Positions 1 to 64,000 of a DNA stretch of 64,000 nt are shown here, one piece after another. The DNA is taken from assembly GCA_947488655.1 (NCBI GenBank), contig CANKZZ010000002.1, positions 372,001 to 436,000 of the forward strand, written 5' to 3'. This stretch comes from an uncultured Psychroserpens sp. Its GTDB lineage: Bacteria; Bacteroidota; Bacteroidia; Flavobacteriales; Flavobacteriaceae. The translations under genes and the position numbers were made by a program. How positions within the stretch are numbered: the first letter of the stretch is position 1; each line of letters starts with the position of its first letter. The notes beneath the pieces are model-generated. The model did not search any database, was not told the origin of the DNA, and worked only from the letters and a program-made list of their open reading frames with translations.

Positions 1-1
1 C

Positions 2-1450
2 GGAAATGTAACCAGACCAGGTATTGATGGCTACTTTGGTAAAAAATATCTAAGAGGCACAAACGGTAAGCGACTCATGCAAAAAATAGGAAACCGTAAA
101 TGGAAACCTATTGTAGATTACGATCAGGTAGAGCCACAAGATGGTTATGATATTTATACCACTATAGATGTAAATATTCAAGATATAGCGCATCATTCGC
201 TTTTAGGTCAATTAGAGAAATATCAGGCAGATCATGGTTGTGCAGTCGTTATGGATGTAGAAACTGGTGAGATTAAAGCTATTTCAAACTTAGGAAAAAA
301 TAAAGATGGTAAATATTATGAGCGTCTTAATTATGCAGTTGGAGAGAGTCATGAGCCTGGCTCAACTTTTAAAGTAATGGCCTTAATGGCAGCTTTAGAA
401 GATAAAGTAATTGATACCTCTACAGTTGTTGATACTAAAATGGGCAGCAAGCGATTTTATGGAAGATCTGTAACAGATTCTCGAGGATACGGAAAAATTT
501 CTGTAGCACGTGCTTTAGAAGTGTCTTCTAATATTGGGTTAGCTACAATTATTGATGAAGCCTATTCTAAACAGCCTCAAAAATTTATTAATCGCCTTAA
601 AAGTTGGAAACTACATGATACATTAGGATTGTCAATTATTGGAGAAGGTATTCCAGATATTCCTGAGCCAGGAAAAACTAATTGGAGTCGTAATGCACTA
701 CCATCAATGGCTTATGGGTATAATTTACGTATGACACCATTGCAAACATTAGCGTTTTACAATGCTATTGCTAACGATGGCGAACTCATAAGACCGCGTT
801 TTATTAATGCAGTAAAAGAGTTTGATCGTGAGATTGAAACTTTTGAAAAAGAGGTGATTAATCAAAAAATATGCTCAGATAAAACACTAGGCGAAATTAG
901 AGAAATTTTAAAAAACGTAGTAGTTAGAGGTACGGGAAGTAGAATGTACTCTGAAAATTTCTCAATGGCAGGAAAAACAGGAACTGCAAGATTAGACTAT
1001 TCTAATTATGAAGAGTGGAAAAAAGACAGAAAGTATGTGTCGTCTTTTGCAGGATATTTTCCAGCAGATAATCCTAAATATTCTTGTATAGTAGTCATTC
1101 ATGAGCCTAGTACCAAAGTTGGATTTTATGGAGCAGATGTTTCTGGTCCAGTGTTTAAAAGAATTGCTCAAAAAATATATACAGAAACACCATTAATTGA
1201 TCAGGTAGAATCATTAGAAGTTGTCAATAAAAAAGTTAATGAAGACTTCGAGTCCTATTATAAAACAGCACAACTCCATAAAACGATAATGCCAAATGTG
1301 GTTGGGCTTCCTGCAATGGATGCGTTAGCATTGTTAGAAAACATGGGACTTAAAGTTAAAATGCAAGGGGCAGGCGTAGTCAAATCTCAATCTGTAGATA
1401 AAGGAATTAAAGTAAAACCAAATCAAGTAATTGTTTTAGGAACATCGTGA
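2..1450 (+). CDS. ftsI: Penicillin-binding protein FtsI/PBP2 (peptidoglycan transpeptidase), 5' end outside window
   Basis: Septal peptidoglycan D,D-transpeptidase, periplasmic with an N-terminal anchor that lies outside the window. The frame is open from base 2 and already reads conserved dimerisation-domain sequence (VTRPGIDGYFG), so the first visible ATG at 77 is internal. Counting from that Met, the acyl-enzyme serine motif STFK is at residues 96-99, SSN at 150-152 and KTG at 300-302, the three class B PBP motifs in order. The last ~60 residues (MPNVVGLPAMDA onward) are a PASTA domain, which places it with the SpoVD/FtsI type usual in Bacteroidota. First gene of the dcw run in view; its TGA overlaps the GTG start of murE. 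Confidence 0.97.
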   Translation, partial: GNVTRPGIDGYFGKKYLRGTNGKRLMQKIGNRKWKPIVDYDQVEPQDGYDIYTTIDVNIQDIAHHSLLGQLEKYQADHGCAVVMDVETGEIKAISNLGKNKDGKYYERLNYAVGESHEPGSTFKVMALMAALEDKVIDTSTVVDTKMGSKRFYGRSVTDSRGYGKISVARALEVSSNIGLATIIDEAYSKQPQKFINRLKSWKLHDTLGLSIIGEGIPDIPEPGKTNWSRNALPSMAYGYNLRMTPLQTLAFYNAIANDGELIRPRFINAVKEFDREIETFEKEVINQKICSDKTLGEIREILKNVVVRGTGSRMYSENFSMAGKTGTARLDYSNYEEWKKDRKYVSSFAGYFPADNPKYSCIVVIHEPSTKVGFYGADVSGPVFKRIAQKIYTETPLIDQVESLEVVNKKVNEDFESYYKTAQLHKTIMPNVVGLPAMDALALLENMGLKVKMQGAGVVKSQSVDKGIKVKPNQVIVLGTS

Positions 1451-2910
1451 TACATCTTAAAGACATATTATACAAGGTTACTATTAATGCAGTCGTAGGA
1501 AGTACGAGTGTAGAAATTAATGCGTTACATTTTGATTCTCGTAAAGTGGCTAATAACGATGTTTTTATTGCTATAAAAGGGTCAAATGTAGATGGTCATC
1601 AATATATAGATGCTGTTATAAAACAAGGAGCTAAAGCTATAGTTTGTGAGATCTTGCCAAGCAATTTAATTGATGGTGTTACATATATAGAGGTAGAAGA
1701 TACCAATGCAGCTTTAGCGTATATGTCTTCAAATTTCTTCGGAAATCCTTCGGAAAACTTGCGCTTGGTTGGAGTAACTGGTACAAACGGTAAGACAACT
1801 ATTGCAACACTTTTATACCAATTATTTAAAAATGCTGGTTATAAAGTGGGTCTATTGTCTACAGTTAAAATAATGGTAGATAATACCGAATATAAGGCTA
1901 CACATACTACACCAGATTCGTTAACTATTAATCAGTATTTAAAGTTAATGAATGATGCAGGTGTAGAATTTTGCTTTATGGAAGTTAGTTCTCATGGCAT
2001 ACATCAAAAACGTACGCAAGGGTTACATTTTGAAGGAGGTGTTTTTACAAATCTTTCACATGATCATTTAGATTATCACGACACCTTTGCAGAGTATAGA
2101 GATGTGAAGAAAACATTCTTTGATAACCTACCAAAACAAGCTTTTGCATTAATAAATATCGATGACAAAAATGGTTTGGTTATGCTTCAAAACACAAAGG
2201 CAAAAACCTATACATATGCGTTAAAAACTTATGCAGATTATAAAGCACAGGTATTAGAAAATGAGTTTAGTGGTTTATTATTAAAATTAAACGATAGTGA
2301 GCTTTGGACCAAACTAATAGGAGATTTTAATGCATATAACATTACAGCAATTTATGGTGTTGCAGAGTTATTAGGCTTAGAAAAGGTTGAGGTTTTGCGT
2401 TTAATTAGTGAGTTAGAGAGCGTAAGCGGTCGCTTTCAATATCTCATTTCCGAAGAAAAAATAACAGCAATTGTTGATTATGCACACACTCCAGATGCAC
2501 TTAAAAATGTATTAGAAACTATAAATAGTATTCGTACTAAAAATGAACAATTAATTACAGTAGTAGGATGTGGAGGAGATAGAGATGCTACTAAACGACC
2601 AAAAATGGGTCATATAGCTTCGGCATTGAGTACTAAAGTGATTTTTACTAGTGATAATCCCAGAAGTGAAGTTCCTGAGACTATTATAGAAGATATAGAA
2701 AAAGGTGTTGAGCCTCAAAATTTTAAAAAAACAATGTCAATTGTAGATAGAAAACAAGCTATAAAAACAGCATGTCAATTGGCAAATGAAAAAGATATCA
2801 TATTAATAGCAGGCAAAGGTCATGAAACGTATCAGGAAATTAAAGGAGAACGTTTTGATTTTGATGATTATGAAACGGTTAAAGAGTTTTTAAAACAATT
2901 ACATAAATAA
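1447..2910 (+). CDS. murE: UDP-MurNAc-L-Ala-D-Glu:meso-diaminopimelate ligase MurE
   Basis: Cytoplasmic Mur ligase that adds the third peptide residue to UDP-MurNAc-dipeptide using ATP. 487 aa, usual length. The ATP-binding loop GTNGKTT is at residues 112-118, and the DNPR motif near residue 400 is the known signature for meso-diaminopimelate rather than lysine, so the stem peptide should be DAP-type. The start is GTG at 1447 inside the ftsI stop (GTGA overlap), implying translational coupling. A small hairpin follows before mraY. Confidence 0.97.
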   Translation: MIHLKDILYKVTINAVVGSTSVEINALHFDSRKVANNDVFIAIKGSNVDGHQYIDAVIKQGAKAIVCEILPSNLIDGVTYIEVEDTNAALAYMSSNFFGNPSENLRLVGVTGTNGKTTIATLLYQLFKNAGYKVGLLSTVKIMVDNTEYKATHTTPDSLTINQYLKLMNDAGVEFCFMEVSSHGIHQKRTQGLHFEGGVFTNLSHDHLDYHDTFAEYRDVKKTFFDNLPKQAFALINIDDKNGLVMLQNTKAKTYTYALKTYADYKAQVLENEFSGLLLKLNDSELWTKLIGDFNAYNITAIYGVAELLGLEKVEVLRLISELESVSGRFQYLISEEKITAIVDYAHTPDALKNVLETINSIRTKNEQLITVVGCGGDRDATKRPKMGHIASALSTKVIFTSDNPRSEVPETIIEDIEKGVEPQNFKKTMSIVDRKQAIKTACQLANEKDIILIAGKGHETYQEIKGERFDFDDYETVKEFLKQLHK

Positions 2911-2912
2911 AT

Positions 2913-2951
2913 CTACATACGCGTCTTAGTTAGACTCTGACGTATAGGTAG
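2913..2951 (+). other. Hairpin in the murE-mraY gap
   Basis: CTAC ATACG (2913-2921) can pair with CGTAT..GTAG (2941-2951), with a two-base bulge. It fills most of the 57-base gap and lacks a following T run, so it is not a classical terminator. It may be an mRNA processing or stability element, or a decayed repeat. Confidence 0.4.
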
Positions 2952-2967
2952 AAAAAGTGAATTACAA

Positions 2968-4209
2968 ATGTTATACTACTTATTTGAATATTTAGAACAG
3001 CAGTTTCAGTTTCCTGGAGCGTCTCTTTTTGGGTTTTTAACCTTTAGAGCTGCTGTGGCTATTATTCTATCCTTGTTAATTTCTACAATTTTTGGTAAGC
3101 GTATAATTAGATTTCTACAAAAACAACAAGTAGGAGAGACCATTCGTGATCTCGGTTTAGAAGGTCAGGTAGAAAAAGCAGGTACGCCAACAATGGGTGG
3201 TATTATAATCATTTTGGCTACTCTAATTCCGGTTCTACTATTAGCAAAGCTTGAAAATATATACATCATTCTTCTTTTGGTAACAACCGTTTGGATGGGA
3301 ATAATAGGGTTTATTGATGATTACATTAAGAAATTTAAAAATAATAAAGAAGGATTAAAAGGGCGTTTTAAAGTGCTTGGTCAGGTTGGTTTAGGGATTA
3401 TAATAGGAACAACCATGTACTTTCATGACGATGTGACTATGAAAGAAAAGTTACCTCAAGAGCAGCAAAATGTGCTTTTAGCAGAGAATCCAAACCTATC
3501 GCCTTCTAAGTTATTTGAGGAAGAAGCAAAGTCAACAAAAACTACGATTCCGTTTATGAAAAGTAATGAGTTTGACTATGCAGATTTAATAACTTGGATA
3601 AATCCAGGTTTAGGGAAATATGCTTGGATTATTTTCATATTAGCATGCATATTTATAATTACTGCAGTATCAAATGGTGCTAATCTTACAGATGGTATTG
3701 ATGGTTTAGCTGCAGGAACTTCGGCCATAATAGTATTGACTTTAGGGATTTTTGCATGGGTTTCTGGTAATATCATCTTTTCAGATTACTTAGATATCAT
3801 GTACATACCAAGGGTTGAAGAGATTACTATTTATATCGCTGCTTTTGTGGGAGCTTTAATTGGTTTTTTATGGTACAATACGTATCCAGCTCAGGTATTT
3901 ATGGGAGATACAGGAAGTTTAACCATAGGAGGTATTATAGCAGTTATTGCAATTGCTGTTCGTAAAGAATGGTTAATACCAGTATTGTGTGGTGTGTTTT
4001 TAGCAGAAAACTTATCTGTAATGATGCAAGTGAGCTATTTCAAATACACAAGAAAAAAATATGGTGAAGGTCGACGCATTTTTAAAATGTCGCCTTTGCA
4101 TCATCACTATCAAAAATCTGGATATCACGAAAGTAAGATAGTAACACGATTTTGGATTATAGGAATCTTGTTAGCCATTATTTCTATAGTGACATTGAAA
4201 ATTAGATAG
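2968..4209 (+). CDS. mraY: Phospho-N-acetylmuramoyl-pentapeptide transferase MraY (lipid I synthase)
   Basis: Integral membrane enzyme transferring phospho-MurNAc-pentapeptide from UDP to undecaprenyl phosphate, giving lipid I. 413 aa with about ten membrane segments. Family motifs are visible: PTMGGI in the N-terminal region, FIDDYIKKF with the catalytic aspartates, [10 protein letters not shown] in the middle, and the HHHYQ histidine run near the C-terminus. It is longer than the ~360 aa enterobacterial enzyme because of a hydrophilic insert of ~50 residues (around [10 protein letters not shown] to SNEFDYADL), which is common in Bacteroidota. ATG start; flanked by two hairpin-bearing gaps. 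Confidence 0.97.
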
Positions 4210-4217
4210 AGTCTGTC

Positions 4218-4237
4218 ATTCCTGCGAAGACAGGAAT
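4218..4237 (+). repeat. Short dispersed-type palindrome in the mraY-murD gap
   Basis: ATTCCTG (4218-4224) and CAGGAAT (4231-4237) form a perfect 7-bp stem around CGAAGA, embedded in GTCATTCCTGCGAAGACAGG. Near-identical palindromes recur between genes in many bacterial genomes (from memory, not searched). No T run follows, so it is unlikely to terminate transcription. Confidence 0.5.
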
Positions 4238-4274
4238 CTATATAAATAAAAGTAGATTCTGCATAGGATACAGA

Positions 4275-5621
4275 GTGAAGAAAATGAAAAAACAGAGGTT
4301 AGTCATATTAGGAGGAGGAGAAAGTGGTGTTGGTACAGCACTTTTAGGGAAAGCAAAAGGCTACGATGTTTTTGTTTCAGATAGAGGAGTAATAAAAGAG
4401 AAGTACAAAAAAGTTCTTATACATAATGAGATTGAATTTGAGGATGGTGAGCATTCCGAAGAAAAAATTCTAAATGCAGCTATAGTAATGAAGAGTCCTG
4501 GGATTCCTAATAATGTTGCTCTAATTAAACGTATTAGAGAAATAGGAATTTTAGTGGTTTCTGAAATTGAATTTGCTTCAAAATATACTAATGCAACCCT
4601 TGTTGGTATTACTGGAAGTAACGGTAAAACAACAACTGCAACATTAACAAATCATTTGTTAAAACATGATTTAAATGTTGGGCTAGCTGGTAATATTGGC
4701 GATAGTTTTGCTAAGCAAATTTTAGAACACAATTTTGAAAACTACGTATTAGAGATTAGTAGTTTTCAATTAGATGATATCATCGATTTTAAACCACACA
4801 TAGCTGTTTTAACTAATATAACACCAGATCATTTAGATAGATATAATTATGAGTTTAATAATTACATCGCCTCCAAATTTAGAATAGCAGAGAATCAAAC
4901 CAAAGAGGACTATTTCATCTTTGATGGAGATGATGAGGTTATTCTAGATTGGTTAGAGAAACATCCAGTTCAGTCCACATTATTGCCATTTTCATTGACC
5001 AAATCCATTGAAAACGGAGCGTATTTAAATAAAGAAAAAATAATAATAACAATAGATAACAACCAGATAATTATGCCAACAAAAAATTTAGCATTAGAAG
5101 GAAAACACAATATAAAAAACGCAATGGCTGCATCAACTGTGGCGCATTTATTAAAAATTAGAAAACAAACTATAAGAGAAAGTTTAGAAAACTTTCAAGG
5201 TGTTGAGCATAGATTAGAAAATGTACTTAAGATTAATAAAGTACAATACATCAATGACTCTAAAGCTACAAATGTAAATGCAACTTATTTTGCATTAGAA
5301 AGTATGGATGCTCCAACCGTTTGGATTGTTGGTGGAGTAGATAAAGGTAATAATTACAAGGAGTTATTTCAATTTGTAAATGAAAAAGTCAAGGCTATTA
5401 TTTGTTTAGGCACAGATAACAAAAAATTGATGGAAAGCTTTGGTGGTATGGTTGATATTATTGTGGAAACAGAATATATGAGCGAAGCAGTTAAAATTGC
5501 TTATAAAATTGCTGAGGCAGGAGAAAATGTATTATTGTCACCTGCTTGCGCAAGTTTTGATTTGTTTGAAAACTATGAAGATAGAGGACGTCAATTTAAA
5601 GATGCAGTAAGAAATTTATAA
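4275..5621 (+). CDS. murD: UDP-N-acetylmuramoyl-L-alanine:D-glutamate ligase MurD
   Basis: Cytoplasmic Mur ligase adding D-Glu to UDP-MurNAc-L-Ala. 448 aa counted from GTG 4275. The N-terminal Rossmann loop (LGGGESGVG) binds the UDP substrate and the P-loop GSNGKTT lies at residues 114-120; an NDSKATN motif is in the second half. Two starts are possible: GTG 4275 or ATG 4284, three codons later. Either keeps the whole domain, and ATG 4284 gives the usual short N-terminus. Preceded by the palindrome-bearing gap, followed after ten bases by ftsW. Confidence 0.96.
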   Translation: MKKMKKQRLVILGGGESGVGTALLGKAKGYDVFVSDRGVIKEKYKKVLIHNEIEFEDGEHSEEKILNAAIVMKSPGIPNNVALIKRIREIGILVVSEIEFASKYTNATLVGITGSNGKTTTATLTNHLLKHDLNVGLAGNIGDSFAKQILEHNFENYVLEISSFQLDDIIDFKPHIAVLTNITPDHLDRYNYEFNNYIASKFRIAENQTKEDYFIFDGDDEVILDWLEKHPVQSTLLPFSLTKSIENGAYLNKEKIIITIDNNQIIMPTKNLALEGKHNIKNAMAASTVAHLLKIRKQTIRESLENFQGVEHRLENVLKINKVQYINDSKATNVNATYFALESMDAPTVWIVGGVDKGNNYKELFQFVNEKVKAIICLGTDNKKLMESFGGMVDIIVETEYMSEAVKIAYKIAEAGENVLLSPACASFDLFENYEDRGRQFKDAVRNL

Positions 5622-5631
5622 AAACAATACA

Positions 5632-6825
5632 GTGCAAGCACTTTTTAAAAACATAAAAGGAGATCGATTAATTTGGGCAATTGCTGCTTTATTAGCAATT
5701 TTCTCATTTCTTCCTGTGTACAGTGCTGCCAGTAATTTGGCATATGTTGGTGGTGTAGGTAACACATTTAGTTTTTTCGTAAAACATCTCATGCATCTCT
5801 TTTTAGGGTTCGCTATTATGTATGGTGTACATAAAATACCGTATCGTTATTTTAGAGGATTATCTATGGTGATGATTCCTATAGTAATTGTCTTATTGGT
5901 TGTGACAATGCTTCAAGGAACTACAATAGATGGTGCAAATGCGAGCAGATGGATACAAATCCCTTTTGTTGGTATGTCGTTTCAAACATCTACGTTAGCA
6001 GCAGTTGTTTTAATGGTTTATGTAGCTCGTTATTTGTCAAAAATACAAGATAAGAAAGTCACTTTTGTTGAGACGCTTTTGCCTCTTTGGGCTCCAGTGT
6101 TTTTAATTTTAATGTTAATATTACCTGCAAATTTTTCTACAACTGCAATTATGTTTTTAATGGTTATGATGTTAACTTTTGTTGGAGGATATCCTATTAA
6201 ATACTTAGCGGTTATTTTAGGTACAGGGATTTTAGCATTAGCCCTATTTGTTCTAGTAGCAAAGGCTTTTCCAGATGCGATGCCAAATCGTATTGATACG
6301 TGGATGAGTAGAATAGAAAACTTTGTTGATGGTGAAGATACAGAAGCAGATTATCAGTCTGAAAATGCTAAAATAGCTATAGCTTCTGGTGGTATTCAAG
6401 GCAAAGGACCAGGAAAGAGTACTCAAAAAAATGTACTACCACAATCGTCGTCAGATTTTATTTTTGCTATAATTATTGAGGAGTATGGTCTAATAGGAGG
6501 TTTATTTTTACTCTTACTGTATTCCTGGCTACTGTTTAGAATTGTTATTGTTTCTCAAAAATCTGATACAATCTTCGGAAAATTGCTCGTTTTAGGCGTT
6601 GGCCTTCCAATTATATTTCAGGCGTTAATAAACATGGCTGTTGCTGTAGAGTTATTTCCGGTCACAGGTCAAACGTTACCACTTATTAGTAGTGGAGGTA
6701 CATCTATTTGGATGACCTGTTTGGCAATAGGTATCATTTTAAGCGTAAGTGCAAAACGAGAGCAAATAAAAGATCAGGAAGTTAATGAAGAAAATCCATT
6801 AGAAATTTTAAGCGAAACTATTTAA
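5632..6825 (+). CDS. ftsW: SEDS-family peptidoglycan glycosyltransferase FtsW
   Basis: Divisome glycan polymerase that works with FtsI. 397 aa, about ten membrane segments. SEDS landmarks include the DGANASRWI segment, the [15 protein letters not shown] stretch with the glutamates of the extracellular loop, and the ISSGGTS motif near the C-terminus. Starts with GTG at 5632, ten bases after murD. Its TAA shares its last A with the murG ATG (TAATG), a tight coupling junction. Position between murD and murG is the standard dcw order. Confidence 0.96.
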
Positions 6826-7919
6826 TGAGTAACTATAAAATCATATTATCAGGCGGAGGAACAGGAGGTCATATCTATCCTGCCATTGCCATTGCTAATG
6901 AAATAAAATCACGTTTTCCAGACGCAGAGATTTTATTTGTTGGTGCTTTAGATCGTATGGAAATGGAAAAAGTACCTCAAGCTGGCTATAAAATTGAAGG
7001 GTTATGGATTTCTGGTATACAACGTAAATTAACATTAAGAAATTTAGCATTTCCGTTTAAACTCGTATCTAGCTTATTAAAATCTAGAAAAATAATAAAT
7101 ACATTTAAACCAGATATAGCTATTGGTACTGGAGGATTTGCAAGCGGACCATTATTAAAATCTGCTACATCAAAAGGGATTCCTAGCTTAATACAAGAAC
7201 AGAACTCCTATCCAGGAATAACAAATAAGTTATTGTCTAAAGAGGTTGATAAAATTTGTGTTGCTTATGAGGGTTTAGAGAAGTTTTTTCCGAAGGAAAA
7301 AATCATTGTAACCGGTAATCCTATTCGTAAAGATTTACTGGGTATAGACGGTAAGCATATAGAAGGTAAAGACGCCTTTTCATTGATTCATAGTAAGCAT
7401 ACGCTTTTAATATTAGGAGGTAGTTTAGGTGCTAGACGTGTTAATCAATTAATAGAAACTCAATTAGAATATTTTAAATCAAATAATATACAAGTGCTTT
7501 GGCAATGTGGTAGATTATACTATCAACAATACAAACATTATAATGAGTTAGAACATGTACAGGTACACGCGTTTTTAAATAATATGGATATGGCTTATGC
7601 TGCTGCAGATATGATTATCTCTCGAGCAGGAGCAAGTTCTGTATCAGAGTTATGTGTTGTTGGTAAACCGGTAATATTTATTCCCTCACCAAACGTAGCA
7701 GAAGATCACCAAACCAAAAATGCAAAAGCAATTGTAGATAAAGGTGCAGCTATTTTAATTAAAGAAAGCGACCTAGATGCTCAATTTGAGATTCAATTTG
7801 ATCGATTACTTTTTTCTTCGGAAAAAAGACAAGAATTATCAAAAAACATAAAGCAGTTGGCGTTAGTTAATGCAACAAATGACATCGTAGACGAGGTTGA
7901 AAAATTATTAAAACAATAA
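6825..7919 (+). CDS. murG: UDP-GlcNAc:undecaprenyl-pyrophosphoryl-MurNAc-pentapeptide transferase MurG
   Basis: Peripheral membrane GT28 enzyme that adds GlcNAc to lipid I, making lipid II. 364 aa, usual length. The glycine-rich [11 protein letters not shown] loop is at the N-terminus; [10 protein letters not shown] opens the second domain, and [11 protein letters not shown] followed by [10 protein letters not shown] forms the UDP-GlcNAc site. Directly abutted by murC (stop 7917-7919, next ATG 7920). Confidence 0.97.
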
Positions 7920-9272
7920 ATGAATTTAGAACAAGCAAATAGCGTTTATTTTATAGGTATTGGAGGTATTGGTATGTCTGCATTGGCTCGCTATTTTGTA
8001 GCAAAAGGTCTTACTGTTGGAGGTTACGATAAAACCCAAACAGATATAACCGACGCACTAATAGAGCTTGGAGTTTCTATTCATTTTGAAGATGATGTTA
8101 AATTAGTAGATGTTGCATTTTTAGATATTAATACAACGCAGATAATATATACACCTGCAATACCAAAAAATCATCAAGAGTTAAACTATTTTACTTCTAA
8201 CGGATTTCATGTGATGAAGCGGTCTCAGGTATTAGGAGAAATTACTAGGCAAACATTTTGTTTGGCGGTTGCTGGTACCCACGGAAAAACAACTACCACA
8301 AGTATTTTGGGTCATTTGTTGAATGCTTGTGATGTTGAAGTTACAGCTTTTCTTGGTGGAATAAGTGAGAACTATAATTCTAATTTAATCCTCAACGGAA
8401 CAGAGGTGACCGTTGTTGAAGCAGATGAATTTGATCGATCATTTTTGACGTTATCACCAGATTTTGCGTGTATAACCTCTATGGATGCAGATCATTTAGA
8501 TATTTATGGAGATGCCTCAGAACTTATAAAATCTTTTAAAGATTTTTCAGAAAAAATAAAGCCAAGCGGAAAACTCTTTGTAAAAAACGGATTACCAATT
8601 AAAGGAATAACCTATGGTATTGAAGATGATAGTGATTATGCAGTAAAAAATATAAAAATAGTAAATGGTAGCTATGAGTTTGATGTGCAAACACCAAAGG
8701 AGTTACTAGAAAATTTCAAATTTAACCTACCTGGTAGACACAACCTGTCAAATGCATTAATAGCCTTGGCGATGTCTGTAGAATATGGTCTCCCTCAACC
8801 ACAGCTCGCCAAAGCTTTAGCATCTTACAAAGGTGTTAAACGACGATTTACCTATCAAATTAAAACAGATAATTTAGTATATATTGATGATTACGCGCAT
8901 CATCCTGAAGAAATCAATGCAGTACATCAAGCAGTAAGAGAAATGTATCCAGGTAAACAAGTGTTGGCTGTTTTTCAACCACATTTGTTTAGTAGAACGC
9001 GAGATTTTATTGATGAGTTTGCTAAAAGTTTATCAAATTTTGATGAGATCATATTATTAGATATCTATCCAGCTAGAGAACTGCCTATTGAAGGAGTGAC
9101 GTCTCAATGGTTATTAGATAAAATTGAAAATAATAACAAGAAACTAGTTCAAAAATCAGAATTAATAGATGTAATAAAAACCAGTAATGCTCCAGTTATT
9201 TTAACTCTAGGAGCTGGAGATATTGGAGAAGAAGTTAAGCATATTAAAAAAGCATTAAGTCATGCGAGTTAA
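7920..9272 (+). CDS. murC: UDP-N-acetylmuramate:L-alanine ligase MurC
   Basis: First Mur ligase of the cytoplasmic pathway, adding L-Ala to UDP-MurNAc. 450 aa. FIGIGGIGMSALA near residue 11 is the UDP-binding fold; GTHGKTT at residues 119-125 is the ATP loop with the His found in MurC rather than the Asn of MurD/E; DDYAHHP further on is also family typical. ATG immediately after the murG stop; its last 11 bases overlap ftsQ. Confidence 0.97.
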   Translation: MNLEQANSVYFIGIGGIGMSALARYFVAKGLTVGGYDKTQTDITDALIELGVSIHFEDDVKLVDVAFLDINTTQIIYTPAIPKNHQELNYFTSNGFHVMKRSQVLGEITRQTFCLAVAGTHGKTTTTSILGHLLNACDVEVTAFLGGISENYNSNLILNGTEVTVVEADEFDRSFLTLSPDFACITSMDADHLDIYGDASELIKSFKDFSEKIKPSGKLFVKNGLPIKGITYGIEDDSDYAVKNIKIVNGSYEFDVQTPKELLENFKFNLPGRHNLSNALIALAMSVEYGLPQPQLAKALASYKGVKRRFTYQIKTDNLVYIDDYAHHPEEINAVHQAVREMYPGKQVLAVFQPHLFSRTRDFIDEFAKSLSNFDEIILLDIYPARELPIEGVTSQWLLDKIENNNKKLVQKSELIDVIKTSNAPVILTLGAGDIGEEVKHIKKALSHAS

Positions 9273-9981
9273 TTATGGTTACATAAAAGTTGTCTTACTA
9301 CTAATTTTAGTAGTGTTTTTGTATGCGTTTTCCTCTAAGAGAAATGCTGCAAGAGCTGTAGTAAGTCCAGACATAAAATTTGTAGGTGATGACAATCTTT
9401 TTGTAACACATGAGACTGTTAGTAAATTGTTAATACAAAATCAAGAGAGTGTTACAAATAAGCCCAAAGAAATTATAGATTTGAACCGATTAGAATCTGC
9501 CCTAAACTCTAATCCAATGATTAAGCAAGCGCAAGTGTTTATGAGCGTTAATGGTTTAATCACTGCTGAAATTGAACAAAAGAAACCTATTGCAAGAGTA
9601 AGCACAAATGCATCTTATTACATTGATGAGACAGGCTCATTTATGCCTTTATCAACAAATTATACTGCACGTGTGCCATTAATTACTGGTTTTGTTGAAA
9701 AAAATGATTTAGCAAATGTGCATAAAATTGCTAAAAAAATACAGAGTGATGAGTTTTTGATGAAGCACGTTGTCGTAATTCATCAAAACAGAGATAAAAC
9801 AATAGATTTAAAATTTAGAAATCAAGATTTTAATATTCATTTAGGGACGTTAAAATTATTAGATAAAAAAATTAATAATCTAAAAGCTTTCTATATGAAA
9901 GCTATGAAAGACAAAGCACTGGATAAATATAAACTAGTGAATTTAAAGTTTGATAAGCAAGTGATTTGCACCAAAAAGTAA
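9262..9981 (+). CDS. ftsQ: Cell division protein FtsQ/DivIB-like
   Basis: Bitopic divisome protein linking early and late division proteins. 239 aa: short cytoplasmic start, one membrane helix at about residues 8-24 (VVLLLILVVFLYAF), then a periplasmic POTRA-like region around residues 38-110 and a beta domain. Sequence is poorly conserved, as is usual for FtsQ, so the call leans on topology, size and position between murC and ftsA. The ATG lies inside the end of murC. Confidence 0.9.
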   Translation: MRVNYGYIKVVLLLILVVFLYAFSSKRNAARAVVSPDIKFVGDDNLFVTHETVSKLLIQNQESVTNKPKEIIDLNRLESALNSNPMIKQAQVFMSVNGLITAEIEQKKPIARVSTNASYYIDETGSFMPLSTNYTARVPLITGFVEKNDLANVHKIAKKIQSDEFLMKHVVVIHQNRDKTIDLKFRNQDFNIHLGTLKLLDKKINNLKAFYMKAMKDKALDKYKLVNLKFDKQVICTKK

Positions 9982-9985
9982 GACG

Positions 9986-11320
9986 ATGGAGAATAATAAA
10001 ATTTCAGTAGGACTAGATATTGGTACCACAAAAATTGTGGCTATGATTGGTCGAAAGAATGAATATGGCAAGGCCGAAATTTTAGGGATTGGTAAATCTA
10101 AAAGTCTAGGTGTGCATAGAGGTGTCGTTAATAATATAACACAAACTATACAATCTATACAGCAAGCTGTGCAAGAAGCTGAGGCAGAAGCTGGTCTTAA
10201 AATAGAAGATGTTACTGTTGGTATAGCAGGTCAACACATTAGAAGTTTACAACATAGCGATTACATCACAAGAGCAAACTCTGAAGTGGTAATTGATGAA
10301 GAAGATATAGATCGTCTAATTAACCAAGTTCATAAATTAGTTATGCTTCCTGGAGAAGAAATTATTCATGTGTTACCACAAGAATATAAAATTGATGGTC
10401 AGGCTGAAATTAAAGAACCAATTGGGATGTATGGTGGACGATTAGAGGCTAACTTTCATGTTGTAGTAGGTCAAGTATCATCTATTAGAAATATTGGTCG
10501 TTGTGTAAAAAGCTCTGGTTTAGAATTAGAAGGGATTACATTAGAGCCTTTAGCATCTGCAAATGCAGTTTTAAGTCAAGAAGAAAAAGAAGCAGGAGTA
10601 GCTTTAATTGATATAGGAGGTGGTACAACAGATTTAGCAGTATTTAAAGATGGGATTATTCGTCATACAGCTGTTATTCCTTTTGGAGGTAATGTTGTTA
10701 CAGAAGACATCAAAGAAGGATGCTCAATTATAGAAAAGCAAGCCGAATTATTGAAAATAAAATTTGGTTCTGCATGGCCTGGAGAAAATAAAGATAATGA
10801 GATTGTCTCTATTCCTGGTCTACGTGGTCGAGAACCAAAAGAGATTACATTAAAAAATCTTTCTAAAATTATTCATGCTCGAGTGGTAGAAATAATAGAA
10901 CAGGTTTATGTAGAAATTAAAAATTACGGTCACGAGGAGCAAAAGAAAAAACTAATTGCAGGTATTGTATTAACAGGAGGAGGTAGCCAGTTAAAACATT
11001 TAAAGCAGTTGGTGGAGTATATTACAGGAATGGATACGAGAATAGGGTATCCAAATGAGCATTTAGCAGGAGATAGTGATGATGATATTGCGAGTCCGTT
11101 ATACGCAACAGCAGTAGGTTTAGTGATGGATGGTTTAAAACGTCAAGAACGCAGACGTATTGAAAAAGAGGTTGAAGAGATGAGTACTGCGACAGTTGAG
11201 GTTTCCGAAGAAAATAATATACAAGAGGAAGAAGTTATAGAGGCTCCAAAGAAGGAGCGTAAATCTTTTTTAGACAAATTAACAGAACGCGTTAAAGATT
11301 TTTTAGATAACGCAGAGTAG
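9986..11320 (+). CDS. ftsA: Cell division protein FtsA
   Basis: Actin-like ATPase that tethers FtsZ filaments to the membrane. 444 aa. The phosphate-1 loop GLDIGTTKIVA is at residues 9-19, and ALIDIGGGTTDLAVF and GIVLTGGGSQLK are the other nucleotide-binding motifs. The C-terminal ~20 residues (RKSFLDKLTERVKDFL) form a basic amphipathic helix, the expected membrane-targeting sequence. Four bases after ftsQ; followed by an 81-base gap holding a perfect hairpin before ftsZ. Confidence 0.97.
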   Translation: MENNKISVGLDIGTTKIVAMIGRKNEYGKAEILGIGKSKSLGVHRGVVNNITQTIQSIQQAVQEAEAEAGLKIEDVTVGIAGQHIRSLQHSDYITRANSEVVIDEEDIDRLINQVHKLVMLPGEEIIHVLPQEYKIDGQAEIKEPIGMYGGRLEANFHVVVGQVSSIRNIGRCVKSSGLELEGITLEPLASANAVLSQEEKEAGVALIDIGGGTTDLAVFKDGIIRHTAVIPFGGNVVTEDIKEGCSIIEKQAELLKIKFGSAWPGENKDNEIVSIPGLRGREPKEITLKNLSKIIHARVVEIIEQVYVEIKNYGHEEQKKKLIAGIVLTGGGSQLKHLKQLVEYITGMDTRIGYPNEHLAGDSDDDIASPLYATAVGLVMDGLKRQERRRIEKEVEEMSTATVEVSEENNIQEEEVIEAPKKERKSFLDKLTERVKDFLDNAE

Positions 11321-11333
11321 AATAAATAAAACG

Positions 11334-11360
11334 TTTTTGACCTAGTAGGAAGGTCAAAAA
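11334..11360 (+). promoter_or_regulatory. Perfect 10-bp inverted repeat between ftsA and ftsZ
   Basis: TTTTTGACCT (11334-11343) and AGGTCAAAAA (11351-11360) pair perfectly around a 7-base loop. The right arm is A-rich rather than T-rich on the + strand, so it does not look like a forward terminator. It sits 41 bases before the ftsZ ATG and could be an operator, an RNA processing site or a partial attenuator that uncouples ftsZ output from ftsQA. Confidence 0.5.
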
Positions 11361-11401
11361 TAATTGGGGAAATAAAGTATTAATAGAATAAAAGTAGGTT
11401 T

Positions 11402-13345
11402 ATGAGCAACAACAATGAATTAGGCAACATTGCATTTGATTTACCAAAAAACCAATCAAACGTTATTAAAGTAATTGGTGTAGGTGGAGGAGGAAGCAAC
11501 GCAATTAATCACATGTTTTTACAAGGGATTAAGGGTGTTGATTTCGTGATATGTAATACAGATGCCCAAGCACTTCAAAATAGTGGTGTCCCAAACAAAA
11601 TACAATTAGGAGTTAATTTAACCGAAGGTTTGGGTGCAGGTGCCAATCCAGATGTTGGAGAACAAGCTGCGGTTGAGAGTTTAGAAGATTTACGTCGCAT
11701 GTTAGATACCAATACAAAAATGGTATTTATAACAGCAGGAATGGGTGGTGGAACAGGAACAGGAGCTGCACCAGTAATTGCTAAATTAGCTAAAGAGTTA
11801 GATATTTTAACTGTTGGTATTGTTACAATGCCATTTCAGTTTGAAGGTAAAACCAGAAACGAACAAGCTGCAAAAGGTATTGATACCTTGCGTGCTCATG
11901 TAGATTCTTTAGTGGTGATTAATAATAATAAACTTCGTGAGGTTTATGGAAATTTAGGTTTCAAAGCTGGTTTCTCTAAAGCAGATGAGGTATTAGCAAC
12001 TGCATCTCGTGGTATCGCAGAAGTTATTACACATCACTACACACAAAATATTGATTTACGTGATGCAAAAACTGTATTAAGTAACAGTGGGACTGCAATC
12101 ATGGGATCGTCTACGTCATCTGGTAAATCTAGAGCTCAAGAAGCGATTATGAAAGCTTTAGATTCGCCATTATTAAATGATAACAAAATCACAGGAGCCA
12201 AAAACGTATTGTTGCTTATCGTTTCTGGTTCTCAAGAGATTACTATCGATGAGATTGGAGAAATAAATGATCATATTCAAAATGAAGCTGGTCATGGAGC
12301 TAACATTATTATGGGTGTTGGAGAAGATGAGTCTTTACAAGAATCTATCTCTGTAACTATTATAGCTACGGGTTTTGATTTAGACCAACAGCATGAAATT
12401 TCTAATACAGAGCAAAAGAAAGTTGTACATGCTTTAGAAGATGATAATATAAAAGACAGCGAGCCAGCTATTATAACACCAGATATTGTTTTAGAAAAAG
12501 AGGTTGTAGAAGCTCCAAAAGTTGTTATACATACTTTAACCGATGATGAAGATGATAATGGAGGTATAACTAATAATTTTGAAACTAACTTAATTGCTAC
12601 AACAGATATCATAAAAAATATTAATATAGTTTATGAAGAAGTTTTAGATCATAAGGTAAAAGAGGAAGAATTTGTTATTACTCCAGTACAAAAAGTACAA
12701 GAGACTATTGTAGAGGAAGCAGAAGAGGAGCAAATTACGCTTACTTTTGATTTGCCTTTATCTTTTGGTGCTTCGGAAGAGGAGCAAGAAACAGAAAATA
12801 AGAAAGAAGCAAGTGAAGAAGACGATAAAACCTTCTTTACTTTAGGTGATGATGTTAAAGACATGCAAGTAAATGAGCATGTAGAAGTTATTCCTGTTAC
12901 AGAGGCTAATGAAGATGGTGAGAAACGTTATGCGTTAGATGATTTCATGACTTATGAGTCTGCAATGAATGATAAAGATGCTAATGTGAAAACCCAACCA
13001 GAGGTTGAAGAAGAAATTGTTTTTGAAAAAAAGACAATAAAGACAGAGGTTAGCGAGGAACAAGTAGGAGAGGAAGTAGATCCTATGAATAGTCCAATTT
13101 CAGACTTATTAAAGGAGAGAGCAGATGAAAGACGTCGTAAAATGAAAGATTTCAATTACAAGTTTAATACAGCTAAAATAGACGAAATTGAAAAAGAACC
13201 TGCATATAAAAGACAAGGTGTGAATTTAGAGGATGCTCAGCATTCATCAGAAACCAACACTTCTAGAACATCTGTTTCCAGTGATGAAAACGATGATATT
13301 CAATTAAGAAGTAACAATTCATTTTTACACGACAACGTAGATTAG
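11402..13345 (+). CDS. ftsZ: Cell division GTPase FtsZ with long C-terminal linker
   Basis: Tubulin-like GTPase forming the Z-ring. 647 aa against ~380-400 in most bacteria. The GTPase core is residues ~1-330, with GGGGSN at 28-33 and the tubulin signature GMGGGTGTG at 113-121. The rest is a very acidic, low-complexity linker (many EEE and VEEE runs) ending in a conserved-looking tail with EPAYKRQGVNL about 45 residues from the end. Long linkers of this kind are usual in Flavobacteriia. Last gene of the dcw run; a strong terminator follows 34 bases later. Confidence 0.97.
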   Translation: MSNNNELGNIAFDLPKNQSNVIKVIGVGGGGSNAINHMFLQGIKGVDFVICNTDAQALQNSGVPNKIQLGVNLTEGLGAGANPDVGEQAAVESLEDLRRMLDTNTKMVFITAGMGGGTGTGAAPVIAKLAKELDILTVGIVTMPFQFEGKTRNEQAAKGIDTLRAHVDSLVVINNNKLREVYGNLGFKAGFSKADEVLATASRGIAEVITHHYTQNIDLRDAKTVLSNSGTAIMGSSTSSGKSRAQEAIMKALDSPLLNDNKITGAKNVLLLIVSGSQEITIDEIGEINDHIQNEAGHGANIIMGVGEDESLQESISVTIIATGFDLDQQHEISNTEQKKVVHALEDDNIKDSEPAIITPDIVLEKEVVEAPKVVIHTLTDDEDDNGGITNNFETNLIATTDIIKNINIVYEEVLDHKVKEEEFVITPVQKVQETIVEEAEEEQITLTFDLPLSFGASEEEQETENKKEASEEDDKTFFTLGDDVKDMQVNEHVEVIPVTEANEDGEKRYALDDFMTYESAMNDKDANVKTQPEVEEEIVFEKKTIKTEVSEEQVGEEVDPMNSPISDLLKERADERRRKMKDFNYKFNTAKIDEIEKEPAYKRQGVNLEDAQHSSETNTSRTSVSSDENDDIQLRSNNSFLHDNVD

Positions 13346-13379
13346 TAGCAAATTTAGTTTAGTGTTTCACACTTTGTTT

Positions 13380-13421
13380 AACCCGAAAGATTTTCATAAT
13401 TTTTCGGGTTTTTTATTTTTT
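13380..13421 (+). terminator. Rho-independent terminator after ftsZ
   Basis: AACCCGAAA (13380-13388) pairs with TTTCGGGTT (13402-13410), followed by a T-rich run. It closes the dcw operon. Confidence 0.85.
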
Positions 13422-13495
13422 AGTGTGTAACTATAAGTAATCGAGTTTTATACTTAAACGCTCATTTTTGCTCTAAATGGTAAAGTCAATTTTAG

Positions 13496-13503
13496 TATCT
13501 TCG
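13496..13503 (+). promoter_or_regulatory. Possible -7 element upstream of the yqeY-like gene
   Basis: TATCTTCG resembles the Bacteroidota -7 consensus TAnnTTTG with one mismatch, 22 bases before the ATG. The nearest upstream TTTG (13467-13470) is 25 bases away, longer than the usual 17-21, so support is moderate. Confidence 0.35.
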
Positions 13504-13525
13504 TAACTTAATAAAAGAGAATATT

Positions 13526-13972
13526 ATGAGTTTACAAACTGAAATAATGGCTGCAATGAAAGCAGCTATGAAAGCCAAAGATCAAACAGCATTAGCTGCG
13601 TTACGTGCGGTTAAATCTGAAATATTACTTGCTCAAACCTCTGGTGAAGGTGGAGACTTAACTGAAGAACAAGAAATTAAGATTTTGTCAAAATTAGTTA
13701 AGCAACGTAAGGATAGTGCAGCTATATATTTAGAACAGGATAGAAAAGATTTAGCATTGCCAGAAATTGATCAAGCCGAAGTTATTAGTCAGTTTTTACC
13801 AGAAGCTCTTAGTGAAGAAGAAATTGAAAAGGTTGTGATTATGACGATTGAGCAAGTTGGAGCTGAGGGTATGAAGGATATGGGTAAAGTGATGGGAATT
13901 GTAAACAAAGAATTAGCTGGACAAGCCGATGGTAAAACTATATCTACAATTGTAAAGGCAAAATTATCTTAA
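13526..13972 (+). CDS. yqeY: GatB/YqeY domain-containing protein
   Basis: 148-aa cytoplasmic protein matching the stand-alone YqeY family: two alpha-helical subdomains homologous to the tail of the GatB amidotransferase subunit. Family features seen are the MKAKDQTALAALRAVKSEI start, a central RKDSAAIYLEQDR stretch, and the GMKDMGKVMGIVNKEL-type tail. The exact function is not established; a tRNA-related role is inferred from GatB. It has its own promoter region after the ftsZ terminator and sits just before tRNA-Arg. Following ftsZ with a yqeY gene is a common Bacteroidota arrangement. Confidence 0.92.
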   Translation: MSLQTEIMAAMKAAMKAKDQTALAALRAVKSEILLAQTSGEGGDLTEEQEIKILSKLVKQRKDSAAIYLEQDRKDLALPEIDQAEVISQFLPEALSEEEIEKVVIMTIEQVGAEGMKDMGKVMGIVNKELAGQADGKTISTIVKAKLS

Positions 13973-14014
13973 CTAAATATTATTAAGTAGATTTCTGCCT
14001 TATTAAAAATTTGA

Positions 14015-14088
14015 GGCCTCGTAGTTCAACTGGATAGAATATCAGATTTCGGCTCTGAGGGTTGGAGGTTCGAATCCTCTCGAGGTCA
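14015..14088 (+). tRNA. tRNA-Arg (anticodon TCG)
   Basis: 74 bases fold into a full cloverleaf: acceptor GGCCTCG/CGAGGTC plus discriminator A, D stem GTTC/GAAT, anticodon stem TCAGA/TCTGA with loop TTTCGGC (anticodon TCG, reads CGA), T stem GGAGG/CCTCT with loop TTCGAAT. CCA is not encoded. Its 3' end is the insertion site of the island to the right: bases 14076-14089 are repeated at 23135-23148, so integration rebuilt an intact tRNA. Confidence 0.96.
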
Positions 14089-14089
14089 C
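14076..14089 (+). repeat. Left attachment site of the island (14-bp direct repeat)
   Basis: CCTCTCGAGGTCAC covers the T-stem 3' strand, the acceptor 3' strand, the discriminator and one further base of tRNA-Arg. The same 14 bases occur in direct orientation at 23135-23148. An adjacent integrase gene points the same way. Confidence 0.9.
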
Positions 14090-14095
14090 AATATG

Positions 14096-14149
14096 TGAAT
14101 AGTATTGACTATTCATGGCGAAAGAATCTCACTTATAGTGGGGTTTTTT
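14096..14149 (+). terminator. Two hairpins just inside the left end of the island
   Basis: TGAATAGT (14096-14103) pairs perfectly with ACTATTCA (14108-14115) around a 4-base loop. A second stem CTCACT/AGTGGG (14128-14133/14137-14142) is followed by six Ts. The second is a plausible terminator for tRNA-Arg, whose native terminator now lies at the far end of the island. The rest of the stretch up to the integrase start at 14465 shows no convincing gene. Confidence 0.6.
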
Positions 14150-14464
14150 GTTTTTTGGGTTAGTCATTATTACCCATAATGCTTCAAAATCACTAGCCCT
14201 ATTTCTAGCCCTTGTAATTTTCACGATTTTTTTAGAAAATAATTATAGCTTTTTTATTTACCCAAAACTGGGATGTAATCTCAAACTTTCCATTGAAGAA
14301 GTATACAGTTTTGGTCTTGTTAATAAATAATTATTCAGCCCATATCCGTTGTTACCATTAGGATTGCTTTGAATTTTGTAAAGGATTAACGATGTTTTTA
14401 CATGAAGAAAATTTAATTCAGAGGTATTATATGTAATAATATCTAATTGTAAAACATTTTAGTT

Positions 14465-15634
14465 ATGAAAAATTCAACATCAGTAAAAACGATTCTAAGA
14501 AAAGAAAAAAAGAAGAAAAACGGTATGTGTCCTTTGTACCTAAGTATTATTGTAAATGGAAGGCAATTGAGACTGCCAATTGGTAAAGATTGGTTCGCTG
14601 ACCAATGGGGAGATAGATACAATAGTTATCCAAAGGGAAATGGTTCGAGTACTTTAAAGAAATTGCTAGAGAATAAAGAACAAAAAATGAAAGACTATAT
14701 TAATAAGCTTGAAATGTTAAATGAACCTGTAACATTTGAAGCTTTAAAAGAGTTTTATAATGGTAGAACTGATATTAGAAAAGACTTTTATTATCACTTT
14801 GATAAGTTTACTCAAAAGAAATTTAATGTAATTAAAAAAGGAACTCAAAGTCATTATTTATTGCTTAAAAAACAGCTTAAGGAATTTAAGCCAGTTTTAT
14901 TGATGCATCAAATTGATTATGGTTTAGTTGACGATTTCTTTTTTTATTTAAGTCATGTCAAAAATGTTGGTGTAAGTGGCTTAGCGACTAGAAGAAAAAA
15001 CTTAATTACTGTTTTGGAAGAATATAAAAAATTAGGTTTAATTGAAAAAAACTATTGTAAGCAGTTACCTAGATTTAAGGAGAAAACAAGAACTACTTTT
15101 TTGACTAAAAATGAAATGGAGAATATAGCTACTGCTAACCTTGATGTAGGTTCTCGAACAAACGGATTAAACCTAACAAGGGATAAATTTCTATTTAGTT
15201 GTTATACTGGTTTAAGATATTCAGATGTTGAAAGTTTAGTCATAGATGAAATTAAACAAAATAGAGTGGTTAAAGTAACTCAAAAGACTGGTTCAAAAGT
15301 TATCATACCTCTTAATGATAAGGCGTTAGCTATTTTGAAAAAGTATAGTTTTAGAAGGAAAATTGGATTTATCTTTCCAAGAAGATGTAATGTTTCTGTT
15401 AATAGAGATTTAAAGCTGATAAGTAGAATTGCTGAAATTGATACAGCAAAGGTTATAACATTCCACGTAGCACGACATACTTTTGGTTCTACATTAGCTA
15501 TTGAAGGAGTGCAACCTTTCCATATTATGAAGTTAATGGGGCATTCTGATATTAGAACGACGAGTAGGTATGTTAATACAGATGATACCATCTTAGAAAA
15601 TGTAATGAAAAAAGTAAGCTTCGATGCTGCTTAA
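14465..15634 (+). CDS. Tyrosine recombinase (island integrase)
   Basis: Site-specific recombinase expected to move the island in and out of tRNA-Arg. 389 aa. N-terminal arm-binding domain ~1-90, SAM-like core-binding domain ~100-205, catalytic domain ~210-389. Catalytic residues in order are Arg251 (GLRYSD), His334-x-x-Arg337 (HVARHTF), His360 (LMGHSD) and the nucleophile Tyr369 (TSRYV), a complete set. Family resemblance is to the phage-type integrases with Bacteroidota arm domains found on conjugative transposons and islands. It is the first gene inside the left attachment site, the usual place. Confidence 0.95.
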   Translation: MKNSTSVKTILRKEKKKKNGMCPLYLSIIVNGRQLRLPIGKDWFADQWGDRYNSYPKGNGSSTLKKLLENKEQKMKDYINKLEMLNEPVTFEALKEFYNGRTDIRKDFYYHFDKFTQKKFNVIKKGTQSHYLLLKKQLKEFKPVLLMHQIDYGLVDDFFFYLSHVKNVGVSGLATRRKNLITVLEEYKKLGLIEKNYCKQLPRFKEKTRTTFLTKNEMENIATANLDVGSRTNGLNLTRDKFLFSCYTGLRYSDVESLVIDEIKQNRVVKVTQKTGSKVIIPLNDKALAILKKYSFRRKIGFIFPRRCNVSVNRDLKLISRIAEIDTAKVITFHVARHTFGSTLAIEGVQPFHIMKLMGHSDIRTTSRYVNTDDTILENVMKKVSFDAA

Positions 15635-15754
15635 AAGTTTAATAGGAAAGTATTACTTTTACTATTGTAAAATATTGTTAGCGTAAGCTATTTAACTTGT
15701 TGAAGAAAACTGGTAATTTTTAGACACTACGAGATAAATAGACTTTATGCTCAT

Positions 15755-15832
15755 GCTATGGCGTGGGCTGGGTTTATTTGTAGTGTGGGTATACCAGTAC
15801 CTCTTCAACGGTAAGCTTCAGTTCCACGCTTA
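15755..15832 (+). other. GC-richer, self-complementary segment between integrase and TonB-domain gene
   Basis: Against an AT-rich background this ~75-base stretch is clearly richer in G and C. GCGTGG (15761-15766) can pair with CCACGC (15824-15829), enclosing the palindrome GGTATACC and a TACC/GGTA hairpin (15798-15801/15810-15813). It may be a structured RNA, a remnant repeat or a recombination site; the sequence alone does not decide. Confidence 0.35.
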
Positions 15833-15881
15833 TTTTTTTGAAATTAATTTTCGTTTGGGCTTGCGAATATTTAAAATAGTC

Positions 15882-16817
15882 ATGAAAAAATACTTACTCA
15901 TTATCTCCTTATGTATAATTAACCTAGCCTATTCACAATTTAATACACCAAAAGAGTTTTTCGAGTTTTCGCAATATACAAGCCCTAAAAAGCAGAGATT
16001 ATTGGAGATTAACAATTGGAACGATTTAGGTAAGGATTTGTATGAAATTAAAAAAAATGATGTCACTTTTAAAATCTATGTAGAGACTACTAATAAATTG
16101 GGTGTAAACAGCGAATATAAGGACTATACAATTTTACGAATGTCAGATGGAAAATTATTAGATGAATATTTGAGTTTTTTTATAAGCGTAGGTTTTGAAT
16201 TATCTAAGACAGAAGAATTTGTTAGTTGGTATAATAATGAAAAGAAGAAAGAAATTAGTTTACAAATTCAAAAAAATGTAAGAGATGAGATTTTCGTTAT
16301 TCAAATAAGTTATGAAATTGAAAACTTTTATGATTATTTGAAAAGAGCCTCCAAAGAATTAGAAGACGTAAAAGACAAAAGCGTTAGTCAGCGAAAGAGC
16401 TATTTGCCATCAGAAATAGTATCAAAGAAAGAGTCAAATACAAAGATGTATAGTAATGAATTTGTAGATACAAACAATAATCAAAACTTACAGAATTAAA
16501 CAGGTGTTGTTATCCACTATGATAGCGAAAATAATTTTGAGGAAGATATTAAGAAAGGTTACATTTTAAACAATCGAAACCTCTTATATATGCCGAAAAT
16601 TATTTCTAATTGTAAAGAGCGAGGGGTGGTAATGGTTAAAATCAAAGTAAATCAAAGTGGTAAAGTAATGCAAGTAATTTCAGGTGTGAAAGGCTCAACA
16701 ACATTATCTAATTGCCTTTTGAAAGAGGCGGAAGAATTAGCATTAAATACAATTTGGAATGGAGATTCTAACGCTCCCTTTGAGCAGATAGGTTTTCAAA
16801 GAATAGTTTTTGAGTGA
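15882..16817 (+). pseudogene. Secreted TonB C-terminal-domain protein interrupted by one in-frame stop
   Basis: The likely start is ATG 15882, giving a clean signal peptide (MKKYLLIISLCIINLAYS, cut before Q). The open frame first ends at TAA 16497-16499 after 205 aa. Reading on in the same frame gives ~105 more codons without a stop to 16817, encoding a typical Bacteroidota TonB C-terminal domain: VVMVKIKVNQSGKV, GVKGSTTLSNCLL, and FQRIVFE at the end. A single nonsense change therefore splits one gene. The upstream frame back to 15747 lacks signal-peptide logic and is not used. The N-terminal part has no family I recognise. It sits between integrase and CBASS as decaying cargo; translation of the second half alone from 16590 cannot be excluded. 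Confidence 0.7.
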
Positions 16818-17054
16818 GTTTTAAATAGTTTAGAGTCAATGCTAAGACGCTGAATTTTACTTTAAGTTATAATGCTTAATTTTTTTTAAAGCCCAGCTTA
16901 AAAGTATATTATATTATTTTATAACTAACTGTTAATATGGCAGTAAACTACTTGTCAGTAATTTTTAATAAAAATTTTACTATTAAAAGTTAATATTATC
17001 GATTAAACTACAAATATATGACACGATGTCATATTAAGATTTCTTTAACAAAGT

Positions 17055-17069
17055 TGGCACGTTACTTGT
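17055..17069 (+). promoter_or_regulatory. Sigma-54-like motif TGGCAC-N5-TTGT
   Basis: TGGCAC (17055-17060) and TTGT (17066-17069) have the exact 5-base spacing of the -24/-12 sigma-54 promoter, with T instead of C at the last position. A transcript from it would run into the hairpin at 17087-17123 within a few tens of bases. No activator binding sites were identified. Confidence 0.3.
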
Positions 17070-17085
17070 CCAGTTTTTTACAGAT

Positions 17086-17169
17086 GAAAAAAGTCCTGAC
17101 ATTGGACCGAAAGGACTTTTTTTAATAACGAGCGATTTCTTAGAAAGGTTAAATCGCTCTATGTTTTGT
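17086..17169 (-). ncRNA. Candidate small RNA on the minus strand upstream of the CBASS operon
   Basis: On the minus strand a TATATTTG -7 element (complement 17175-17182) with TTTG 21 bases upstream (complement 17204-17207) would start a transcript near 17169. That RNA would hold a perfect 9-bp hairpin (GAGCGATTT/AAATCGCTC, 17130-17138/17151-17159), then the strong hairpin at 17087-17122 followed by a T run, about 80 nt in all. No conserved family is recognised. The surrounding stretch 16818-17279 has no gene. Confidence 0.4.
17087..17123. terminator. Bidirectional rho-independent terminator
   Basis: AAAAAAGTCCT (17087-17097) pairs with AGGACTTTTTT (17112-17122), T-rich on both strands. It separates the broken TonB-domain gene from the CBASS operon and would also end the minus-strand small RNA candidate. 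Confidence 0.75.
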
Positions 17170-17279
17170 GGGTGCAAATATACTACCTTTTTTTTATAAT
17201 CTACAAACTTTCAACTTTCCTTTCTCGGTTTAAGCTCAGCCCCGATAAATGCTGATTATTTTTAAATATTAATAGCAAA

Positions 17280-17510
17280 ATGGAAAATTTTCATTTAGTT
17301 CGAGAGGACGACAAGTACAAGTTAAAAAGAGAGAATGCTGAAAGAGCATCTAAAGTAATTAACTCTAATAAGGTTGATGCGATTAGAGAAGCTAGGGATT
17401 TTATTAAATCGAAAGGTGGAGGATCATTAAAAATCCATAAGAATAAAGGAGGGTTTCAAGAAGAAAGAACCTATCCAAAATCTAAAGACCCAATAAAATC
17501 TAAAGGATAA
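17280..17510 (+). CDS. DUF2188 small protein, first gene of the CBASS operon
   Basis: 76 aa, highly charged, no signal peptide. It matches the DUF2188 pattern: an N-terminal strand, a central helix with the alanine-rich EAxxxAxxxxKSKG stretch (here DAIREARDFIKSKGGG), then SLKIHKNKGGFQEERTY corresponding to the family's IHgkdGkIq..ytY end. The family has no settled function. It ends four bases before the CD-NTase ATG and is surely co-transcribed with it. That placement suggests an accessory or regulatory role in the defence operon, or simple cargo. Confidence 0.75.
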   Translation: MENFHLVREDDKYKLKRENAERASKVINSNKVDAIREARDFIKSKGGGSLKIHKNKGGFQEERTYPKSKDPIKSKG

Positions 17511-17514
17511 GACT

Positions 17515-18591
17515 ATGGCTAGAAATTACACAAATTTAATTGAGAATATTAAACATAGAACCAATCCAGATGCTATTAATGAATCTGAGATAATGGATAA
17601 GACATTTAGTGCCGAACTTAGAGATTTAGCAGATAAAAAAGTCCTAGAATATATTAAGAGGGCTATGAGAGGAGTTGAATCAAGATATGCCGAGAGAACT
17701 ATTGAGGCAGGTAATAAAGTTATGATGCATTTGAAAAATAATAATTCTAGTTTGGATTATAAATTTCAAGGGTCTGTTCCGAGTAATACCCACATAGTGG
17801 GGCATAGTGATATTGACTTGGTTCAAATTACAAATTCGTTTTATTCGCATGAAAGTAAATCTAGCTTTACTAACAAGTTTAATAGTGGATATTTAACTGT
17901 ATCTGAAAAGAGTAGATTACTAGACGTTATTAATGGTAGTACATATTTTGGCGATGTAAATGCAGATTTGAGAAAACTTAGAACAGATGCAGAGTTAGTG
18001 CTGACTTCTGTTTATAAGAATGTGGATATAACTAAAGCTAAATCAATTGAGGTCAATCCAACTAATCCAGATAGGATTGTGGATGTTGTTACAGCATCTT
18101 GGTATGTTAATGTAGATTCGGTATTAACAAACGATGAAACAGATAAAGGTATCCAGATTTACAATAAAGAAAAGAATACAAGGTTGCCTGTAGATTTTCC
18201 TTTTATGAAGATTAAATTATTAAATGAGAAAGATAAATCCGTTAATGGTCGTTTGAAAAAGATGATAAGATTCTTAAAGAACTTAAAAGCAGACTCAGAT
18301 TACACCTTAAAAGAAATTTCTAGTTTCGATATTAGCTCAATTTGTTACAATATACCTATATACAATTATGAAAATAAGCCATATTATGAATTGGTAGTCG
18401 TTTTGTTTTCAGAATTTATGAAAATATTTGAAGATGAAAATTATAGAAATAGTATTATGTCAATTGACGGTTCTGAACCAATTTTTAGAGGTAAAGATGA
18501 AAAAGTTGATAAATTGAGATTGTTATTTAGAGAGCTTTTCACTGTTAATGAAGATTTAATGTCGCAAACTTCTTACGCTAAATTTTTATAA
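17515..18591 (+). CDS. CD-NTase (cGAS/DncV-like nucleotidyltransferase) of a CBASS system
   Basis: Expected to make a cyclic (di)nucleotide alarm signal on phage infection. 358 aa. The nucleotidyltransferase signature is clear: FQGSVPSNT (G86-S87) followed by the metal-binding pair D99-x-D101 in GHSDIDLV, and a third acidic residue at D190 in RIVDVVTA. An alpha-helical C-terminal domain follows. The product is not readable from sequence; CD-NTases paired with bacterial STING are known to make 3',5' c-di-GMP (established for characterised CdnE enzymes), so that is the best guess. Two bases separate it from the TIR-STING gene. No Cap2/Cap3 genes, so type I CBASS layout. Confidence 0.9.
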   Translation: MARNYTNLIENIKHRTNPDAINESEIMDKTFSAELRDLADKKVLEYIKRAMRGVESRYAERTIEAGNKVMMHLKNNNSSLDYKFQGSVPSNTHIVGHSDIDLVQITNSFYSHESKSSFTNKFNSGYLTVSEKSRLLDVINGSTYFGDVNADLRKLRTDAELVLTSVYKNVDITKAKSIEVNPTNPDRIVDVVTASWYVNVDSVLTNDETDKGIQIYNKEKNTRLPVDFPFMKIKLLNEKDKSVNGRLKKMIRFLKNLKADSDYTLKEISSFDISSICYNIPIYNYENKPYYELVVVLFSEFMKIFEDENYRNSIMSIDGSEPIFRGKDEKVDKLRLLFRELFTVNEDLMSQTSYAKFL

Positions 18592-18593
18592 TA

Positions 18594-19517
18594 ATGAAGA
18601 AGAGAGTTTTTATAGGAAGTTCTACTGAGGAGCTAGGAACCGCAAAAATTGTACAGAGATTATTGCAAGATGAATTTGATGTTGTAATATGGGACGAAAA
18701 ATTATGGGAAAAAGGACCAGTTTTTAAATTGAATAATAATTTCTTAACGGACTTATTAGCTTCAACATTGAAATTTGATTTTGGAATTTTAATTGGTTCT
18801 CCAGACGATAAAGTTGAGTCTAGGAAGAAAGTATATATGCAAGCTAGGGATAATGTTTTATTTGAATTAGGCTTGTTTGTAGGAAGGTTAGGATTAGATA
18901 AATGTGCGTTTTTAGTTAGTAAAGATGTTAAAATCCCATCTGATTTTGGGGGTATTAAATTGTCATTATATGATAATACTAATTTAGTAGAGAAGGTTGA
19001 TGAAATAAGAGATTTATTTAAAAACTCAAGTAGTAATGATTTGAATTTTTTCCCATCTAGTACTATTGCATCTACTTACTACGAGAATTTTGTTAAATTA
19101 GTATGTGAATATTACATTAATAATGATGGATTTGACTTTAATGATATAAAGTACAAAAAAGTAATATTTAAGATATTCGTTCCTGAAATATTAACGGATA
19201 ATGCTAATACACAGTCTGTTAGATTGCAGAATAAATTAAAGATAAATGATGAAATTTCATTTGGTACTCCTGGAAGAATGAGGAGTGTAAGGGTGAGTAG
19301 CATTATTGAAGAGGATACTTTGATTTTAGCTGACTTCCCTACTATTTTATCAGGAATAAAGCATGCTATATCCAATCTTCTACCTAAAGAATTCAATGAG
19401 CAAAATGATGAATATAAATTAGTTTTAAACAGAGAATTAAATAAGTTTATAGAGTCATTGGAAATCATTGTAAGAAGAAATAATTATCACGATTTCGTAA
19501 GGATTGTAAGGGTCTAA
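18594..19517 (+). CDS. TIR-STING effector (Cap12-like) of CBASS
   Basis: Two-domain effector: when STING binds the cyclic dinucleotide, the proteins oligomerise and TIR cleaves NAD+, killing or arresting the infected cell (established for bacterial TIR-STING). 307 aa. Residues 1-145 are a TIR-like nucleotide-binding domain (KRVFIGSSTEE, then the candidate catalytic Glu91 in NVLFELGLFVGRLG). Residues ~155-307 match the bacterial STING fold, with basic residues R228-R233 (GRMRSVR) and the DFPT motif at 247-250, which falls where ligand-contacting Asp and Thr lie in known bacterial STINGs. No membrane segment, so soluble. Last gene of the operon; a terminator follows. Confidence 0.85.
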   Translation: MKKRVFIGSSTEELGTAKIVQRLLQDEFDVVIWDEKLWEKGPVFKLNNNFLTDLLASTLKFDFGILIGSPDDKVESRKKVYMQARDNVLFELGLFVGRLGLDKCAFLVSKDVKIPSDFGGIKLSLYDNTNLVEKVDEIRDLFKNSSSNDLNFFPSSTIASTYYENFVKLVCEYYINNDGFDFNDIKYKKVIFKIFVPEILTDNANTQSVRLQNKLKINDEISFGTPGRMRSVRVSSIIEEDTLILADFPTILSGIKHAISNLLPKEFNEQNDEYKLVLNRELNKFIESLEIIVRRNNYHDFVRIVRV

Positions 19518-19538
19518 TAAATTATCAAAATTTTAATT

Positions 19539-19569
19539 AAACCGTTTGTTAAATCAAACGGTTTTTTTT
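19539..19569 (+). terminator. Rho-independent terminator after the CBASS operon
   Basis: AAACCGTTTG (19539-19548) pairs with CAAACGGTTT (19555-19564), followed by a run of Ts. It isolates CBASS transcription from the excisionase/replication genes. Confidence 0.85.
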
Positions 19570-19666
19570 GATTAAAATTAAATTTTAACAAAATTTTAAG
19601 GTTTAATGCGGCACAAAAATGAGGCTAGCTGTTATTAGTTTAGTATAAACTATTAATTGTTTAAAC

Positions 19667-19954
19667 ATGAAAAATTTAGAGGATAATTTAAGACGAAGTA
19701 TTCAAGAATTTAAGGTTTACAACCTAAATAAATTAATACAGTTAAGAAGACAACAAAAAGAATATTTTGAGTTAATTTCTATTCAAAAGTCAATGGATGA
19801 TTGGCTAACAGTAAATGACTTAATTAAAGAATTTGGTATAAGTAGAAAAACTTTTGATAGATGGAGGATAGATGGGCTAAAAGTATACCAAAAGAAGCCA
19901 AAGGCTGTAATTATAGTTCAGAGAAAAGATATTATAAATTACTTGAAGAAATAA
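19667..19954 (+). CDS. Excisionase-like helix-turn-helix DNA-binding protein
   Basis: 95 aa. N-terminal ~45 residues form a charged helix with coiled-coil character (LIQLRRQQKEYFELISIQK); residues ~47-95 are a MerR/excisionase-type winged helix: WLTVNDLIKEFGISRKTFDRWRIDGL then a basic wing ending in IVQRKDIINYLKK. Proteins of this kind on integrated elements direct excision with the integrase and often control the adjacent replication gene. The rep gene starts within a few bases of its stop, so the two are one operon. Confidence 0.8.
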   Translation: MKNLEDNLRRSIQEFKVYNLNKLIQLRRQQKEYFELISIQKSMDDWLTVNDLIKEFGISRKTFDRWRIDGLKVYQKKPKAVIIVQRKDIINYLKK

Positions 19955-19957
19955 GTG

Positions 19958-20908
19958 ATGATTGATTACTTTAAAGCTAGAGGTGAATTAATATCTTATT
20001 TTCCAGATAAGTATTGCTTATTGTATTCAGATGATTTAAGAGATACATCAGTAATAAAGCGAATGAGAATCCCTAATAAATCCCATAAGCGTTTCTTAAT
20101 ATTTTCATATTTAGTAGAGCAACCACATAAAATAAGAATTGAGGGAAATTTACGAAAATGGTGGTTTGGGGAAAAGTCAGCTGTTGCAGATTTAAACAAA
20201 TCGAATTTAAATAAATGTGTTAAGCTTATAGGTGAAAGATTAGGTGTTGATGAATCGGAAATATGGAAACTGGAATTTTCTAATTTAGAATTAGGTGGTA
20301 ATGTTAAGTTAGAAAGAAAGTATAATTCATTAATTCCTTCTATCATTGATTATCCTAGATTAGAAATGACAAGATTTAGCAGAAAATCAGTAAAGTTTGA
20401 GGGAGACAAATATTCACTTATAATTTATGATAAGTTACAAGAACTTAAAGACCGTGGAAAAATCTCTTCTGAAACAGCAAAGAGGCTCATGGAATATATT
20501 TTTATTTTCCGTTTTGAAATTAAGATAGGAACTAAATCAGGTTATGTGCATAAGGATAAAGTGAAGACATTTGCTTTGGTCAGAGACAACTTTGATTTCT
20601 TAGTGGATGATTGGTTAGATAGGTTTTACAAGTTTAAAATAATTGATTTATTCTCAGGTGTAAAAGAAATCCCTAGAGGTAGTATGACAAAACGAGAGTT
20701 TTTAGATTATTTAGTATTCCAAAAAATGTGTGAAATAGGAATCGATTATACATTATATCTTTCAGATACGTTTGTTAAGAATCATAAAAGTGTATCAAAG
20801 AAAGAGTTGTTGAAAATACACAAGAAATTTAGTGATGGTAAGAAATGGAATTATTATACACATATTGCTAGTTCAGTTGCTTTAAAGGCTGGACAATTTA
20901 AAAGATAA
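19958..20908 (+). CDS. Phage/plasmid replication initiation protein, gene II/X type
   Basis: 316 aa from ATG 19958; a GTG at 19955, directly after the excisionase stop, is an alternative start. The segment IRIEGNLRKWWFG, followed by ELGGNVKLERKY, matches the N-terminal part of gene II/X-family replication proteins (filamentous-phage and plasmid Rep). These are thought to nick and initiate single-strand rolling-circle replication. I could not identify the catalytic tyrosine with certainty. Its presence suggests the excised circle can replicate. A hairpin terminator lies ~140 bases downstream. Confidence 0.75.
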   Translation: MIDYFKARGELISYFPDKYCLLYSDDLRDTSVIKRMRIPNKSHKRFLIFSYLVEQPHKIRIEGNLRKWWFGEKSAVADLNKSNLNKCVKLIGERLGVDESEIWKLEFSNLELGGNVKLERKYNSLIPSIIDYPRLEMTRFSRKSVKFEGDKYSLIIYDKLQELKDRGKISSETAKRLMEYIFIFRFEIKIGTKSGYVHKDKVKTFALVRDNFDFLVDDWLDRFYKFKIIDLFSGVKEIPRGSMTKREFLDYLVFQKMCEIGIDYTLYLSDTFVKNHKSVSKKELLKIHKKFSDGKKWNYYTHIASSVALKAGQFKR

Positions 20909-21045
20909 TATTATCTATTAATAATAGAAGATAGATACTGTATAGGTAAGTTAATAACTTTTATAATTAAAGCGAAATTTTTGGATTTGCTTTTGAATGG
21001 TACAAGTAAATTCAGAAAGCTTATTACAAGATAGGCCAAGTACCT

Positions 21046-21069
21046 ACAAGTAATACTTTACTTGTTTTT
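21046..21069 (+). terminator. Rho-independent terminator between rep and the RT locus
   Basis: ACAAGTAA (21046-21053) pairs perfectly with TTACTTGT (21058-21065) around a 4-base loop, followed by Ts. It separates rep transcription from the ncRNA-RT unit. Confidence 0.7.
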
Positions 21070-21164
21070 AAGTATGGTTTTATTGGGTTTTACTTTTTTT
21101 AAAGCAAGTATAAAATAAATCTAAAGAAAAGTAATTAGAAAGCAGATATTCCACTATATATTTA

Positions 21165-21172
21165 TAACTTTG
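21165..21172 (+). promoter_or_regulatory. Promoter -7 element of the ncRNA/RT unit
   Basis: TAACTTTG matches the Bacteroidota -7 consensus TAnnTTTG exactly. No TTG is seen 17-19 bases upstream, so only half the promoter is supported. Transcription would begin near 21178, exactly where the structured RNA begins. Confidence 0.55.
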
Positions 21173-21175
21173 GAT

Positions 21176-21487
21176 AGTACCTTGAAGGCGAGCTGAATAA
21201 CACGTTTAATAAACAATTGCTCGTCTATTTTGATAGCGAGGTGAATGTATACCAAATATGCAAATTTCTATTAAGAAAGCTGTATATTTCTTCAAGAGAC
21301 CTTTCATTAGGCACCTCTTGATACATTCTAATACTGTGTATATCATAAGTGAGACTATTAAGTTAAACTTCTGTAAAGATACAATATTTATACCTGACGT
21401 AAGGAGCGCTGGTCTAGTATCGGCGACATATGCGCGTGTTGTTCCATTAAGTAAAGCATGCTCCGATGTCACGCCTTTGAGGTATTT
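21176..21487 (+). ncRNA. Structured non-coding RNA of the reverse transcriptase system
   Basis: About 310 nt between a -7 promoter element and the RT gene fold around a terminal stem: 21176-21190 pairs with 21472-21486 over ~15 positions (core AAGGCG/CGCCTT, flanking GU and AU/GC pairs). Inside are a hairpin CTCG-T-CTAT/ATAG-CGAG (21220-21240), a perfect 7-bp stem TCAAGAG/CTCTTGA (21292-21298/21315-21321), and a long stem 21395-21408/21459-21471 (TGAC/GTCA plus GGAGC/GCTCC) capped by CGACA/TGTTG (21424-21428/21437-21441). The last 90 bases are much richer in G and C than the surroundings. Placement matches ncRNAs of DRT2- and DRT9-type defence RTs. Folding was done by eye. Confidence 0.75.
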
Positions 21488-21491
21488 TTTT

Positions 21492-23054
21492 ATGACAAAA
21501 AAACGAAAACAAAAAGATTGGTTTAGAATTAAAAGGTATCCTCATATTGGACTTCAGTATGAACATAAGGATAGACCAAAGATTGAAAGCTATGTGAAAA
21601 ATAAGACTAAAATTAAGTCTCACGCTTTTTTGCCATTTATTCATAGAACGATTGCTGTCAGAAAATTTAGGAGAAAGAAATTGAGCGATGGTTCCCGTTC
21701 AGAAAAAAGAATAGCGTCTTATAAAGAGAGAGAGGTGTTTTATGCTAGCCATTTAGATTCTTTTATTTTTAGTTATTATGCTGATTTAATAAATAAATCC
21801 TATGAAAAATTTATTGAGAATAAATCTGTAAGTAATTGTGTTACTGCTTATCGGCAGATTAAACTTAATCCACAAAACAAAAATTCTAGGAATAAATGTA
21901 ATGTTGATTTTGCCAAAGATATATTTGATTACATTAAGGCAAATAAGAGTAAAAGTTTAGTTGCAATAACATTTGATATAACCTCATTTTTTGATAATCT
22001 AAATCATAGGCTTTTAAAAGAAGCTTGGATTAAAGTATTAGGTTTAAAAAATGAATTACCAGAAGACCATTATTCAATATTTAGAAATTTAACAAAGTTC
22101 GCTTATATTGAAATAGATGATTTGTTTGAAGAATTTAAGAATGATATTGTAGTTAAGACTAAAAAAGGAAATTTAACAAGAAGTAAAGTGCCCAGGCTTG
22201 ATTTGTTAAAAGAAAAGAAGGCAGTTGCATTTTGTTATCAAGAAGATTTTCCAAGTAGAATAAGAGACAAAAATTTAATAAAATCAAATAAGTGGAAGTT
22301 TGAAAATAATAAGAAAATATTAAGGAATAAAGGGATTCCGCAAGGCTCACCTATAAGCGCAATTTTGGCTAATGTGTACTTGATTAATTTTGATACTATA
22401 TTACAAGATTTTGTAGCTTCAAAAGGAGGTGTCTACCAGCGTTATAGTGATGATATGGTTGTAGTCATTGATGAAGAATACAGAGATGAAATAATTAATA
22501 AATTTCAAGAAGAAATTAAAAATGTACAATTAGAAATTCAGCCTTCTAAAACTCAGGTCTATGTTTTTAAAGCATTTGACGGTGAATATTGTTGTAAAGA
22601 GTTTAATATTGAAACTAAAGAATTATCTAATAAAACAAAATTTGATTATCTAGGATTCTCCTTTGATGGTAATCATGTTTATTTAAAATCATCTGCTTTA
22701 GCGAAATATTATCGTAAAATGAAAAGAGCTTTCAGAAGAGGTAGCTTTTATGCCAAGTATGGTAAGAATGGTGAGCCGAAGTTGTTTAAGAATAGGCTTT
22801 ATAAAAGGTTTACATATTTGGGAGCAGGTAGAAGAACTATTTATAAACGTGACCCTAGCAATCCTGATAAATGGATTCCTACTAATAAATATGATTGGGG
22901 AAACTTTTTATCTTATACTAGCCTTGCTTACAGTGTTTTTAATGAAGATAAAATTAAAAAGCAAATTAGAAATAGTTGGAATATCTTTCATAAGATAATG
23001 ACAAAAAAAGAAGAAGATATTAAGAGCTATCATAAAAGGAGAAAACATAAATAA
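21492..23054 (+). CDS. Defence-associated reverse transcriptase (DRT, UG family; DRT2/DRT9-like)
   Basis: Reverse transcriptase expected to copy the RNA encoded just upstream as an anti-phage response. The frame is open back to 21237, but that part lies in the structured RNA; ATG 21492 (520 aa) starts a basic N-terminus. From that Met: the first metal Asp in TFDITSFFD (~160-168), GIPQGSPISAILANVYL (~281-297), and the catalytic YSDD box at 318-321. A conserved N-terminal block (HAFLPFIHR, then YASHLDSFIFSYYADL and VTAYRQI) is the type seen in unknown-group (UG) defence RTs, not retron RTs. No maturase, endonuclease or nitrilase domain. The exact UG class is a guess. Last gene of the island. 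Confidence 0.85.
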   Translation: MTKKRKQKDWFRIKRYPHIGLQYEHKDRPKIESYVKNKTKIKSHAFLPFIHRTIAVRKFRRKKLSDGSRSEKRIASYKEREVFYASHLDSFIFSYYADLINKSYEKFIENKSVSNCVTAYRQIKLNPQNKNSRNKCNVDFAKDIFDYIKANKSKSLVAITFDITSFFDNLNHRLLKEAWIKVLGLKNELPEDHYSIFRNLTKFAYIEIDDLFEEFKNDIVVKTKKGNLTRSKVPRLDLLKEKKAVAFCYQEDFPSRIRDKNLIKSNKWKFENNKKILRNKGIPQGSPISAILANVYLINFDTILQDFVASKGGVYQRYSDDMVVVIDEEYRDEIINKFQEEIKNVQLEIQPSKTQVYVFKAFDGEYCCKEFNIETKELSNKTKFDYLGFSFDGNHVYLKSSALAKYYRKMKRAFRRGSFYAKYGKNGEPKLFKNRLYKRFTYLGAGRRTIYKRDPSNPDKWIPTNKYDWGNFLSYTSLAYSVFNEDKIKKQIRNSWNIFHKIMTKKEEDIKSYHKRRKHK

Positions 23055-23134
23055 TTATCCCTATTACTATCCCCTTAATTTTTCATAAGCTTTAAACCCT
23101 AGTCATATGTGGAAAATTTTAACTAAGTTGTATC

Positions 23135-23148
23135 CCTCTCGAGGTCAC
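23135..23148 (+). repeat. Right attachment site of the island (14-bp direct repeat)
   Basis: CCTCTCGAGGTCAC, identical to the end of tRNA-Arg at 14076-14089. The bases before it do not resemble a tRNA, so this is a displaced tRNA tail. The chromosome resumes to the right. Confidence 0.9.
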
Positions 23149-23156
23149 GAATAAAT

Positions 23157-23212
23157 AAAAAACCTAAGCGTTAAATCAAGCTCGCTTGAATTTATTAGCT
23201 TAGGTTTTTTAT
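23157..23212 (+). terminator. Displaced native terminator of tRNA-Arg
   Basis: AAAAAACCTAAGC (23157-23169) pairs with GCTTAGGTTTTTT (23198-23210), a perfect 13-bp stem with a nested TCAAGC/GCTTGA hairpin. It starts nine bases after the right attachment site, where a terminator would stand if the island were absent. Confidence 0.75.
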
Positions 23213-23427
23213 TTTCAAAGCGGAATTTTAGAGGATGCGTAGCAATCCAATAAAATTTTGATTTAATGTATAAGTTTAGAACTAAATCAAGCTCGTTTGA
23301 ATTTATTAACTTAGGTTTTTTATTTTCAAAGCGTAATTTTAGAGGATGCGCAGCAATCCAATAAAACTTTGATTTAATGAATATGTATAAAACTAAATCA
23401 CGCTCGCTTTAATATTGATGCTTAAAA
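23173..23427 (+). repeat. 111-bp imperfect tandem repeat (two full units and a partial third)
   Basis: Units start at 23173, 23284 and 23395, each with AAATCAAGCTCG or a one-base variant, giving an exact 111-base period. Units 1 and 2 share long blocks such as TTTTTTATTTTCAAAGCG and TTTTAGAGGATGCG; unit 3 is cut short. Each full unit carries the 3' half of the tRNA terminator. There is no gene in 23055-23503. Confidence 0.85.
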
Positions 23428-23503
23428 TAGATTACATGTTTTAATAAGATCTATTTTTAATTTGTTAATATTTCCGAAGAAAAAAATATCATAACATCAT
23501 ATA

Positions 23504-24391
23504 ATGATAACAATCCATACTATTTTAACATTAGCACCAATTAAAGAAGAGAATGTATTTGAGGTTTGGGTTAGCGCTATTTTAACACTTGTGCTTCTTG
23601 GTGTGATTTTGGTATTGGGATTAAAAGTACTTTTTTACTTTTTTGAGATGGCATATGTAGAATACATAAATAAAAAATTATTTATTAATCATGTATATTT
23701 TAGAAAACGTAAGCTCACAAAATCTCAAAAATCTATTCTTAAAAATAATTTTAAATTCTATCAAAATCTGCCCTTAAAATATCAGTCTTTTTTTGAGCAT
23801 AGAGTTTGTAAGATTATAAATGAAATAGAATTTATTGGTAAGGAAATTAAGGTTTCTGAGGACATGAAGGTAATCTCATCTGCAACATTAGTAAAGCTAA
23901 CTTTCGGGCTTAGAGATTATAAAATTGAGTCTGTAGAACGTATAATATTCTATCCAGAAGAATTTTACTCACAAACCAATGATGCTTATCATAAAGGCGA
24001 GTTTAATTTAGGGTTAAAAGCCTTGGTGTTTTCATGGCAAGATGTCTTGCATGGATATGAAATAGAAGATGATAATCTTAATTTAGCTATTCATGAATTT
24101 ACGCATGCTATCCATTTTTATTATATGAAAGTAAGGCGCACAAGTACAAGTGCAGCCATATTTTTAGATGCTTTTGTAGAGCTTACTAAAATGCTTGATG
24201 ATAATCCTGAATTAAAAATTAAATTAGTAAAATCTAATTTTTTAAGAGACTATGCTTATACTAATCAGTTTGAATTTCTATCTGTAATAATAGAGACGTT
24301 TATTGAGTCTCCACAACAATTTAAAAGAGATTTTCCTGCTATTTATCATAAAGTAAAAACTATGTTAGGTTTTTACTTTAAAGGATATTAA
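23504..24391 (+). CDS. Zinc-dependent peptidase, MtfA (M90) family
   Basis: Membrane-tethered metallopeptidase. 295 aa with one membrane segment at ~22-48, then the MtfA domain. Zinc ligands and base are in H197-E-F-T-H201 (AIHEFTHAIHF); a downstream acidic ligand is likely in NQFEFLSVIIETF near residue 255. Flavobacterial MtfA homologues are typically this length with an N-terminal anchor, unlike soluble E. coli MtfA. The substrate is unknown. Its stop codon abuts the stop of the convergent outer-membrane protein gene with no spacer and no visible terminator. Confidence 0.88.
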   Translation: MITIHTILTLAPIKEENVFEVWVSAILTLVLLGVILVLGLKVLFYFFEMAYVEYINKKLFINHVYFRKRKLTKSQKSILKNNFKFYQNLPLKYQSFFEHRVCKIINEIEFIGKEIKVSEDMKVISSATLVKLTFGLRDYKIESVERIIFYPEEFYSQTNDAYHKGEFNLGLKALVFSWQDVLHGYEIEDDNLNLAIHEFTHAIHFYYMKVRRTSTSAAIFLDAFVELTKMLDDNPELKIKLVKSNFLRDYAYTNQFEFLSVIIETFIESPQQFKRDFPAIYHKVKTMLGFYFKGY

Positions 24392-24976
24392 TTACAATCT
24401 AAATACAGCTTGTAAAAAATGTTGCCAGTGATTGTTGTCAAATTGGTTTGATTTATGCTTAAAAGCAAATTTACCAGTAGTTTGAAATCTTACTCCAATC
24501 GTTCTTGTGTCGTTTAACCAAAATAAAGCTCCAACAGATAGATTTGCAGATGTGTTTAATTCTTTAATAGAAAATACACCTAAACCACCAGAAACGTATA
24601 GATCTAACCAATTAGCATCAAATAAATAATCTGAATAATAATATTTAACGTTTGTATTGGTAGAGAAATAAAATATATCTTCTGTTAATAAGCCATTATC
24701 AATGCGTGTATTAGCATTGTAACCATTAAAACTAAAGTCTTGTTCTATAGCTAAGAAATCTGACCAACGATATTCTATGGCAAACGCTAGAGGATTTTTA
24801 AGAGAAAATTCATCTAATCTCTCAACAGGGTTTCTTGTTCCTTCATTACCTAAAGCATTCACACCAACGCTTAATATCCATCTTTCTTGGCTATTACGAT
24901 AATCGGTTTTGGTTAAAGATTGTCCAAAGCCAAAACTACATGAAAGTACTAATAAGATTACTGCAAAATTTTTCAT
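24392..24976 (-). CDS. Outer-membrane beta-barrel protein
   Basis: 194 aa from ATG complement 24974-24976, chosen over a start six codons upstream because it gives a clean signal peptide (MKNFAVILLVLSCSFGFG, then Q). The mature part alternates aromatic and polar residues in short strands (ILSVGVNALG, AFAIEYRWSDFLAIEQDFSF, LYVSGGLGVF, TIGVRFQTTGKFAF) and ends in VFRL, as expected of a small 8-strand OmpA-like barrel anchored by its last strand. Probably a structural or accessory outer-membrane protein; no enzymatic motif seen. It stands just downstream of the peptide/HprK/nucleotidyltransferase cassette on the same strand. Confidence 0.75.
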   Translation of the reverse strand: MKNFAVILLVLSCSFGFGQSLTKTDYRNSQERWILSVGVNALGNEGTRNPVERLDEFSLKNPLAFAIEYRWSDFLAIEQDFSFNGYNANTRIDNGLLTEDIFYFSTNTNVKYYYSDYLFDANWLDLYVSGGLGVFSIKELNTSANLSVGALFWLNDTRTIGVRFQTTGKFAFKHKSNQFDNNHWQHFLQAVFRL

Positions 24977-25032
24977 AACACAAATTTGTGTCAAAAGTAG
25001 TTATAAAGTTCATATAAAAAAACAAATATTGT

Positions 25033-26073
25033 CTAAGTTTTTCTTATTGCTAGTGATTTGATTAGATATAATCTATAACTTTTGTTTGTGAGAAGTAAAT
25101 TAATTCTATGTGATAAATAAAAGGTAATGTATTTTGTAATATTTTCAATTTTATGAAAAATCTTAGATTTCATTTTTAACAAATAACTGCTTTTCTTTAA
25201 TCTATTTATTAACGTGGTTTTTTGAGATTTAAATTGCTTAAACCAAATTGAATTTAAAGTGATAAAATGGGACGTGTATTTTAAACTTAAAAATTTGGTT
25301 GTATCTGGTGTAAGTATGTCTAATTTGAGAACTAGACTATCATACGAGTTTTTTAAATTAAGAGTATTGTAATAATAATTGCTATCGTTTATCGCAGTGG
25401 TTAATATATTAATTTGATTAAGGTGAGTTTGGCTTGGTAATGTAAAACTGTTAATTATTACTTTATTAGAAAGTAAATCCTCCACCGATAATAAACTTCT
25501 ATATGATGGGTTTAAAACATGTCTATGTAATTCTATTGCAGCTAATTTATTTTTATTTACTTGTCTAGGGAGATGTCTAAAATGAGGTCGTTCATAATTA
25601 AAGTTAACTAAATTATCATAACCTATATTTTTTATTAATCTAAAAGTATTTTCTAGATCTTTCTCTCCAACTAATACGTCAAAATCTCCAATCATTCTCT
25701 CACCTAAATCTTTATAATAACCTCCTAGAAGTAAGGCCATACCTTTTATAAAAACATAATTTATATCATGTTTATCAAGGGTGTCTACCAATACACGAGC
25801 CTCATCTATTAGTTTTTGGTTTCTATTTCTATTAATAGAGGTGAGTTCTTCTAAGTAATCACGTAAATCATTTGGTAAATGAGCTAACAAATTCTTTTGC
25901 TTGAGTCTACAATACACTGTCGTTAACACAAGATGTTGGCTCGAAATTTTAACCAGATTATCCCAATCAATATGAGTAGATTTTAGTTGCTTTTTTAAAC
26001 CATCATCGTCATTGTTAAAATTTAAAATGTCGGCAATTAGCTTGTAGGTTTCTATGTTGGAATTTTTTTGCAA
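25033..26073 (-). CDS. Nucleotidyltransferase-fold protein (NTP_transf_5 type)
   Basis: 346 aa, soluble. Residues ~100-145 match the NTP_transf_5 nucleotidyltransferase core: YVFIKGMALLLGGYY (KG at 110-111), then the metal-binding pair D130-x-D132 in MIGDFDVLV. The C-terminal half is basic, rich in Asn and Lys, and less conserved. Family members occur beside HPr-kinase-like proteins and PqqD-like domains in peptide or cell-surface clusters; the reaction is not known. It is the last gene of a three-gene minus-strand cassette, 43 bases after the HprK-like gene. Confidence 0.78.
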   Translation of the reverse strand: MQKNSNIETYKLIADILNFNNDDDGLKKQLKSTHIDWDNLVKISSQHLVLTTVYCRLKQKNLLAHLPNDLRDYLEELTSINRNRNQKLIDEARVLVDTLDKHDINYVFIKGMALLLGGYYKDLGERMIGDFDVLVGEKDLENTFRLIKNIGYDNLVNFNYERPHFRHLPRQVNKNKLAAIELHRHVLNPSYRSLLSVEDLLSNKVIINSFTLPSQTHLNQINILTTAINDSNYYYNTLNLKNSYDSLVLKLDILTPDTTKFLSLKYTSHFITLNSIWFKQFKSQKTTLINRLKKSSYLLKMKSKIFHKIENITKYITFYLSHRINLLLTNKSYRLYLIKSLAIRKT

Positions 26074-26116
26074 ATAAACAGGTCTTATATTTTAAACAAA
26101 TATGAGCAATAAAAAT

Positions 26117-27253
26117 TTAACTGTTAATTTGATTCTTAAGACTTTCTATTGCGAATTGATTATCACTGTAACAAAGCTCGTAAAACTTAACAGTCTCTAA
26201 CCAATTTAGAAATTGTTGGGCATGTTTAGGATTTGGTGAAATCCACGAATCTGGAATTAAAGTCTCAAGTATTTTTTCTACGGAAATTGGATTTAATTCA
26301 GATTTTTTAGTCTTATCATACTTTACATAAACTATAGTTTTACAAGGAAGATGTGATGAACTATTTTTTATTTCGTGATAATTAGGAACATATTTTAAAT
26401 TCACCTTTTTAGGTCCATTGAAATAGGTTTCTAAAGAGTTGAAACTTGGTATATGAGATTCTAACAGTTCAAAAGCACCTTTCTTTATTGAAATGGCACT
26501 TGGGTATCTATATAATTCTAAATCCTCGTACATAGGAGTAAAATCATCTGCAATTAAATCAAAACCATTAGCCATTAATAAAGCCGACAATGTACTTTTT
26601 CCGTTGCCAGAATCTCCAATTAACATCATAGCATTTTTAGAGTTTGCAACTGTTGAGGCATGAAACGTTGCAATCCAATTTTCATTATTTTTATTATGAA
26701 TTGTATTAGTTAATTCTAATGCAAAGCGACCTTGAAGTAAATGAAAATTTTCAGTTTTAAAACTCCCTACTAGTTCTTTATTTTTATTTAGGTGCAAATA
26801 GTCACCAGTTTTAAATACATCAAATTCTGTATCAAAAGTAGTGCTGTCTTTTATTAATTTATGTGCAATTTGTGGATGAATTATACTTTCTATAAGAGTC
26901 GAAGCATAATTTATTTTAATAATTATAGATTTAAACTTATAATATCTTTCAATATCTAATAGTGGTACAACCTCTGTTTTAAAATTTGAATTATCCTGCT
27001 GTAGTGTTAGATTAGCTTCATACAAAAATGTAGAAATTTCTTCAAAAATACCATTACACGTCTCAGGACTTCCTAATAACAGGGTGTGTTGTAGATTGTC
27101 GATAAAAGTTTTAGCGTTATTAGTTTCTAAAAACAAGTTAATTAATAACCATGCGTCTTTAGATACAACGACGTATCTATTTGATTCTTTAAACCAAAGA
27201 ATGAAACAATCATTAATGTTACGAATGTGCTCTGGAGCTAAATTCGCTTTCAA
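26117..27253 (-). CDS. PqqD-like/HPr-kinase-like fusion protein
   Basis: 378 aa. Residues ~10-85 look like a PqqD-type winged helix (RYVVVSKDAWLLINLF, then a regular helical stretch), the fold that recognises peptide leaders in RiPP pathways; this part is a weak match. Residues ~170-378 are an HPr-kinase-like ATPase with Walker A GDSGNGKS at 213-220 and LIADDFTPM after it, equivalent to the second catalytic motif. Such proteins are not true HPr kinases; several act with asparagine-synthetase or radical-SAM peptide systems, though none is present here. Starts 15 bases after the 53-aa peptide gene. Confidence 0.75.
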   Translation of the reverse strand: MKANLAPEHIRNINDCFILWFKESNRYVVVSKDAWLLINLFLETNNAKTFIDNLQHTLLLGSPETCNGIFEEISTFLYEANLTLQQDNSNFKTEVVPLLDIERYYKFKSIIIKINYASTLIESIIHPQIAHKLIKDSTTFDTEFDVFKTGDYLHLNKNKELVGSFKTENFHLLQGRFALELTNTIHNKNNENWIATFHASTVANSKNAMMLIGDSGNGKSTLSALLMANGFDLIADDFTPMYEDLELYRYPSAISIKKGAFELLESHIPSFNSLETYFNGPKKVNLKYVPNYHEIKNSSSHLPCKTIVYVKYDKTKKSELNPISVEKILETLIPDSWISPNPKHAQQFLNWLETVKFYELCYSDNQFAIESLKNQINS

Positions 27254-27268
27254 AATAAATTATTTGAA

Positions 27269-27430
27269 TTAATCAAAAGGATTTCCACCTGGATCTGGAG
27301 GCGAAGAAGCGTGCGCTTTCTTAGGATTAAGAATAAGAAATGTACCCATTGCGGTCAGCGCAGCGTACTTACCCATTTTCTTAATGGCTTCCTTACGGGT
27401 GATTTGATCTTGAGGACTTTTTTTATTCAT
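27269..27430 (-). CDS. 53-aa peptide with Tat-like/leader-like N-terminus, first gene of cassette
   Basis: Translated by hand from the minus strand: ATG at complement 27428-27430, TAA at 27269-27271. The peptide starts MNKKSPQDQITRKEAIKKMG, continues with a hydrophobic stretch (KYAALTAMGTFLILN), then PKKAHA, and ends SSPPDPGGNPFD. The layout (basic start, short hydrophobic core, A-x-A-like cut site, Pro/Gly-rich tail) resembles a signal sequence or a RiPP leader plus core of ~14 residues. It lies 15 bases before the HprK-like gene. Its function is unknown; reality as a gene is supported by position, a promoter element and codon pattern. Confidence 0.7.
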   Translation of the reverse strand: MNKKSPQDQITRKEAIKKMGKYAALTAMGTFLILNPKKAHASSPPDPGGNPFD

Positions 27431-27449
27431 TACATGCGATAATAAGAAG

Positions 27450-27457
27450 CAAAAATA
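27450..27457 (-). promoter_or_regulatory. -7 element for the peptide/HprK/nucleotidyltransferase cassette
   Basis: On the minus strand TATTTTTG matches TAnnTTTG, 20 bases before the peptide ATG. No matching -33 TTG is seen at the usual spacing. Confidence 0.4.
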
Positions 27458-27506
27458 ATAAAATATTCTTACTTAAGTCATTAATTCATTTTAATTTATT
27501 TTAAAA

Positions 27507-30500
27507 CTATTCAATAACAACCTTTTGAGATGTTTTGTTAAGGTCATTTTGTAGTTTAACGATATATATACCAGTACTTACGTTAGAAACATCAATACGG
27601 TTTTGTATTTGATTTAATTCTAATTTAGAAGCTAAAACTAATCGACCTTGAAGGTCAAATATATTAACCGTCGTATTATCTAATACTTGTCCATTTATTA
27701 CAAGCTCTTTAGTAGCTTTTGAGACAAAAACATCAAGAGTATCAAAGTTATTAGATGGCGTAGATAGCGATTCATCAGTAAATCTTAAAAAGTATCTACC
27801 TGTATCTTTTATATCTACATTAGTAGTTAAAACATAATCTCCAGCGTTTAATAATGTGATTGTACTATTTACTGTATCTTCTAAAAAGACATCAACAGTA
27901 TTTGGTAGACTTGACGCTTTAATACTAATTGTAAATTGTTCTCCAGCATTAACGTTTACACCTAATGGTACTACAACGCTAGATAAACTTGAAGAAGGTA
28001 AAGATTGTATAGCCATATCTATACCGTCATTACTTTCTATAAGGTGAGTAAAAATAGCAAAATCATTAGGAGCTTCATTCCCAAAAACACTCGTGTCAAA
28101 TCCTGGGTCTAATCCTAAAGAAACATTGTCTGTTAAAAAATACAAATCTGTAGTATACATGGCATCACTCTTACTAATCTCTAAAGTAATAAAAGCATTT
28201 TCAGTAATACCTTGTCTACCCATTATAAAATCATCTGAGTTCCCATTAGTATCTGCAATTCTCATGTCTGGGTTGAAGTTTACTGTTGCTCCACCTGGTG
28301 CAGATGTTACTAAAAACCCTTGTCCTGGAGCAATAAATTCATCTGAGTTTAATACAAAATAGCCTAAATTACGAACAATGAAACCATCTGTAGCATCACC
28401 ATCATAACCGTAAATTCCAGATGAAGAATTATTAAAAGCAGAACTGTTTGCTGTTAAAAATGCGCTCATTGATAGGTATGAAGGGTATGGGTTACCTATT
28501 AAATTCCACTGACTTGCGTTACCAACATTAACTGGTACTGGTATACTCCCTGTTTCTACATCTCCTACAAATGTAAACGTAGAATTTGGTGCAGGAGTAG
28601 TTGAGGCAGAACGATAGCCTTGACCTGCAGTTAAAACATCACCATTATTAGAAGCGTTAAAATTAACGTAAGCATTGTTATCATTATCAAATGGTCCAAA
28701 TAAAAATGATGGAACACCATTAATATTTCCTGTAGGAATGTTTGTATTTGCAGCTGCAAAAACCTCAAATGTTTGACTAGAGTTTGTTACAGGAGCAGCT
28801 ATTAAATCGTTTTGACCCGTTGTAGAGCCTGTTGTATTATTAAAAATGTTTATATGACGTCTGTAAATCACATCTCCAATAGAAGAGCCTCCAACAATTA
28901 AACTAGAATAATTATCAGAAACTGAGTTTAAATCTAAACTACCACCAATATTTGTTAAATCTCCACCAAGTGTTAAGCTTTCTGCTGGATCAATGGTTAA
29001 ACTTCCACTAGAAAATATTGATAGATTTGTACCAATGTTAAAATTCACTAAACCTGGTTGACTTGTATTTGTTAAATCTAAAATAGTATTATCAATAATA
29101 ACATTATCTGGTACGCCAGAGCCTACCAATGAACCATCTGTCCATTCATTGAAACGATTATACGTATCAATAACATCCATATAAATAAGGGAAGAACCAA
29201 TACCGTAATTAGGCACAAGGTTTGTAAATCCTCCGTCTGCAATAATTAAATTTCCATCAACATTAAATGATCCATTACCACTAACACCTCCTGTGATTTC
29301 AAAATTTGAATCGGCATTAACTGTGAATATTCCTGTAGTTGTGATATCTATATTATTAGTTGTGAAATCTGTATTTAAGCTAACAGTGTTATTAATTATA
29401 ACTTCATCACCTTCTAATGGTGCGTTGCCATTAACCCATGTTTCATTTGTAGTCCACAAACCATCGTTTGAAGAAGGTGCTAGGCCACCTTTTTTTCTGC
29501 TAGTAGCTTGGTAATAGGTTATAAAATCAATTGGAGTCGTTCCAGGACTTTCTGTAGCTGTATTGTCTCCAATTGATTCATCAGATCTAAAGGCGGTATT
29601 TGCATTGAGATAAGTTGCAAGAAATTTAAAACTTTCTCCGCCTGCTATAGCATTGATATTTGAAAAATCAATATTAAAAGCATAACTCTCTGCATTATTT
29701 TCACCTGATGGACTTAACGATGCACTTTGAACAAAATTATGTGAGCCATTCTCAACAATTTCAAATAATCCTGCAAAATTATTATTTAAAGATATTGCAT
29801 AGTCAGGTTCAAAACCTGGAGGGAAATTAACCGTAGATCTTGATATACCAGAAAAGCCAGATACAGCTTTTCTTCCGTCGTCACCTGTATCTGTTAAATT
29901 AGCAGTAGATGAAATTCCTCCTGGCTGACTGTCGATATATACAACAATGTGATTTTCGAATAACCCAAGATTGCCACCAACACCTCTATTAAAAGTGAAG
30001 TTAATGTTTGAACCAGAGCTAGCATCAATTTCAAAACTACCAGTACCTAAAGGTCCATCAAATCCTGTTGCAGTATTTCCTGGATATGTGCCACCAATAC
30101 CTTCAATTTTAAAGTCTTCGAAAGCTATATCTTCATTACCAGAATTTACGCTAACTGTTAATCTCAAATCTAATGAAGTGTCTGTAGCTGTAGTAAATAA
30201 TAACTTAGAGAATTTTTGAAATGTTGATGTTAATTGGATACCGTCACCAACGCCATCAAAATCTGTATCTTCTTGAAAAAATGTATTAAATCCTTCAACG
30301 TTATTGAAAGCCAAAAAGCTAATCCAAGGTTCAGACCCATTGGTTCTATATTCTACTAAAATTTCGTCGGCATTGTCAATAGATTCTGTAGCTGCAGATG
30401 CAAATTTTCCTGTAAAGCGAATACCAGTAAATCCTTCGATATTTATTCCTGACCAAATCAATTGACTTGGGTTAGAACCTCCATTAACAGCATCAATATC

Positions 30501-32165
30501 TTGAGCAGCAAAAAAGTTACCGTTATTTCCAGTATATGCAATATTTATGTTTGAACCGTCGGTAATTTGAAAATAATCTGTTGATCCATTATTACCTTCA
30601 GCACCAAGTGTAACATTGTATAGCGAGTTATCTGTAAAAGTTTCGCACCAAATACTAGATCGATTTGGAGCAACGCCAAATGCATTACTAAGATTACTAT
30701 TATTTAAACCTGTAGCATTAGCAGTTAGGGTACCTACACCTGAGGTATTAATTAATAAATTATCAAACAATGAGCTTCCATTTATTGCGTTTACAGATGT
30801 TGTAGCACTATTAGAAAATGAGAGATCGTTAACAGTTAAATCTATTTGACCAGTATAGTCAATATCTTTATTACCATTTATATCTACCGCGTCAACAATT
30901 ACAGCTGGATTAATAGCAATATTAATTTCTGAATTAGATGGCTGTTGAGCAAATATTAAATCGGAAGCCACAACATTAATTGTAGTTTCTGGTCCGGTAA
31001 TAGTTCCTAAAGTTAAAGGATTTATAAATGTAGATCCAGAGGCATTTGCTTCAAATCCATTTGTAGTATCACTAATTTCAAATTGTATGATGCTATTATC
31101 TACTATATCATTTTCTTTTAAGTAGAATCCTAATACAAATTCTAGTGAGCTACCATTAGCTACAGTTATTGGTGTATCAAAGTCTAGTGTAATATCTGTA
31201 TCAGTAATAGTAACGGTAGGAGAATAATCTACTAAATTTTCATCATAAAGTGTAATACCTTCAATAGTTGTAGGCCATAAAGCAGTATTGTTGGCTCCTG
31301 GTGTAAAGCGCATTTTTGTAACGTTGGTTGGTAATGCGTCTCCAGATGCTTGATCTTCTATAACAAAGCCAAATACTTCCGCATCATCTGCAATGGTAAT
31401 TGAGTTACTCGCAACAATAGTTGAATTGCTAATTTGTGGTGTTGCTGCAAAAATTTCAGTATCATTATTATTCATATTTCCTGAAATATTCTCTACTAGC
31501 AGATCATCCATCCATAATAGACCAGCCCTTGTACTAGTATAAGTAAAGCTAAGTCCAAAAAAATTATTAAATGTATAATCTGTATTAATTCCTGTGCCTT
31601 CTGAAATAAGATTGTCAAAACCACCATCAGTATCTACGAATAATTCCCATTCACCGTTAAGAGATCTTGTTACTTTAATACCAACAGTATCATTTCCATC
31701 CCAATTTATACTAGAAGATATTATAGAGCCATCAGCAGACCCATTGGTAACTTTCCATAATGTTAAAATATCAGATGTTCCAGTTAGGTTAACTCCTATT
31801 ACATAACCATCTACGTTATTTGAATTTAGATTAAATTCATTAGCGGTTAAATATACCCAGAACTTATTAGCTCCTGAAGGGTCCCAATTGCCATTTGATA
31901 GGTTGAATTGCCAATTAGTATCTTGATTATTTAAATCTAATGCAGATGTGTTATAAGCAATATAACTAGATCCAGCGGATCCTGAAATATTGTGTTTTAG
32001 TGATCTGTTTCCAGTAATTGGGTTTGTTGTGGAGTTTGCCCAAGAAAACGCAGAGCCTTGTCCCCATCCTGTTAAATTTCCATCTTCAAAATCATCAATA
32101 ATAACTTGTCCAAATCCTAAATTTGCTACTAATAGTAGCATAATAAACGCGTAAAAATGTTTCAT
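27507..32165 (-). CDS. Very large T9SS-secreted surface protein
   Basis: 1552 aa. Signal peptide (MKHFYAFIMLLLVANLGFG, then Q), a long stretch of beta-rich Asn/Thr/Ser repeats, and a C-terminal ~80-residue type A sorting domain (DTGRYFLRF, then IFDLQGRLV...NVSTGIYIVKL), which directs export by the type IX secretion system. N-terminal ~200 residues resemble a lectin/laminin-like beta sandwich (DLNNQDTNWQFNLSNG). Around residues 1130-1350 is a block nearly shared with the neighbouring 1181-aa protein (GVPSFLFGPFD, WNLIGNPYPSYL). No catalytic motif seen; likely adhesin or surface-layer role. Has its own consensus promoter. Confidence 0.85.
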   Translation of the reverse strand: MKHFYAFIMLLLVANLGFGQVIIDDFEDGNLTGWGQGSAFSWANSTTNPITGNRSLKHNISGSAGSSYIAYNTSALDLNNQDTNWQFNLSNGNWDPSGANKFWVYLTANEFNLNSNNVDGYVIGVNLTGTSDILTLWKVTNGSADGSIISSSINWDGNDTVGIKVTRSLNGEWELFVDTDGGFDNLISEGTGINTDYTFNNFFGLSFTYTSTRAGLLWMDDLLVENISGNMNNNDTEIFAATPQISNSTIVASNSITIADDAEVFGFVIEDQASGDALPTNVTKMRFTPGANNTALWPTTIEGITLYDENLVDYSPTVTITDTDITLDFDTPITVANGSSLEFVLGFYLKENDIVDNSIIQFEISDTTNGFEANASGSTFINPLTLGTITGPETTINVVASDLIFAQQPSNSEINIAINPAVIVDAVDINGNKDIDYTGQIDLTVNDLSFSNSATTSVNAINGSSLFDNLLINTSGVGTLTANATGLNNSNLSNAFGVAPNRSSIWCETFTDNSLYNVTLGAEGNNGSTDYFQITDGSNINIAYTGNNGNFFAAQDIDAVNGGSNPSQLIWSGINIEGFTGIRFTGKFASAATESIDNADEILVEYRTNGSEPWISFLAFNNVEGFNTFFQEDTDFDGVGDGIQLTSTFQKFSKLLFTTATDTSLDLRLTVSVNSGNEDIAFEDFKIEGIGGTYPGNTATGFDGPLGTGSFEIDASSGSNINFTFNRGVGGNLGLFENHIVVYIDSQPGGISSTANLTDTGDDGRKAVSGFSGISRSTVNFPPGFEPDYAISLNNNFAGLFEIVENGSHNFVQSASLSPSGENNAESYAFNIDFSNINAIAGGESFKFLATYLNANTAFRSDESIGDNTATESPGTTPIDFITYYQATSRKKGGLAPSSNDGLWTTNETWVNGNAPLEGDEVIINNTVSLNTDFTTNNIDITTTGIFTVNADSNFEITGGVSGNGSFNVDGNLIIADGGFTNLVPNYGIGSSLIYMDVIDTYNRFNEWTDGSLVGSGVPDNVIIDNTILDLTNTSQPGLVNFNIGTNLSIFSSGSLTIDPAESLTLGGDLTNIGGSLDLNSVSDNYSSLIVGGSSIGDVIYRRHINIFNNTTGSTTGQNDLIAAPVTNSSQTFEVFAAANTNIPTGNINGVPSFLFGPFDNDNNAYVNFNASNNGDVLTAGQGYRSASTTPAPNSTFTFVGDVETGSIPVPVNVGNASQWNLIGNPYPSYLSMSAFLTANSSAFNNSSSGIYGYDGDATDGFIVRNLGYFVLNSDEFIAPGQGFLVTSAPGGATVNFNPDMRIADTNGNSDDFIMGRQGITENAFITLEISKSDAMYTTDLYFLTDNVSLGLDPGFDTSVFGNEAPNDFAIFTHLIESNDGIDMAIQSLPSSSLSSVVVPLGVNVNAGEQFTISIKASSLPNTVDVFLEDTVNSTITLLNAGDYVLTTNVDIKDTGRYFLRFTDESLSTPSNNFDTLDVFVSKATKELVINGQVLDNTTVNIFDLQGRLVLASKLELNQIQNRIDVSNVSTGIYIVKLQNDLNKTSQKVVIE

Positions 32166-32236
32166 ATATCGTTATAATATGTTGTTAGTCGATAAAACCA
32201 GAAATATAGCGTTAAGTCTTTGAGAATAAGGGCTCG

Positions 32237-32264
32237 CAAATATAATAAAACTTCTCAATTTCAA
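32237..32264 (-). promoter_or_regulatory. Consensus promoter of the 1552-aa T9SS protein
   Basis: On the minus strand TTG, a 17-base spacer, then TATATTTG. This exactly fits the flavobacterial consensus TTG-N17-TAnnTTTG, ~70 bases before the ATG. Confidence 0.75.
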
Positions 32265-32298
32265 TATAATGCAGTATTATTAAAAAGTTAACAAAAGA

Positions 32299-32325
32299 AA
32301 AAGCACACTTAAAAAGTGTGCTTTT
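32299..32325 (-). terminator. Terminator after the 1181-aa T9SS protein
   Basis: AAAAGCACACTT (32299-32310) pairs with AAGTGTGCTTTT (32314-32325), a perfect 12-bp stem with a T run on the minus strand, 26 bases after the upstream gene's stop. It separates the two large genes. Confidence 0.85.
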
Positions 32326-32350
32326 ATTTATGAAATACGTTTTTAATGTT

Positions 32351-35300
32351 TTACTTAATAATCACTTTTTGTGATTTTTGAGATATTCCATTATTTAATT
32401 TTACAACATATATTCCTGATGTAAATCCAGAAATATCAATTTGATTTGAAGTACTTCTAGTATCTAATTTTGAATTTAAAATCATACGTCCTTGTATGTC
32501 ATAAATTTCAAGCATAGTATCATTTTGAAGTGCTCCTTTAATAAATAATGTTTTTGGAGTTTTAGTAGTATAAATTTGAATTGTTTCAAAATTTTCTTCT
32601 GAAGTCGATAATGCTTCCGCAGAAAATCTTAAGAAGAAACGTCCAGTTCCTGATAAATTTACGCTAGGAGTGAAAATATACTCTGAATCGTTTAATAAAG
32701 TAAACGTATTTGTTACTGTGTCTTCTAAATAAACATCTACAGCGTTTGGTATATTGCTTTCTAAAATGCTAATACTTAATTGTACTCCTTGGTTTGCATT
32801 AACTCCTAATGGGATAATTACATCATTAATGGCATCATAATTTACAGATTGAACTGCTAAATCCAAACCATTATTGTTGTTAACCAGATGCGAATAAATT
32901 GCAAAGTCTGGAGTAACATTATTAAACATAGCTGTATCGTAACCAGAGTCCATGCTTAAAGTTGCATTATCATTAAAATAAACATCAGTTCTAAATATGT
33001 CATTATCGGTAGATAGTTCTAATCTTAAGTTTGCTAGATTAATGTTATTTTCTAATCTACCTACGACAAAATCATCTGTAGTACCAATAGATCGCATTGT
33101 TGGAGTAAAAGTTATTGTTCCTCCACCTGCTTTAGAAGCAACAAAGAAACCTTGTCCTGCAGCCATTACAGCTGTTGGATTAGCATCAGAGTAAGCCTGA
33201 TTCCAAATTACAAAACCATCTTCTAAATCACCATCATATCCATATACACCAGAGTTAGTTGCACTAAACTCACTGTTATTGGTTGATAAGAAATCTGATA
33301 ATTTTATGTAAGATGGATAAGGGTTACCAATTAAATTAAATTCACTTCCAGCACCAACAGTAATTGGAACTAATTTTGTTTCTGTTTCTACATTACCAAC
33401 AAATCTAAATGTAGATCCTGTTGGTGTGTCTGATGCAGTTCTATATCCAATACCTAACTCTATTAAAGATGGATCGTCTGCAGAGGTATAATTAATATAA
33501 TTGTTAGCATCTCTATCAAAAGGTCCAAATAAGAAAGAAGGTACACCTCCAATTGTTCCAGATGGAATGTCTGGATTAACTGTTCTCAAAGCTAAAAACG
33601 TTTGGTCAGCATCAGTAACAGGTGCTGAAACTAAATCATTTTTACCAGTTGTAGACCCTGAGTCTGCAAATTGATTTACGTGTCTGTTATAAATTACTTC
33701 TCCTTGTACTTTATCTGCAATTAAACTAGAGTAAGATGTAGATGATGAGTTAAGTTCTAATAAACCAAAGTTAACTACGCCAGAGTTTGTTGTAACAGAT
33801 TGTCCTGCACTAATTGTAGTGGCTCCAATTTCATTAACATATAAATTATTTAATTCAATATTAGAACCTACAATATAAGTACCATCTAAAACATATGCAT
33901 TATCTAGTCCTGTTGATGCAGATGGTGGGTTTGGTGACCAACCATTATCTTCATAAAGTAAACCGTTAAATACACTACTTAATTTAAAGTTGTCAAAACC
34001 AGAGTAACCATTAATGCCATTATTTCTAACTCTTACTTGCAAAGAAATTGTAGATACTGCACTTGGTATATCTATAGTGATTGAACCTTCATCTGTATCT
34101 ATGGCATCATTCCCATCTAAAAGAAATTCAAAAGCCTGAGGCGTTCCATCATATATAAGTCTATATTGAGCATCATCGTTATTATTTACATAACCATGTA
34201 CATCCCAGTCAAAAGATAATTTAACATCATCAAAATTACTAATATCAATCGTGTCAAAAGTTAAAGTAGCAAAACCAGTGGCACCATTATCACCTTCATC
34301 GTTTAAATCATTTTCACCAAATATATTGTTTGAGAATAAAGGGTTGTCTAAAGGAGATGCATCATTAATATCAATAACTCCATAATATCCATCAGTTCCC
34401 CAACCGTTATCAAATAATGCAACGTTACTAGAGTATGTCCAATCTGGAGTACCACTATCAAAATCTTGTTGTGCAATAGTTATTAATGGACCATCAATAT
34501 TAAAAGTTGTACTCGTACCAGTAATTAAACCTCCACCAAAAGTAATTAATGAAGTTCCAGTTTCTTTTTCCGAAAAAACTATAGTATCAAAAATCGATAC
34601 ACCATTTGTAACTGCATAAGTATTAAATCCAGGCTCTAAAGAACCACCAGAAACTACTGATATGGTACCATTAAAATCTAAATCTATATTTCCGTTTGCA
34701 TCAACAGTATTAACAACTGGAGATGGATTCATCGTTTCAAATTGAAATGAATCAACAGGCTCTTGATCAAAAACAAGGGCTGTTGCAACAACCTCTATTT
34801 TGTTATCATCTGGAGCAATTGGTGTTTGAGCACCACCAGCATCAAAGGCATCAAAAGTAGATCCTAAAAGTGCGTCAGCATTAGCAGAGTTTATCGTTAG
34901 TTGTATTTGATCATTATCTGTAACTGTAGCATTAAAAGTAGCGTAAACATCAAATGTTTTTGAACCATTGTCTGGAGCAGTTATACCAGAGATACCTTCA
35001 AATAAAGTATTATCTGTAACTGTTGTTACTTCGGAAATGTTAGTACTCCCGTCAAAAATAGCTAAAGCAGCTAGATTTGCACTATTAGAAACATTAAAGC
35101 CTAAATCGGTTAGTATTGTTGGTACAGTATCAGCATCTGTTAAGTCATCACCACCATCTTGTACGGTAAATTCACCAATTTTTATAGCGTTGGTAGTTGT
35201 TAATCCTGAGGTTGCATCATATAGAGTATAATCAATATTGTCTGTTGGGTCAAAACTAGTAGACACAATATTTGATTCTGTATCATTAATAGCTGTAGTT

Positions 35301-35896
35301 GTTACAGTACCAGTGATTCTTAATCCTGGTGTAGCAATACCAAAATCTGATAAAGCAGCTCTACCAGCAATTCTAAACCAACCATTATTGGTTAAAGAGT
35401 TCCAGGCGTATAATCTAAACGTTATTGTCCCAGCTGTGCCAGAAACTATACTCAAACCATTAAAATTAGAGTTAGAAGCTGTATCAGTAGATGTTTGTAT
35501 AGTAGTTACAGGTATACCAGCTGTAGCAAAATTGTCTAAACTGTAAAAAATTTGCCAGTTGGCTGGACCATTTGCATTTCTTCTGTTTCTTGTATCAAGT
35601 TCTGTGACTTCAACACTATTATCTGCACTTGCGCTAACAGACCATTCTATGTATTCATTATTAGTTGCAGCATCTGCTTGATTAGAAGCATTCCATTGAC
35701 TAGCTGTAAAATTAGCACTTGTGGTGGCTAGAATTACTCCTGATCCACGTACAAATCCCGAAGATGAAATTTCTGGAGTGTTCCCTGTTGCAGTTGGACC
35801 AATAATATTAGGTCGGTCAACAGTTACAATTGGTGCTTGGCTATAACCAAGTGCGCAAATAAGAAAAGTAAATACTAGTAGGTAATTGTTTTTCAT
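32351..35896 (-). CDS. Large T9SS-secreted surface protein
   Basis: 1181 aa. Signal peptide (MKNNYLLVFTFLICALGYS, then Q). Beta-rich, Asn/Ser/Thr-rich body and a C-terminal type A sorting domain (GTGRFFLRF, then IYDIQGRMI...GFTSGIYVVKL), so it is expected outside the cell, possibly anchored to A-LPS. Middle region carries a ~170-residue block (DDVKLSFDWDVHGYVNNN region) resembling a jelly-roll. Its last ~480 residues align by eye with the end of the 1552-aa neighbour. The two genes are tandem paralogues at their C-terminal halves with different N-terminal modules. No catalytic motif seen. Confidence 0.85.
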   Translation of the reverse strand: MKNNYLLVFTFLICALGYSQAPIVTVDRPNIIGPTATGNTPEISSSGFVRGSGVILATTSANFTASQWNASNQADAATNNEYIEWSVSASADNSVEVTELDTRNRRNANGPANWQIFYSLDNFATAGIPVTTIQTSTDTASNSNFNGLSIVSGTAGTITFRLYAWNSLTNNGWFRIAGRAALSDFGIATPGLRITGTVTTTAINDTESNIVSTSFDPTDNIDYTLYDATSGLTTTNAIKIGEFTVQDGGDDLTDADTVPTILTDLGFNVSNSANLAALAIFDGSTNISEVTTVTDNTLFEGISGITAPDNGSKTFDVYATFNATVTDNDQIQLTINSANADALLGSTFDAFDAGGAQTPIAPDDNKIEVVATALVFDQEPVDSFQFETMNPSPVVNTVDANGNIDLDFNGTISVVSGGSLEPGFNTYAVTNGVSIFDTIVFSEKETGTSLITFGGGLITGTSTTFNIDGPLITIAQQDFDSGTPDWTYSSNVALFDNGWGTDGYYGVIDINDASPLDNPLFSNNIFGENDLNDEGDNGATGFATLTFDTIDISNFDDVKLSFDWDVHGYVNNNDDAQYRLIYDGTPQAFEFLLDGNDAIDTDEGSITIDIPSAVSTISLQVRVRNNGINGYSGFDNFKLSSVFNGLLYEDNGWSPNPPSASTGLDNAYVLDGTYIVGSNIELNNLYVNEIGATTISAGQSVTTNSGVVNFGLLELNSSSTSYSSLIADKVQGEVIYNRHVNQFADSGSTTGKNDLVSAPVTDADQTFLALRTVNPDIPSGTIGGVPSFLFGPFDRDANNYINYTSADDPSLIELGIGYRTASDTPTGSTFRFVGNVETETKLVPITVGAGSEFNLIGNPYPSYIKLSDFLSTNNSEFSATNSGVYGYDGDLEDGFVIWNQAYSDANPTAVMAAGQGFFVASKAGGGTITFTPTMRSIGTTDDFVVGRLENNINLANLRLELSTDNDIFRTDVYFNDNATLSMDSGYDTAMFNNVTPDFAIYSHLVNNNNGLDLAVQSVNYDAINDVIIPLGVNANQGVQLSISILESNIPNAVDVYLEDTVTNTFTLLNDSEYIFTPSVNLSGTGRFFLRFSAEALSTSEENFETIQIYTTKTPKTLFIKGALQNDTMLEIYDIQGRMILNSKLDTRSTSNQIDISGFTSGIYVVKLNNGISQKSQKVIIK

Positions 35897-35968
35897 AACG
35901 TTATGTGTTTGTGTCTAAAATCTTAAAAATTAATTTTATCTAAATTTTAAGTAGATAGAGGGAAGAGA

Positions 35969-35996
35969 CAAAGGTAATAAAAGATACTCAGCACAA
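35969..35996 (-). promoter_or_regulatory. Consensus promoter of the 1181-aa T9SS protein
   Basis: On the minus strand TTG, 17 bases, then TACCTTTG, a full match to the flavobacterial consensus, ~75 bases before the ATG. Confidence 0.75.
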
Positions 35997-36170
35997 AAAG
36001 GTTAGTTTGTTTTTTTTAGATAAAAAGACTGTAAATGTGAACTTTTTCTTACATTAAATAACATGATAAGAAATTTTATGACTTAAAGAGGGTGGTTTTT
36101 AAAATTAATAGTCCTATATATTATAAAATTGTTTTTGGCTTTTAAGGCTATGAGGTTTTATTATAATGCA

Positions 36171-36261
36171 TAGATTTGCAAAATAAAGAGATGACTTTAC
36201 ATTAAATTGTAAGGTGTTAAATTAGTCTATGACAATTTTTATTAGCTATTAGCTATTAGCT
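36171..36261 (+). promoter_or_regulatory. Upstream region of the polysaccharide locus: -7 element and ATTAGCT triplicate
   Basis: TAGATTTG at 36171-36178 fits TAnnTTTG, but no -33 TTG is found at usual spacing. ATTAGCT is repeated three times without gap at 36241-36261, 29 bases before the rfbB ATG. The rest of 35897-36289 holds only the divergent promoter of the T9SS gene; no gene is seen. Confidence 0.4.
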
Positions 36262-36289
36262 GTGGGTTATAGATTTTAATGAATATAAT

Positions 36290-37339
36290 ATGAGTAAAAA
36301 AATTATTATAACTGGTGGCGCAGGTTTTATCGGTTCTCACGTTGTAAGATTGTTTGTGACAAAATATCCACATTACGATATTATTAATCTAGATAGTCTT
36401 ACATATGCAGGTAATCTTCATAATTTAAAAGATATAGAGAATTCTAAAAACTATAGGTTTATTAAAGGTGATATAACTAATGAAGATTTTATTAATGAGT
36501 TGTTTAATGAGATTAGACCTGATGGTGTTATCCATTTAGCAGCAGAGTCTCATGTTGATAGATCAATAAAAGACCCTTTGGCATTTGCTAAAACAAATAT
36601 TTTGGGTACGATGATTTTGCTCAATGCGTTCAAGAATTTATGGGATAACAATTGGGAGAATAAATTATTTTATCACATAAGTACAGATGAAGTTTATGGT
36701 ACTCTTGGCGAAGATGGTTTATTTACAGAAGACACCTCTTATAGTCCTAATTCTCCTTATTCTGCATCTAAAGCAAGTTCTGATCATTTTGTGAGAGCTT
36801 ATGGAGAAACTTATGATTTACCATATGTAATTTCTAATTGCTCAAATAATTATGGGTCGTTTCAATTTCCGGAGAAATTAATACCACTTTTCATAAATAA
36901 TATCATAAATAATAAACCTCTTCCTGTTTATGGCGATGGTAATTATACAAGAGACTGGTTATATGTTATAGATCATGCTATTGCTATTGATTTAATTTTT
37001 CATGAAGGCGCTACTACAGAAACTTATAATATTGGAGGTTTTAATGAATGGAAAAATATAGATTTAGTAAAACTTTTGTGTCAACAAATGGACGAAAAGT
37101 TAGAGCGAGAAAAAGGAACGAGTGAGCAACTCATAACTTATGTAAAGGATAGGCCAGGACATGATTTGCGCTATGCCATTGACGCCTCAAAAATAAATAA
37201 ATATTTGGGCTGGAAGCCTAGTGTTACTTTTGAAGAAGGTTTGTCTAAAACTATAGATTGGTATATGGTAAATAGTGAATGGCTAGAGAATGTGAACTCA
37301 AGTGCATATAAAGATTATTATGAAAATCAATACGAATAA
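36290..37339 (+). CDS. rfbB: dTDP-glucose 4,6-dehydratase
   Basis: Short-chain dehydrogenase-type enzyme that turns dTDP-glucose into dTDP-4-keto-6-deoxyglucose. 349 aa. NAD-binding GGAGFIGS at 9-16, catalytic T-D-E (ISTDEVYG, D133-E134) and Y157-x-x-x-K161 (PYSASKAS) are all present, with NNYGSFQFPEKLIPL and GDGNYTRDWLYV as family landmarks. First gene of the polysaccharide locus, four bases before rfbA, so dTDP-deoxysugars (rhamnose or a relative) are likely in the product. Confidence 0.96.
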   Translation: MSKKIIITGGAGFIGSHVVRLFVTKYPHYDIINLDSLTYAGNLHNLKDIENSKNYRFIKGDITNEDFINELFNEIRPDGVIHLAAESHVDRSIKDPLAFAKTNILGTMILLNAFKNLWDNNWENKLFYHISTDEVYGTLGEDGLFTEDTSYSPNSPYSASKASSDHFVRAYGETYDLPYVISNCSNNYGSFQFPEKLIPLFINNIINNKPLPVYGDGNYTRDWLYVIDHAIAIDLIFHEGATTETYNIGGFNEWKNIDLVKLLCQQMDEKLEREKGTSEQLITYVKDRPGHDLRYAIDASKINKYLGWKPSVTFEEGLSKTIDWYMVNSEWLENVNSSAYKDYYENQYE

Positions 37340-37342
37340 TAT

Positions 37343-38221
37343 ATGAAAGGTATTATACTAGCAGGCGGATCTGGTACTAGACTGTATCCACTAACCAAAG
37401 GTACATCTAAGCAATTACTGGCAATTTATGATAAGCCAATGATATATTATCCGTTATCTGTCTTAATGTTGGCAGGTATTAAGGAAATTTTAATTATATC
37501 TACACCTGTAGATTTACCTCGATTTGAAGCACTATTAGGTGATGGTTCTAGTCTAGGCATGAAATTTAGTTACAAAGAGCAGCCATCGCCAGATGGACTT
37601 GCACAAGCATTTATACTTGGTGAAGAGTTTATTGGTAATGACGATGTTTGTTTAGTATTAGGTGATAATATTTTTTATGGACATGGATTAACTAAGTTGT
37701 TAGCTAAATCTGTACGTAATGTCACAGAAAAAAATAAGGCTACGGTTTTTGGTTACTATGTAAAAGATCCAGAACGCTATGGTGTTGTTGATTTTGATGA
37801 ATCTGGAAATGTAAAGAGTATTGAAGAAAAGCCAGAGAACCCTAAGAGTCATTATGCGGTAGTTGGTTTATATTTCTACCCTAACAATGTTGTTGATATA
37901 GCAAAAAAAATTAAACCTAGTCATAGAGGAGAATTAGAAATTACCACAGTTAATCAAATGTATCTCAAAGATGAAAATTTAAAAGTTTTACCAATGGGAA
38001 GAGGTTTTGCCTGGTTGGATACTGGTACACATGAAAGTTTGTTGGAAGCTTCTAACTATATAAAGACAATAGAACAAAGACAAGGTTTAAAAATAGCATG
38101 TTTAGAGGAAATAGCTTTTGAAATGGGCTATATCGATAAAAGTAAGTTGCTAGAATTAGCAGAGCCTCTAAAAAAGAATGGTTATGGGCAGTACTTGATT
38201 GAACGCGCAAACGAATTATAG
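37343..38221 (+). CDS. rfbA: Glucose-1-phosphate thymidylyltransferase
   Basis: Makes dTDP-glucose from dTTP and glucose-1-phosphate. 292 aa. N-terminal [11 protein letters not shown] (8-18), then [28 protein letters not shown] and [17 protein letters not shown] are the canonical RmlA blocks; [13 protein letters not shown] is near the end. Directly between rfbB and rfbC with 3-base gaps, one operon. Confidence 0.97.
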
Positions 38222-38224
38222 ATT

Positions 38225-38773
38225 ATGAAATTTACACGAACAGAAATTCCTGATGTAGTAGTTTGCGAACCAAGTGTGCATGGAGATGAACGAGGCTATT
38301 TTATGGAGACCTTTAGAGAGGATAAGCTCATCGATTTTTTAGGCCATGAGATAGATTTTTGTCAAGATAATGAATCTAAATCTAGCTTTGGTGTATTAAG
38401 AGGTTTACATTATCAATTGCCACCCTTTGCTCAAACAAAATTAGTTAGAGTTATTGAAGGTAAAGTATTAGATATAGCAGTAGATATTAGAAAAGACTCT
38501 CCAACTTTTGGCAAACATGTAAGTATTGAACTTACAGGAGAGAATAAAAAACAATTATTAGTGCCAAGAGGTTTTGCTCATGGTTTTCTTGTTTTAAGTG
38601 AGACTGCTCGTTTTGCATATAAAGTTGATAATTATTATAGTCCAGAGAACGATAGAGGTATAGCATACGACGATACGCAATTAGGTATAGATTGGATATT
38701 ACCGAAGGATCAATTAAAATTATCTGAGAAAGATACTCAGCAAGTAAAATTTGCTAATGCAGACTTTTTTTAA
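38225..38773 (+). CDS. rfbC: dTDP-4-dehydrorhamnose 3,5-epimerase
   Basis: Cupin-fold epimerase acting on dTDP-4-keto-6-deoxyglucose. 182 aa. GVLRGLHYQ, TKLVRVIEGKVLDIAVDIR, PRGFAHGFLVLS and NYYSPENDRGI are the standard RmlC motifs; the active-site His is in RGLHYQ. The fourth rhamnose gene (rfbD) is not adjacent and not seen in the window, so it is either elsewhere or the final sugar is not L-rhamnose. Confidence 0.96.
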   Translation: MKFTRTEIPDVVVCEPSVHGDERGYFMETFREDKLIDFLGHEIDFCQDNESKSSFGVLRGLHYQLPPFAQTKLVRVIEGKVLDIAVDIRKDSPTFGKHVSIELTGENKKQLLVPRGFAHGFLVLSETARFAYKVDNYYSPENDRGIAYDDTQLGIDWILPKDQLKLSEKDTQQVKFANADFF

Positions 38774-38793
38774 GATTACTAAATACAATTTGA

Positions 38794-38855
38794 GTTTCAA
38801 AAAGTTGAAAGGAAATTAACCATTTTTATTTTTATTTTTGTGCCACTTTTGAAAC
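38794..38855 (+). other. Inverted repeat in the rfbC-ABC transporter gap
   Basis: GTTTCAAAAAGT (38794-38805) can pair with ACTTTTGAAAC (38845-38855), one bulged A. A TAnnTTTG match (TATTTTTG, 38833-38840) lies between the arms without a -33 partner. Gap 38774-39029 has no gene. Confidence 0.35.
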
Positions 38856-39029
38856 TAGAAAATTTGGATGAGTTTTATGCTTACTAAATATTATAATTCT
38901 ATTTATAAAGTATTTGTTTTAGCTGGTTAGTTTAAAACCATAAAAATTAACAAAGAATTTATATTAAATCTTAAAAGGGGTAATTAATTATAGATAAAAT
39001 TAAGCTCCCTTTTTAATTTAAATACTTAC

Positions 39030-40781
39030 ATGAAAATATTATTTAAAACCATCAGGTTTATTTTAGAGGTGTTGCCCAAAAAATATCACCTTAAGTTAGC
39101 TGGAGTGGCTTTTTTACTGTTTATAAATTCTTTTTTAGAACTTTTAGGACTAGGAGCAATGATACCGGTTTTTTCTGTTTTATTAGAAGATAATGTTGTA
39201 GATAAATATGATTGGGCTAAATGGATGTACAGTGCCTTTAGTCTTACCGATGAAAAACAGTTGGTAGTAACCTTAGCAGTAGGATTACTAATTATAATTA
39301 TTGTAAAAAACATTTTAAGTCTATGGATTTCAAAAGTAAATAGCTCATTTGCTTTAGGTCTTCATAAAGATTTTGCATTAAAGCTTCATAAAATTTACTA
39401 TAAAAACGGATTCTCATATTTTAAATCTATAAACTCTAATGTGGTTGTTAGAAATATAAAAACTGCAACCAATCAGTTTTCTAGACAACAGGTTTTAGGG
39501 ACTCTGAACCTTGTAAATGAGCTACTTGTTCTAATATTAATAGTGGCAACAATAGCCATTTATAACTTTCAAATACTTTTAATTTTACTAGTAACTGTAA
39601 TGCCTCCATTCTTTATATTTTACAAATGGGTTAGTGCTAAGTCTATTGAGCTGGGAGAAATTAGTAACAGATTATCTCCTATAGTAGGTAAAAATATGTT
39701 TCAAAGTATTTTTGGCTATGTAGATGTCATTATAACTGGAGCAGAAAAAGAGTTTCGAAAAAGGATAAAGAGTAATTTGGATGAATTAGTTGATGTTGAG
39801 ATTAAAACAACAATATACAATCTAGCACCTACGCGTATTATAGAAACTTCGCTAATGTTAGCAATTGCTGTGATTGTCTCTTTTGGTGTATATTATTTAC
39901 CTTCAAAAACAGATTTATTAAAATTATTAGGATTATTTGCAGTAGCAGGATATCGTATAATGCCATCTATTAATAGAATAATGATAGGTATTAATGGGTT
40001 AAATAGATCACAATGGATTTTTCCAATTTTAGAGCCTATAAAGAATGCAAATTTAGCTCATGAAGAAAAACCTAAATCTTTAGAATTTAATACACATCTA
40101 AAGCTCGATAATATTAGTTTTTCATACCCAGATAATGAAGAGAAAATATTTGACAACTATTCTTTAACTATAAATAAAGGTGAAATTATAGGACTAATAG
40201 GTCCGTCAGGTGCAGGTAAGACAACATTAATGAATATATTTTTAGGGTTTTTAAGTCCAACTCAGGGCACCTATTTCATTGATGATACACCGTTAGATAG
40301 TGCGCATTTAGATGCCTTTTATAAAAAAGTAGGTTATGTACAACAACAAGTTTACTTAGTAGATGGTACTATAGCAGAGAATGTAGCCTTTGGATGTAAG
40401 TATAAAGATATAGACCAAAATAAAATTAAGGAAGTTTTAGAAAAAGCTAGTTTATGGAATTTAATTAGTGAATTCCCTGATGGTGTAAACACTAAAATTG
40501 GCGAAAACGGAACTAAATTATCTGGTGGTCAACGTCAGCGTGTTGGTATTGCTAGAGCATTGTACTTTGATGCAGAAATTTTATTTTTTGATGAAGCTAC
40601 ATCGTCTTTAGATACAGAAACCGAAGAAGAGATTACTAATTCTATAAACAAATTAGCTAATAAAGATTTAACTTTAATCATAATTGCTCATAGACTTTCT
40701 ACATTAGAGGCATGTCACCGTATTATTGAAGTGAATCCACAATTAGAAGAGCCAATAGTTGACCATAAAATTAAAGAGTAA
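39030..40781 (+). CDS. ABC transporter with fused permease and ATPase (lipid-linked sugar flippase type)
   Basis: 583 aa half-transporter: six membrane segments in residues ~1-320, ATPase ~345-583 with Walker A GPSGAGKTT, the ABC signature LSGGQRQR, Walker B EILFFDEATSS, and the switch His in IIAHRLST. Layout resembles MsbA/PglK exporters that flip lipid-linked sugars. No Wzx flippase is visible in the locus, so this may perform that step. A 256-base gap precedes it; its stop overlaps the next ATG by one base (TAATG). Confidence 0.88.
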   Translation: MKILFKTIRFILEVLPKKYHLKLAGVAFLLFINSFLELLGLGAMIPVFSVLLEDNVVDKYDWAKWMYSAFSLTDEKQLVVTLAVGLLIIIIVKNILSLWISKVNSSFALGLHKDFALKLHKIYYKNGFSYFKSINSNVVVRNIKTATNQFSRQQVLGTLNLVNELLVLILIVATIAIYNFQILLILLVTVMPPFFIFYKWVSAKSIELGEISNRLSPIVGKNMFQSIFGYVDVIITGAEKEFRKRIKSNLDELVDVEIKTTIYNLAPTRIIETSLMLAIAVIVSFGVYYLPSKTDLLKLLGLFAVAGYRIMPSINRIMIGINGLNRSQWIFPILEPIKNANLAHEEKPKSLEFNTHLKLDNISFSYPDNEEKIFDNYSLTINKGEIIGLIGPSGAGKTTLMNIFLGFLSPTQGTYFIDDTPLDSAHLDAFYKKVGYVQQQVYLVDGTIAENVAFGCKYKDIDQNKIKEVLEKASLWNLISEFPDGVNTKIGENGTKLSGGQRQRVGIARALYFDAEILFFDEATSSLDTETEEEITNSINKLANKDLTLIIIAHRLSTLEACHRIIEVNPQLEEPIVDHKIKE

Positions 40782-41599
40782 TGAGTACAGATAATAAAAT
40801 ATTAGCTATTATAGGGATGCATCGCTCTGGTACTTCATTGACAACTAATTGGTTGCAAAAGTGTGGACTAAATATTGGTACTGAGCTAGAGGGTAAGCAT
40901 TTTTCTAATCCAGATGGTCATTTTGAAGATATAGATTTTTTAAAGCTACATGAAGAAATTCTTAAAAGTGATATAGTACCTTATCATGGTTGTAAAGACC
41001 CTAACGATTTTAATATTAATGCCATTCAAAAGTCTAAAATTAAGGATCTATTAGATAAGAAAAATGAAAGCCCAGAATGGGGTTGGAAAGACCCTAGAAC
41101 TTGTCTTTTTTTAGAAACTTATAGAGAGTTATTACCTCACGCTTATTATCTTATTATATTAAGACCTTATGCAGAGATTATAGATTCGTTATTAAGAAGA
41201 ATATATGCACCTGTAGAAAAAAGAATCAATTCTGGTAAGCTAGGTAAGTTGAAACTTTTAAAATACAAATGGACAATACAAAGAAGAGATCTTAAAAATG
41301 AAATTGAATATTATGAGAAAGCGGTAATAAATTACTACGCGAGTATTATTGAGCATTTAAAACAAATTGATAATGAACGTCGTGTCTGTTTTAAACTCGA
41401 CGATATTCAGGATGTAGATGAAACAATCGTTAATCATTTAAATTCTAAAATGGGATTTTCATTATCTTACTATCCTATATCTAATATTTTTCAGAAGAAA
41501 TATTTAAAATCCAATCCTAAATTTTATAAGCACAACACAAAAAACACTGCTGCGCTGGAGAAACTGCAAAAGGAACTCGATGCGTTTTGTGATTATTAA
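40781..41599 (+). CDS. Sulfotransferase family protein (carbohydrate)
   Basis: 272 aa. N-terminal PAPS-binding loop IIGMHRSGTSLTTNWL is the 5'-phosphosulfate-binding motif; a WGWKDPRTCLFLETY segment and a YLIILRPYAEIIDSLLRR segment match the 3'-phosphate-binding helix region of bacterial sulfotransferases. Expected to sulfate a sugar residue of the polysaccharide, though protein or lipid acceptors cannot be excluded. Starts on the last base of the ABC gene, followed by a GT2. Confidence 0.8.
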   Translation: MSTDNKILAIIGMHRSGTSLTTNWLQKCGLNIGTELEGKHFSNPDGHFEDIDFLKLHEEILKSDIVPYHGCKDPNDFNINAIQKSKIKDLLDKKNESPEWGWKDPRTCLFLETYRELLPHAYYLIILRPYAEIIDSLLRRIYAPVEKRINSGKLGKLKLLKYKWTIQRRDLKNEIEYYEKAVINYYASIIEHLKQIDNERRVCFKLDDIQDVDETIVNHLNSKMGFSLSYYPISNIFQKKYLKSNPKFYKHNTKNTAALEKLQKELDAFCDY

Positions 41600-41657
41600 T
41601 CGCTAATTATTAAAGCATATAATAGATTTAAGAGTCTATAATATTTTGAACTAAAGA

Positions 41658-42665
41658 ATGGAGAACGTTACTATTTTAATGCCAGTATATAATGGCGAAG
41701 CTTACTTAAAAGAAGCTATAGATTCCATATTAGGGCAAACTTATACAGACTTCATTCTTCTAATAATTAATGATGGCAGTACAGATTCTACACAAAATAT
41801 AATAGATAGTTATACCGATAAGCGAATTACATGTATTAAACAATCTAATTGTGGTGTTGCGAGAACTCTTAATAATGGATTAGCTCTTGTTACTACTAAA
41901 TTTATTCGAAGACATGATGCAGATGATATATCTGAGCCAAACATGTTAGAAAAACAAATGCAATTTATTGCTCAACATCCTGATGTTCATTTTGTAAGTA
42001 CAAGTTGTGCTTTTATGACAGATAGAAGTAAGGTTGCTTATAAATACACACAACCTAAGGTTAAACTGTTTGATGGTAATGATTATATAATTGTAGAGAA
42101 AAGTATGTTTAATCCTTATAGCCCAATTGTTCACGGTACAGTTTTAGGACTTACCTCGATTTTTAAGGAGATGAATGGGTATCGAGAAGAATTTTTAACT
42201 TCCGAAGACAACGACTTATGGTTAAGAATTATTGAGAAATATAAGTTTGTGGTCTTAAAACACACATATTATTATTTAAGACTTAATGCAACGTCGGCTA
42301 CGCAAGTTTATAAGTCGTCAACTGGCTTTTACAGAGATTTGACCATGCAATTTGCAAACGAGAGAGAAACTAAGGGTACCGACTTATTACAACGAGGAGA
42401 GGTGATGCCTAAACCAATTATTGATACTACGAATAACAAACCAGCAGTAGAAAATAAACAAGGAAAACTTTTTAGAGGAGATTTATTGAATTTTAAATAC
42501 CAAGTAGCTCTAAATGCTAAAGATTATACAAATCTATTTAGTTACATTAAAATTGCTTTAAAAGATGGTTGGGCTTTATCAAGAACTTGGCGAGCTATCA
42601 TATTTCCAATTTTAGGAAAAAATCTAGTACAATCTGTTGTTAAATTAAAACAAAAATTGTCATGA
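41658..42665 (+). CDS. Family 2 glycosyltransferase
   Basis: 335 aa, inverting GT-A fold. TILMPVYNGEAYLKEAIDSIL opens the domain; INDGSTD and the acidic HDADDI (DXD-like) motif give the nucleotide-sugar site, and SEDNDLWLRI is the catalytic-base region (ED). Sugar specificity is not readable. Ends with an ATGA overlap into the next glycosyltransferase. Confidence 0.9.
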   Translation: MENVTILMPVYNGEAYLKEAIDSILGQTYTDFILLIINDGSTDSTQNIIDSYTDKRITCIKQSNCGVARTLNNGLALVTTKFIRRHDADDISEPNMLEKQMQFIAQHPDVHFVSTSCAFMTDRSKVAYKYTQPKVKLFDGNDYIIVEKSMFNPYSPIVHGTVLGLTSIFKEMNGYREEFLTSEDNDLWLRIIEKYKFVVLKHTYYYLRLNATSATQVYKSSTGFYRDLTMQFANERETKGTDLLQRGEVMPKPIIDTTNNKPAVENKQGKLFRGDLLNFKYQVALNAKDYTNLFSYIKIALKDGWALSRTWRAIIFPILGKNLVQSVVKLKQKLS

Positions 42666-43762
42666 TTGTATATTACTTTGGAGCAGACTCTCCTTGGCAA
42701 AAGCAAACAGAAAAAGATATAAGACGACGCAATATGGCTGTTTTATTATCAATTGCTAAACAGCCAGAGGTTACGCTTGTTTATAATGTTATACGATGCA
42801 CTAGAGATTTATTGCTTAATAAGACATTACAAAAGCAATCATCAAATCTTAAAATTCAAAACCTATATATTGGTGCTATTTTGCCTGAGCGATCTTTAAT
42901 AAAGGTTCTCACTAGGCCTTTAAATAAATTAATACTTAAGTTATTAAACCCCAAAAAACTAATCTCAAAAAATACACTTTCTTGGTGTTATTGGCCAAAG
43001 GCTTATGAAGATTATAAGTTCTTAGGTCTAAATAATAGGATGGTTTTTGATACAGATCATAATATTATAGAAGATCCAAATTTAAAAAGTAGTCAAAAAG
43101 ATAAGAGAGAAAAGTTATTGTTACTAGCAGGAAAAGATGCAGAGCTTGTTTTGAGTAGTTCTAGGTCTATGTTAGATTGGTATGATCAAAGAGGTTTTGT
43201 CAATTTAAAAATAATGATGAATGGGGTTTTTAAGTCTCGCATAGCAATATCAAATTTAAATAACGATGCCAATAATAAATTCACGGTAACTTACTGTGGT
43301 ACTTTATCTAAATGGGTTAAAGTAGATTGGTTAATTAAAATGGCTCAAGATCAACCAGATTGGATAATTAACATTATTGGTAAAAATTATGAAACAACAA
43401 TAAACTCTAAATTAGAGGGGTTTTCTAACATAAAATTACACGGTTTTTTAGAGCCAAAACATGTAGATGTAGTACTACAAGAAACCAATGTTTGCATAGG
43501 TCTTTATCGAGAAGAAGAAGCACTTGACGTTAATAGTATGAAGATCTATGATTATTTAGCTCAAGGTAAACCAATAGTAGTAAATAATTATCATGCTAAT
43601 ATTGGTAACGATTTTAATAATTTAGTTGAGGTGGCTAATGATTATGAAAATTTTATAAAATCTTTAAAGCAGGCTAAAGCAATTGATACCGACAATTTAA
43701 AGCAATTTTTAAATGATGCCACTTGGTATAACAGAGTACAATCTATAATTCAGGCACTATAA
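42662..43762 (+). CDS. Glycosyltransferase, GT-B fold (divergent)
   Basis: 366 aa. Weakly conserved start (YYFGADSPWQKQTEKDIRRR) but a typical C-terminal donor domain: VTYCGTLSKWVKVDWL, IGKNYETTIN, then NVCIGLYREEEALDVNSMKIYDYLAQGKPIV, which is the E-x7-E/ENxxxxY-type donor motif of the GT4/GT1 group. Overlaps the previous gene by ATGA and is directly followed by the next. Confidence 0.8.
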   Translation: MIVYYFGADSPWQKQTEKDIRRRNMAVLLSIAKQPEVTLVYNVIRCTRDLLLNKTLQKQSSNLKIQNLYIGAILPERSLIKVLTRPLNKLILKLLNPKKLISKNTLSWCYWPKAYEDYKFLGLNNRMVFDTDHNIIEDPNLKSSQKDKREKLLLLAGKDAELVLSSSRSMLDWYDQRGFVNLKIMMNGVFKSRIAISNLNNDANNKFTVTYCGTLSKWVKVDWLIKMAQDQPDWIINIIGKNYETTINSKLEGFSNIKLHGFLEPKHVDVVLQETNVCIGLYREEEALDVNSMKIYDYLAQGKPIVVNNYHANIGNDFNNLVEVANDYENFIKSLKQAKAIDTDNLKQFLNDATWYNRVQSIIQAL

Positions 43763-44719
43763 ATGCAAAATAGCACTCCAAAAATATCAATAGTAGTTCC
43801 TGTCAAAGATGGTATGGCAACATTACCCAATTTTATTGCAGGTGTACAAAAGCAAACCCTATTTGAGGATTTAGAAATTATAGTTGTAGACTCTGCAAGT
43901 AATGACGAATCTGTCTCATATCTTTCGCAGTTTAGTTTTGTTAAATTAGTGTCTATAGACCCTAAAACCTTTAATCATGGTGCTACTCGTAATTTAGGTG
44001 TGAGTCATACTAGTGGAGAATTCGTTGTTATGACTGTGCAAGATGCTACTCCTGTAGATGAGTTTTGGTTAGAAGCAATGTTGGGCCATTTTAATGATCT
44101 TGAAGTAATGGGAGTGTGTGGGCAACAAGTAATACCACATCATCTTAATAAAAATCCGCATGAGTGGTTTAGACCACAATCTAAGGGAGAAATTACAAGT
44201 GTGCAGTTTAAAGATAAAGATGCTTTTAAAGCACTTACACCAAAACAACAACGTAAAACCTGTGGCTGGGATGATGTAAATGCAATGTATAGAAAAGAGG
44301 CTTTGCTTAAGCTGCCTTTTGAGCCTTTAATGTTTGGAGAAGATATGCTTTGGGCAAAAATGGCTTTAGAAAATGGTTTTAAGTTAATATTTGATCATAA
44401 TATAAGAGTTCATCATTATCATTTTCAATTTCCAAGCTATACCTATAAGCGTGTTTTAATTTCAAAATTATTTATATATAAATGTTTTGGTTATATAGAT
44501 GATAGAGCACCTTCAATTAAAGATTATGCATTAATAATTTATCGTAATTTTAAATGGAAATTACCGTTAAAATGGATTTGGCATAATTTTCAAATAATTA
44601 AGAATAGTAGAGCTGCAACAAAAGATTTTTTAAAGGCAATAAAAAATAACACACTAACGGATTTGGAGCAATCATTAGCTTTGAATATTCCTATAGGTAA
44701 ACAAAGTAATAGTAATTAA
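43763..44719 (+). CDS. Family 2 glycosyltransferase, rhamnosyltransferase-like
   Basis: 318 aa. KISIVVPVKDGMATLPNFI, IIVVDSASNDES, then NHGATRNLGVSHTSGEFVVMTVQDATP with the DAT/acidic pair, and GWDDVNAMYRKEALLKLPF are the blocks typical of the GT2 subgroup containing rhamnosyltransferases; this would fit the dTDP-deoxysugar genes upstream. Specificity is inference. Starts directly after the previous stop. Confidence 0.82.
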   Translation: MQNSTPKISIVVPVKDGMATLPNFIAGVQKQTLFEDLEIIVVDSASNDESVSYLSQFSFVKLVSIDPKTFNHGATRNLGVSHTSGEFVVMTVQDATPVDEFWLEAMLGHFNDLEVMGVCGQQVIPHHLNKNPHEWFRPQSKGEITSVQFKDKDAFKALTPKQQRKTCGWDDVNAMYRKEALLKLPFEPLMFGEDMLWAKMALENGFKLIFDHNIRVHHYHFQFPSYTYKRVLISKLFIYKCFGYIDDRAPSIKDYALIIYRNFKWKLPLKWIWHNFQIIKNSRAATKDFLKAIKNNTLTDLEQSLALNIPIGKQSNSN

Positions 44720-45648
44720 TGAGTAAGACACCTATTTTAGTAACAGGCATCCATAGATCTGGATCAACCTGGATTGGAAAGACCATTGGATCTTCTGCTG
44801 AGGTAAAGTACGTACATGAACCTTTTAATTTGCAGATAAAGTGGGCAAATCCTCTTCGTAAATTAGGTATTTATACCTTAAAATCTCCTTTAAAATTTTG
44901 GTTTGAGTTTGTAGATCGAAAATCTAGTGTAGCGAGACAAAAAAGTATTTTAAATTACATTAAAAGTTTCTATACCAAATCGTTTAAAGCTATAATGCAT
45001 GAGTTTTTTAAAATAAGAAAACCAAGCGATGTTACGGTGTTTTTATATGAGTTAAAGAGTAGAAGCAAACGACCTTTAATTAAAGATCCTTTAGCATTAA
45101 TGTCTTCAAATTTTATTGCTGAAATGTTAGACGCTAAGGTTATTATATCTGTTAGACATCCTGCAGCATTTATCGCAAGTATATATAGAAAAAACTGGAA
45201 ATTTAATTTTAATAATTTTGCAAATCAAGAACGCTTACTTAACGAACACCTTTTTGAGTATAAAGACGACATTATTAAATATGCTAATAATCCAGGACCT
45301 TTATTAGATGAAGCTATCTTGTTATGGAATGTTATCTATAGTTTTGTAATTAAGTTGCAAGACAAACATAAAGAAGATTGGTATTTCGTTAAGCATGAAG
45401 ATATTTCATTAAATCCTGTAGAAGAATATAGAAAAATCTTTGAGTATCTAAACCTAAACTTTACAGAGGCTATTGTGTTAGAAATAGAGCATAGTACTTC
45501 TGGAGAAATTAACGATGTATTACGTAGAAATTCTAAAGACAATATTAAGTCTTGGAAAAAAGTTTTAACTCCAGAAGAGATTGAAAAAATAAAACAACAA
45601 ACGAGTACCATTTCAAATCATTTTTATTCAGAAGAAAGTTGGACATAA
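44719..45648 (+). CDS. Second sulfotransferase family protein
   Basis: 309 aa. PAPS loop ILVTGIHRSGSTWIGKTIGSS near the N-terminus, and KVIISVRHPAAFIASIYRK carries the conserved Arg/Ser contacts for the 3'-phosphate. RPLIKDPLALMSS is also typical. Belongs to the Sulfotransfer_1/3 type. Starts on the last base of the previous GT (TAATG). The presence of two sulfotransferases in one locus points to a sulfated glycan. Confidence 0.82.
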   Translation: MSKTPILVTGIHRSGSTWIGKTIGSSAEVKYVHEPFNLQIKWANPLRKLGIYTLKSPLKFWFEFVDRKSSVARQKSILNYIKSFYTKSFKAIMHEFFKIRKPSDVTVFLYELKSRSKRPLIKDPLALMSSNFIAEMLDAKVIISVRHPAAFIASIYRKNWKFNFNNFANQERLLNEHLFEYKDDIIKYANNPGPLLDEAILLWNVIYSFVIKLQDKHKEDWYFVKHEDISLNPVEEYRKIFEYLNLNFTEAIVLEIEHSTSGEINDVLRRNSKDNIKSWKKVLTPEEIEKIKQQTSTISNHFYSEESWT

Positions 45649-46535
45649 AAACACATAAAGATACCCAAGTACTTGTAAGCGTTTTAATGACGGTTTATAA
45701 TCGCGAAAAATATATCGCAGATGCGATACAAAGCGTCATAGATAGTACTTATAAACATTGGGAATTAATTATAGTAGACGATCAATCTAAAGATAATTCT
45801 GTTGAGATTGCTAAGTCTTATCAAATTAAAGATGACAGAATTAAAGTTTTTGTTAATGAAAATAATTTAGGTGATTATCCTAATCGTAATCAAGCAGCCT
45901 CATATGCAAAAGGTAAATACCTAAAATATGTAGATGCAGATGATAAAATTTACCCTCATGGTTTAGAGCAATTAGTTTATTACATGGAGCAATTTCCAAC
46001 AGCAGGTTATGGTTTATGTTCTTTACCGCAAGATGAGTTTAAGCAATATCCATTTCAGTTAAATCAAGCTCAAGCTTATGAGCGTCATTACTTACAACAA
46101 CCGTTATTTCATAAAGCACCTCTAAGTTCTATAATTAAAAAAGAGGCTTTTAATGCAGTTGGAGGTTTTACAGGAAAACAACATTTAGGTGATTTTGAAA
46201 TGTGGCATATATTATCACAAAAATATCCAGTGGTTTTAATGCCTCACGGTATAGCATGGTATCGAGTACACGATGATCAACAAATGAATGATAATAGAGC
46301 AGATCCCTTTGTGCCCTTTAAGTATATGCTATTAGCAGATGAGTTGCTTCTATCAAAAAACTGCCCTTTAAATGAAGCTGAAAAACAAAAGGCTTTGCAC
46401 AATAATAAAAAGCATAAAAGTGTAGCAATTGTATCTGCAATAAAACACCATTCTATTTCAAAGGCATTACAAATGAAAAAGGCTAGTAAAATGTCTTTTC
46501 TAACAATTCTATCATCTAAATTTAATTTTAAATAG
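45639..46535 (+). CDS. Family 2 glycosyltransferase
   Basis: 298 aa with VLVSVLMTVYNREKYIADAI, IIVDDQSKD and KYVDADDKI (DXD) as GT2 motifs, and GGFTGKQHLGDFEMWHIL as the acceptor/catalytic block. The only N-terminal start in frame is TTG 45639, overlapping the sulfotransferase stop; the next ATG is inside the first beta strand, so TTG is preferred. Specificity unknown. Confidence 0.88.
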   Translation: MDIKTHKDTQVLVSVLMTVYNREKYIADAIQSVIDSTYKHWELIIVDDQSKDNSVEIAKSYQIKDDRIKVFVNENNLGDYPNRNQAASYAKGKYLKYVDADDKIYPHGLEQLVYYMEQFPTAGYGLCSLPQDEFKQYPFQLNQAQAYERHYLQQPLFHKAPLSSIIKKEAFNAVGGFTGKQHLGDFEMWHILSQKYPVVLMPHGIAWYRVHDDQQMNDNRADPFVPFKYMLLADELLLSKNCPLNEAEKQKALHNNKKHKSVAIVSAIKHHSISKALQMKKASKMSFLTILSSKFNFK

Positions 46536-46550
46536 ATTAATAATGCATTT

Positions 46551-47201
46551 ATGAATATTACAAATAATAAAATAAAGCATATTATTAATAACCCATTTAG
46601 AATATTTACTTGGCTCATAACAAGGTTGCCATATTTTAAATTTATAAAAGGAACACAATCTGCCAATGATAGAATTAATTTTGATATTTGGTTTAGACAA
46701 AAGATTTTAGGTTTTAATAAAGCAGCGTATTGGCCAGTACACTTTACATCAAAAATTGTTGGAGTAAAAAATATTTTGGTAGGTGTAGGCACAAATCCTG
46801 GGTTTAATCCAGGAGTCTATATTCAAAGTACTGGTAAATTATATTTTGGAGATTATACAACTGTTGGTCAAAACACGGGAATAATGAGTGGGAGTCATGA
46901 TATCTATGACCATAGAATTTTAACCAAAAATGAAACCAGAATTGGGAGCTATTGTTGGATAGGAATGAACGCTACCATCCTTCCAGGAGTTGTTTTGGGA
47001 GACAATACTGTTGTAGCTTCGGGCGCAGTTGTTTCTAAATCAGTACCTGAGGGGAATTGTATTATTGGAGGAGTTCCTGCAAAAATTATTAAGCGTTTAG
47101 ATAAAGACAAGTTTGTTCATTTTGAATATAAAAAAAAATATAGAGGTTATATTTCCGAAGAAAAATTTGAAAAGTACCGTAAACAACACTTGAGTATTTA
47201 A
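46551..47201 (+). CDS. Left-handed beta-helix acetyltransferase (hexapeptide repeat)
   Basis: 216 aa. N-terminal helical part ~1-70, then hexapeptide repeats (NILVGVGTNPGFNPG, IGSYCWIGMNATILPGVVLG, TVVASGAVVSKSVPEG) ending in CIIGGVPAKIIKRL, the typical end of LbH acyltransferases. Probably O-acetylates a sugar of the repeat unit. ATG 15 bases after the previous gene. Confidence 0.85.
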   Translation: MNITNNKIKHIINNPFRIFTWLITRLPYFKFIKGTQSANDRINFDIWFRQKILGFNKAAYWPVHFTSKIVGVKNILVGVGTNPGFNPGVYIQSTGKLYFGDYTTVGQNTGIMSGSHDIYDHRILTKNETRIGSYCWIGMNATILPGVVLGDNTVVASGAVVSKSVPEGNCIIGGVPAKIIKRLDKDKFVHFEYKKKYRGYISEEKFEKYRKQHLSI

Positions 47202-47249
47202 TTTTAAAAAAAATTAAACTGTTAATTGAATTAAAACCAACTCTCAATA

Positions 47250-47990
47250 ATGATAATTAAATATTTTAAATTTAAGATAAATGCCATTGTAAGATCTATT
47301 TACTGGTTTTATAGATTAAATCAGGTAAGTTTTGGGAGAAATAATAATTTAAGTTTTCCTATTAAAGTTGAAGGGAAGGGTAATGCATCATTTCAAGACA
47401 ATAACTCTATTGAGAAAAATGCTTTTTTAGGTGTTGGATTAGGAGGTGTATTAGAAATGGCTTCAAATTCGAAAATTGAAACAAATGCACATATCGCAAT
47501 TGGTAATGACTACAGTTTAAAAATAGGCGATAATTTTAAAATAGGAACGCACGCTAGACTCTTTGTTAAAAAGGATTGGGTTTTTGGGACCAATGTTAGT
47601 ATAGAAACATATTGTTCAATTTTTTCTAGAGAAGCAGATAGAAATGGTAAACTTATTATAGGAAATAACTGTAACATTGGGGACTTTACAATTATGGATG
47701 TTGTAGATGATATAATTATTGGTAATGATGTAGCCATTGGGCCAAATTGCACACTTTATACTCATGATCATATTTATACAGATAGGGATAAACCTGCGTG
47801 GAAAGGTGGGTTAGTGTCAAGTCCTATTGTTATTGAAGATGGAGCTTGGGTAGGCTCAAATGTTACTATTTTACCAGGTGTTACAATAGGTAAAAGAACT
47901 GTGGTTGCAGCAGGTTCTGTAGTTACCAAAAGCTTAGAGCCTGAGAGTATTTATGGAGGTGTTCCAGCAAAGCTTATTAAAACGATATGA
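47250..47990 (+). CDS. Left-handed beta-helix acyltransferase (hexapeptide repeat)
   Basis: 246 aa. Regular hexapeptide coils start at ~residue 45 (IEVEGKG-like), through IKIGDNFKIGTHARL and IIGNDVAIGPNCTLYTHDH, with the conserved loop GAWVGSNVTILPGVTIGKR and the terminal SIYGGVPAKLI. Related to the WcaF/NodL O-acetyltransferases. A second acetyltransferase-type gene beside the first suggests two positions or two sugars are acylated. Ends with an ATGA overlap into the next gene. Confidence 0.86.
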   Translation: MIIKYFKFKINAIVRSIYWFYRLNQVSFGRNNNLSFPIKVEGKGNASFQDNNSIEKNAFLGVGLGGVLEMASNSKIETNAHIAIGNDYSLKIGDNFKIGTHARLFVKKDWVFGTNVSIETYCSIFSREADRNGKLIIGNNCNIGDFTIMDVVDDIIIGNDVAIGPNCTLYTHDHIYTDRDKPAWKGGLVSSPIVIEDGAWVGSNVTILPGVTIGKRTVVAAGSVVTKSLEPESIYGGVPAKLIKTI

Positions 47991-48976
47991 CCAAAAAAAA
48001 TAAAGTTTCTATAATCATACCGTGTTATAATGGTTTACCGTATATAAAGGAAACTTTAGATAGCGTACTTGCACAAACCTATCAAAATCTAGAAATTATA
48101 ATTATAGATGATGGCTCTACAGATGGCTCTTTAACTTATTTAAACACAATTAGCGATTCAAAAATAATTGTAAAATCTAATAAAGGTAAAGGAGCTTGCG
48201 CAGCCAGAAATTACGGGATTAGATTATCTACTGGTGAGTATATTCAGTTTTTAGATGCCGATGATTTATTGAGTCCTAATAAAATAGAAGAGCAGGTGCG
48301 ACTTCTTAATACACAAATCGATGCAATTTCAGTTTGTTCTACAGTCCATTTTTATGATACCATAGAAAATTGTAATATTGATGAGGAGTTCTTTATCAAT
48401 ACTTCTAAACCCGAAGATTTTTTACTAGAACTTTATGGTGCAGATGGTAAACGTCACGGTATGGTGAGCCAACATGCTTGGTTAACACCAAGAACAGTGA
48501 TTGAGAAAGCAGGATTTTGGAATGAATCGCTAATCAAGGATCAAGATGGAGAATTTTTTTGTAGAGTGGTAATGAGCTCAAAAAAAGTGTGTTATGCACC
48601 TTCTGTTTATAGTTATTATAGAAAACACCTTAATCATAATACAGTGTCTAGCGGTAAAACGGTAAAACATTTAGAAAGTCAGCTTAGAGCTTTAAAATCA
48701 AAAGAAAGTGTATTGAGCCCTTTTAAAGAGAGAAAAGATTATAAAAGAGCTATGGCTTTACAGTATAAATTTATTGCTATAGATGCGTATCCACAATATG
48801 CAACTATAAGTAAGGAGACTTTAAAAATGTCTAACTTATATGGTGGTAGTAACTATGTGCCAGTTTTAGGAGGTAAAGTTATTGAGGCTATTAAAAACAT
48901 TTTTGGTTGGAAAGCTGCTAAGAAATTGTCATTTGTGGTTCATAATAATAAAATCATTGCCAAATTATTAAGATAA
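47987..48976 (+). CDS. Family 2 glycosyltransferase
   Basis: 329 aa, GT-A fold. VSIIIPCYNGLPYIKETLDSVL, IIIDDGSTDGS, QFLDADDLLSPNK (DXD) and ESLIKDQDGEFFCRV (catalytic Asp region). Specificity not readable. Starts in the previous stop (ATGA), and four bases separate it from the epimerase gene. Confidence 0.92.
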   Translation: MTKKNKVSIIIPCYNGLPYIKETLDSVLAQTYQNLEIIIIDDGSTDGSLTYLNTISDSKIIVKSNKGKGACAARNYGIRLSTGEYIQFLDADDLLSPNKIEEQVRLLNTQIDAISVCSTVHFYDTIENCNIDEEFFINTSKPEDFLLELYGADGKRHGMVSQHAWLTPRTVIEKAGFWNESLIKDQDGEFFCRVVMSSKKVCYAPSVYSYYRKHLNHNTVSSGKTVKHLESQLRALKSKESVLSPFKERKDYKRAMALQYKFIAIDAYPQYATISKETLKMSNLYGGSNYVPVLGGKVIEAIKNIFGWKAAKKLSFVVHNNKIIAKLLR

Positions 48977-48979
48977 TTT

Positions 48980-50077
48980 ATGAAAAACATTCTAATAGTA
49001 GTTGGTACAAGACCTAATTATATTAAAGTTACCCAATTTAAAAAGGTTGCTGCCAAACATTTTGCAGGACAGTTTAATATAAAAATTGTTCATACTGGGC
49101 AACACTTTGATAAATCAATGGCAGATGTGTTTTTTCAGCAATTAGACATTTGGCCAGATTACTTTTTAAATATATCTCAAGCCTCTCCAAATACTCAAAT
49201 GGGAGAGATTATGATTAGGTTAGAAAAAATAATTACTAATGAGTTTAAGCCAGATATAATATTAGTACCTGGAGATGTAAACTCAACACTAGCAGCAGCA
49301 CTCACCGCTTACAAGCTAGGGATTACATTGGGTCATTTAGAAAGTGGTTTGCGTAGTTTTGATCGCTCAATGCCAGAAGAAGTAAATCGTATTTTGGTTG
49401 ATGAAATTTCAAACCTTTATTTTGTTACAGAGCAAAGTGGTATGGATAATTTACTAAATGAAGGCAAAGCGCGAGATAACATGTATTTAGTAGGCAATAC
49501 TATGATAGATACACTTGTTGCTTTTGAAAAAGATATTTTAGAAAAAAACATTATTGACACCCAAGGCATCAAAAAAGATGAGTTTATTTTAATGACCATT
49601 CATCGTCCTGCCACGGTAGATAATAAAAGAGGATTGCAAGATTTATTGGCATTACTAGAAGATATGCCAAGAGATATTCCGGTCGTTTTTCCTATGCACC
49701 CAAGAACTTTAAATAATATCAAAAAATTTGGTTTAGAGTCTGATTATGAAATGTTAACACACCTAAAGTTGTTAGCACCACAAGATTATTTTAGCTTTCA
49801 AAATTTAATACATAATTGTAAAATGGTATTGACAGATAGTGGAGGCATACAAGAAGAGACAACGTTTAAACAAAAACCTTGTTTAACATTGCGTCCTAAT
49901 ACAGAGCGTCCTAGTACTATCACAATTGGCTCAAATACATTACTAAACTTTGATAAAAAAGACATACTTGGCGTAATCAATTCTATACAAGATGATACTT
50001 ATAAAACAGGTGAAATACCACCATTATGGGATGGTTATGCAACGCAACGCATTTTAGAGATTATCGCTAACTCATAA
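48980..50077 (+). CDS. wecB: UDP-N-acetylglucosamine 2-epimerase (non-hydrolysing)
   Basis: 365 aa. Expected to convert UDP-GlcNAc to UDP-ManNAc. VVGTRPNYIKV at the start replaces the more common GTRPEAIKM, followed by HTGQHFD, VPGDVNSTLAAALTAYKLGI, GHLESGLRSFDRSMPEEVNR, TIHRPATVDN and TDSGGIQEETTF, all family blocks. The odd N-terminal N-Y for E-A may reflect a relative acting on another UDP-HexNAc. Sits among glycosyltransferases, so ManNAc or a derived sugar is likely used in the glycan. Confidence 0.9.
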   Translation: MKNILIVVGTRPNYIKVTQFKKVAAKHFAGQFNIKIVHTGQHFDKSMADVFFQQLDIWPDYFLNISQASPNTQMGEIMIRLEKIITNEFKPDIILVPGDVNSTLAAALTAYKLGITLGHLESGLRSFDRSMPEEVNRILVDEISNLYFVTEQSGMDNLLNEGKARDNMYLVGNTMIDTLVAFEKDILEKNIIDTQGIKKDEFILMTIHRPATVDNKRGLQDLLALLEDMPRDIPVVFPMHPRTLNNIKKFGLESDYEMLTHLKLLAPQDYFSFQNLIHNCKMVLTDSGGIQEETTFKQKPCLTLRPNTERPSTITIGSNTLLNFDKKDILGVINSIQDDTYKTGEIPPLWDGYATQRILEIIANS

Positions 50078-50095
50078 AGTCAAAACATATAGACC

Positions 50096-51304
50096 TTGAA
50101 AACCATTTGTATCTTTACCCAATCTCCATTAGTAGCTGCTCCACGTGTTGTAAAAGAGGCTAATGTTTACGCGAAAGCAGGACATAATGTTATTGTATAT
50201 GCATTATGGTACGATAAAAATTTATTAGAGAAAGATCGTAAACTTTTACATAAATCTATAAACTATAAAGCAGGTGTAAATTTACTTAAATACGGGAGTT
50301 TTATATCTAAGTACATAAGAGTTAAACGTAAATTAGCAAGACTATTTGTAAGATATACTGGAGTAAGTACTGTTGCAGCTTTAGGTTATGATTATACTGC
50401 ATACTTAGAAAAATTACTTATTGAAGATGCAGATTTATATATTGGTCATGAAGAAATGAGCATGGCGTTATCAAGAGCGTTAATTACAAAAGGAAAAAAA
50501 GTAGCATTTGATTTTGAAGATTGGCATAGTAAAGACCTATTACCTCAAGATAGATTACATAGACCAATTAAGTTATTAGAAAACTTAGAACGCTTTTTGC
50601 TTAATAAAGCAGCTTATACTTACACTACATCAAGTGCTCTGGCAACTGCGATTGCCCAGACATACGAGGCAAAAAATCCCAAGGTAATTTACAATAGTTT
50701 TCCTGCTGCAGATCGAGACAAAATGGACCAGTTACCAAAAGATAGAGTCAATAAATTAAAACCATCTTTATATTGGTTTTCTCAGGTAATTAGTGAGGGT
50801 AGAGGTTTAGAATTACTTTTTGAAGCCTTACAATTAACTACCACACCTTTAGAGTTGCATTTACGTGGTCGTATTTTAGACAATTATAAAAAAACTTTAG
50901 AAGCACTATTGCCAAGTCATGTAGATTTATTTATACACGATTTGGTGCCTGTAGGAGAGTTAATTTCTAGAATAGCCGAACATGATATTGGTATCGCTTT
51001 TGAAGAAAACACTCCAGAGAGTCGAGATTTTACCATAACTAATAAGGTTTTTCATTATCTGCAGGCAGGCATTGCGGTTTTGGCTACCAAAACTCAAGGT
51101 CAAGCTGAAATCAAGACATTAGCACCTCAAGCTTTATCATTAATAGAGAGAGACCCTAAGCAAGTTGCTCAAAGTATAGAAATGATAGTAAAACAACCTC
51201 AAGTTTTAAAACAAATGAAATTAGCCAGTTGGCAAGCAGGTCAAGAAATTTTGGCATTTGAGAAAGAGGCTGTCAAATTAAATAAATTTGTAGATGCAGT
51301 TTAA
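50096..51304 (+). CDS. Family 4 glycosyltransferase
   Basis: 402 aa, GT-B fold. Begins at TTG 50096 (KTICIFTQSPLVAAPRVVKEANVYAKAGHNV), the earliest start that keeps the first beta strand. Donor-domain blocks LYWFSQVISEGRGLELLFEAL and DIGIAFEENTPESRDFTITNKVFHYLQAGIAVLAT. Specificity unknown. 18 bases after the epimerase. Confidence 0.88.
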   Translation: MKTICIFTQSPLVAAPRVVKEANVYAKAGHNVIVYALWYDKNLLEKDRKLLHKSINYKAGVNLLKYGSFISKYIRVKRKLARLFVRYTGVSTVAALGYDYTAYLEKLLIEDADLYIGHEEMSMALSRALITKGKKVAFDFEDWHSKDLLPQDRLHRPIKLLENLERFLLNKAAYTYTTSSALATAIAQTYEAKNPKVIYNSFPAADRDKMDQLPKDRVNKLKPSLYWFSQVISEGRGLELLFEALQLTTTPLELHLRGRILDNYKKTLEALLPSHVDLFIHDLVPVGELISRIAEHDIGIAFEENTPESRDFTITNKVFHYLQAGIAVLATKTQGQAEIKTLAPQALSLIERDPKQVAQSIEMIVKQPQVLKQMKLASWQAGQEILAFEKEAVKLNKFVDAV

Positions 51305-51363
51305 AACGATAGTTACACTGTATCAAATACTGGTTTTAATATAATAAATTCATAAACTTACTT

Positions 51364-52359
51364 ATGAAACCTCAAATTAATAAAAAGCAGTACTTGCCAA
51401 TCATAGTATTACTTAGAGGTTTAGCAGCAGTTGCAGTATGCATGTATCATTTTACTAGAGATTACCTGAGCACTAACAATGTGTTATGGGATATTTTTAA
51501 AAATGGTTGGATGGGAGTTGAGGTCTTTTTTGTTATATCAGGATTTGTAATTCCGTATTCGTTATTGGGTACAAGTTTTGGATTTCAACATTATTTTAAA
51601 TTTCTTAAAAAACGCTTATTGAGAATTCAATCAGCGTATTTAGCGTCAATTTTATTAGTAATTGTTATTGGTATCGCAGCAAGTAAAACAAGAGGATTTG
51701 AAGGAAACGAATTTGAAGTATCATCAAGTTTAATCGCTCAACATATTTTTTATATTGTAGAATTCTTTCAAGGCTCTTGGCTCAATCCCGTATATTGGTC
51801 TTTAGAAGTTGAGTTTCATTATTACTTACTAATTGGGTTACTTATACCGCTTTGGAATTTAAAAAAGCCATGGCTAATCTTTAGTACAGTTATAGGTTTG
51901 TTGGTGCTATCCTTAATAAATCAAAATTTTATATTGTTTTTTAAGTATATAGATATTTTTGTTCTTGGAGTAATAACTGCTTTCTACAAAAAGGAACAAT
52001 TATCCTTAATACCATATGTCATTTCAATATTTATAATTGGATTTATCGTTTATGATAGTCATGGGTTACTCATCTCTATAATTACAATTTTAACTACTTT
52101 GCTAATAGCTTTTAAGAGTTTCTTCGGAAATGTAAAAGCTTTAAAATTTTTAGGCAACATTTCATATTCTTTATATTTAATCCATGTACCCATTGGTTTA
52201 AAAATTATCAATTTGAGTAAGCGCTTACAATTAAACGAAATATCTAAGACAGGAGTTGTTTTTGTTGCTTTAGGTTTTAGTATTTTTGCAGCTTGGTTGC
52301 TATATAAATACATTGAAAAACCTTCTCATGATTGGGCAAGGAAAGTGACTTTTAATTAA
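51364..52359 (+). CDS. Membrane acyltransferase (OafA/acyltransferase 3 family)
   Basis: 331 aa, about ten membrane segments. LRGLAAVAVCMYHF near residue 18 carries the catalytic His; WMGVEVFFVISGFVI and YWSLEVEFHYYLL are the family's other motifs. Typically transfers acetyl groups to sugars at the membrane, here probably decorating the polysaccharide. Seven bases separate it from the next gene. Confidence 0.9.
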   Translation: MKPQINKKQYLPIIVLLRGLAAVAVCMYHFTRDYLSTNNVLWDIFKNGWMGVEVFFVISGFVIPYSLLGTSFGFQHYFKFLKKRLLRIQSAYLASILLVIVIGIAASKTRGFEGNEFEVSSSLIAQHIFYIVEFFQGSWLNPVYWSLEVEFHYYLLIGLLIPLWNLKKPWLIFSTVIGLLVLSLINQNFILFFKYIDIFVLGVITAFYKKEQLSLIPYVISIFIIGFIVYDSHGLLISIITILTTLLIAFKSFFGNVKALKFLGNISYSLYLIHVPIGLKIINLSKRLQLNEISKTGVVFVALGFSIFAAWLLYKYIEKPSHDWARKVTFN

Positions 52360-52365
52360 AACATA

Positions 52366-53652
52366 ATGAAAAAAGTTCTCATCGTCTCACCACATTTCCC
52401 TCCTGTAAACGCAGCAGATATGCATAGAGTACGTCAAAGTTTACCTTATTTCGAGCAATTTGGTTGGGAGCCAACTGTATTATGTGTTGATCCTAAATAT
52501 GTAGAAATGGCTAAGGATAATGTGCTTTTAGAGTCATTACCTAAAAAAGTAGACATACATATGGTTAGCGCATTCTCTACAAAGTACACACGCAAACTAG
52601 GGTTAGGTAATTTAGGTTTGAGAGCATTTTATCAGTTGTACAAGGCAGGAAATAAATTATTAAAAAGTGGCGATTTTGATTTAGTTTATTTTAGCACCAC
52701 AATGTTTGCATCTATGCCTTTAGGACGCTTATGGAAAAAGAAATTTAATATACCATTTGTCATAGATATGCAAGACCCTTGGCGTAACGATTACTATCTA
52801 ACGGTGCCTAAAGAAGAAAAACCTCCAAAATTTTGGTTTGCATACAATCTAGATAAAAATTTAGAACGTTTTACGATACCAAAAGTAGATGGTTTAATAT
52901 CTGTATCAAAAGGTTATATAGATATGCTAAAAACACGTTATCCAAAAATTAAAAACATACCAGCAAAAACATTAACCTTTGGCGCTGCAGTTAAAGATTT
53001 TGAATTTATTGATAACCATCCAATTCCATTATCAATTACGTTAGATAAAAGTAAAACTAACTTTATCTATATTGGTAGAGGAGGACACGATATGGCAAAA
53101 AGTTTGAGCGTTATTTTTGAAGCTTTTAAAAATGGTTTAGACAACAATGATGCTTTCAAAAATTTTAAATTTTGGTTTATTGGTACAAGTTATGCACCAG
53201 ATGGTGAGGGAGAAAAAACCATTACGCCAATTGCTCAACAATTTGGAGTTGAGGCTTTCGTTGAAGAAATTACAGATAGAAAACCTTATTTTGAAGTGCT
53301 CACTTTATTAAAAGCAGCAAATGTAATTTTAATACCAGGATCTGAAGACGCCAATTATACAGCTTCAAAATTATATCCTAATTTATTAGCAAAAAAACCA
53401 TTATTATGTGTTTTTCATTCTAATAGTAGTGTTGTGAGTATTGTTAAAGATTTAAACGCTGGAGATGTTGTGTTATTTGATAAAGAAAAGGCTGTAGAGC
53501 ACTGTTTAGAAAGTATGAAGACTATAATTACTCAATTGCCAAAAGTACCAAATACTAATTGGGATAAATTTAAACCATTTACAGCAGAGGCAATGACTAA
53601 AGTGCAATGTGATTTTTTTAACACTGTTTTAAAATCATATACAACATCATGA
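52366..53652 (+). CDS. Family 4 glycosyltransferase
   Basis: 428 aa, GT-B. KVLIVSPHFPPVNAADMHRVRQSLPYFEQFGW start and VIDMQDPWRNDYY are typical of this GT subgroup; donor domain has FIYIGRGGHDMAKSLSVIF and ANVILIPGSEDANYTASKLYPNLLAKKPLL. Specificity unknown. Overlaps the next gene by ATGA. Confidence 0.88.
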   Translation: MKKVLIVSPHFPPVNAADMHRVRQSLPYFEQFGWEPTVLCVDPKYVEMAKDNVLLESLPKKVDIHMVSAFSTKYTRKLGLGNLGLRAFYQLYKAGNKLLKSGDFDLVYFSTTMFASMPLGRLWKKKFNIPFVIDMQDPWRNDYYLTVPKEEKPPKFWFAYNLDKNLERFTIPKVDGLISVSKGYIDMLKTRYPKIKNIPAKTLTFGAAVKDFEFIDNHPIPLSITLDKSKTNFIYIGRGGHDMAKSLSVIFEAFKNGLDNNDAFKNFKFWFIGTSYAPDGEGEKTITPIAQQFGVEAFVEEITDRKPYFEVLTLLKAANVILIPGSEDANYTASKLYPNLLAKKPLLCVFHSNSSVVSIVKDLNAGDVVLFDKEKAVEHCLESMKTIITQLPKVPNTNWDKFKPFTAEAMTKVQCDFFNTVLKSYTTS

Positions 53653-54815
53653 AAAAATTAGCAATAATCTCAACGCATCCAATACAATATAATGCGCCTT
53701 GGTTTCAATTATTAGCACAGAGGCAAATTATAGATATAAAAGTTTTCTATACATGGTCTCAAGCAGAATCTGTAGTAGATGATAAAACTTTTGGGCAACA
53801 AATTACTTGGGATATTCCCTTATTAGAAGGCTATAATTATGAGTTTGTAACAAACAAAGCAAAACAGCCTGGCGTAGAGCGTTTTTATGGCATTGATTGT
53901 CCAGATTTAATTAATAGCATTACAACCTATAAGGCAGATGCTATATTAGTGTTTGGATGGAATTTTAAAAGTCATTTTAAAGTCATGCGATACTTTAAGG
54001 GTAAAATTCCTGTATGGTTTAGAGGAGATTCTACATTGCTCGATGAAGTTGCAGGACTAAAAACTAAATTAAGACGTTTAGTACTTACTAGAGTTTATAA
54101 ATATATTGATAGAGCTTTGTATGTTGGAGAGGCAAATAAAGCTTATTTTTTAAAACATGGTTTAAAAGAAAGTCAGTTAGTTTATGCACCTCACGCTATA
54201 GATAATAAGAGATTTAACGATGATGCTATTAAGCAATATGATAAATCTGCAAAACAATGGCGATTAGATTTAGGTATATCTAAAGATGATTTAGTTGTGC
54301 TTTTCGCTGGTAAATTTGAAACAAAGAAACAGCCTGATTTTCTATTGAACGCGCTTATAAAAGCAAATAAAAATAGAACAAATGCTCTTCAATTAATTTT
54401 AGTTGGAGATGGACCATTGGCAAAAGAACTTAAAACACAGGCTTCTGGATATGATTTTATTACCTTTATCCCTTTTCAAAATCAAACTAAAATGCCACTA
54501 GTTTATCGTTTAGGTGATGTATTTTGTTTACCATCTAAAGGTCCTGGCGAAACTTGGGGTTTAGCAGTAAACGAAGCGTCATCATGTGAAAGAGCTAGTA
54601 TAGTTAGTAATAAAGTAGGGTGTGCAGAAGATATTTTAAATAGCGGTAACAATGGATGGGTTTTTAATAATGAAACTCAACTCATTAATATATTACAATC
54701 TTTAACTAAAGAAAAACTACAAGTTGCGGGTAAAAATGCTCAAAAGTCTATTAAAGATTGGAGTTTTGAAGCCATCGTAACAGCAATAGAGACAGAATTA
54801 ATTCATGGAAAATAA
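53649..54815 (+). CDS. Family 4 glycosyltransferase
   Basis: 388 aa, GT-B. AIISTHPIQYNAPWFQLLAQ start; donor-domain blocks VVLFAGKFETKKQPDFLLNAL, LVGDGPLAKEL and GDVFCLPSKGPGETWGLAVNEASSC (the E-x7-E motif). Last 11 bases overlap the next gene. Specificity unknown. Confidence 0.9.
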   Translation: MKKLAIISTHPIQYNAPWFQLLAQRQIIDIKVFYTWSQAESVVDDKTFGQQITWDIPLLEGYNYEFVTNKAKQPGVERFYGIDCPDLINSITTYKADAILVFGWNFKSHFKVMRYFKGKIPVWFRGDSTLLDEVAGLKTKLRRLVLTRVYKYIDRALYVGEANKAYFLKHGLKESQLVYAPHAIDNKRFNDDAIKQYDKSAKQWRLDLGISKDDLVVLFAGKFETKKQPDFLLNALIKANKNRTNALQLILVGDGPLAKELKTQASGYDFITFIPFQNQTKMPLVYRLGDVFCLPSKGPGETWGLAVNEASSCERASIVSNKVGCAEDILNSGNNGWVFNNETQLINILQSLTKEKLQVAGKNAQKSIKDWSFEAIVTAIETELIHGK

Positions 54816-55956
54816 GAAGGTTTTAGCAGTATTTGGTAACGTGGCTTTTTATGGTCAGGAACGTGCAAATATTCAAGTTTTCGAACTATTGAAAAATTCT
54901 GGTTTCGATGTGCTCCTAGCTGTCAATGATTTTGGTTTTCAGTGGCATTTGCAACCCGAAATTGATGCTAGAGGTTTTAATTACAAAAAAATGCGCTTTT
55001 CTTGGAATTTGAGAAAAACCTTTAAGTTTAAAATTTTAAAGGCTTATTTAATAAATATTCCGAAATCTAACTATCAACTGTATAAACTTATAAAATCGTT
55101 TAAACCTGATTTTTTACATGTTTGTAATGATACGCATGTAATGACCTTGTTGCCAGTATTACTTAGAACCAAAACGCGATTAATTTATCGATTAGGAGAC
55201 AAACCCACAGGATATTTGTCAAGAGTTCATAAATTTTTATGGAGTCGTTTAATTATACCTAGAGTAGATTCGTTTGTCTGTATTTCTCAGTTTGTTGCTA
55301 ATGAGTTGATTAAACTGGGTTGTTCTAAAGACAAAATAACCATCATTTATAATTTTCCGCCGAAAAGAATAACCGAAAACTCCAGAGACAATTTACCGCG
55401 AAGAGATGCGTCTAAAATTACATTTACATTTATTGGACAGTTATCTAAAGATAAAGGTGTAGATTTATTGGTAGAAGCTTTTATGAAACTCCAAGGTAAT
55501 TATCCAAATTGCAGATTATTAATTGCAGGAGGCTTAAAACATAATCAAGAATTTGCTAATGATTTGATTAGTTTGGTTGATAAGGCTGGATTTAATGATA
55601 AAATTATGTTTTTAGACCAGGTTAAGCAAATTGATAAATTATTTGATATTACAGATGTAAATATAATACCGTCTGTATATCAAGAGCCATTGTCTAATGT
55701 TATTGTAGAAGCTAAATCTTTTGGTAAGTGTTCTATAGTTTTTCCGTCTGGTGGATTGCCTGAGTTGGTAAGTCATAAAGAGGACGGTTACATAACAGAA
55801 AACAAAACTGTACAAGCCTTGCTCGAGGGTATGACTTACTATTGTGAGAATATTTCTTTAATACCTTCACATGGTAACAAAGCATTAAAAAGTATAAATA
55901 CTTTAGAGATCTCTTTTGAAGATTTTCAACAAAAATGGAAACAAGTATATGAGTGA
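54805..55956 (+). CDS. Family 4 glycosyltransferase
   Basis: 383 aa. N-terminus VLAVFGNVAFYGQERANIQVFELLKNSGFDV; donor-domain motifs FTFIGQLSKDKGVDLLVEAF, LLIAGGLKHNQEF and VNIIPSVYQEPLSNVIVEAKSFGKCSIVF (E-x7-E). Overlaps both neighbours. Specificity unknown. Confidence 0.9.
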   Translation: MENKKVLAVFGNVAFYGQERANIQVFELLKNSGFDVLLAVNDFGFQWHLQPEIDARGFNYKKMRFSWNLRKTFKFKILKAYLINIPKSNYQLYKLIKSFKPDFLHVCNDTHVMTLLPVLLRTKTRLIYRLGDKPTGYLSRVHKFLWSRLIIPRVDSFVCISQFVANELIKLGCSKDKITIIYNFPPKRITENSRDNLPRRDASKITFTFIGQLSKDKGVDLLVEAFMKLQGNYPNCRLLIAGGLKHNQEFANDLISLVDKAGFNDKIMFLDQVKQIDKLFDITDVNIIPSVYQEPLSNVIVEAKSFGKCSIVFPSGGLPELVSHKEDGYITENKTVQALLEGMTYYCENISLIPSHGNKALKSINTLEISFEDFQQKWKQVYE

Positions 55957-57382
55957 GTTATTTTTACATCCTTACTCTGGTTCTAGTACTTTTTTTAAAA
56001 GATTAATTCCTTATTTAATTGTTTTGAGCTGTATAATGGTTGTGTTTTCAATGTTGGGAGCAGGAGATTTTATAGCTATACCATCAATGGTAGTCTTGTT
56101 TTTTTTGTGTAAATGGTTTGCTACAGATGGTTATCCGCCTGTGATTTTTGTAGCGTTTGCGTATCAATGGTTGCAAGTGAGTATAAAACCAATTTATGCC
56201 ACTTTAACATTACAGAGTTTAGTAGATATTGCAGAGTTTCCAAATCAAATCGTAAAAGCCTATTTATTATCATGTGTGGCATTACTTGCATTGGCTTATG
56301 GTGTATATATTATGCTTAAAAAAATTAAGATATTTCCTAACCGTATTTTACAGTATTTATTAACCTTAGACACTAAAAAAACGTTAATAGCTTATTTATT
56401 ATTTTCTGTTTTAGCGACGGTTCTATATACCTTGAGATTTAAAGTGCCTGGTTTGTTTCAAGCCATTGTAGCTTTAGGATATATAAAATGGGCATTGTTC
56501 TTTTTTATGTTTTACTCTGCTTTAAAACAAAATCAATATCGCACTCTATTATATATTATTATTTTATTTGAGTTTATATCTGGTTTTGCATCCTATTTTG
56601 CAGATTTTAAAACCATAGTATTTATGGTGCTTATTTCTTATTTGGCACTGTATCAAATAAGACATAAACAGTTTTTCATACTTACCATTGCATTAATTGG
56701 TTTTGGATATATTGGTGTTATTTGGACGAGTGTTAAATTTGAATATAGAGAGTTTGTAAGTGAAGATGCAGGACAACAAGTAGTAACCGTTAGTGATGGT
56801 GAAGCTTTAGGGTATTTGGCAGAAAATGTTGGTGATATTTCGGGAGATCAACTCTCGGTTGGTTTTGAGGCTATGATTAATCGAATTTCATACATAGATT
56901 ATTTTGCTTCTTGTATAGATTATGTGCCAAGTATAGTGTCTCATGAAGATGGAAAGTTGACTAAAAATGCTATTATGCATGTTTTGGTACCTAGATTATT
57001 TAATCCTAATAAAGCAGCTATTGATGACTCAAAACATTTAACCAAGTATACAGGAGTTTTCTATGCAGATGCATCAATGGGTGTGTCTTTTGCTTTAGGT
57101 TATGTAGGTGATTTTTATATAGATTTTGGTCCTTTTTGGATGATGGTTGCCATATTTATTTTTGGACTGTTTATAGGCTATATCATAAAATCTATTTATA
57201 AAACATCGTTCAATTCATTTTGGGCAATGGCAATAATGCTTCCGTTATTTTTATTGTTATATAAATATGAAAATGCTCTTATTAAATTTTTTGGTAACCT
57301 TATTGTTTTTTGGATAGTAGTAACTCTATTTAATAAGTATGTTTGTTCTAAAATTGATAACTTTCTTAAACAAAAAGTATGA
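55949..57382 (+). CDS. O-antigen/exopolysaccharide polymerase, Wzy-like membrane protein
   Basis: 477 aa with about 11-12 membrane segments and one large extracytoplasmic loop (~residues 265-350, with REFVSEDAGQ and HEDGKLTKNAIMHVLVPRLFNP), the layout of Wzy polymerases. The frame is open to 55916, but the ATG at 55949 overlaps the previous stop by 8 bases and begins the hydrophobic protein cleanly, so it is preferred. Wzy sequences are hard to identify; the call rests on topology, the PRLFNPNKAAIDD motif and position among glycosyltransferases. Confidence 0.72.
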   Translation: MSELFLHPYSGSSTFFKRLIPYLIVLSCIMVVFSMLGAGDFIAIPSMVVLFFLCKWFATDGYPPVIFVAFAYQWLQVSIKPIYATLTLQSLVDIAEFPNQIVKAYLLSCVALLALAYGVYIMLKKIKIFPNRILQYLLTLDTKKTLIAYLLFSVLATVLYTLRFKVPGLFQAIVALGYIKWALFFFMFYSALKQNQYRTLLYIIILFEFISGFASYFADFKTIVFMVLISYLALYQIRHKQFFILTIALIGFGYIGVIWTSVKFEYREFVSEDAGQQVVTVSDGEALGYLAENVGDISGDQLSVGFEAMINRISYIDYFASCIDYVPSIVSHEDGKLTKNAIMHVLVPRLFNPNKAAIDDSKHLTKYTGVFYADASMGVSFALGYVGDFYIDFGPFWMMVAIFIFGLFIGYIIKSIYKTSFNSFWAMAIMLPLFLLLYKYENALIKFFGNLIVFWIVVTLFNKYVCSKIDNFLKQKV

Positions 57383-58371
57383 AAGTAACTTACTTTTTTA
57401 GAAAACCATACCAAGACTATTTTAGCATAGAAAATGTGTTTAATATAGTACAGCAGGCCTTACCCAAAGATATTATTGTAAAAAATTATAACTTAAAATA
57501 TTACAGTGTTGGTATTGTAAAGCGCTTAAAAAGCTGTTTTGAAGTATTAAAGCATAAAGGAGAACTTAATCATATTACAGGAGATATACATTATGTTAGT
57601 TACTTCTTGCCTAAAAAGCGTACAATATTAACTATCCATGATTTGGCTCCTTTAGAAAATAGTACAGGATTAAAACATGCTATTTTAAAGTTTTTTTGGT
57701 ACCAATTACCCATAAAATGTGTTGCTAAGGTAACTGTGATTTCTCAATATACTAAGCAAGCATTATTAGAGACAGTTAATGTAAATCCTGATAAAATTGT
57801 GGTAATACATAACCCTTTTGCTGGTAACTTAAAATTTCAGCCTAAAAAAGAAATAGCAAAAGTACCAGTATTACTTCAAGTAGGAACATCTTACAATAAA
57901 AATTTGGAGGGCTTAATTAAAGCTATTGGTAATTTAGAAGTAAAACTTATGATTATAGGTAAACTAACAATACAACAAATTAGTTTACTAGAAGAAGCGC
58001 AAATAAATTATGATAATAAAAGTGATTTAGAATATCATGAGGTGATTTCATATTATGAAAAAGCAGATTTAGTTTGTTTTGCTTCATTTTATGAAGGATT
58101 TGGATTACCAATACTAGAAGCTCAAGCAATTGGAAGACCTATAATTACTTCAAATAAATGTTCTATGCCTGAAGTAGCAGGAGATAGTGCACTTTTAATA
58201 GACCCATCTAATGTGCAAGAATACCGTGAAGCTATAACCACAATTTTAAATGACGTTGTAGTGAGAGATTCCCTAGTTAAAAAAGGTTTTGAAAACACAA
58301 AACGGTTTACAGCAACTACAATAGCTATGCATTATACTAACCTATATAAATCTATTATTAACAATGTCTAA
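57379..58371 (+). CDS. Family 4 glycosyltransferase
   Basis: 330 aa. TILTIHDLAPLEN and VTVISQYTKQALLE are acceptor-domain blocks; VLLQVGTSYNKNLEGLIKAI and CFASFYEGFGLPILEAQAIGRPIITSN (E-x7-E) form the donor site, followed by MPEVAGDSALLIDP. Related to mannosyl/rhamnosyl GT4 enzymes; exact sugar unknown. ATGA overlap with the Wzy-like gene. Confidence 0.9.
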   Translation: MKVTYFFRKPYQDYFSIENVFNIVQQALPKDIIVKNYNLKYYSVGIVKRLKSCFEVLKHKGELNHITGDIHYVSYFLPKKRTILTIHDLAPLENSTGLKHAILKFFWYQLPIKCVAKVTVISQYTKQALLETVNVNPDKIVVIHNPFAGNLKFQPKKEIAKVPVLLQVGTSYNKNLEGLIKAIGNLEVKLMIIGKLTIQQISLLEEAQINYDNKSDLEYHEVISYYEKADLVCFASFYEGFGLPILEAQAIGRPIITSNKCSMPEVAGDSALLIDPSNVQEYREAITTILNDVVVRDSLVKKGFENTKRFTATTIAMHYTNLYKSIINNV

Positions 58372-59503
58372 ACGTAAAACTGTATTAGCGTTTATAGATT
58401 GGTATAGACCAGGTTACAAAGCAGGTGGTACCATTACAGCTTTTGGTAATTTTGTAGATTATTTAGAAGAAGATATCGATTTTAAAATTGTTACAAGAAA
58501 TATAGATTATGCAGATGATGAGCCTTATCCCTCAATAACACCCAATACTTGGATCACTAGAGGAAAATGTCAATTCCATTATTTATCTCAAACTAATATT
58601 TCAATAAAAGTTATAAAAGATTTAGTAGTAAATACAACCTACGATTTTATATATGTAAATGGTATGTTTTCTCCATTTTTCTCCATTTTACCTGTTTTAT
58701 TTGCTAAAAGTAATCGAGTAATTGTAAATCCTCATGGAATGCTTTCTAGTCAGGCCTTTAGCGTAAAACCATTTAAAAAGAAAATATTCTTAGCAATTTT
58801 TAATGCTCTAAAAATATATAGAAATATAACTTTTCATGCAGCTAATACCGAAGAAGCTGAGGTTATACGTCAACGTGTTAAACAATATAAAAGCATTAAA
58901 GTGGCTAATCAGTTTCCGAGAAAGTTAATTGGTATTACAAAAAAAGGCAGTCAATTAAACTGGCCATTGCGCTTAGTAAATGTTGCAAGAGTGTCTATAG
59001 AAAAAGGAACACTCCATATGATAGAGGCTCTTAAAACAAGTAAAGCTCAAATTGTTTTAGATATGTTTGGACCAATTTATGACCCAGATTATTGGGTAAA
59101 ATGTCAAAAAGCTATAGAACAGCTACCAAGCCATATAATTGTAAATTATAAAGGTGTAATAGAAAGTAAATTAGTGTTAGATATGATAAAAAACTATGAT
59201 TTCTTTGTACTTCTTTCTGAAGGTGAAAATTTTGGACACTCAATCTTAGAAGCATTATCTGTTGGCTGTCCTGTAATTATTTCAAATAAAACACCATGGG
59301 TTAATCTAGAAACTAAACATATTGGTTGGGATATAGATGTCAATAACACCAAGGCAATTAAAGAGGTTTTTACAAAATTATCTAACATAAGCCAAGATGA
59401 ATATAGCCAGATGGTAGAACAATCATTTTTATTTGCACAACGATTTTCTCAAGACCAAGCGCTAATCAATCAAAACAAAAACCTATTTTTGACAACCAAT
59501 TAA
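58364..59503 (+). CDS. Family 4 glycosyltransferase
   Basis: 379 aa. TVLAFIDWYRPGYKAGGTITAFGNFVDYL start with the GGT loop, VIVNPHGMLSSQAF, RLVNVARVSIEKGTLHMIEAL and FFVLLSEGENFGHSILEALSVGCPVIIS (E-x7-E). Specificity unknown. Overlaps the previous gene by eight bases. Confidence 0.9.
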   Translation: MSKRKTVLAFIDWYRPGYKAGGTITAFGNFVDYLEEDIDFKIVTRNIDYADDEPYPSITPNTWITRGKCQFHYLSQTNISIKVIKDLVVNTTYDFIYVNGMFSPFFSILPVLFAKSNRVIVNPHGMLSSQAFSVKPFKKKIFLAIFNALKIYRNITFHAANTEEAEVIRQRVKQYKSIKVANQFPRKLIGITKKGSQLNWPLRLVNVARVSIEKGTLHMIEALKTSKAQIVLDMFGPIYDPDYWVKCQKAIEQLPSHIIVNYKGVIESKLVLDMIKNYDFFVLLSEGENFGHSILEALSVGCPVIISNKTPWVNLETKHIGWDIDVNNTKAIKEVFTKLSNISQDEYSQMVEQSFLFAQRFSQDQALINQNKNLFLTTN

Positions 59504-59510
59504 AAACTAA

Positions 59511-60059
59511 TTGAAAACAGACTTATCTACATATAACAATAGTTGGTACCAGCCAGGACCTCGCTTAAAGCGTTTATTCTGGTATTATATAAACGAGCTA
59601 TTTTTTAGATCGAGCTTATTGCCAATATCGAGTCTTAAGGTGTTTTTGTTACGACTATTTGGAGCAAAAATTGGAAAAGGCGTTATTATAAAACCTAATG
59701 TTAATATTAAATATCCTTGGATGTTGACAATTGAGGATCACTGTTGGATAGGTGAAGCTGTATGGATAGATAATTTAGATCAGGTAACGATAGAATCTCA
59801 CGTATGTGTGTCTCAAGGAGCTTTATTACTCTGCGGTAATCACAATTATAAATCACCATCTTTTGATTTAATTGTAAAGCCTATTGTATTAAAACAAGGC
59901 GCTTGGGTTGGAGCAAAAAGTATTGTAGGACCAGGAGTTACTCTGTTTGAACATGCTATATTAGCATTAGGCTCAACAGCTACACAAAATTTAGATGCCA
60001 ATTCTATTTATAGAGGCAATCCCGCAGTTAAGGTTAAACACAGAGATATTAATACATAA
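59511..60059 (+). CDS. WcaF-type O-acetyltransferase
   Basis: 182 aa, hexapeptide-repeat fold. The WYQPGPRLKRLFWYYINELFF start and the LRLFGAKIGKGVIIKPNVNIKYPW block match the WcaF family (colanic-acid acetyltransferase relatives), as do GAWVGAKSIVGPGVTL and NSIYRGNPAVKVKHR. The start is TTG 59511, eight bases after the previous stop; no ATG precedes the conserved start. Third hexapeptide enzyme of the locus. Confidence 0.88.
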   Translation: MKTDLSTYNNSWYQPGPRLKRLFWYYINELFFRSSLLPISSLKVFLLRLFGAKIGKGVIIKPNVNIKYPWMLTIEDHCWIGEAVWIDNLDQVTIESHVCVSQGALLLCGNHNYKSPSFDLIVKPIVLKQGAWVGAKSIVGPGVTLFEHAILALGSTATQNLDANSIYRGNPAVKVKHRDINT

Positions 60060-60061
60060 GC

Positions 60062-60817
60062 ATGAAAATTTCTATAATCACAGCGACCTATAATAGCGAG
60101 AAAACTTTAGAGGTTTGCATGTCGTCTGTCATAAATCAAACTTATGACTCAATTGAATATATTATTATCGACGGAAATTCTAAAGACAACACTAATTCTA
60201 TAATTAAAGCAAGCGCAGATAAGTATAACTATATAAAATGGATTTCAGAAGCAGATAAGGGTATTTACGATGCCTTAAATAAAGGAATTAAAATGGCAAC
60301 TGGAGATGCAATAGGATTTGTGCATTCCGACGATTATTTAGCAAGTAACACCATCATTGCTGAAATCGTAGAAAGTTTTAAAACAGAACATGTAGATGGA
60401 GTTTATGGAGATTTACATTATGTGTCTTTTGAAAATCCTGATACAATTGTTAGAAATTGGATCAGCCAACCCTTTAAGTCAAAATTATTAAATCGAGGTT
60501 GGATGCCTGCACACCCAACACTATTTTTAAAACGTAAAATATATCTAGAAAAAGGTTTGTTTAACTTAGATTATAAAATTGCTGCCGACTATGATTTTAT
60601 TCTAAGAATATTTCAATCAAATGCTTATAGTTTTTACTATCTACCCAAGGTGATTACAAAAATGAGAGTTGGAGGAGCCAGTAATCAAAGTATAAAAAGT
60701 ATAATACTAAAGACAAAAGAAGATTACAGAGCTACAAAATTTAATAAACTAAACTTCCCTTTAAAAGTTGTATTGAGTAAAAATTTGTCTAAAATTCCTC
60801 AATGGTTTAAAAAGTAA
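60062..60817 (+). CDS. Family 2 glycosyltransferase (WcaE-like)
   Basis: 251 aa. KISIITATYNSEKTLEVCMSSVINQTY, YIIIDGNSKDNT, GIYDALNKGIKMATGDAIGFVHSDDYL and GWMPAHPTLFLKRK are landmarks of the WcaE-like GT2 subgroup. Specificity unknown. Last gene before a 198-base gap, so probably the end of the rfb-to-glycosyltransferase unit. Confidence 0.88.
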   Translation: MKISIITATYNSEKTLEVCMSSVINQTYDSIEYIIIDGNSKDNTNSIIKASADKYNYIKWISEADKGIYDALNKGIKMATGDAIGFVHSDDYLASNTIIAEIVESFKTEHVDGVYGDLHYVSFENPDTIVRNWISQPFKSKLLNRGWMPAHPTLFLKRKIYLEKGLFNLDYKIAADYDFILRIFQSNAYSFYYLPKVITKMRVGGASNQSIKSIILKTKEDYRATKFNKLNFPLKVVLSKNLSKIPQWFKK

Positions 60818-60956
60818 TTTTTACTTAAAATTCGCCTCAAAATATATAGTAAGCAATAAAGAATAAATATTTAATGGTTTGTTTTTAATATATTACAGTA
60901 CGTAGAGGTATGTGTAGTTTTTAACCGATTTTTTATTTAAAACCACACTTTCACAT

Positions 60957-60964
60957 TATATTTG
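60957..60964 (+). promoter_or_regulatory. -7 promoter element for the wecA-like gene
   Basis: TATATTTG matches TAnnTTTG 52 bases before the ATG; no clear -33 TTG. An imperfect hairpin (GTGTAGTTTTTAA/TTTAAAACCACAC, 60912-60947) stands just upstream and may end the preceding transcript. Confidence 0.45.
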
Positions 60965-61015
60965 CACGTATAGTAGTATAAATTAATGCTATGTAATGCC
61001 CCTTAATTATTAAAG

Positions 61016-62134
61016 ATGATAAAAGAATTGCTTGAAAATTTTAATCCTCTAAATCACCTAGAGCTATGGTTATTTGGCGCATCTTTTATAGCCATGATAG
61101 TTTCGATGAGTACATTTCCTGCGATTTTTAATATTTCAGAAGCTAAACATCTCATGGATGAACCAGGAGAAAGAAGTATTCATGCTAAAAAAACACCTAC
61201 CCTTGGAGGTGTAGGGATTTACATTAGTCTTGTAGTTGTAATAACCTTAATAGGAGGTTTATTAGATACAAAAATTTTGATGCTTATTTTAGGTAGTTTA
61301 ACCATACTTTTTTTCTTAGGGCTAAAAGATGATTTACTTATACTTTCTCCTAGAAAAAAGCTTTTTGGGCAAATTATTGCAGCAATGGTATTAATCGTGT
61401 TTACAGATACGAGAATTTTAGGGCTTTCAGGATTGTTTGGTGTAACTATAATGCCCTATTGGTTATCTGTAAGTTTCACACTTTTTGTTTACATTTTAGT
61501 CATTAATGCCTACAATCTCATAGATGGTGTTGATGGTTTAGCAGGATCTTTAGCGCTTGTAGCATCTGCAGCATTTGCTTTTATTGCGGTTAAAATTAAA
61601 GATATAACTATGGCAACTACAGCAGTAGCTACAATAGGTGCTTTACTTCCGTTTTTAAGATTAAATCTCTCTAAAAATAAAAAGATTTTTATGGGAGACA
61701 CAGGGTCAATGTTGGTTGGATTTTTGGTGGCTTTTTACTCGGTTAGATTTATAGGTTCTACACAAACAAGCCAAATGTCGTTGTTTTTTAATTCTGCGCC
61801 AGTAATGGTGCTTTCTATTGTGTTTTTTCCACTATTAGATACCTTTAGGATATTTGTATATAGATTATTTATTTTGAAGAAAAGTCCATTTTCCGCAGAT
61901 AAAAATCATTTACACCATAAATTTTTAGATTTAGGGTTTTCACATTTACAAACTACAAGCTTTATTGTTATTATTAATGTGATGTTAATTACCTTTTCAT
62001 ACTTAATTAGAGATCTAGATATTCATCTTCAATTTGTACTATTACTGGTTATTGGTACCACGTTATATTCTTCATTATTCTTTTATAATTGGCTGTTAGT
62101 TAATAAGAGGTTACCTAAGTTTCTTCGTTTATAA
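61016..62134 (+). CDS. wecA: Undecaprenyl-phosphate GlcNAc-1-phosphate transferase, WecA/MraY-like
   Basis: Membrane enzyme that starts the lipid-linked repeat unit by moving a sugar-1-phosphate to undecaprenyl phosphate. 372 aa, about ten membrane segments. KKTPTLGGVGIYISL, LKDDLLILSPRKKL (aspartates DD) and NAYNLIDGVDGLAGSLAL are the family's motifs; MGDTGSML follows. Distinct from the dcw mraY earlier in the window: shorter loop, no HHHYQ, but DKNHLHHKFLDLG near the end. It could use UDP-GlcNAc or another UDP-HexNAc. Confidence 0.92.
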   Translation: MIKELLENFNPLNHLELWLFGASFIAMIVSMSTFPAIFNISEAKHLMDEPGERSIHAKKTPTLGGVGIYISLVVVITLIGGLLDTKILMLILGSLTILFFLGLKDDLLILSPRKKLFGQIIAAMVLIVFTDTRILGLSGLFGVTIMPYWLSVSFTLFVYILVINAYNLIDGVDGLAGSLALVASAAFAFIAVKIKDITMATTAVATIGALLPFLRLNLSKNKKIFMGDTGSMLVGFLVAFYSVRFIGSTQTSQMSLFFNSAPVMVLSIVFFPLLDTFRIFVYRLFILKKSPFSADKNHLHHKFLDLGFSHLQTTSFIVIINVMLITFSYLIRDLDIHLQFVLLLVIGTTLYSSLFFYNWLLVNKRLPKFLRL

Positions 62135-62164
62135 TTAGTTTGTGCCTTAAAATTGGCGTTAACT

Positions 62165-62195
62165 TTTGTCAATCTTTTAATTGCGATTATATTTG
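62165..62195 (+). promoter_or_regulatory. Consensus promoter upstream of the Wza-like gene
   Basis: TTTG (62165-62168), a 19-base spacer and TATATTTG (62188-62195), a full Bacteroidota promoter match 24 bases before the ATG. Confidence 0.7.
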
Positions 62196-62218
62196 CAGGT
62201 GTTTTAATGCAATTGTAA

Positions 62219-62977
62219 ATGAAAAAAATTCAGATTTTAGGTGTGCTTTTACTAATATTAAGCTCCTGTGCTTCAAAGAAAGAAATATTGTATTTGCAAG
62301 ATTCTGCTAATTATAATGACACTGCATTAAATTATTCTATACCAAAAATACAGCCTAACGATATTTTAAAAATAGAAGTTAGTGCTTTAGTAGAAGAATC
62401 TGCATTACCATACAATAAATCTACTTCTACAAATGGAGGTCAAAGTATAGAGTTTTTACAGTTACAAGGCTATATTGTTTCGCAAGATCAAACTATAAAT
62501 TTTCCTATATTAGGGTTGATCTCTACCGAAAATAAAACCGTTAATGAACTAGAGGTTGAAATCAAAAACATACTTGTTGATGGTGGTCATTTAAAAAACC
62601 CATCGGTTAGTGTGAGGTTAATTAATGCTAAAGTCACTGTACTTGGAGAGGTTAATAATCCTGGAGTATATACATTTACAGAGCAAAATATAACACTATT
62701 ACAAGCGTTAGGTTATGCATCAGACTTAACAATAAATGGTAAACGTGAGGATATTAAACTTATAAGAGAATCTAATGGTAATCGTACTATAACACATGTT
62801 GATATAACATCTACAGATTTTTTAAATAGTGAGTACAACCAAATAAGGCCTAATGATATCATCATAGTAGACCCAAATAGTCCTAAAATTAAAAGCGCAG
62901 GATTTGTTGGTAACACATCTACAGTTATTTCTGTAATTTCTATTCTTTTAACAACAATTGTATTAATTACAAGATAA
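62219..62977 (+). CDS. Polysaccharide export outer-membrane lipoprotein, Wza-like (OPX)
   Basis: 252 aa. Lipoprotein signal ending in the lipobox LSSC (Cys18), then a Poly_export domain (YSIPKIQPNDILKIEVSAL) and SLBB-type beta-grasp domain (AKVTVLGEVNNPGVYTFTEQNITLLQAL). A C-terminal hydrophobic segment (VISVISILLTTIVLIT) is typical of short Bacteroidota OPX proteins. Forms or gates the export channel. The Wzc-like gene starts directly after its stop. Confidence 0.92.
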   Translation: MKKIQILGVLLLILSSCASKKEILYLQDSANYNDTALNYSIPKIQPNDILKIEVSALVEESALPYNKSTSTNGGQSIEFLQLQGYIVSQDQTINFPILGLISTENKTVNELEVEIKNILVDGGHLKNPSVSVRLINAKVTVLGEVNNPGVYTFTEQNITLLQALGYASDLTINGKREDIKLIRESNGNRTITHVDITSTDFLNSEYNQIRPNDIIIVDPNSPKIKSAGFVGNTSTVISVISILLTTIVLITR

Positions 62978-64000
62978 ATGGAAACTCCAATGCAAAACAC
63001 ATTTGGTCATAAAAAAAATGATCAGGGTGAAACAATAAAATCTGAAATTAGAAAATACCTACGCTACTGGTACTGGTTTGCTATTGGTATAGTCTTAGCT
63101 TTAATTGGTGGCTATTTATATTTAAGATATACGCCTAAAATATATAGTACTTCAGCAAAAATTAAAATTCTTAATAAGACTAAAGGATTAGAGTTACCGT
63201 CTGCTGCATTTGTATTTAATAGATCTAATATTAATCTCGAAAACGAAATTGAGATTCTTAAATCTTACCGTATTATAGAAGAAGTTGTTAAGAAATTAGA
63301 TTTAACAATGGAGTATTATGAAGAAGGAAATGTTCTAACAACCGAAATAGATAAATTTCCATTTAAGATTACTAAGACGCTTAGTAATGATAGTATTAGG
63401 TCATATAAACAATTTAGAATTACTGTTGCAGATAATGCTTTTGAAATAGCCAAAGGAGAAGATAATACATTAAATATTCCAAATTTTAATTCTTACAATG
63501 TTGAGCATAATTTGCCTTTTGAAATCGTTGCAGACGATAAGGAAGCTATGCGTGAAATCAAAGGCAAAACTTACATTTTAAAAATTATACCAGTTTCTAG
63601 CGCTACCAAAAAATTGAAAGGTGGTGTCATGGTTAATCTAGTAGGTAAGGGCAGCGATTTGTTAAAACTAAGTTATACTAGCCAAAGTAAATATAGGTCT
63701 GAAAAAACGCTTAATGCACTTATAGATGTTTTTAATACAGATGGTATAAATGATAGACAACAGATTTCTAAACGTACCATAGATTTTATTGATGAACGAT
63801 TTAAATTTTTAGCTCAAGAGCTAGATTCTATTGAAGTTGGAATTAAAGATTTTAAGAAATCAAACAATATTATAAATATAGAATCTGATGCCGAATTAGG
63901 ATTATCACAACGAACCATGTCTGAAGACCAGGTTTTTGAGATAGAAAATCAATTGGTAATATCTGACTTGATGAAACAAAATCTAGTTTCAGATGGGCTT
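62978..64000 (+). CDS. Wzc-like chain-length determinant/tyrosine-kinase-type protein, 3' end outside window
   Basis: 341 codons are visible and the frame is open at the window end. ATG 62978 directly follows the Wza-like stop; a second ATG at 62990 is possible. After a short cytoplasmic start a membrane helix (WFAIGIVLALIGGYLYL, ~residues 35-51) leads into a Wzz-type domain with SKIYSTSAKIKI-like sequence, ENEIEILKSYRIIEEVVKKLDL and the long coiled-coil region around IKDFKKSNNII. The kinase part, if present, lies outside. Pairs with Wza in polymer export and length control. Confidence 0.85.
   Translation, partial: METPMQNTFGHKKNDQGETIKSEIRKYLRYWYWFAIGIVLALIGGYLYLRYTPKIYSTSAKIKILNKTKGLELPSAAFVFNRSNINLENEIEILKSYRIIEEVVKKLDLTMEYYEEGNVLTTEIDKFPFKITKTLSNDSIRSYKQFRITVADNAFEIAKGEDNTLNIPNFNSYNVEHNLPFEIVADDKEAMREIKGKTYILKIIPVSSATKKLKGGVMVNLVGKGSDLLKLSYTSQSKYRSEKTLNALIDVFNTDGINDRQQISKRTIDFIDERFKFLAQELDSIEVGIKDFKKSNNIINIESDAELGLSQRTMSEDQVFEIENQLVISDLMKQNLVSDGL

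What the first reader, a model, noticed from the sequence alone, without database searches (positions are those of the whole stretch)
21165..23054. Reverse transcriptase with a structured RNA closed by a long terminal stem
Upstream of the RT, ~310 nt begin just after a TAnnTTTG element and end six bases before the RT ATG. Their two ends pair (21176-21190 with 21472-21486). Inside are several strong stems (21220-21240, 21292-21321, 21395-21471), and the 3' part is GC-rich against an AT-rich background. The RT has a YSDD box and UG-type N-terminal blocks. This looks like a DRT2/DRT9-like defence unit from Flavobacteria, whose RNA may belong to an unlisted branch.
Basis: partly seen in the sequence, partly recalled or inferred. 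Interest (0 to 1): 0.9.

Follow-up and report, generated by a model that had tools for sequence, protein, structure and literature searches.

The report
Reverse transcriptase builds a hidden gene

Summary
21492-23054 encodes a DRT2-lineage reverse transcriptase (PADLOC Drt2 465 bits; fold closest to KpnDRT2). The ~310 nt before it form a structured RNA closed by a 15-bp terminal stem that covaries across homologues; no Rfam family matches. The RT sits in a Bacteroidota-rich branch apart from the Klebsiella type. The main result goes beyond the finding. Inside the RNA a 6-nt direct repeat (TATACC, 21248 and 21389) brackets 141 nt. Copied head-to-tail on the antisense strand, this unit gives an endless hydrophobic ORF of 47-aa repeats ('neo'). 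Its junction assembles TTTG-N20-TATCTTTA, one base from the Bacteroidetes promoter consensus, with an in-frame ATG 27 nt further on. A rule drawn from 21 loci was tried on 68 newly fetched ones: the top candidate's length is divisible by 3 in 51 of 59 (chance 1/3), with an antisense endless frame in 48. With the ATG added, 51 of 68 loci pass against 4 of 1360 shuffles. The 2024 preprint found Neo annotation 'more challenging' in divergent DRT2 clades; this offers an answer for one. No bench test was done. The mechanism is known; promoter type, junction repeat and RNA architecture are new here.

The parts
21492..23054 (+). DRT2-lineage reverse transcriptase, 520 aa, YSDD active site
   Evidence: PADLOC Drt2 464.9 bits; NCBIfam Drt2 373 bits, curated cut-off 390; PDB 9c0i phmmer E 1.2e-54; AF2 model pLDDT 89.8, Foldseek top hit 9c0i
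21177..21487 (+). structured non-coding RNA (ends approximate, inferred)
   Evidence: fold z -4.41; conserved ends and covarying stems in homologues; no Rfam match
21165..21172 (+). TAACTTTG, possible -7 element of the RNA promoter
   Evidence: sequence; comparable element in only 14 of 89 clade-B loci
21176..21190 (+). terminal stem, 5' arm (pairs with 21472-21486)
   Evidence: homologous stem covaries
21472..21486 (+). terminal stem, 3' arm, running into a T run
21195..21205 (+). second long-range stem, 5' arm (pairs with 21434-21444)
   Evidence: 8 of 11 pairs with changes on both sides over 13 loci
21434..21444 (+). second long-range stem, 3' arm
21220..21240 (+). 5' handle hairpin
   Evidence: sequence; equivalent hairpins with other sequence in homologues, read by eye
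21248..21388 (-). predicted template unit, 141 nt = 47 codons, endless antisense ORF neo
   Evidence: family-level tests
21248..21253 (+). junction repeat copy 1, TATACC (end of each cDNA repeat)
21389..21394 (+). junction repeat copy 2, TATACC (proposed re-annealing site for the next round)
21261..21264 (-). -33 element TTTG of the junction promoter (antisense)
21374..21381 (-). -7 element TATCTTTA of the junction promoter (antisense), 20 nt after TTTG only across a repeat junction
21344..21346 (-). predicted neo start codon ATG (antisense), 27 nt after the -7 element
21206..21472 (-). genomic antisense ORF (88 aa) that contains the whole neo unit
14076..14089 (+). att copy at the 3' end of tRNA-Arg (island left end)
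23135..23148 (+). att copy just after the RT (island right end)

Best explanation
This is a DRT2-type anti-phage unit of a Bacteroidota-rich branch. The RT binds the RNA transcribed just upstream of it. It copies 21388 down to 21248; at the end of each pass the new cDNA tail (GGTATA, copied from TATACC-1) re-anneals to TATACC-2 and copying starts again, giving head-to-tail 141-nt repeats. Once double-stranded, each junction joins a -33 TTTG from one repeat to a -7 TATCTTTA of the next at a 20-nt spacing, which makes a Bacteroidetes-type promoter that the chromosomal order does not have. Transcription yields a stop-less mRNA read from an ATG 27 nt downstream into a hydrophobic repeat protein (Neo) that presumably arrests the infected cell. 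Shown by sequence: RT lineage, RNA structure, junction repeats, length divisible by three, open frame, promoter spacing, start codon. Inferred by analogy with KpnDRT2: RNA binding, rolling-circle copying, second-strand synthesis, phage trigger, growth arrest.
For: RT lineage and fold. Covarying RNA. The window has one solution; 16 of 3000 shuffles give one with microhomology of 4 or more and spacing 20, 3 of 2000 with the ATG. 17 of 21 first loci have a solution, 15 of them at what I judge the same place with spacing 20. Held-out: top candidate length mod 3 = 0 in 51 of 59 (p 4e-17; 37 of 43 after removing similar units), antisense endless in 48 of these 51, while scaffold length mod 3 is spread 22/24/13. 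An in-frame ATG lies 6-30 nt after the -7 element in 62 of 62 open units examined; ATG within 60 nt in 4 and 9 of 62 in the other antisense frames; Neo GRAVY 0.93 against 0.04, -0.56 and (sense) 0.20. Full rule with ATG: 51 of 68 held-out loci against 4 of 1360 shuffles; 0 of 19 clade-A loci and 0 of 12 loci outside the branch. A sigma70 version of the scan finds TTGACA...TATAAT, 12 of 12 bases, at junctions in 3 of 11 loci outside the branch, all three classic DRT2. Capnocytophaga L132 carries exactly two tandem copies of its predicted unit.
Against: No bench data. A promoter-plus-microhomology candidate alone also arises in 42% of shuffles. 30 of 606 overlapping 420-nt tiles of the window also give a solution under the rule, two of them this locus. 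Under the first, looser rule 10 of 19 clade-A loci have some solution, without consistent placement. Sense-strand endless frames occur in 16 of 51 units. Substitutions are not clearly third-position biased (0.293/0.291/0.344 and 0.321/0.253/0.294). 19 of 89 clade-B loci stay unsolved even under a relaxed rule, a few with unit lengths not divisible by three. The window's -7 element ends in A, not G.
Confidence: 0.86

Rival explanations
1. DRT2-lineage RT and RNA, but cDNA acts directly (as in DRT9 or retrons) and the antisense frame is a by-product of RNA structure and base composition.
For: Amino-acid-level selection on Neo is not clearly seen in substitution patterns; sense frames are open in 16 of 51 units.
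Against: Length divisible by three, antisense frame, 20-nt promoter spacing and an in-frame ATG coincide in 51 of 68 held-out loci against 4 of 1360 shuffles; scaffold lengths are spread over the three classes.
Confidence: 0.08
2. The RNA is a protein-coding leader: the RT starts upstream at 21258 and the region is coding, not RNA.
For: The RT frame is open back to 21258.
Against: In the homologues with a measured upstream stop the frame is closed at varied distances, 9 to 201 nt before the matched start region; the stems covary at RNA level.
Confidence: 0.01
3. Rolling-circle gene synthesis occurs, but with a different junction in the window than TATACC/TATACC.
For: Alternative solutions appear in some homologues.
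Against: The window has one solution and it sits at the homologous place; the closest relatives L079 and L080 give the same unit length of 141 with ATAC/ATACC.
Confidence: 0.04
4. The locus is a decayed remnant without function.
For: Some relatives have out-of-frame units (L083, L102, L124).
Against: RT frame intact with the active-site residues, unit open, promoter elements and stems present.
Confidence: 0.01

Closest known systems
KpnDRT2 (Klebsiella pneumoniae DRT2; PMC12039810, PMC11100668; PDB 9c0i)
   Same: RT lineage and fold; upstream RNA with variable template between conserved flanks; short direct repeats at template ends; unit divisible by three; antisense endless ORF; promoter and start codon reconstituted across the junction.
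   Different: Junction promoter TTG-N20-TAnnTTT(G) instead of TTGACA-N17-TATAAT; junction repeat TATACC instead of ACA; RT 520 against 425 aa; RNA about 310 against 280 nt, with about 70 nt before the template (28 in Kpn) and a terminal stem joining its two ends, which the passages on KpnDRT2 that I read do not describe; score below NCBI's Drt2 cut-off.
DRT9 (PDB 9vma, 9nlv)
   Same: Class 2 UG reverse transcriptase with an associated RNA.
   Different: Much weaker sequence and fold match; DRT9 copies a poly-uridine tract into homopolymer (PMC12632851, passage).
DRT10 / UG17 (PMC12632851, passages read)
   Same: Repeat-making UG RT with RNA; UG17 is the best PADLOC family after Drt2.
   Different: E 3.2e-23 against 9.5e-140; described as tripartite, making tandem-repeat cDNA of unclear role.

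Membership tests
DRT2 | RT of the DRT2 sequence lineage | tested here: met
   Best PADLOC family Drt2 by more than 100 orders of magnitude in E over the next distinct family; nearest PDB sequences are KpnDRT2
DRT2 | Score above the NCBIfam NF041746 equivalog cut-off (a naming threshold, not a mechanism) | tested here: not met
   373 against 390 bits; 0 of 395 order and 0 of 397 family genomes pass it, 1 of 395 class genomes does. I therefore file it as a variant of the DRT2 lineage, not as NCBI's equivalog.
DRT2 | YxDD active site and DRT2 fold | tested here: met
   YSDD invariant in 26 sequences; AF2 model to 9c0i TM 0.70/0.85
DRT2 | Structured RNA directly upstream of the RT | tested here: met
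   transcription not tested
DRT2 | ACA direct repeats flanking the template (of KpnDRT2 and its close relatives) | tested here: not met
   TATACC here, ATACC/ATTC/TATTT in relatives: same place and proposed role, other sequence
DRT2 | Template length divisible by three with an antisense endless frame | tested here: met
   141 nt, one antisense frame; 48 of 59 held-out candidates
DRT2 | Promoter and start codon reconstituted across the repeat junction | tested here: met
   TTTG-N20-TATCTTTA and ATG 27 nt after it; sequence only, activity untested
DRT2 | Pseudoknotted 3' scaffold and self-priming from the RNA 3' end | not tested
   A GGAGC/GCTCC-like pairing across homologues was seen by eye only
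DRT2 | Concatemeric cDNA, Neo toxicity, phage defence | not testable with these tools
   needs cells
DRT9 | RT closest to DRT9 | tested here: not met
Retron | RT closest to retron RTs | tested here: not met
Group II intron | Maturase RT and intron RNA | tested here: not met
   TIGR04416 73.9 bits against cut-off 300; no Rfam intron match in the window at gathering scores

The most novel reading that the evidence does not exclude
RNA-templated gene synthesis is a modular trick whose junction promoter is re-tuned to the transcription machinery of each host: sigmaA-type TTG-N20-TAnnTTTG in most Bacteroidota of this clade, an alternative TAnnTTGY box (like motif SM5 of F. psychrophilum) in some, and sigma70-like elements where the same RT clade sits in Psychrobacter. 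Its products can on occasion be fixed in the chromosome, as the exact two-copy unit of Capnocytophaga leadbetteri suggests.
Probability: 0.5. Interest if true: 0.82.

Novelty: new variant of a known kind. Interest (0 to 1): 0.74.

Why it matters
The first papers on DRT2 showed that a bacterium can make a gene that its genome does not hold in readable form, for KpnDRT2 and its relatives; for more divergent clades the preprint says Neo annotation was more challenging, suggesting possible alternative mechanisms (PMC11100668, section 10). The rule found here gives exact, testable repeat units, junctions, promoters and proteins for dozens of Bacteroidota systems, and would help explain why a search built on ACA repeats and sigma70 promoters misses them. 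It also turns a general question, whether such a hidden gene must match its promoter to the host's RNA polymerase, into a simple reporter and swap experiment.

Tried and rejected
Tried without result: single-protein scans of genome contigs and viral contigs gave no relative, probably because the back-translated peptides were too specific; an alignment query worked. Rfam at a loose threshold gave three matches, all far below their gathering scores. Codon-position substitution rates gave no clear coding signal, reported against my reading. A control that shifted the unit by multiples of three was uninformative (118 of 305 open), since it keeps most of the frame. A sigma70 scan at 10 of 12 matches is not discriminating (34 of 65 clade-B Bacteroidota loci also hit), so the Psychrobacter promoters are suggestive only. 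Clade A (19 loci, the other subclade of the branch, weakly supported as a group) has hydrophobic antisense endless units of 183-189 nt in two subgroups, but I could not find its promoter or a firm junction. Rejected: RT starting at 21258; DRT9, retron and group II readings.

Rows dropped: L072 (RT in pieces) and L078 (no upstream) from the tree; L104 (frame problem) and 11 duplicates of first-set loci from the held-out set, found by equal contig lengths; 21 of 86 loci without the ACGTTT anchor from the arm-swap test; L132 from the Neo composition set and L066 from the ATG count (63 and 62 units), both of which hold only units with an open frame. The ATG part of the full rule was noticed on all loci together, so it is not strictly held out; the rest of the rule was drawn from the first 21 loci. 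Many held-out loci are relatives of first-set loci. One search found 376 relatives and kept 80.

Full report
What is there. The RT gene runs 21492-23054 (520 aa). PADLOC's Drt2 model matches with 464.9 bits, E 9.5e-140; the next distinct family is at E 3.2e-23 and Drt9 at 1.6e-17. NCBIfam's Drt2 gives 373 bits, below its cut-off of 390. The nearest solved proteins are KpnDRT2 entries. An AlphaFold model from 26 aligned sequences (pLDDT 89.8) has KpnDRT2 9c0i as top Foldseek hit, E 4.6e-37 against 2.3e-12 for DRT9. In a tree of 52 RTs, 40 form one branch (support 100/97) apart from 12 others: 5 classic ones from plasmids and a phage (Photobacterium, Psychrobacter, Calothrix, Desulfovibrio relative, Clostridioides phage) and 7 from genomes of the window's own class. 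Within the 40 I speak of clade A (19 rows, support 84/44) and clade B (21 rows with the window, 99/98). Matches at E below 1e-60 occur in 27 of 397 sampled genomes of the window's family and 12 of 395 of its class, its own genome counted in both.

The RNA. The stretch folds better than 100 of 100 shuffles (z -4.41) and matches no Rfam family. Aligned homologues show conserved 5' and 3' blocks around a more variable middle, the pattern published for KpnDRT2. The terminal stem 21176-21190/21472-21486 is a family feature: arms of the same locus pair at -21.8 kcal/mol on average, arms swapped between loci at -13.5 (65 of 86 loci with the anchor). On 16 loci the two long-range stems exceed 500 of 500 shuffles on each measure. 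On the window and 12 others the inner stem and a 3' hairpin do so for cells paired, cells with changes on both sides and covariation score; 3 of 500 shuffles reach the number of pairs with changes on both sides, and 238 of 500 the number of pair types, so that last measure gives no support.

The hidden gene. In KpnDRT2 the template is flanked by two ACA motifs, the repeat is divisible by three, the antisense frame never stops, and -35/-10 elements meet at the junction (PMC12039810, main text and bioinformatics section read; PMC11100668, sections 7 and 10 and part 1 of 2 of the figure legends read). I asked whether the same logic exists here without presuming ACA or sigma70. In subgroups of close relatives, pairs of alignment columns that give a unit divisible by three and open antisense in every member, with a shared microhomology, include pairs at the borders of the variable region. 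The window has TATACC at 21248-21253 and 21389-21394, 141 nt apart. The antisense concatemer reads NIVSLQKFNLIVSLMIYTVLECIKRCLMKGLLKKYTAFLIEICIFGI per repeat, and the junction reads TTTG-N20-TATCTTTA. Flavobacterial sigmaA promoters have TAnnTTTG at -12 to -5 (PMC9723704, passages), and a TTTG at -33 is described for Bacteroides fragilis and the F. johnsoniae ompA promoter (PMC2483708, passages); those passages give no spacer length. The window's -7 element differs in the last base; L079 and L080, the nearest relatives at 57% identity, have the full TATCTTTG with the same 141-nt unit.

Tests. The rule was drawn from the first 21 clade-B loci, where 17 gave a solution with spacing 19-21. A scan of named genomes then brought 80 loci; 68 remained after removing 11 duplicates and one with a frame problem. 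Using only microhomology of 3 or more and TTG-N20-TAnnTTT across the junction, 59 of 68 have a candidate; this step alone is weak, since 42% of shuffles also have one. But the top candidate is divisible by three in 51 of 59 and has an antisense endless frame in 48; after removing similar units 37 of 43 and 34 of 43. Sense frames are open in 16 of 51, and scaffold lengths are spread over the three classes. A start codon was not part of the rule, yet an in-frame ATG lies 6-30 nt after the -7 element in 62 of 62 open units examined, while the other two antisense frames have one within 60 nt in 4 and 9; Neo is hydrophobic (GRAVY 0.93; window 1.12), as reported for Klebsiella. Everything together holds in 51 of 68 held-out loci against 4 of 1360 shuffles, in the window (3 of 2000 of its shuffles), in 0 of 19 clade-A loci and 0 of 12 loci outside the branch. 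As a positive control, a sigma70 version finds 12-of-12 TTGACA-TATAAT pairs at junctions of 3 of 11 loci outside the branch, the Photobacterium, Desulfovibrio-relative and Clostridioides-phage ones. Against: 30 of 606 tiles of the window itself give some solution under the rule, two of them this locus; and under the first, looser rule 10 of 19 clade-A loci do.

Exceptions. With a relaxed -7 box and a narrower placement of the junction 70 of 89 clade-B loci are solved, 65 with TAnnTTT and 5 with TAnnTTGY, a box described as motif SM5 in F. psychrophilum. None of the three proteobacterial members (L093, L103, L109) fits the Bacteroidetes rule; Psychrobacter L109 has TTGACT-N17-AATAAT at a 129-nt unit, but such matches are common by chance. 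19 loci remain unsolved, among them these three, L132 with its doubled unit, and a few with out-of-frame units. Substitution patterns do not show clear protein-level selection.

A natural concatemer. In Capnocytophaga leadbetteri (L132) the predicted 132-nt unit is present in exactly two perfect tandem copies with the antisense ORF running through both; a relative of the genus has one copy at 92.6% identity (matches in 2 of 20 genomes of the genus). Replication slippage between the junction repeats, capture of RT-made DNA, or an assembly fault could each give this.

Setting. A 14-bp copy of the tRNA-Arg end (14076-14089) recurs at 23135-23148, just past the RT. Between them lie a tyrosine recombinase, a CD-NTase with a Cap12 TIR-STING effector (CBASS), a DUF2188 protein, several unassigned genes, and the DRT2 unit: apparently a mobile defence island of about 9 kb.

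Novelty. Searches of the held library show no description of Bacteroidota neo genes or their promoters in the titles and abstract beginnings listed; the words Bacteroid and Flavobacter do not occur in the held main texts of PMC11100668, PMC12039810 and PMC12632851. The final journal version of the first was not held, and supplements could not be read, so a partial overlap there is possible. The kind is known; the branch's promoter, junction repeats and RNA architecture are the new part.

Noticed in passing
14076-23148: A tRNA-Arg-borne island: 14-bp att repeats, tyrosine recombinase 14465-15634, CBASS CD-NTase 17515-18591 and Cap12 TIR-STING 18594-19517, DUF2188/PDC-S16 protein 17280-17510, DRT2 at the far end.
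   Followed up: partly
L132 2580-2847: Capnocytophaga leadbetteri has exactly two perfect tandem copies of the predicted 132-nt template unit; a sibling genome (L161) has one.
   Followed up: partly
L103, L109: Psychrobacter carry clade-B RTs (42-43% identity to the window's) without the Bacteroidetes -7 box; sigma70-like elements at a plausible junction.
   Followed up: partly
L040, L097, L055, L128: Junction -7 box is TAnnTTGY instead of TAnnTTTG, resembling the alternative motif SM5 of F. psychrophilum.
   Followed up: partly
L042, L044, L045, L048, L051, L012, L041, L013, L046: Clade-A relatives have hydrophobic antisense endless units of 183-189 nt but no recognised junction promoter.
   Followed up: partly
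L077: Clostridioides phage HGP05 carries a classic-type DRT2 with a 12-of-12 TTGACA-N17-TATAAT junction and a 132-nt unit.
   Followed up: no
19667-20908: Two genes inside the island (95-aa protein with weak HTH matches and 317-aa protein without family match), perhaps excision or replication functions.
   Followed up: no
23155-23420: Similar stretches repeated two to three times just outside the island's right end, seen by eye.
   Followed up: no
L072: Marivirga plasmid copy of the RT matches in seven pieces and seems broken.
   Followed up: no
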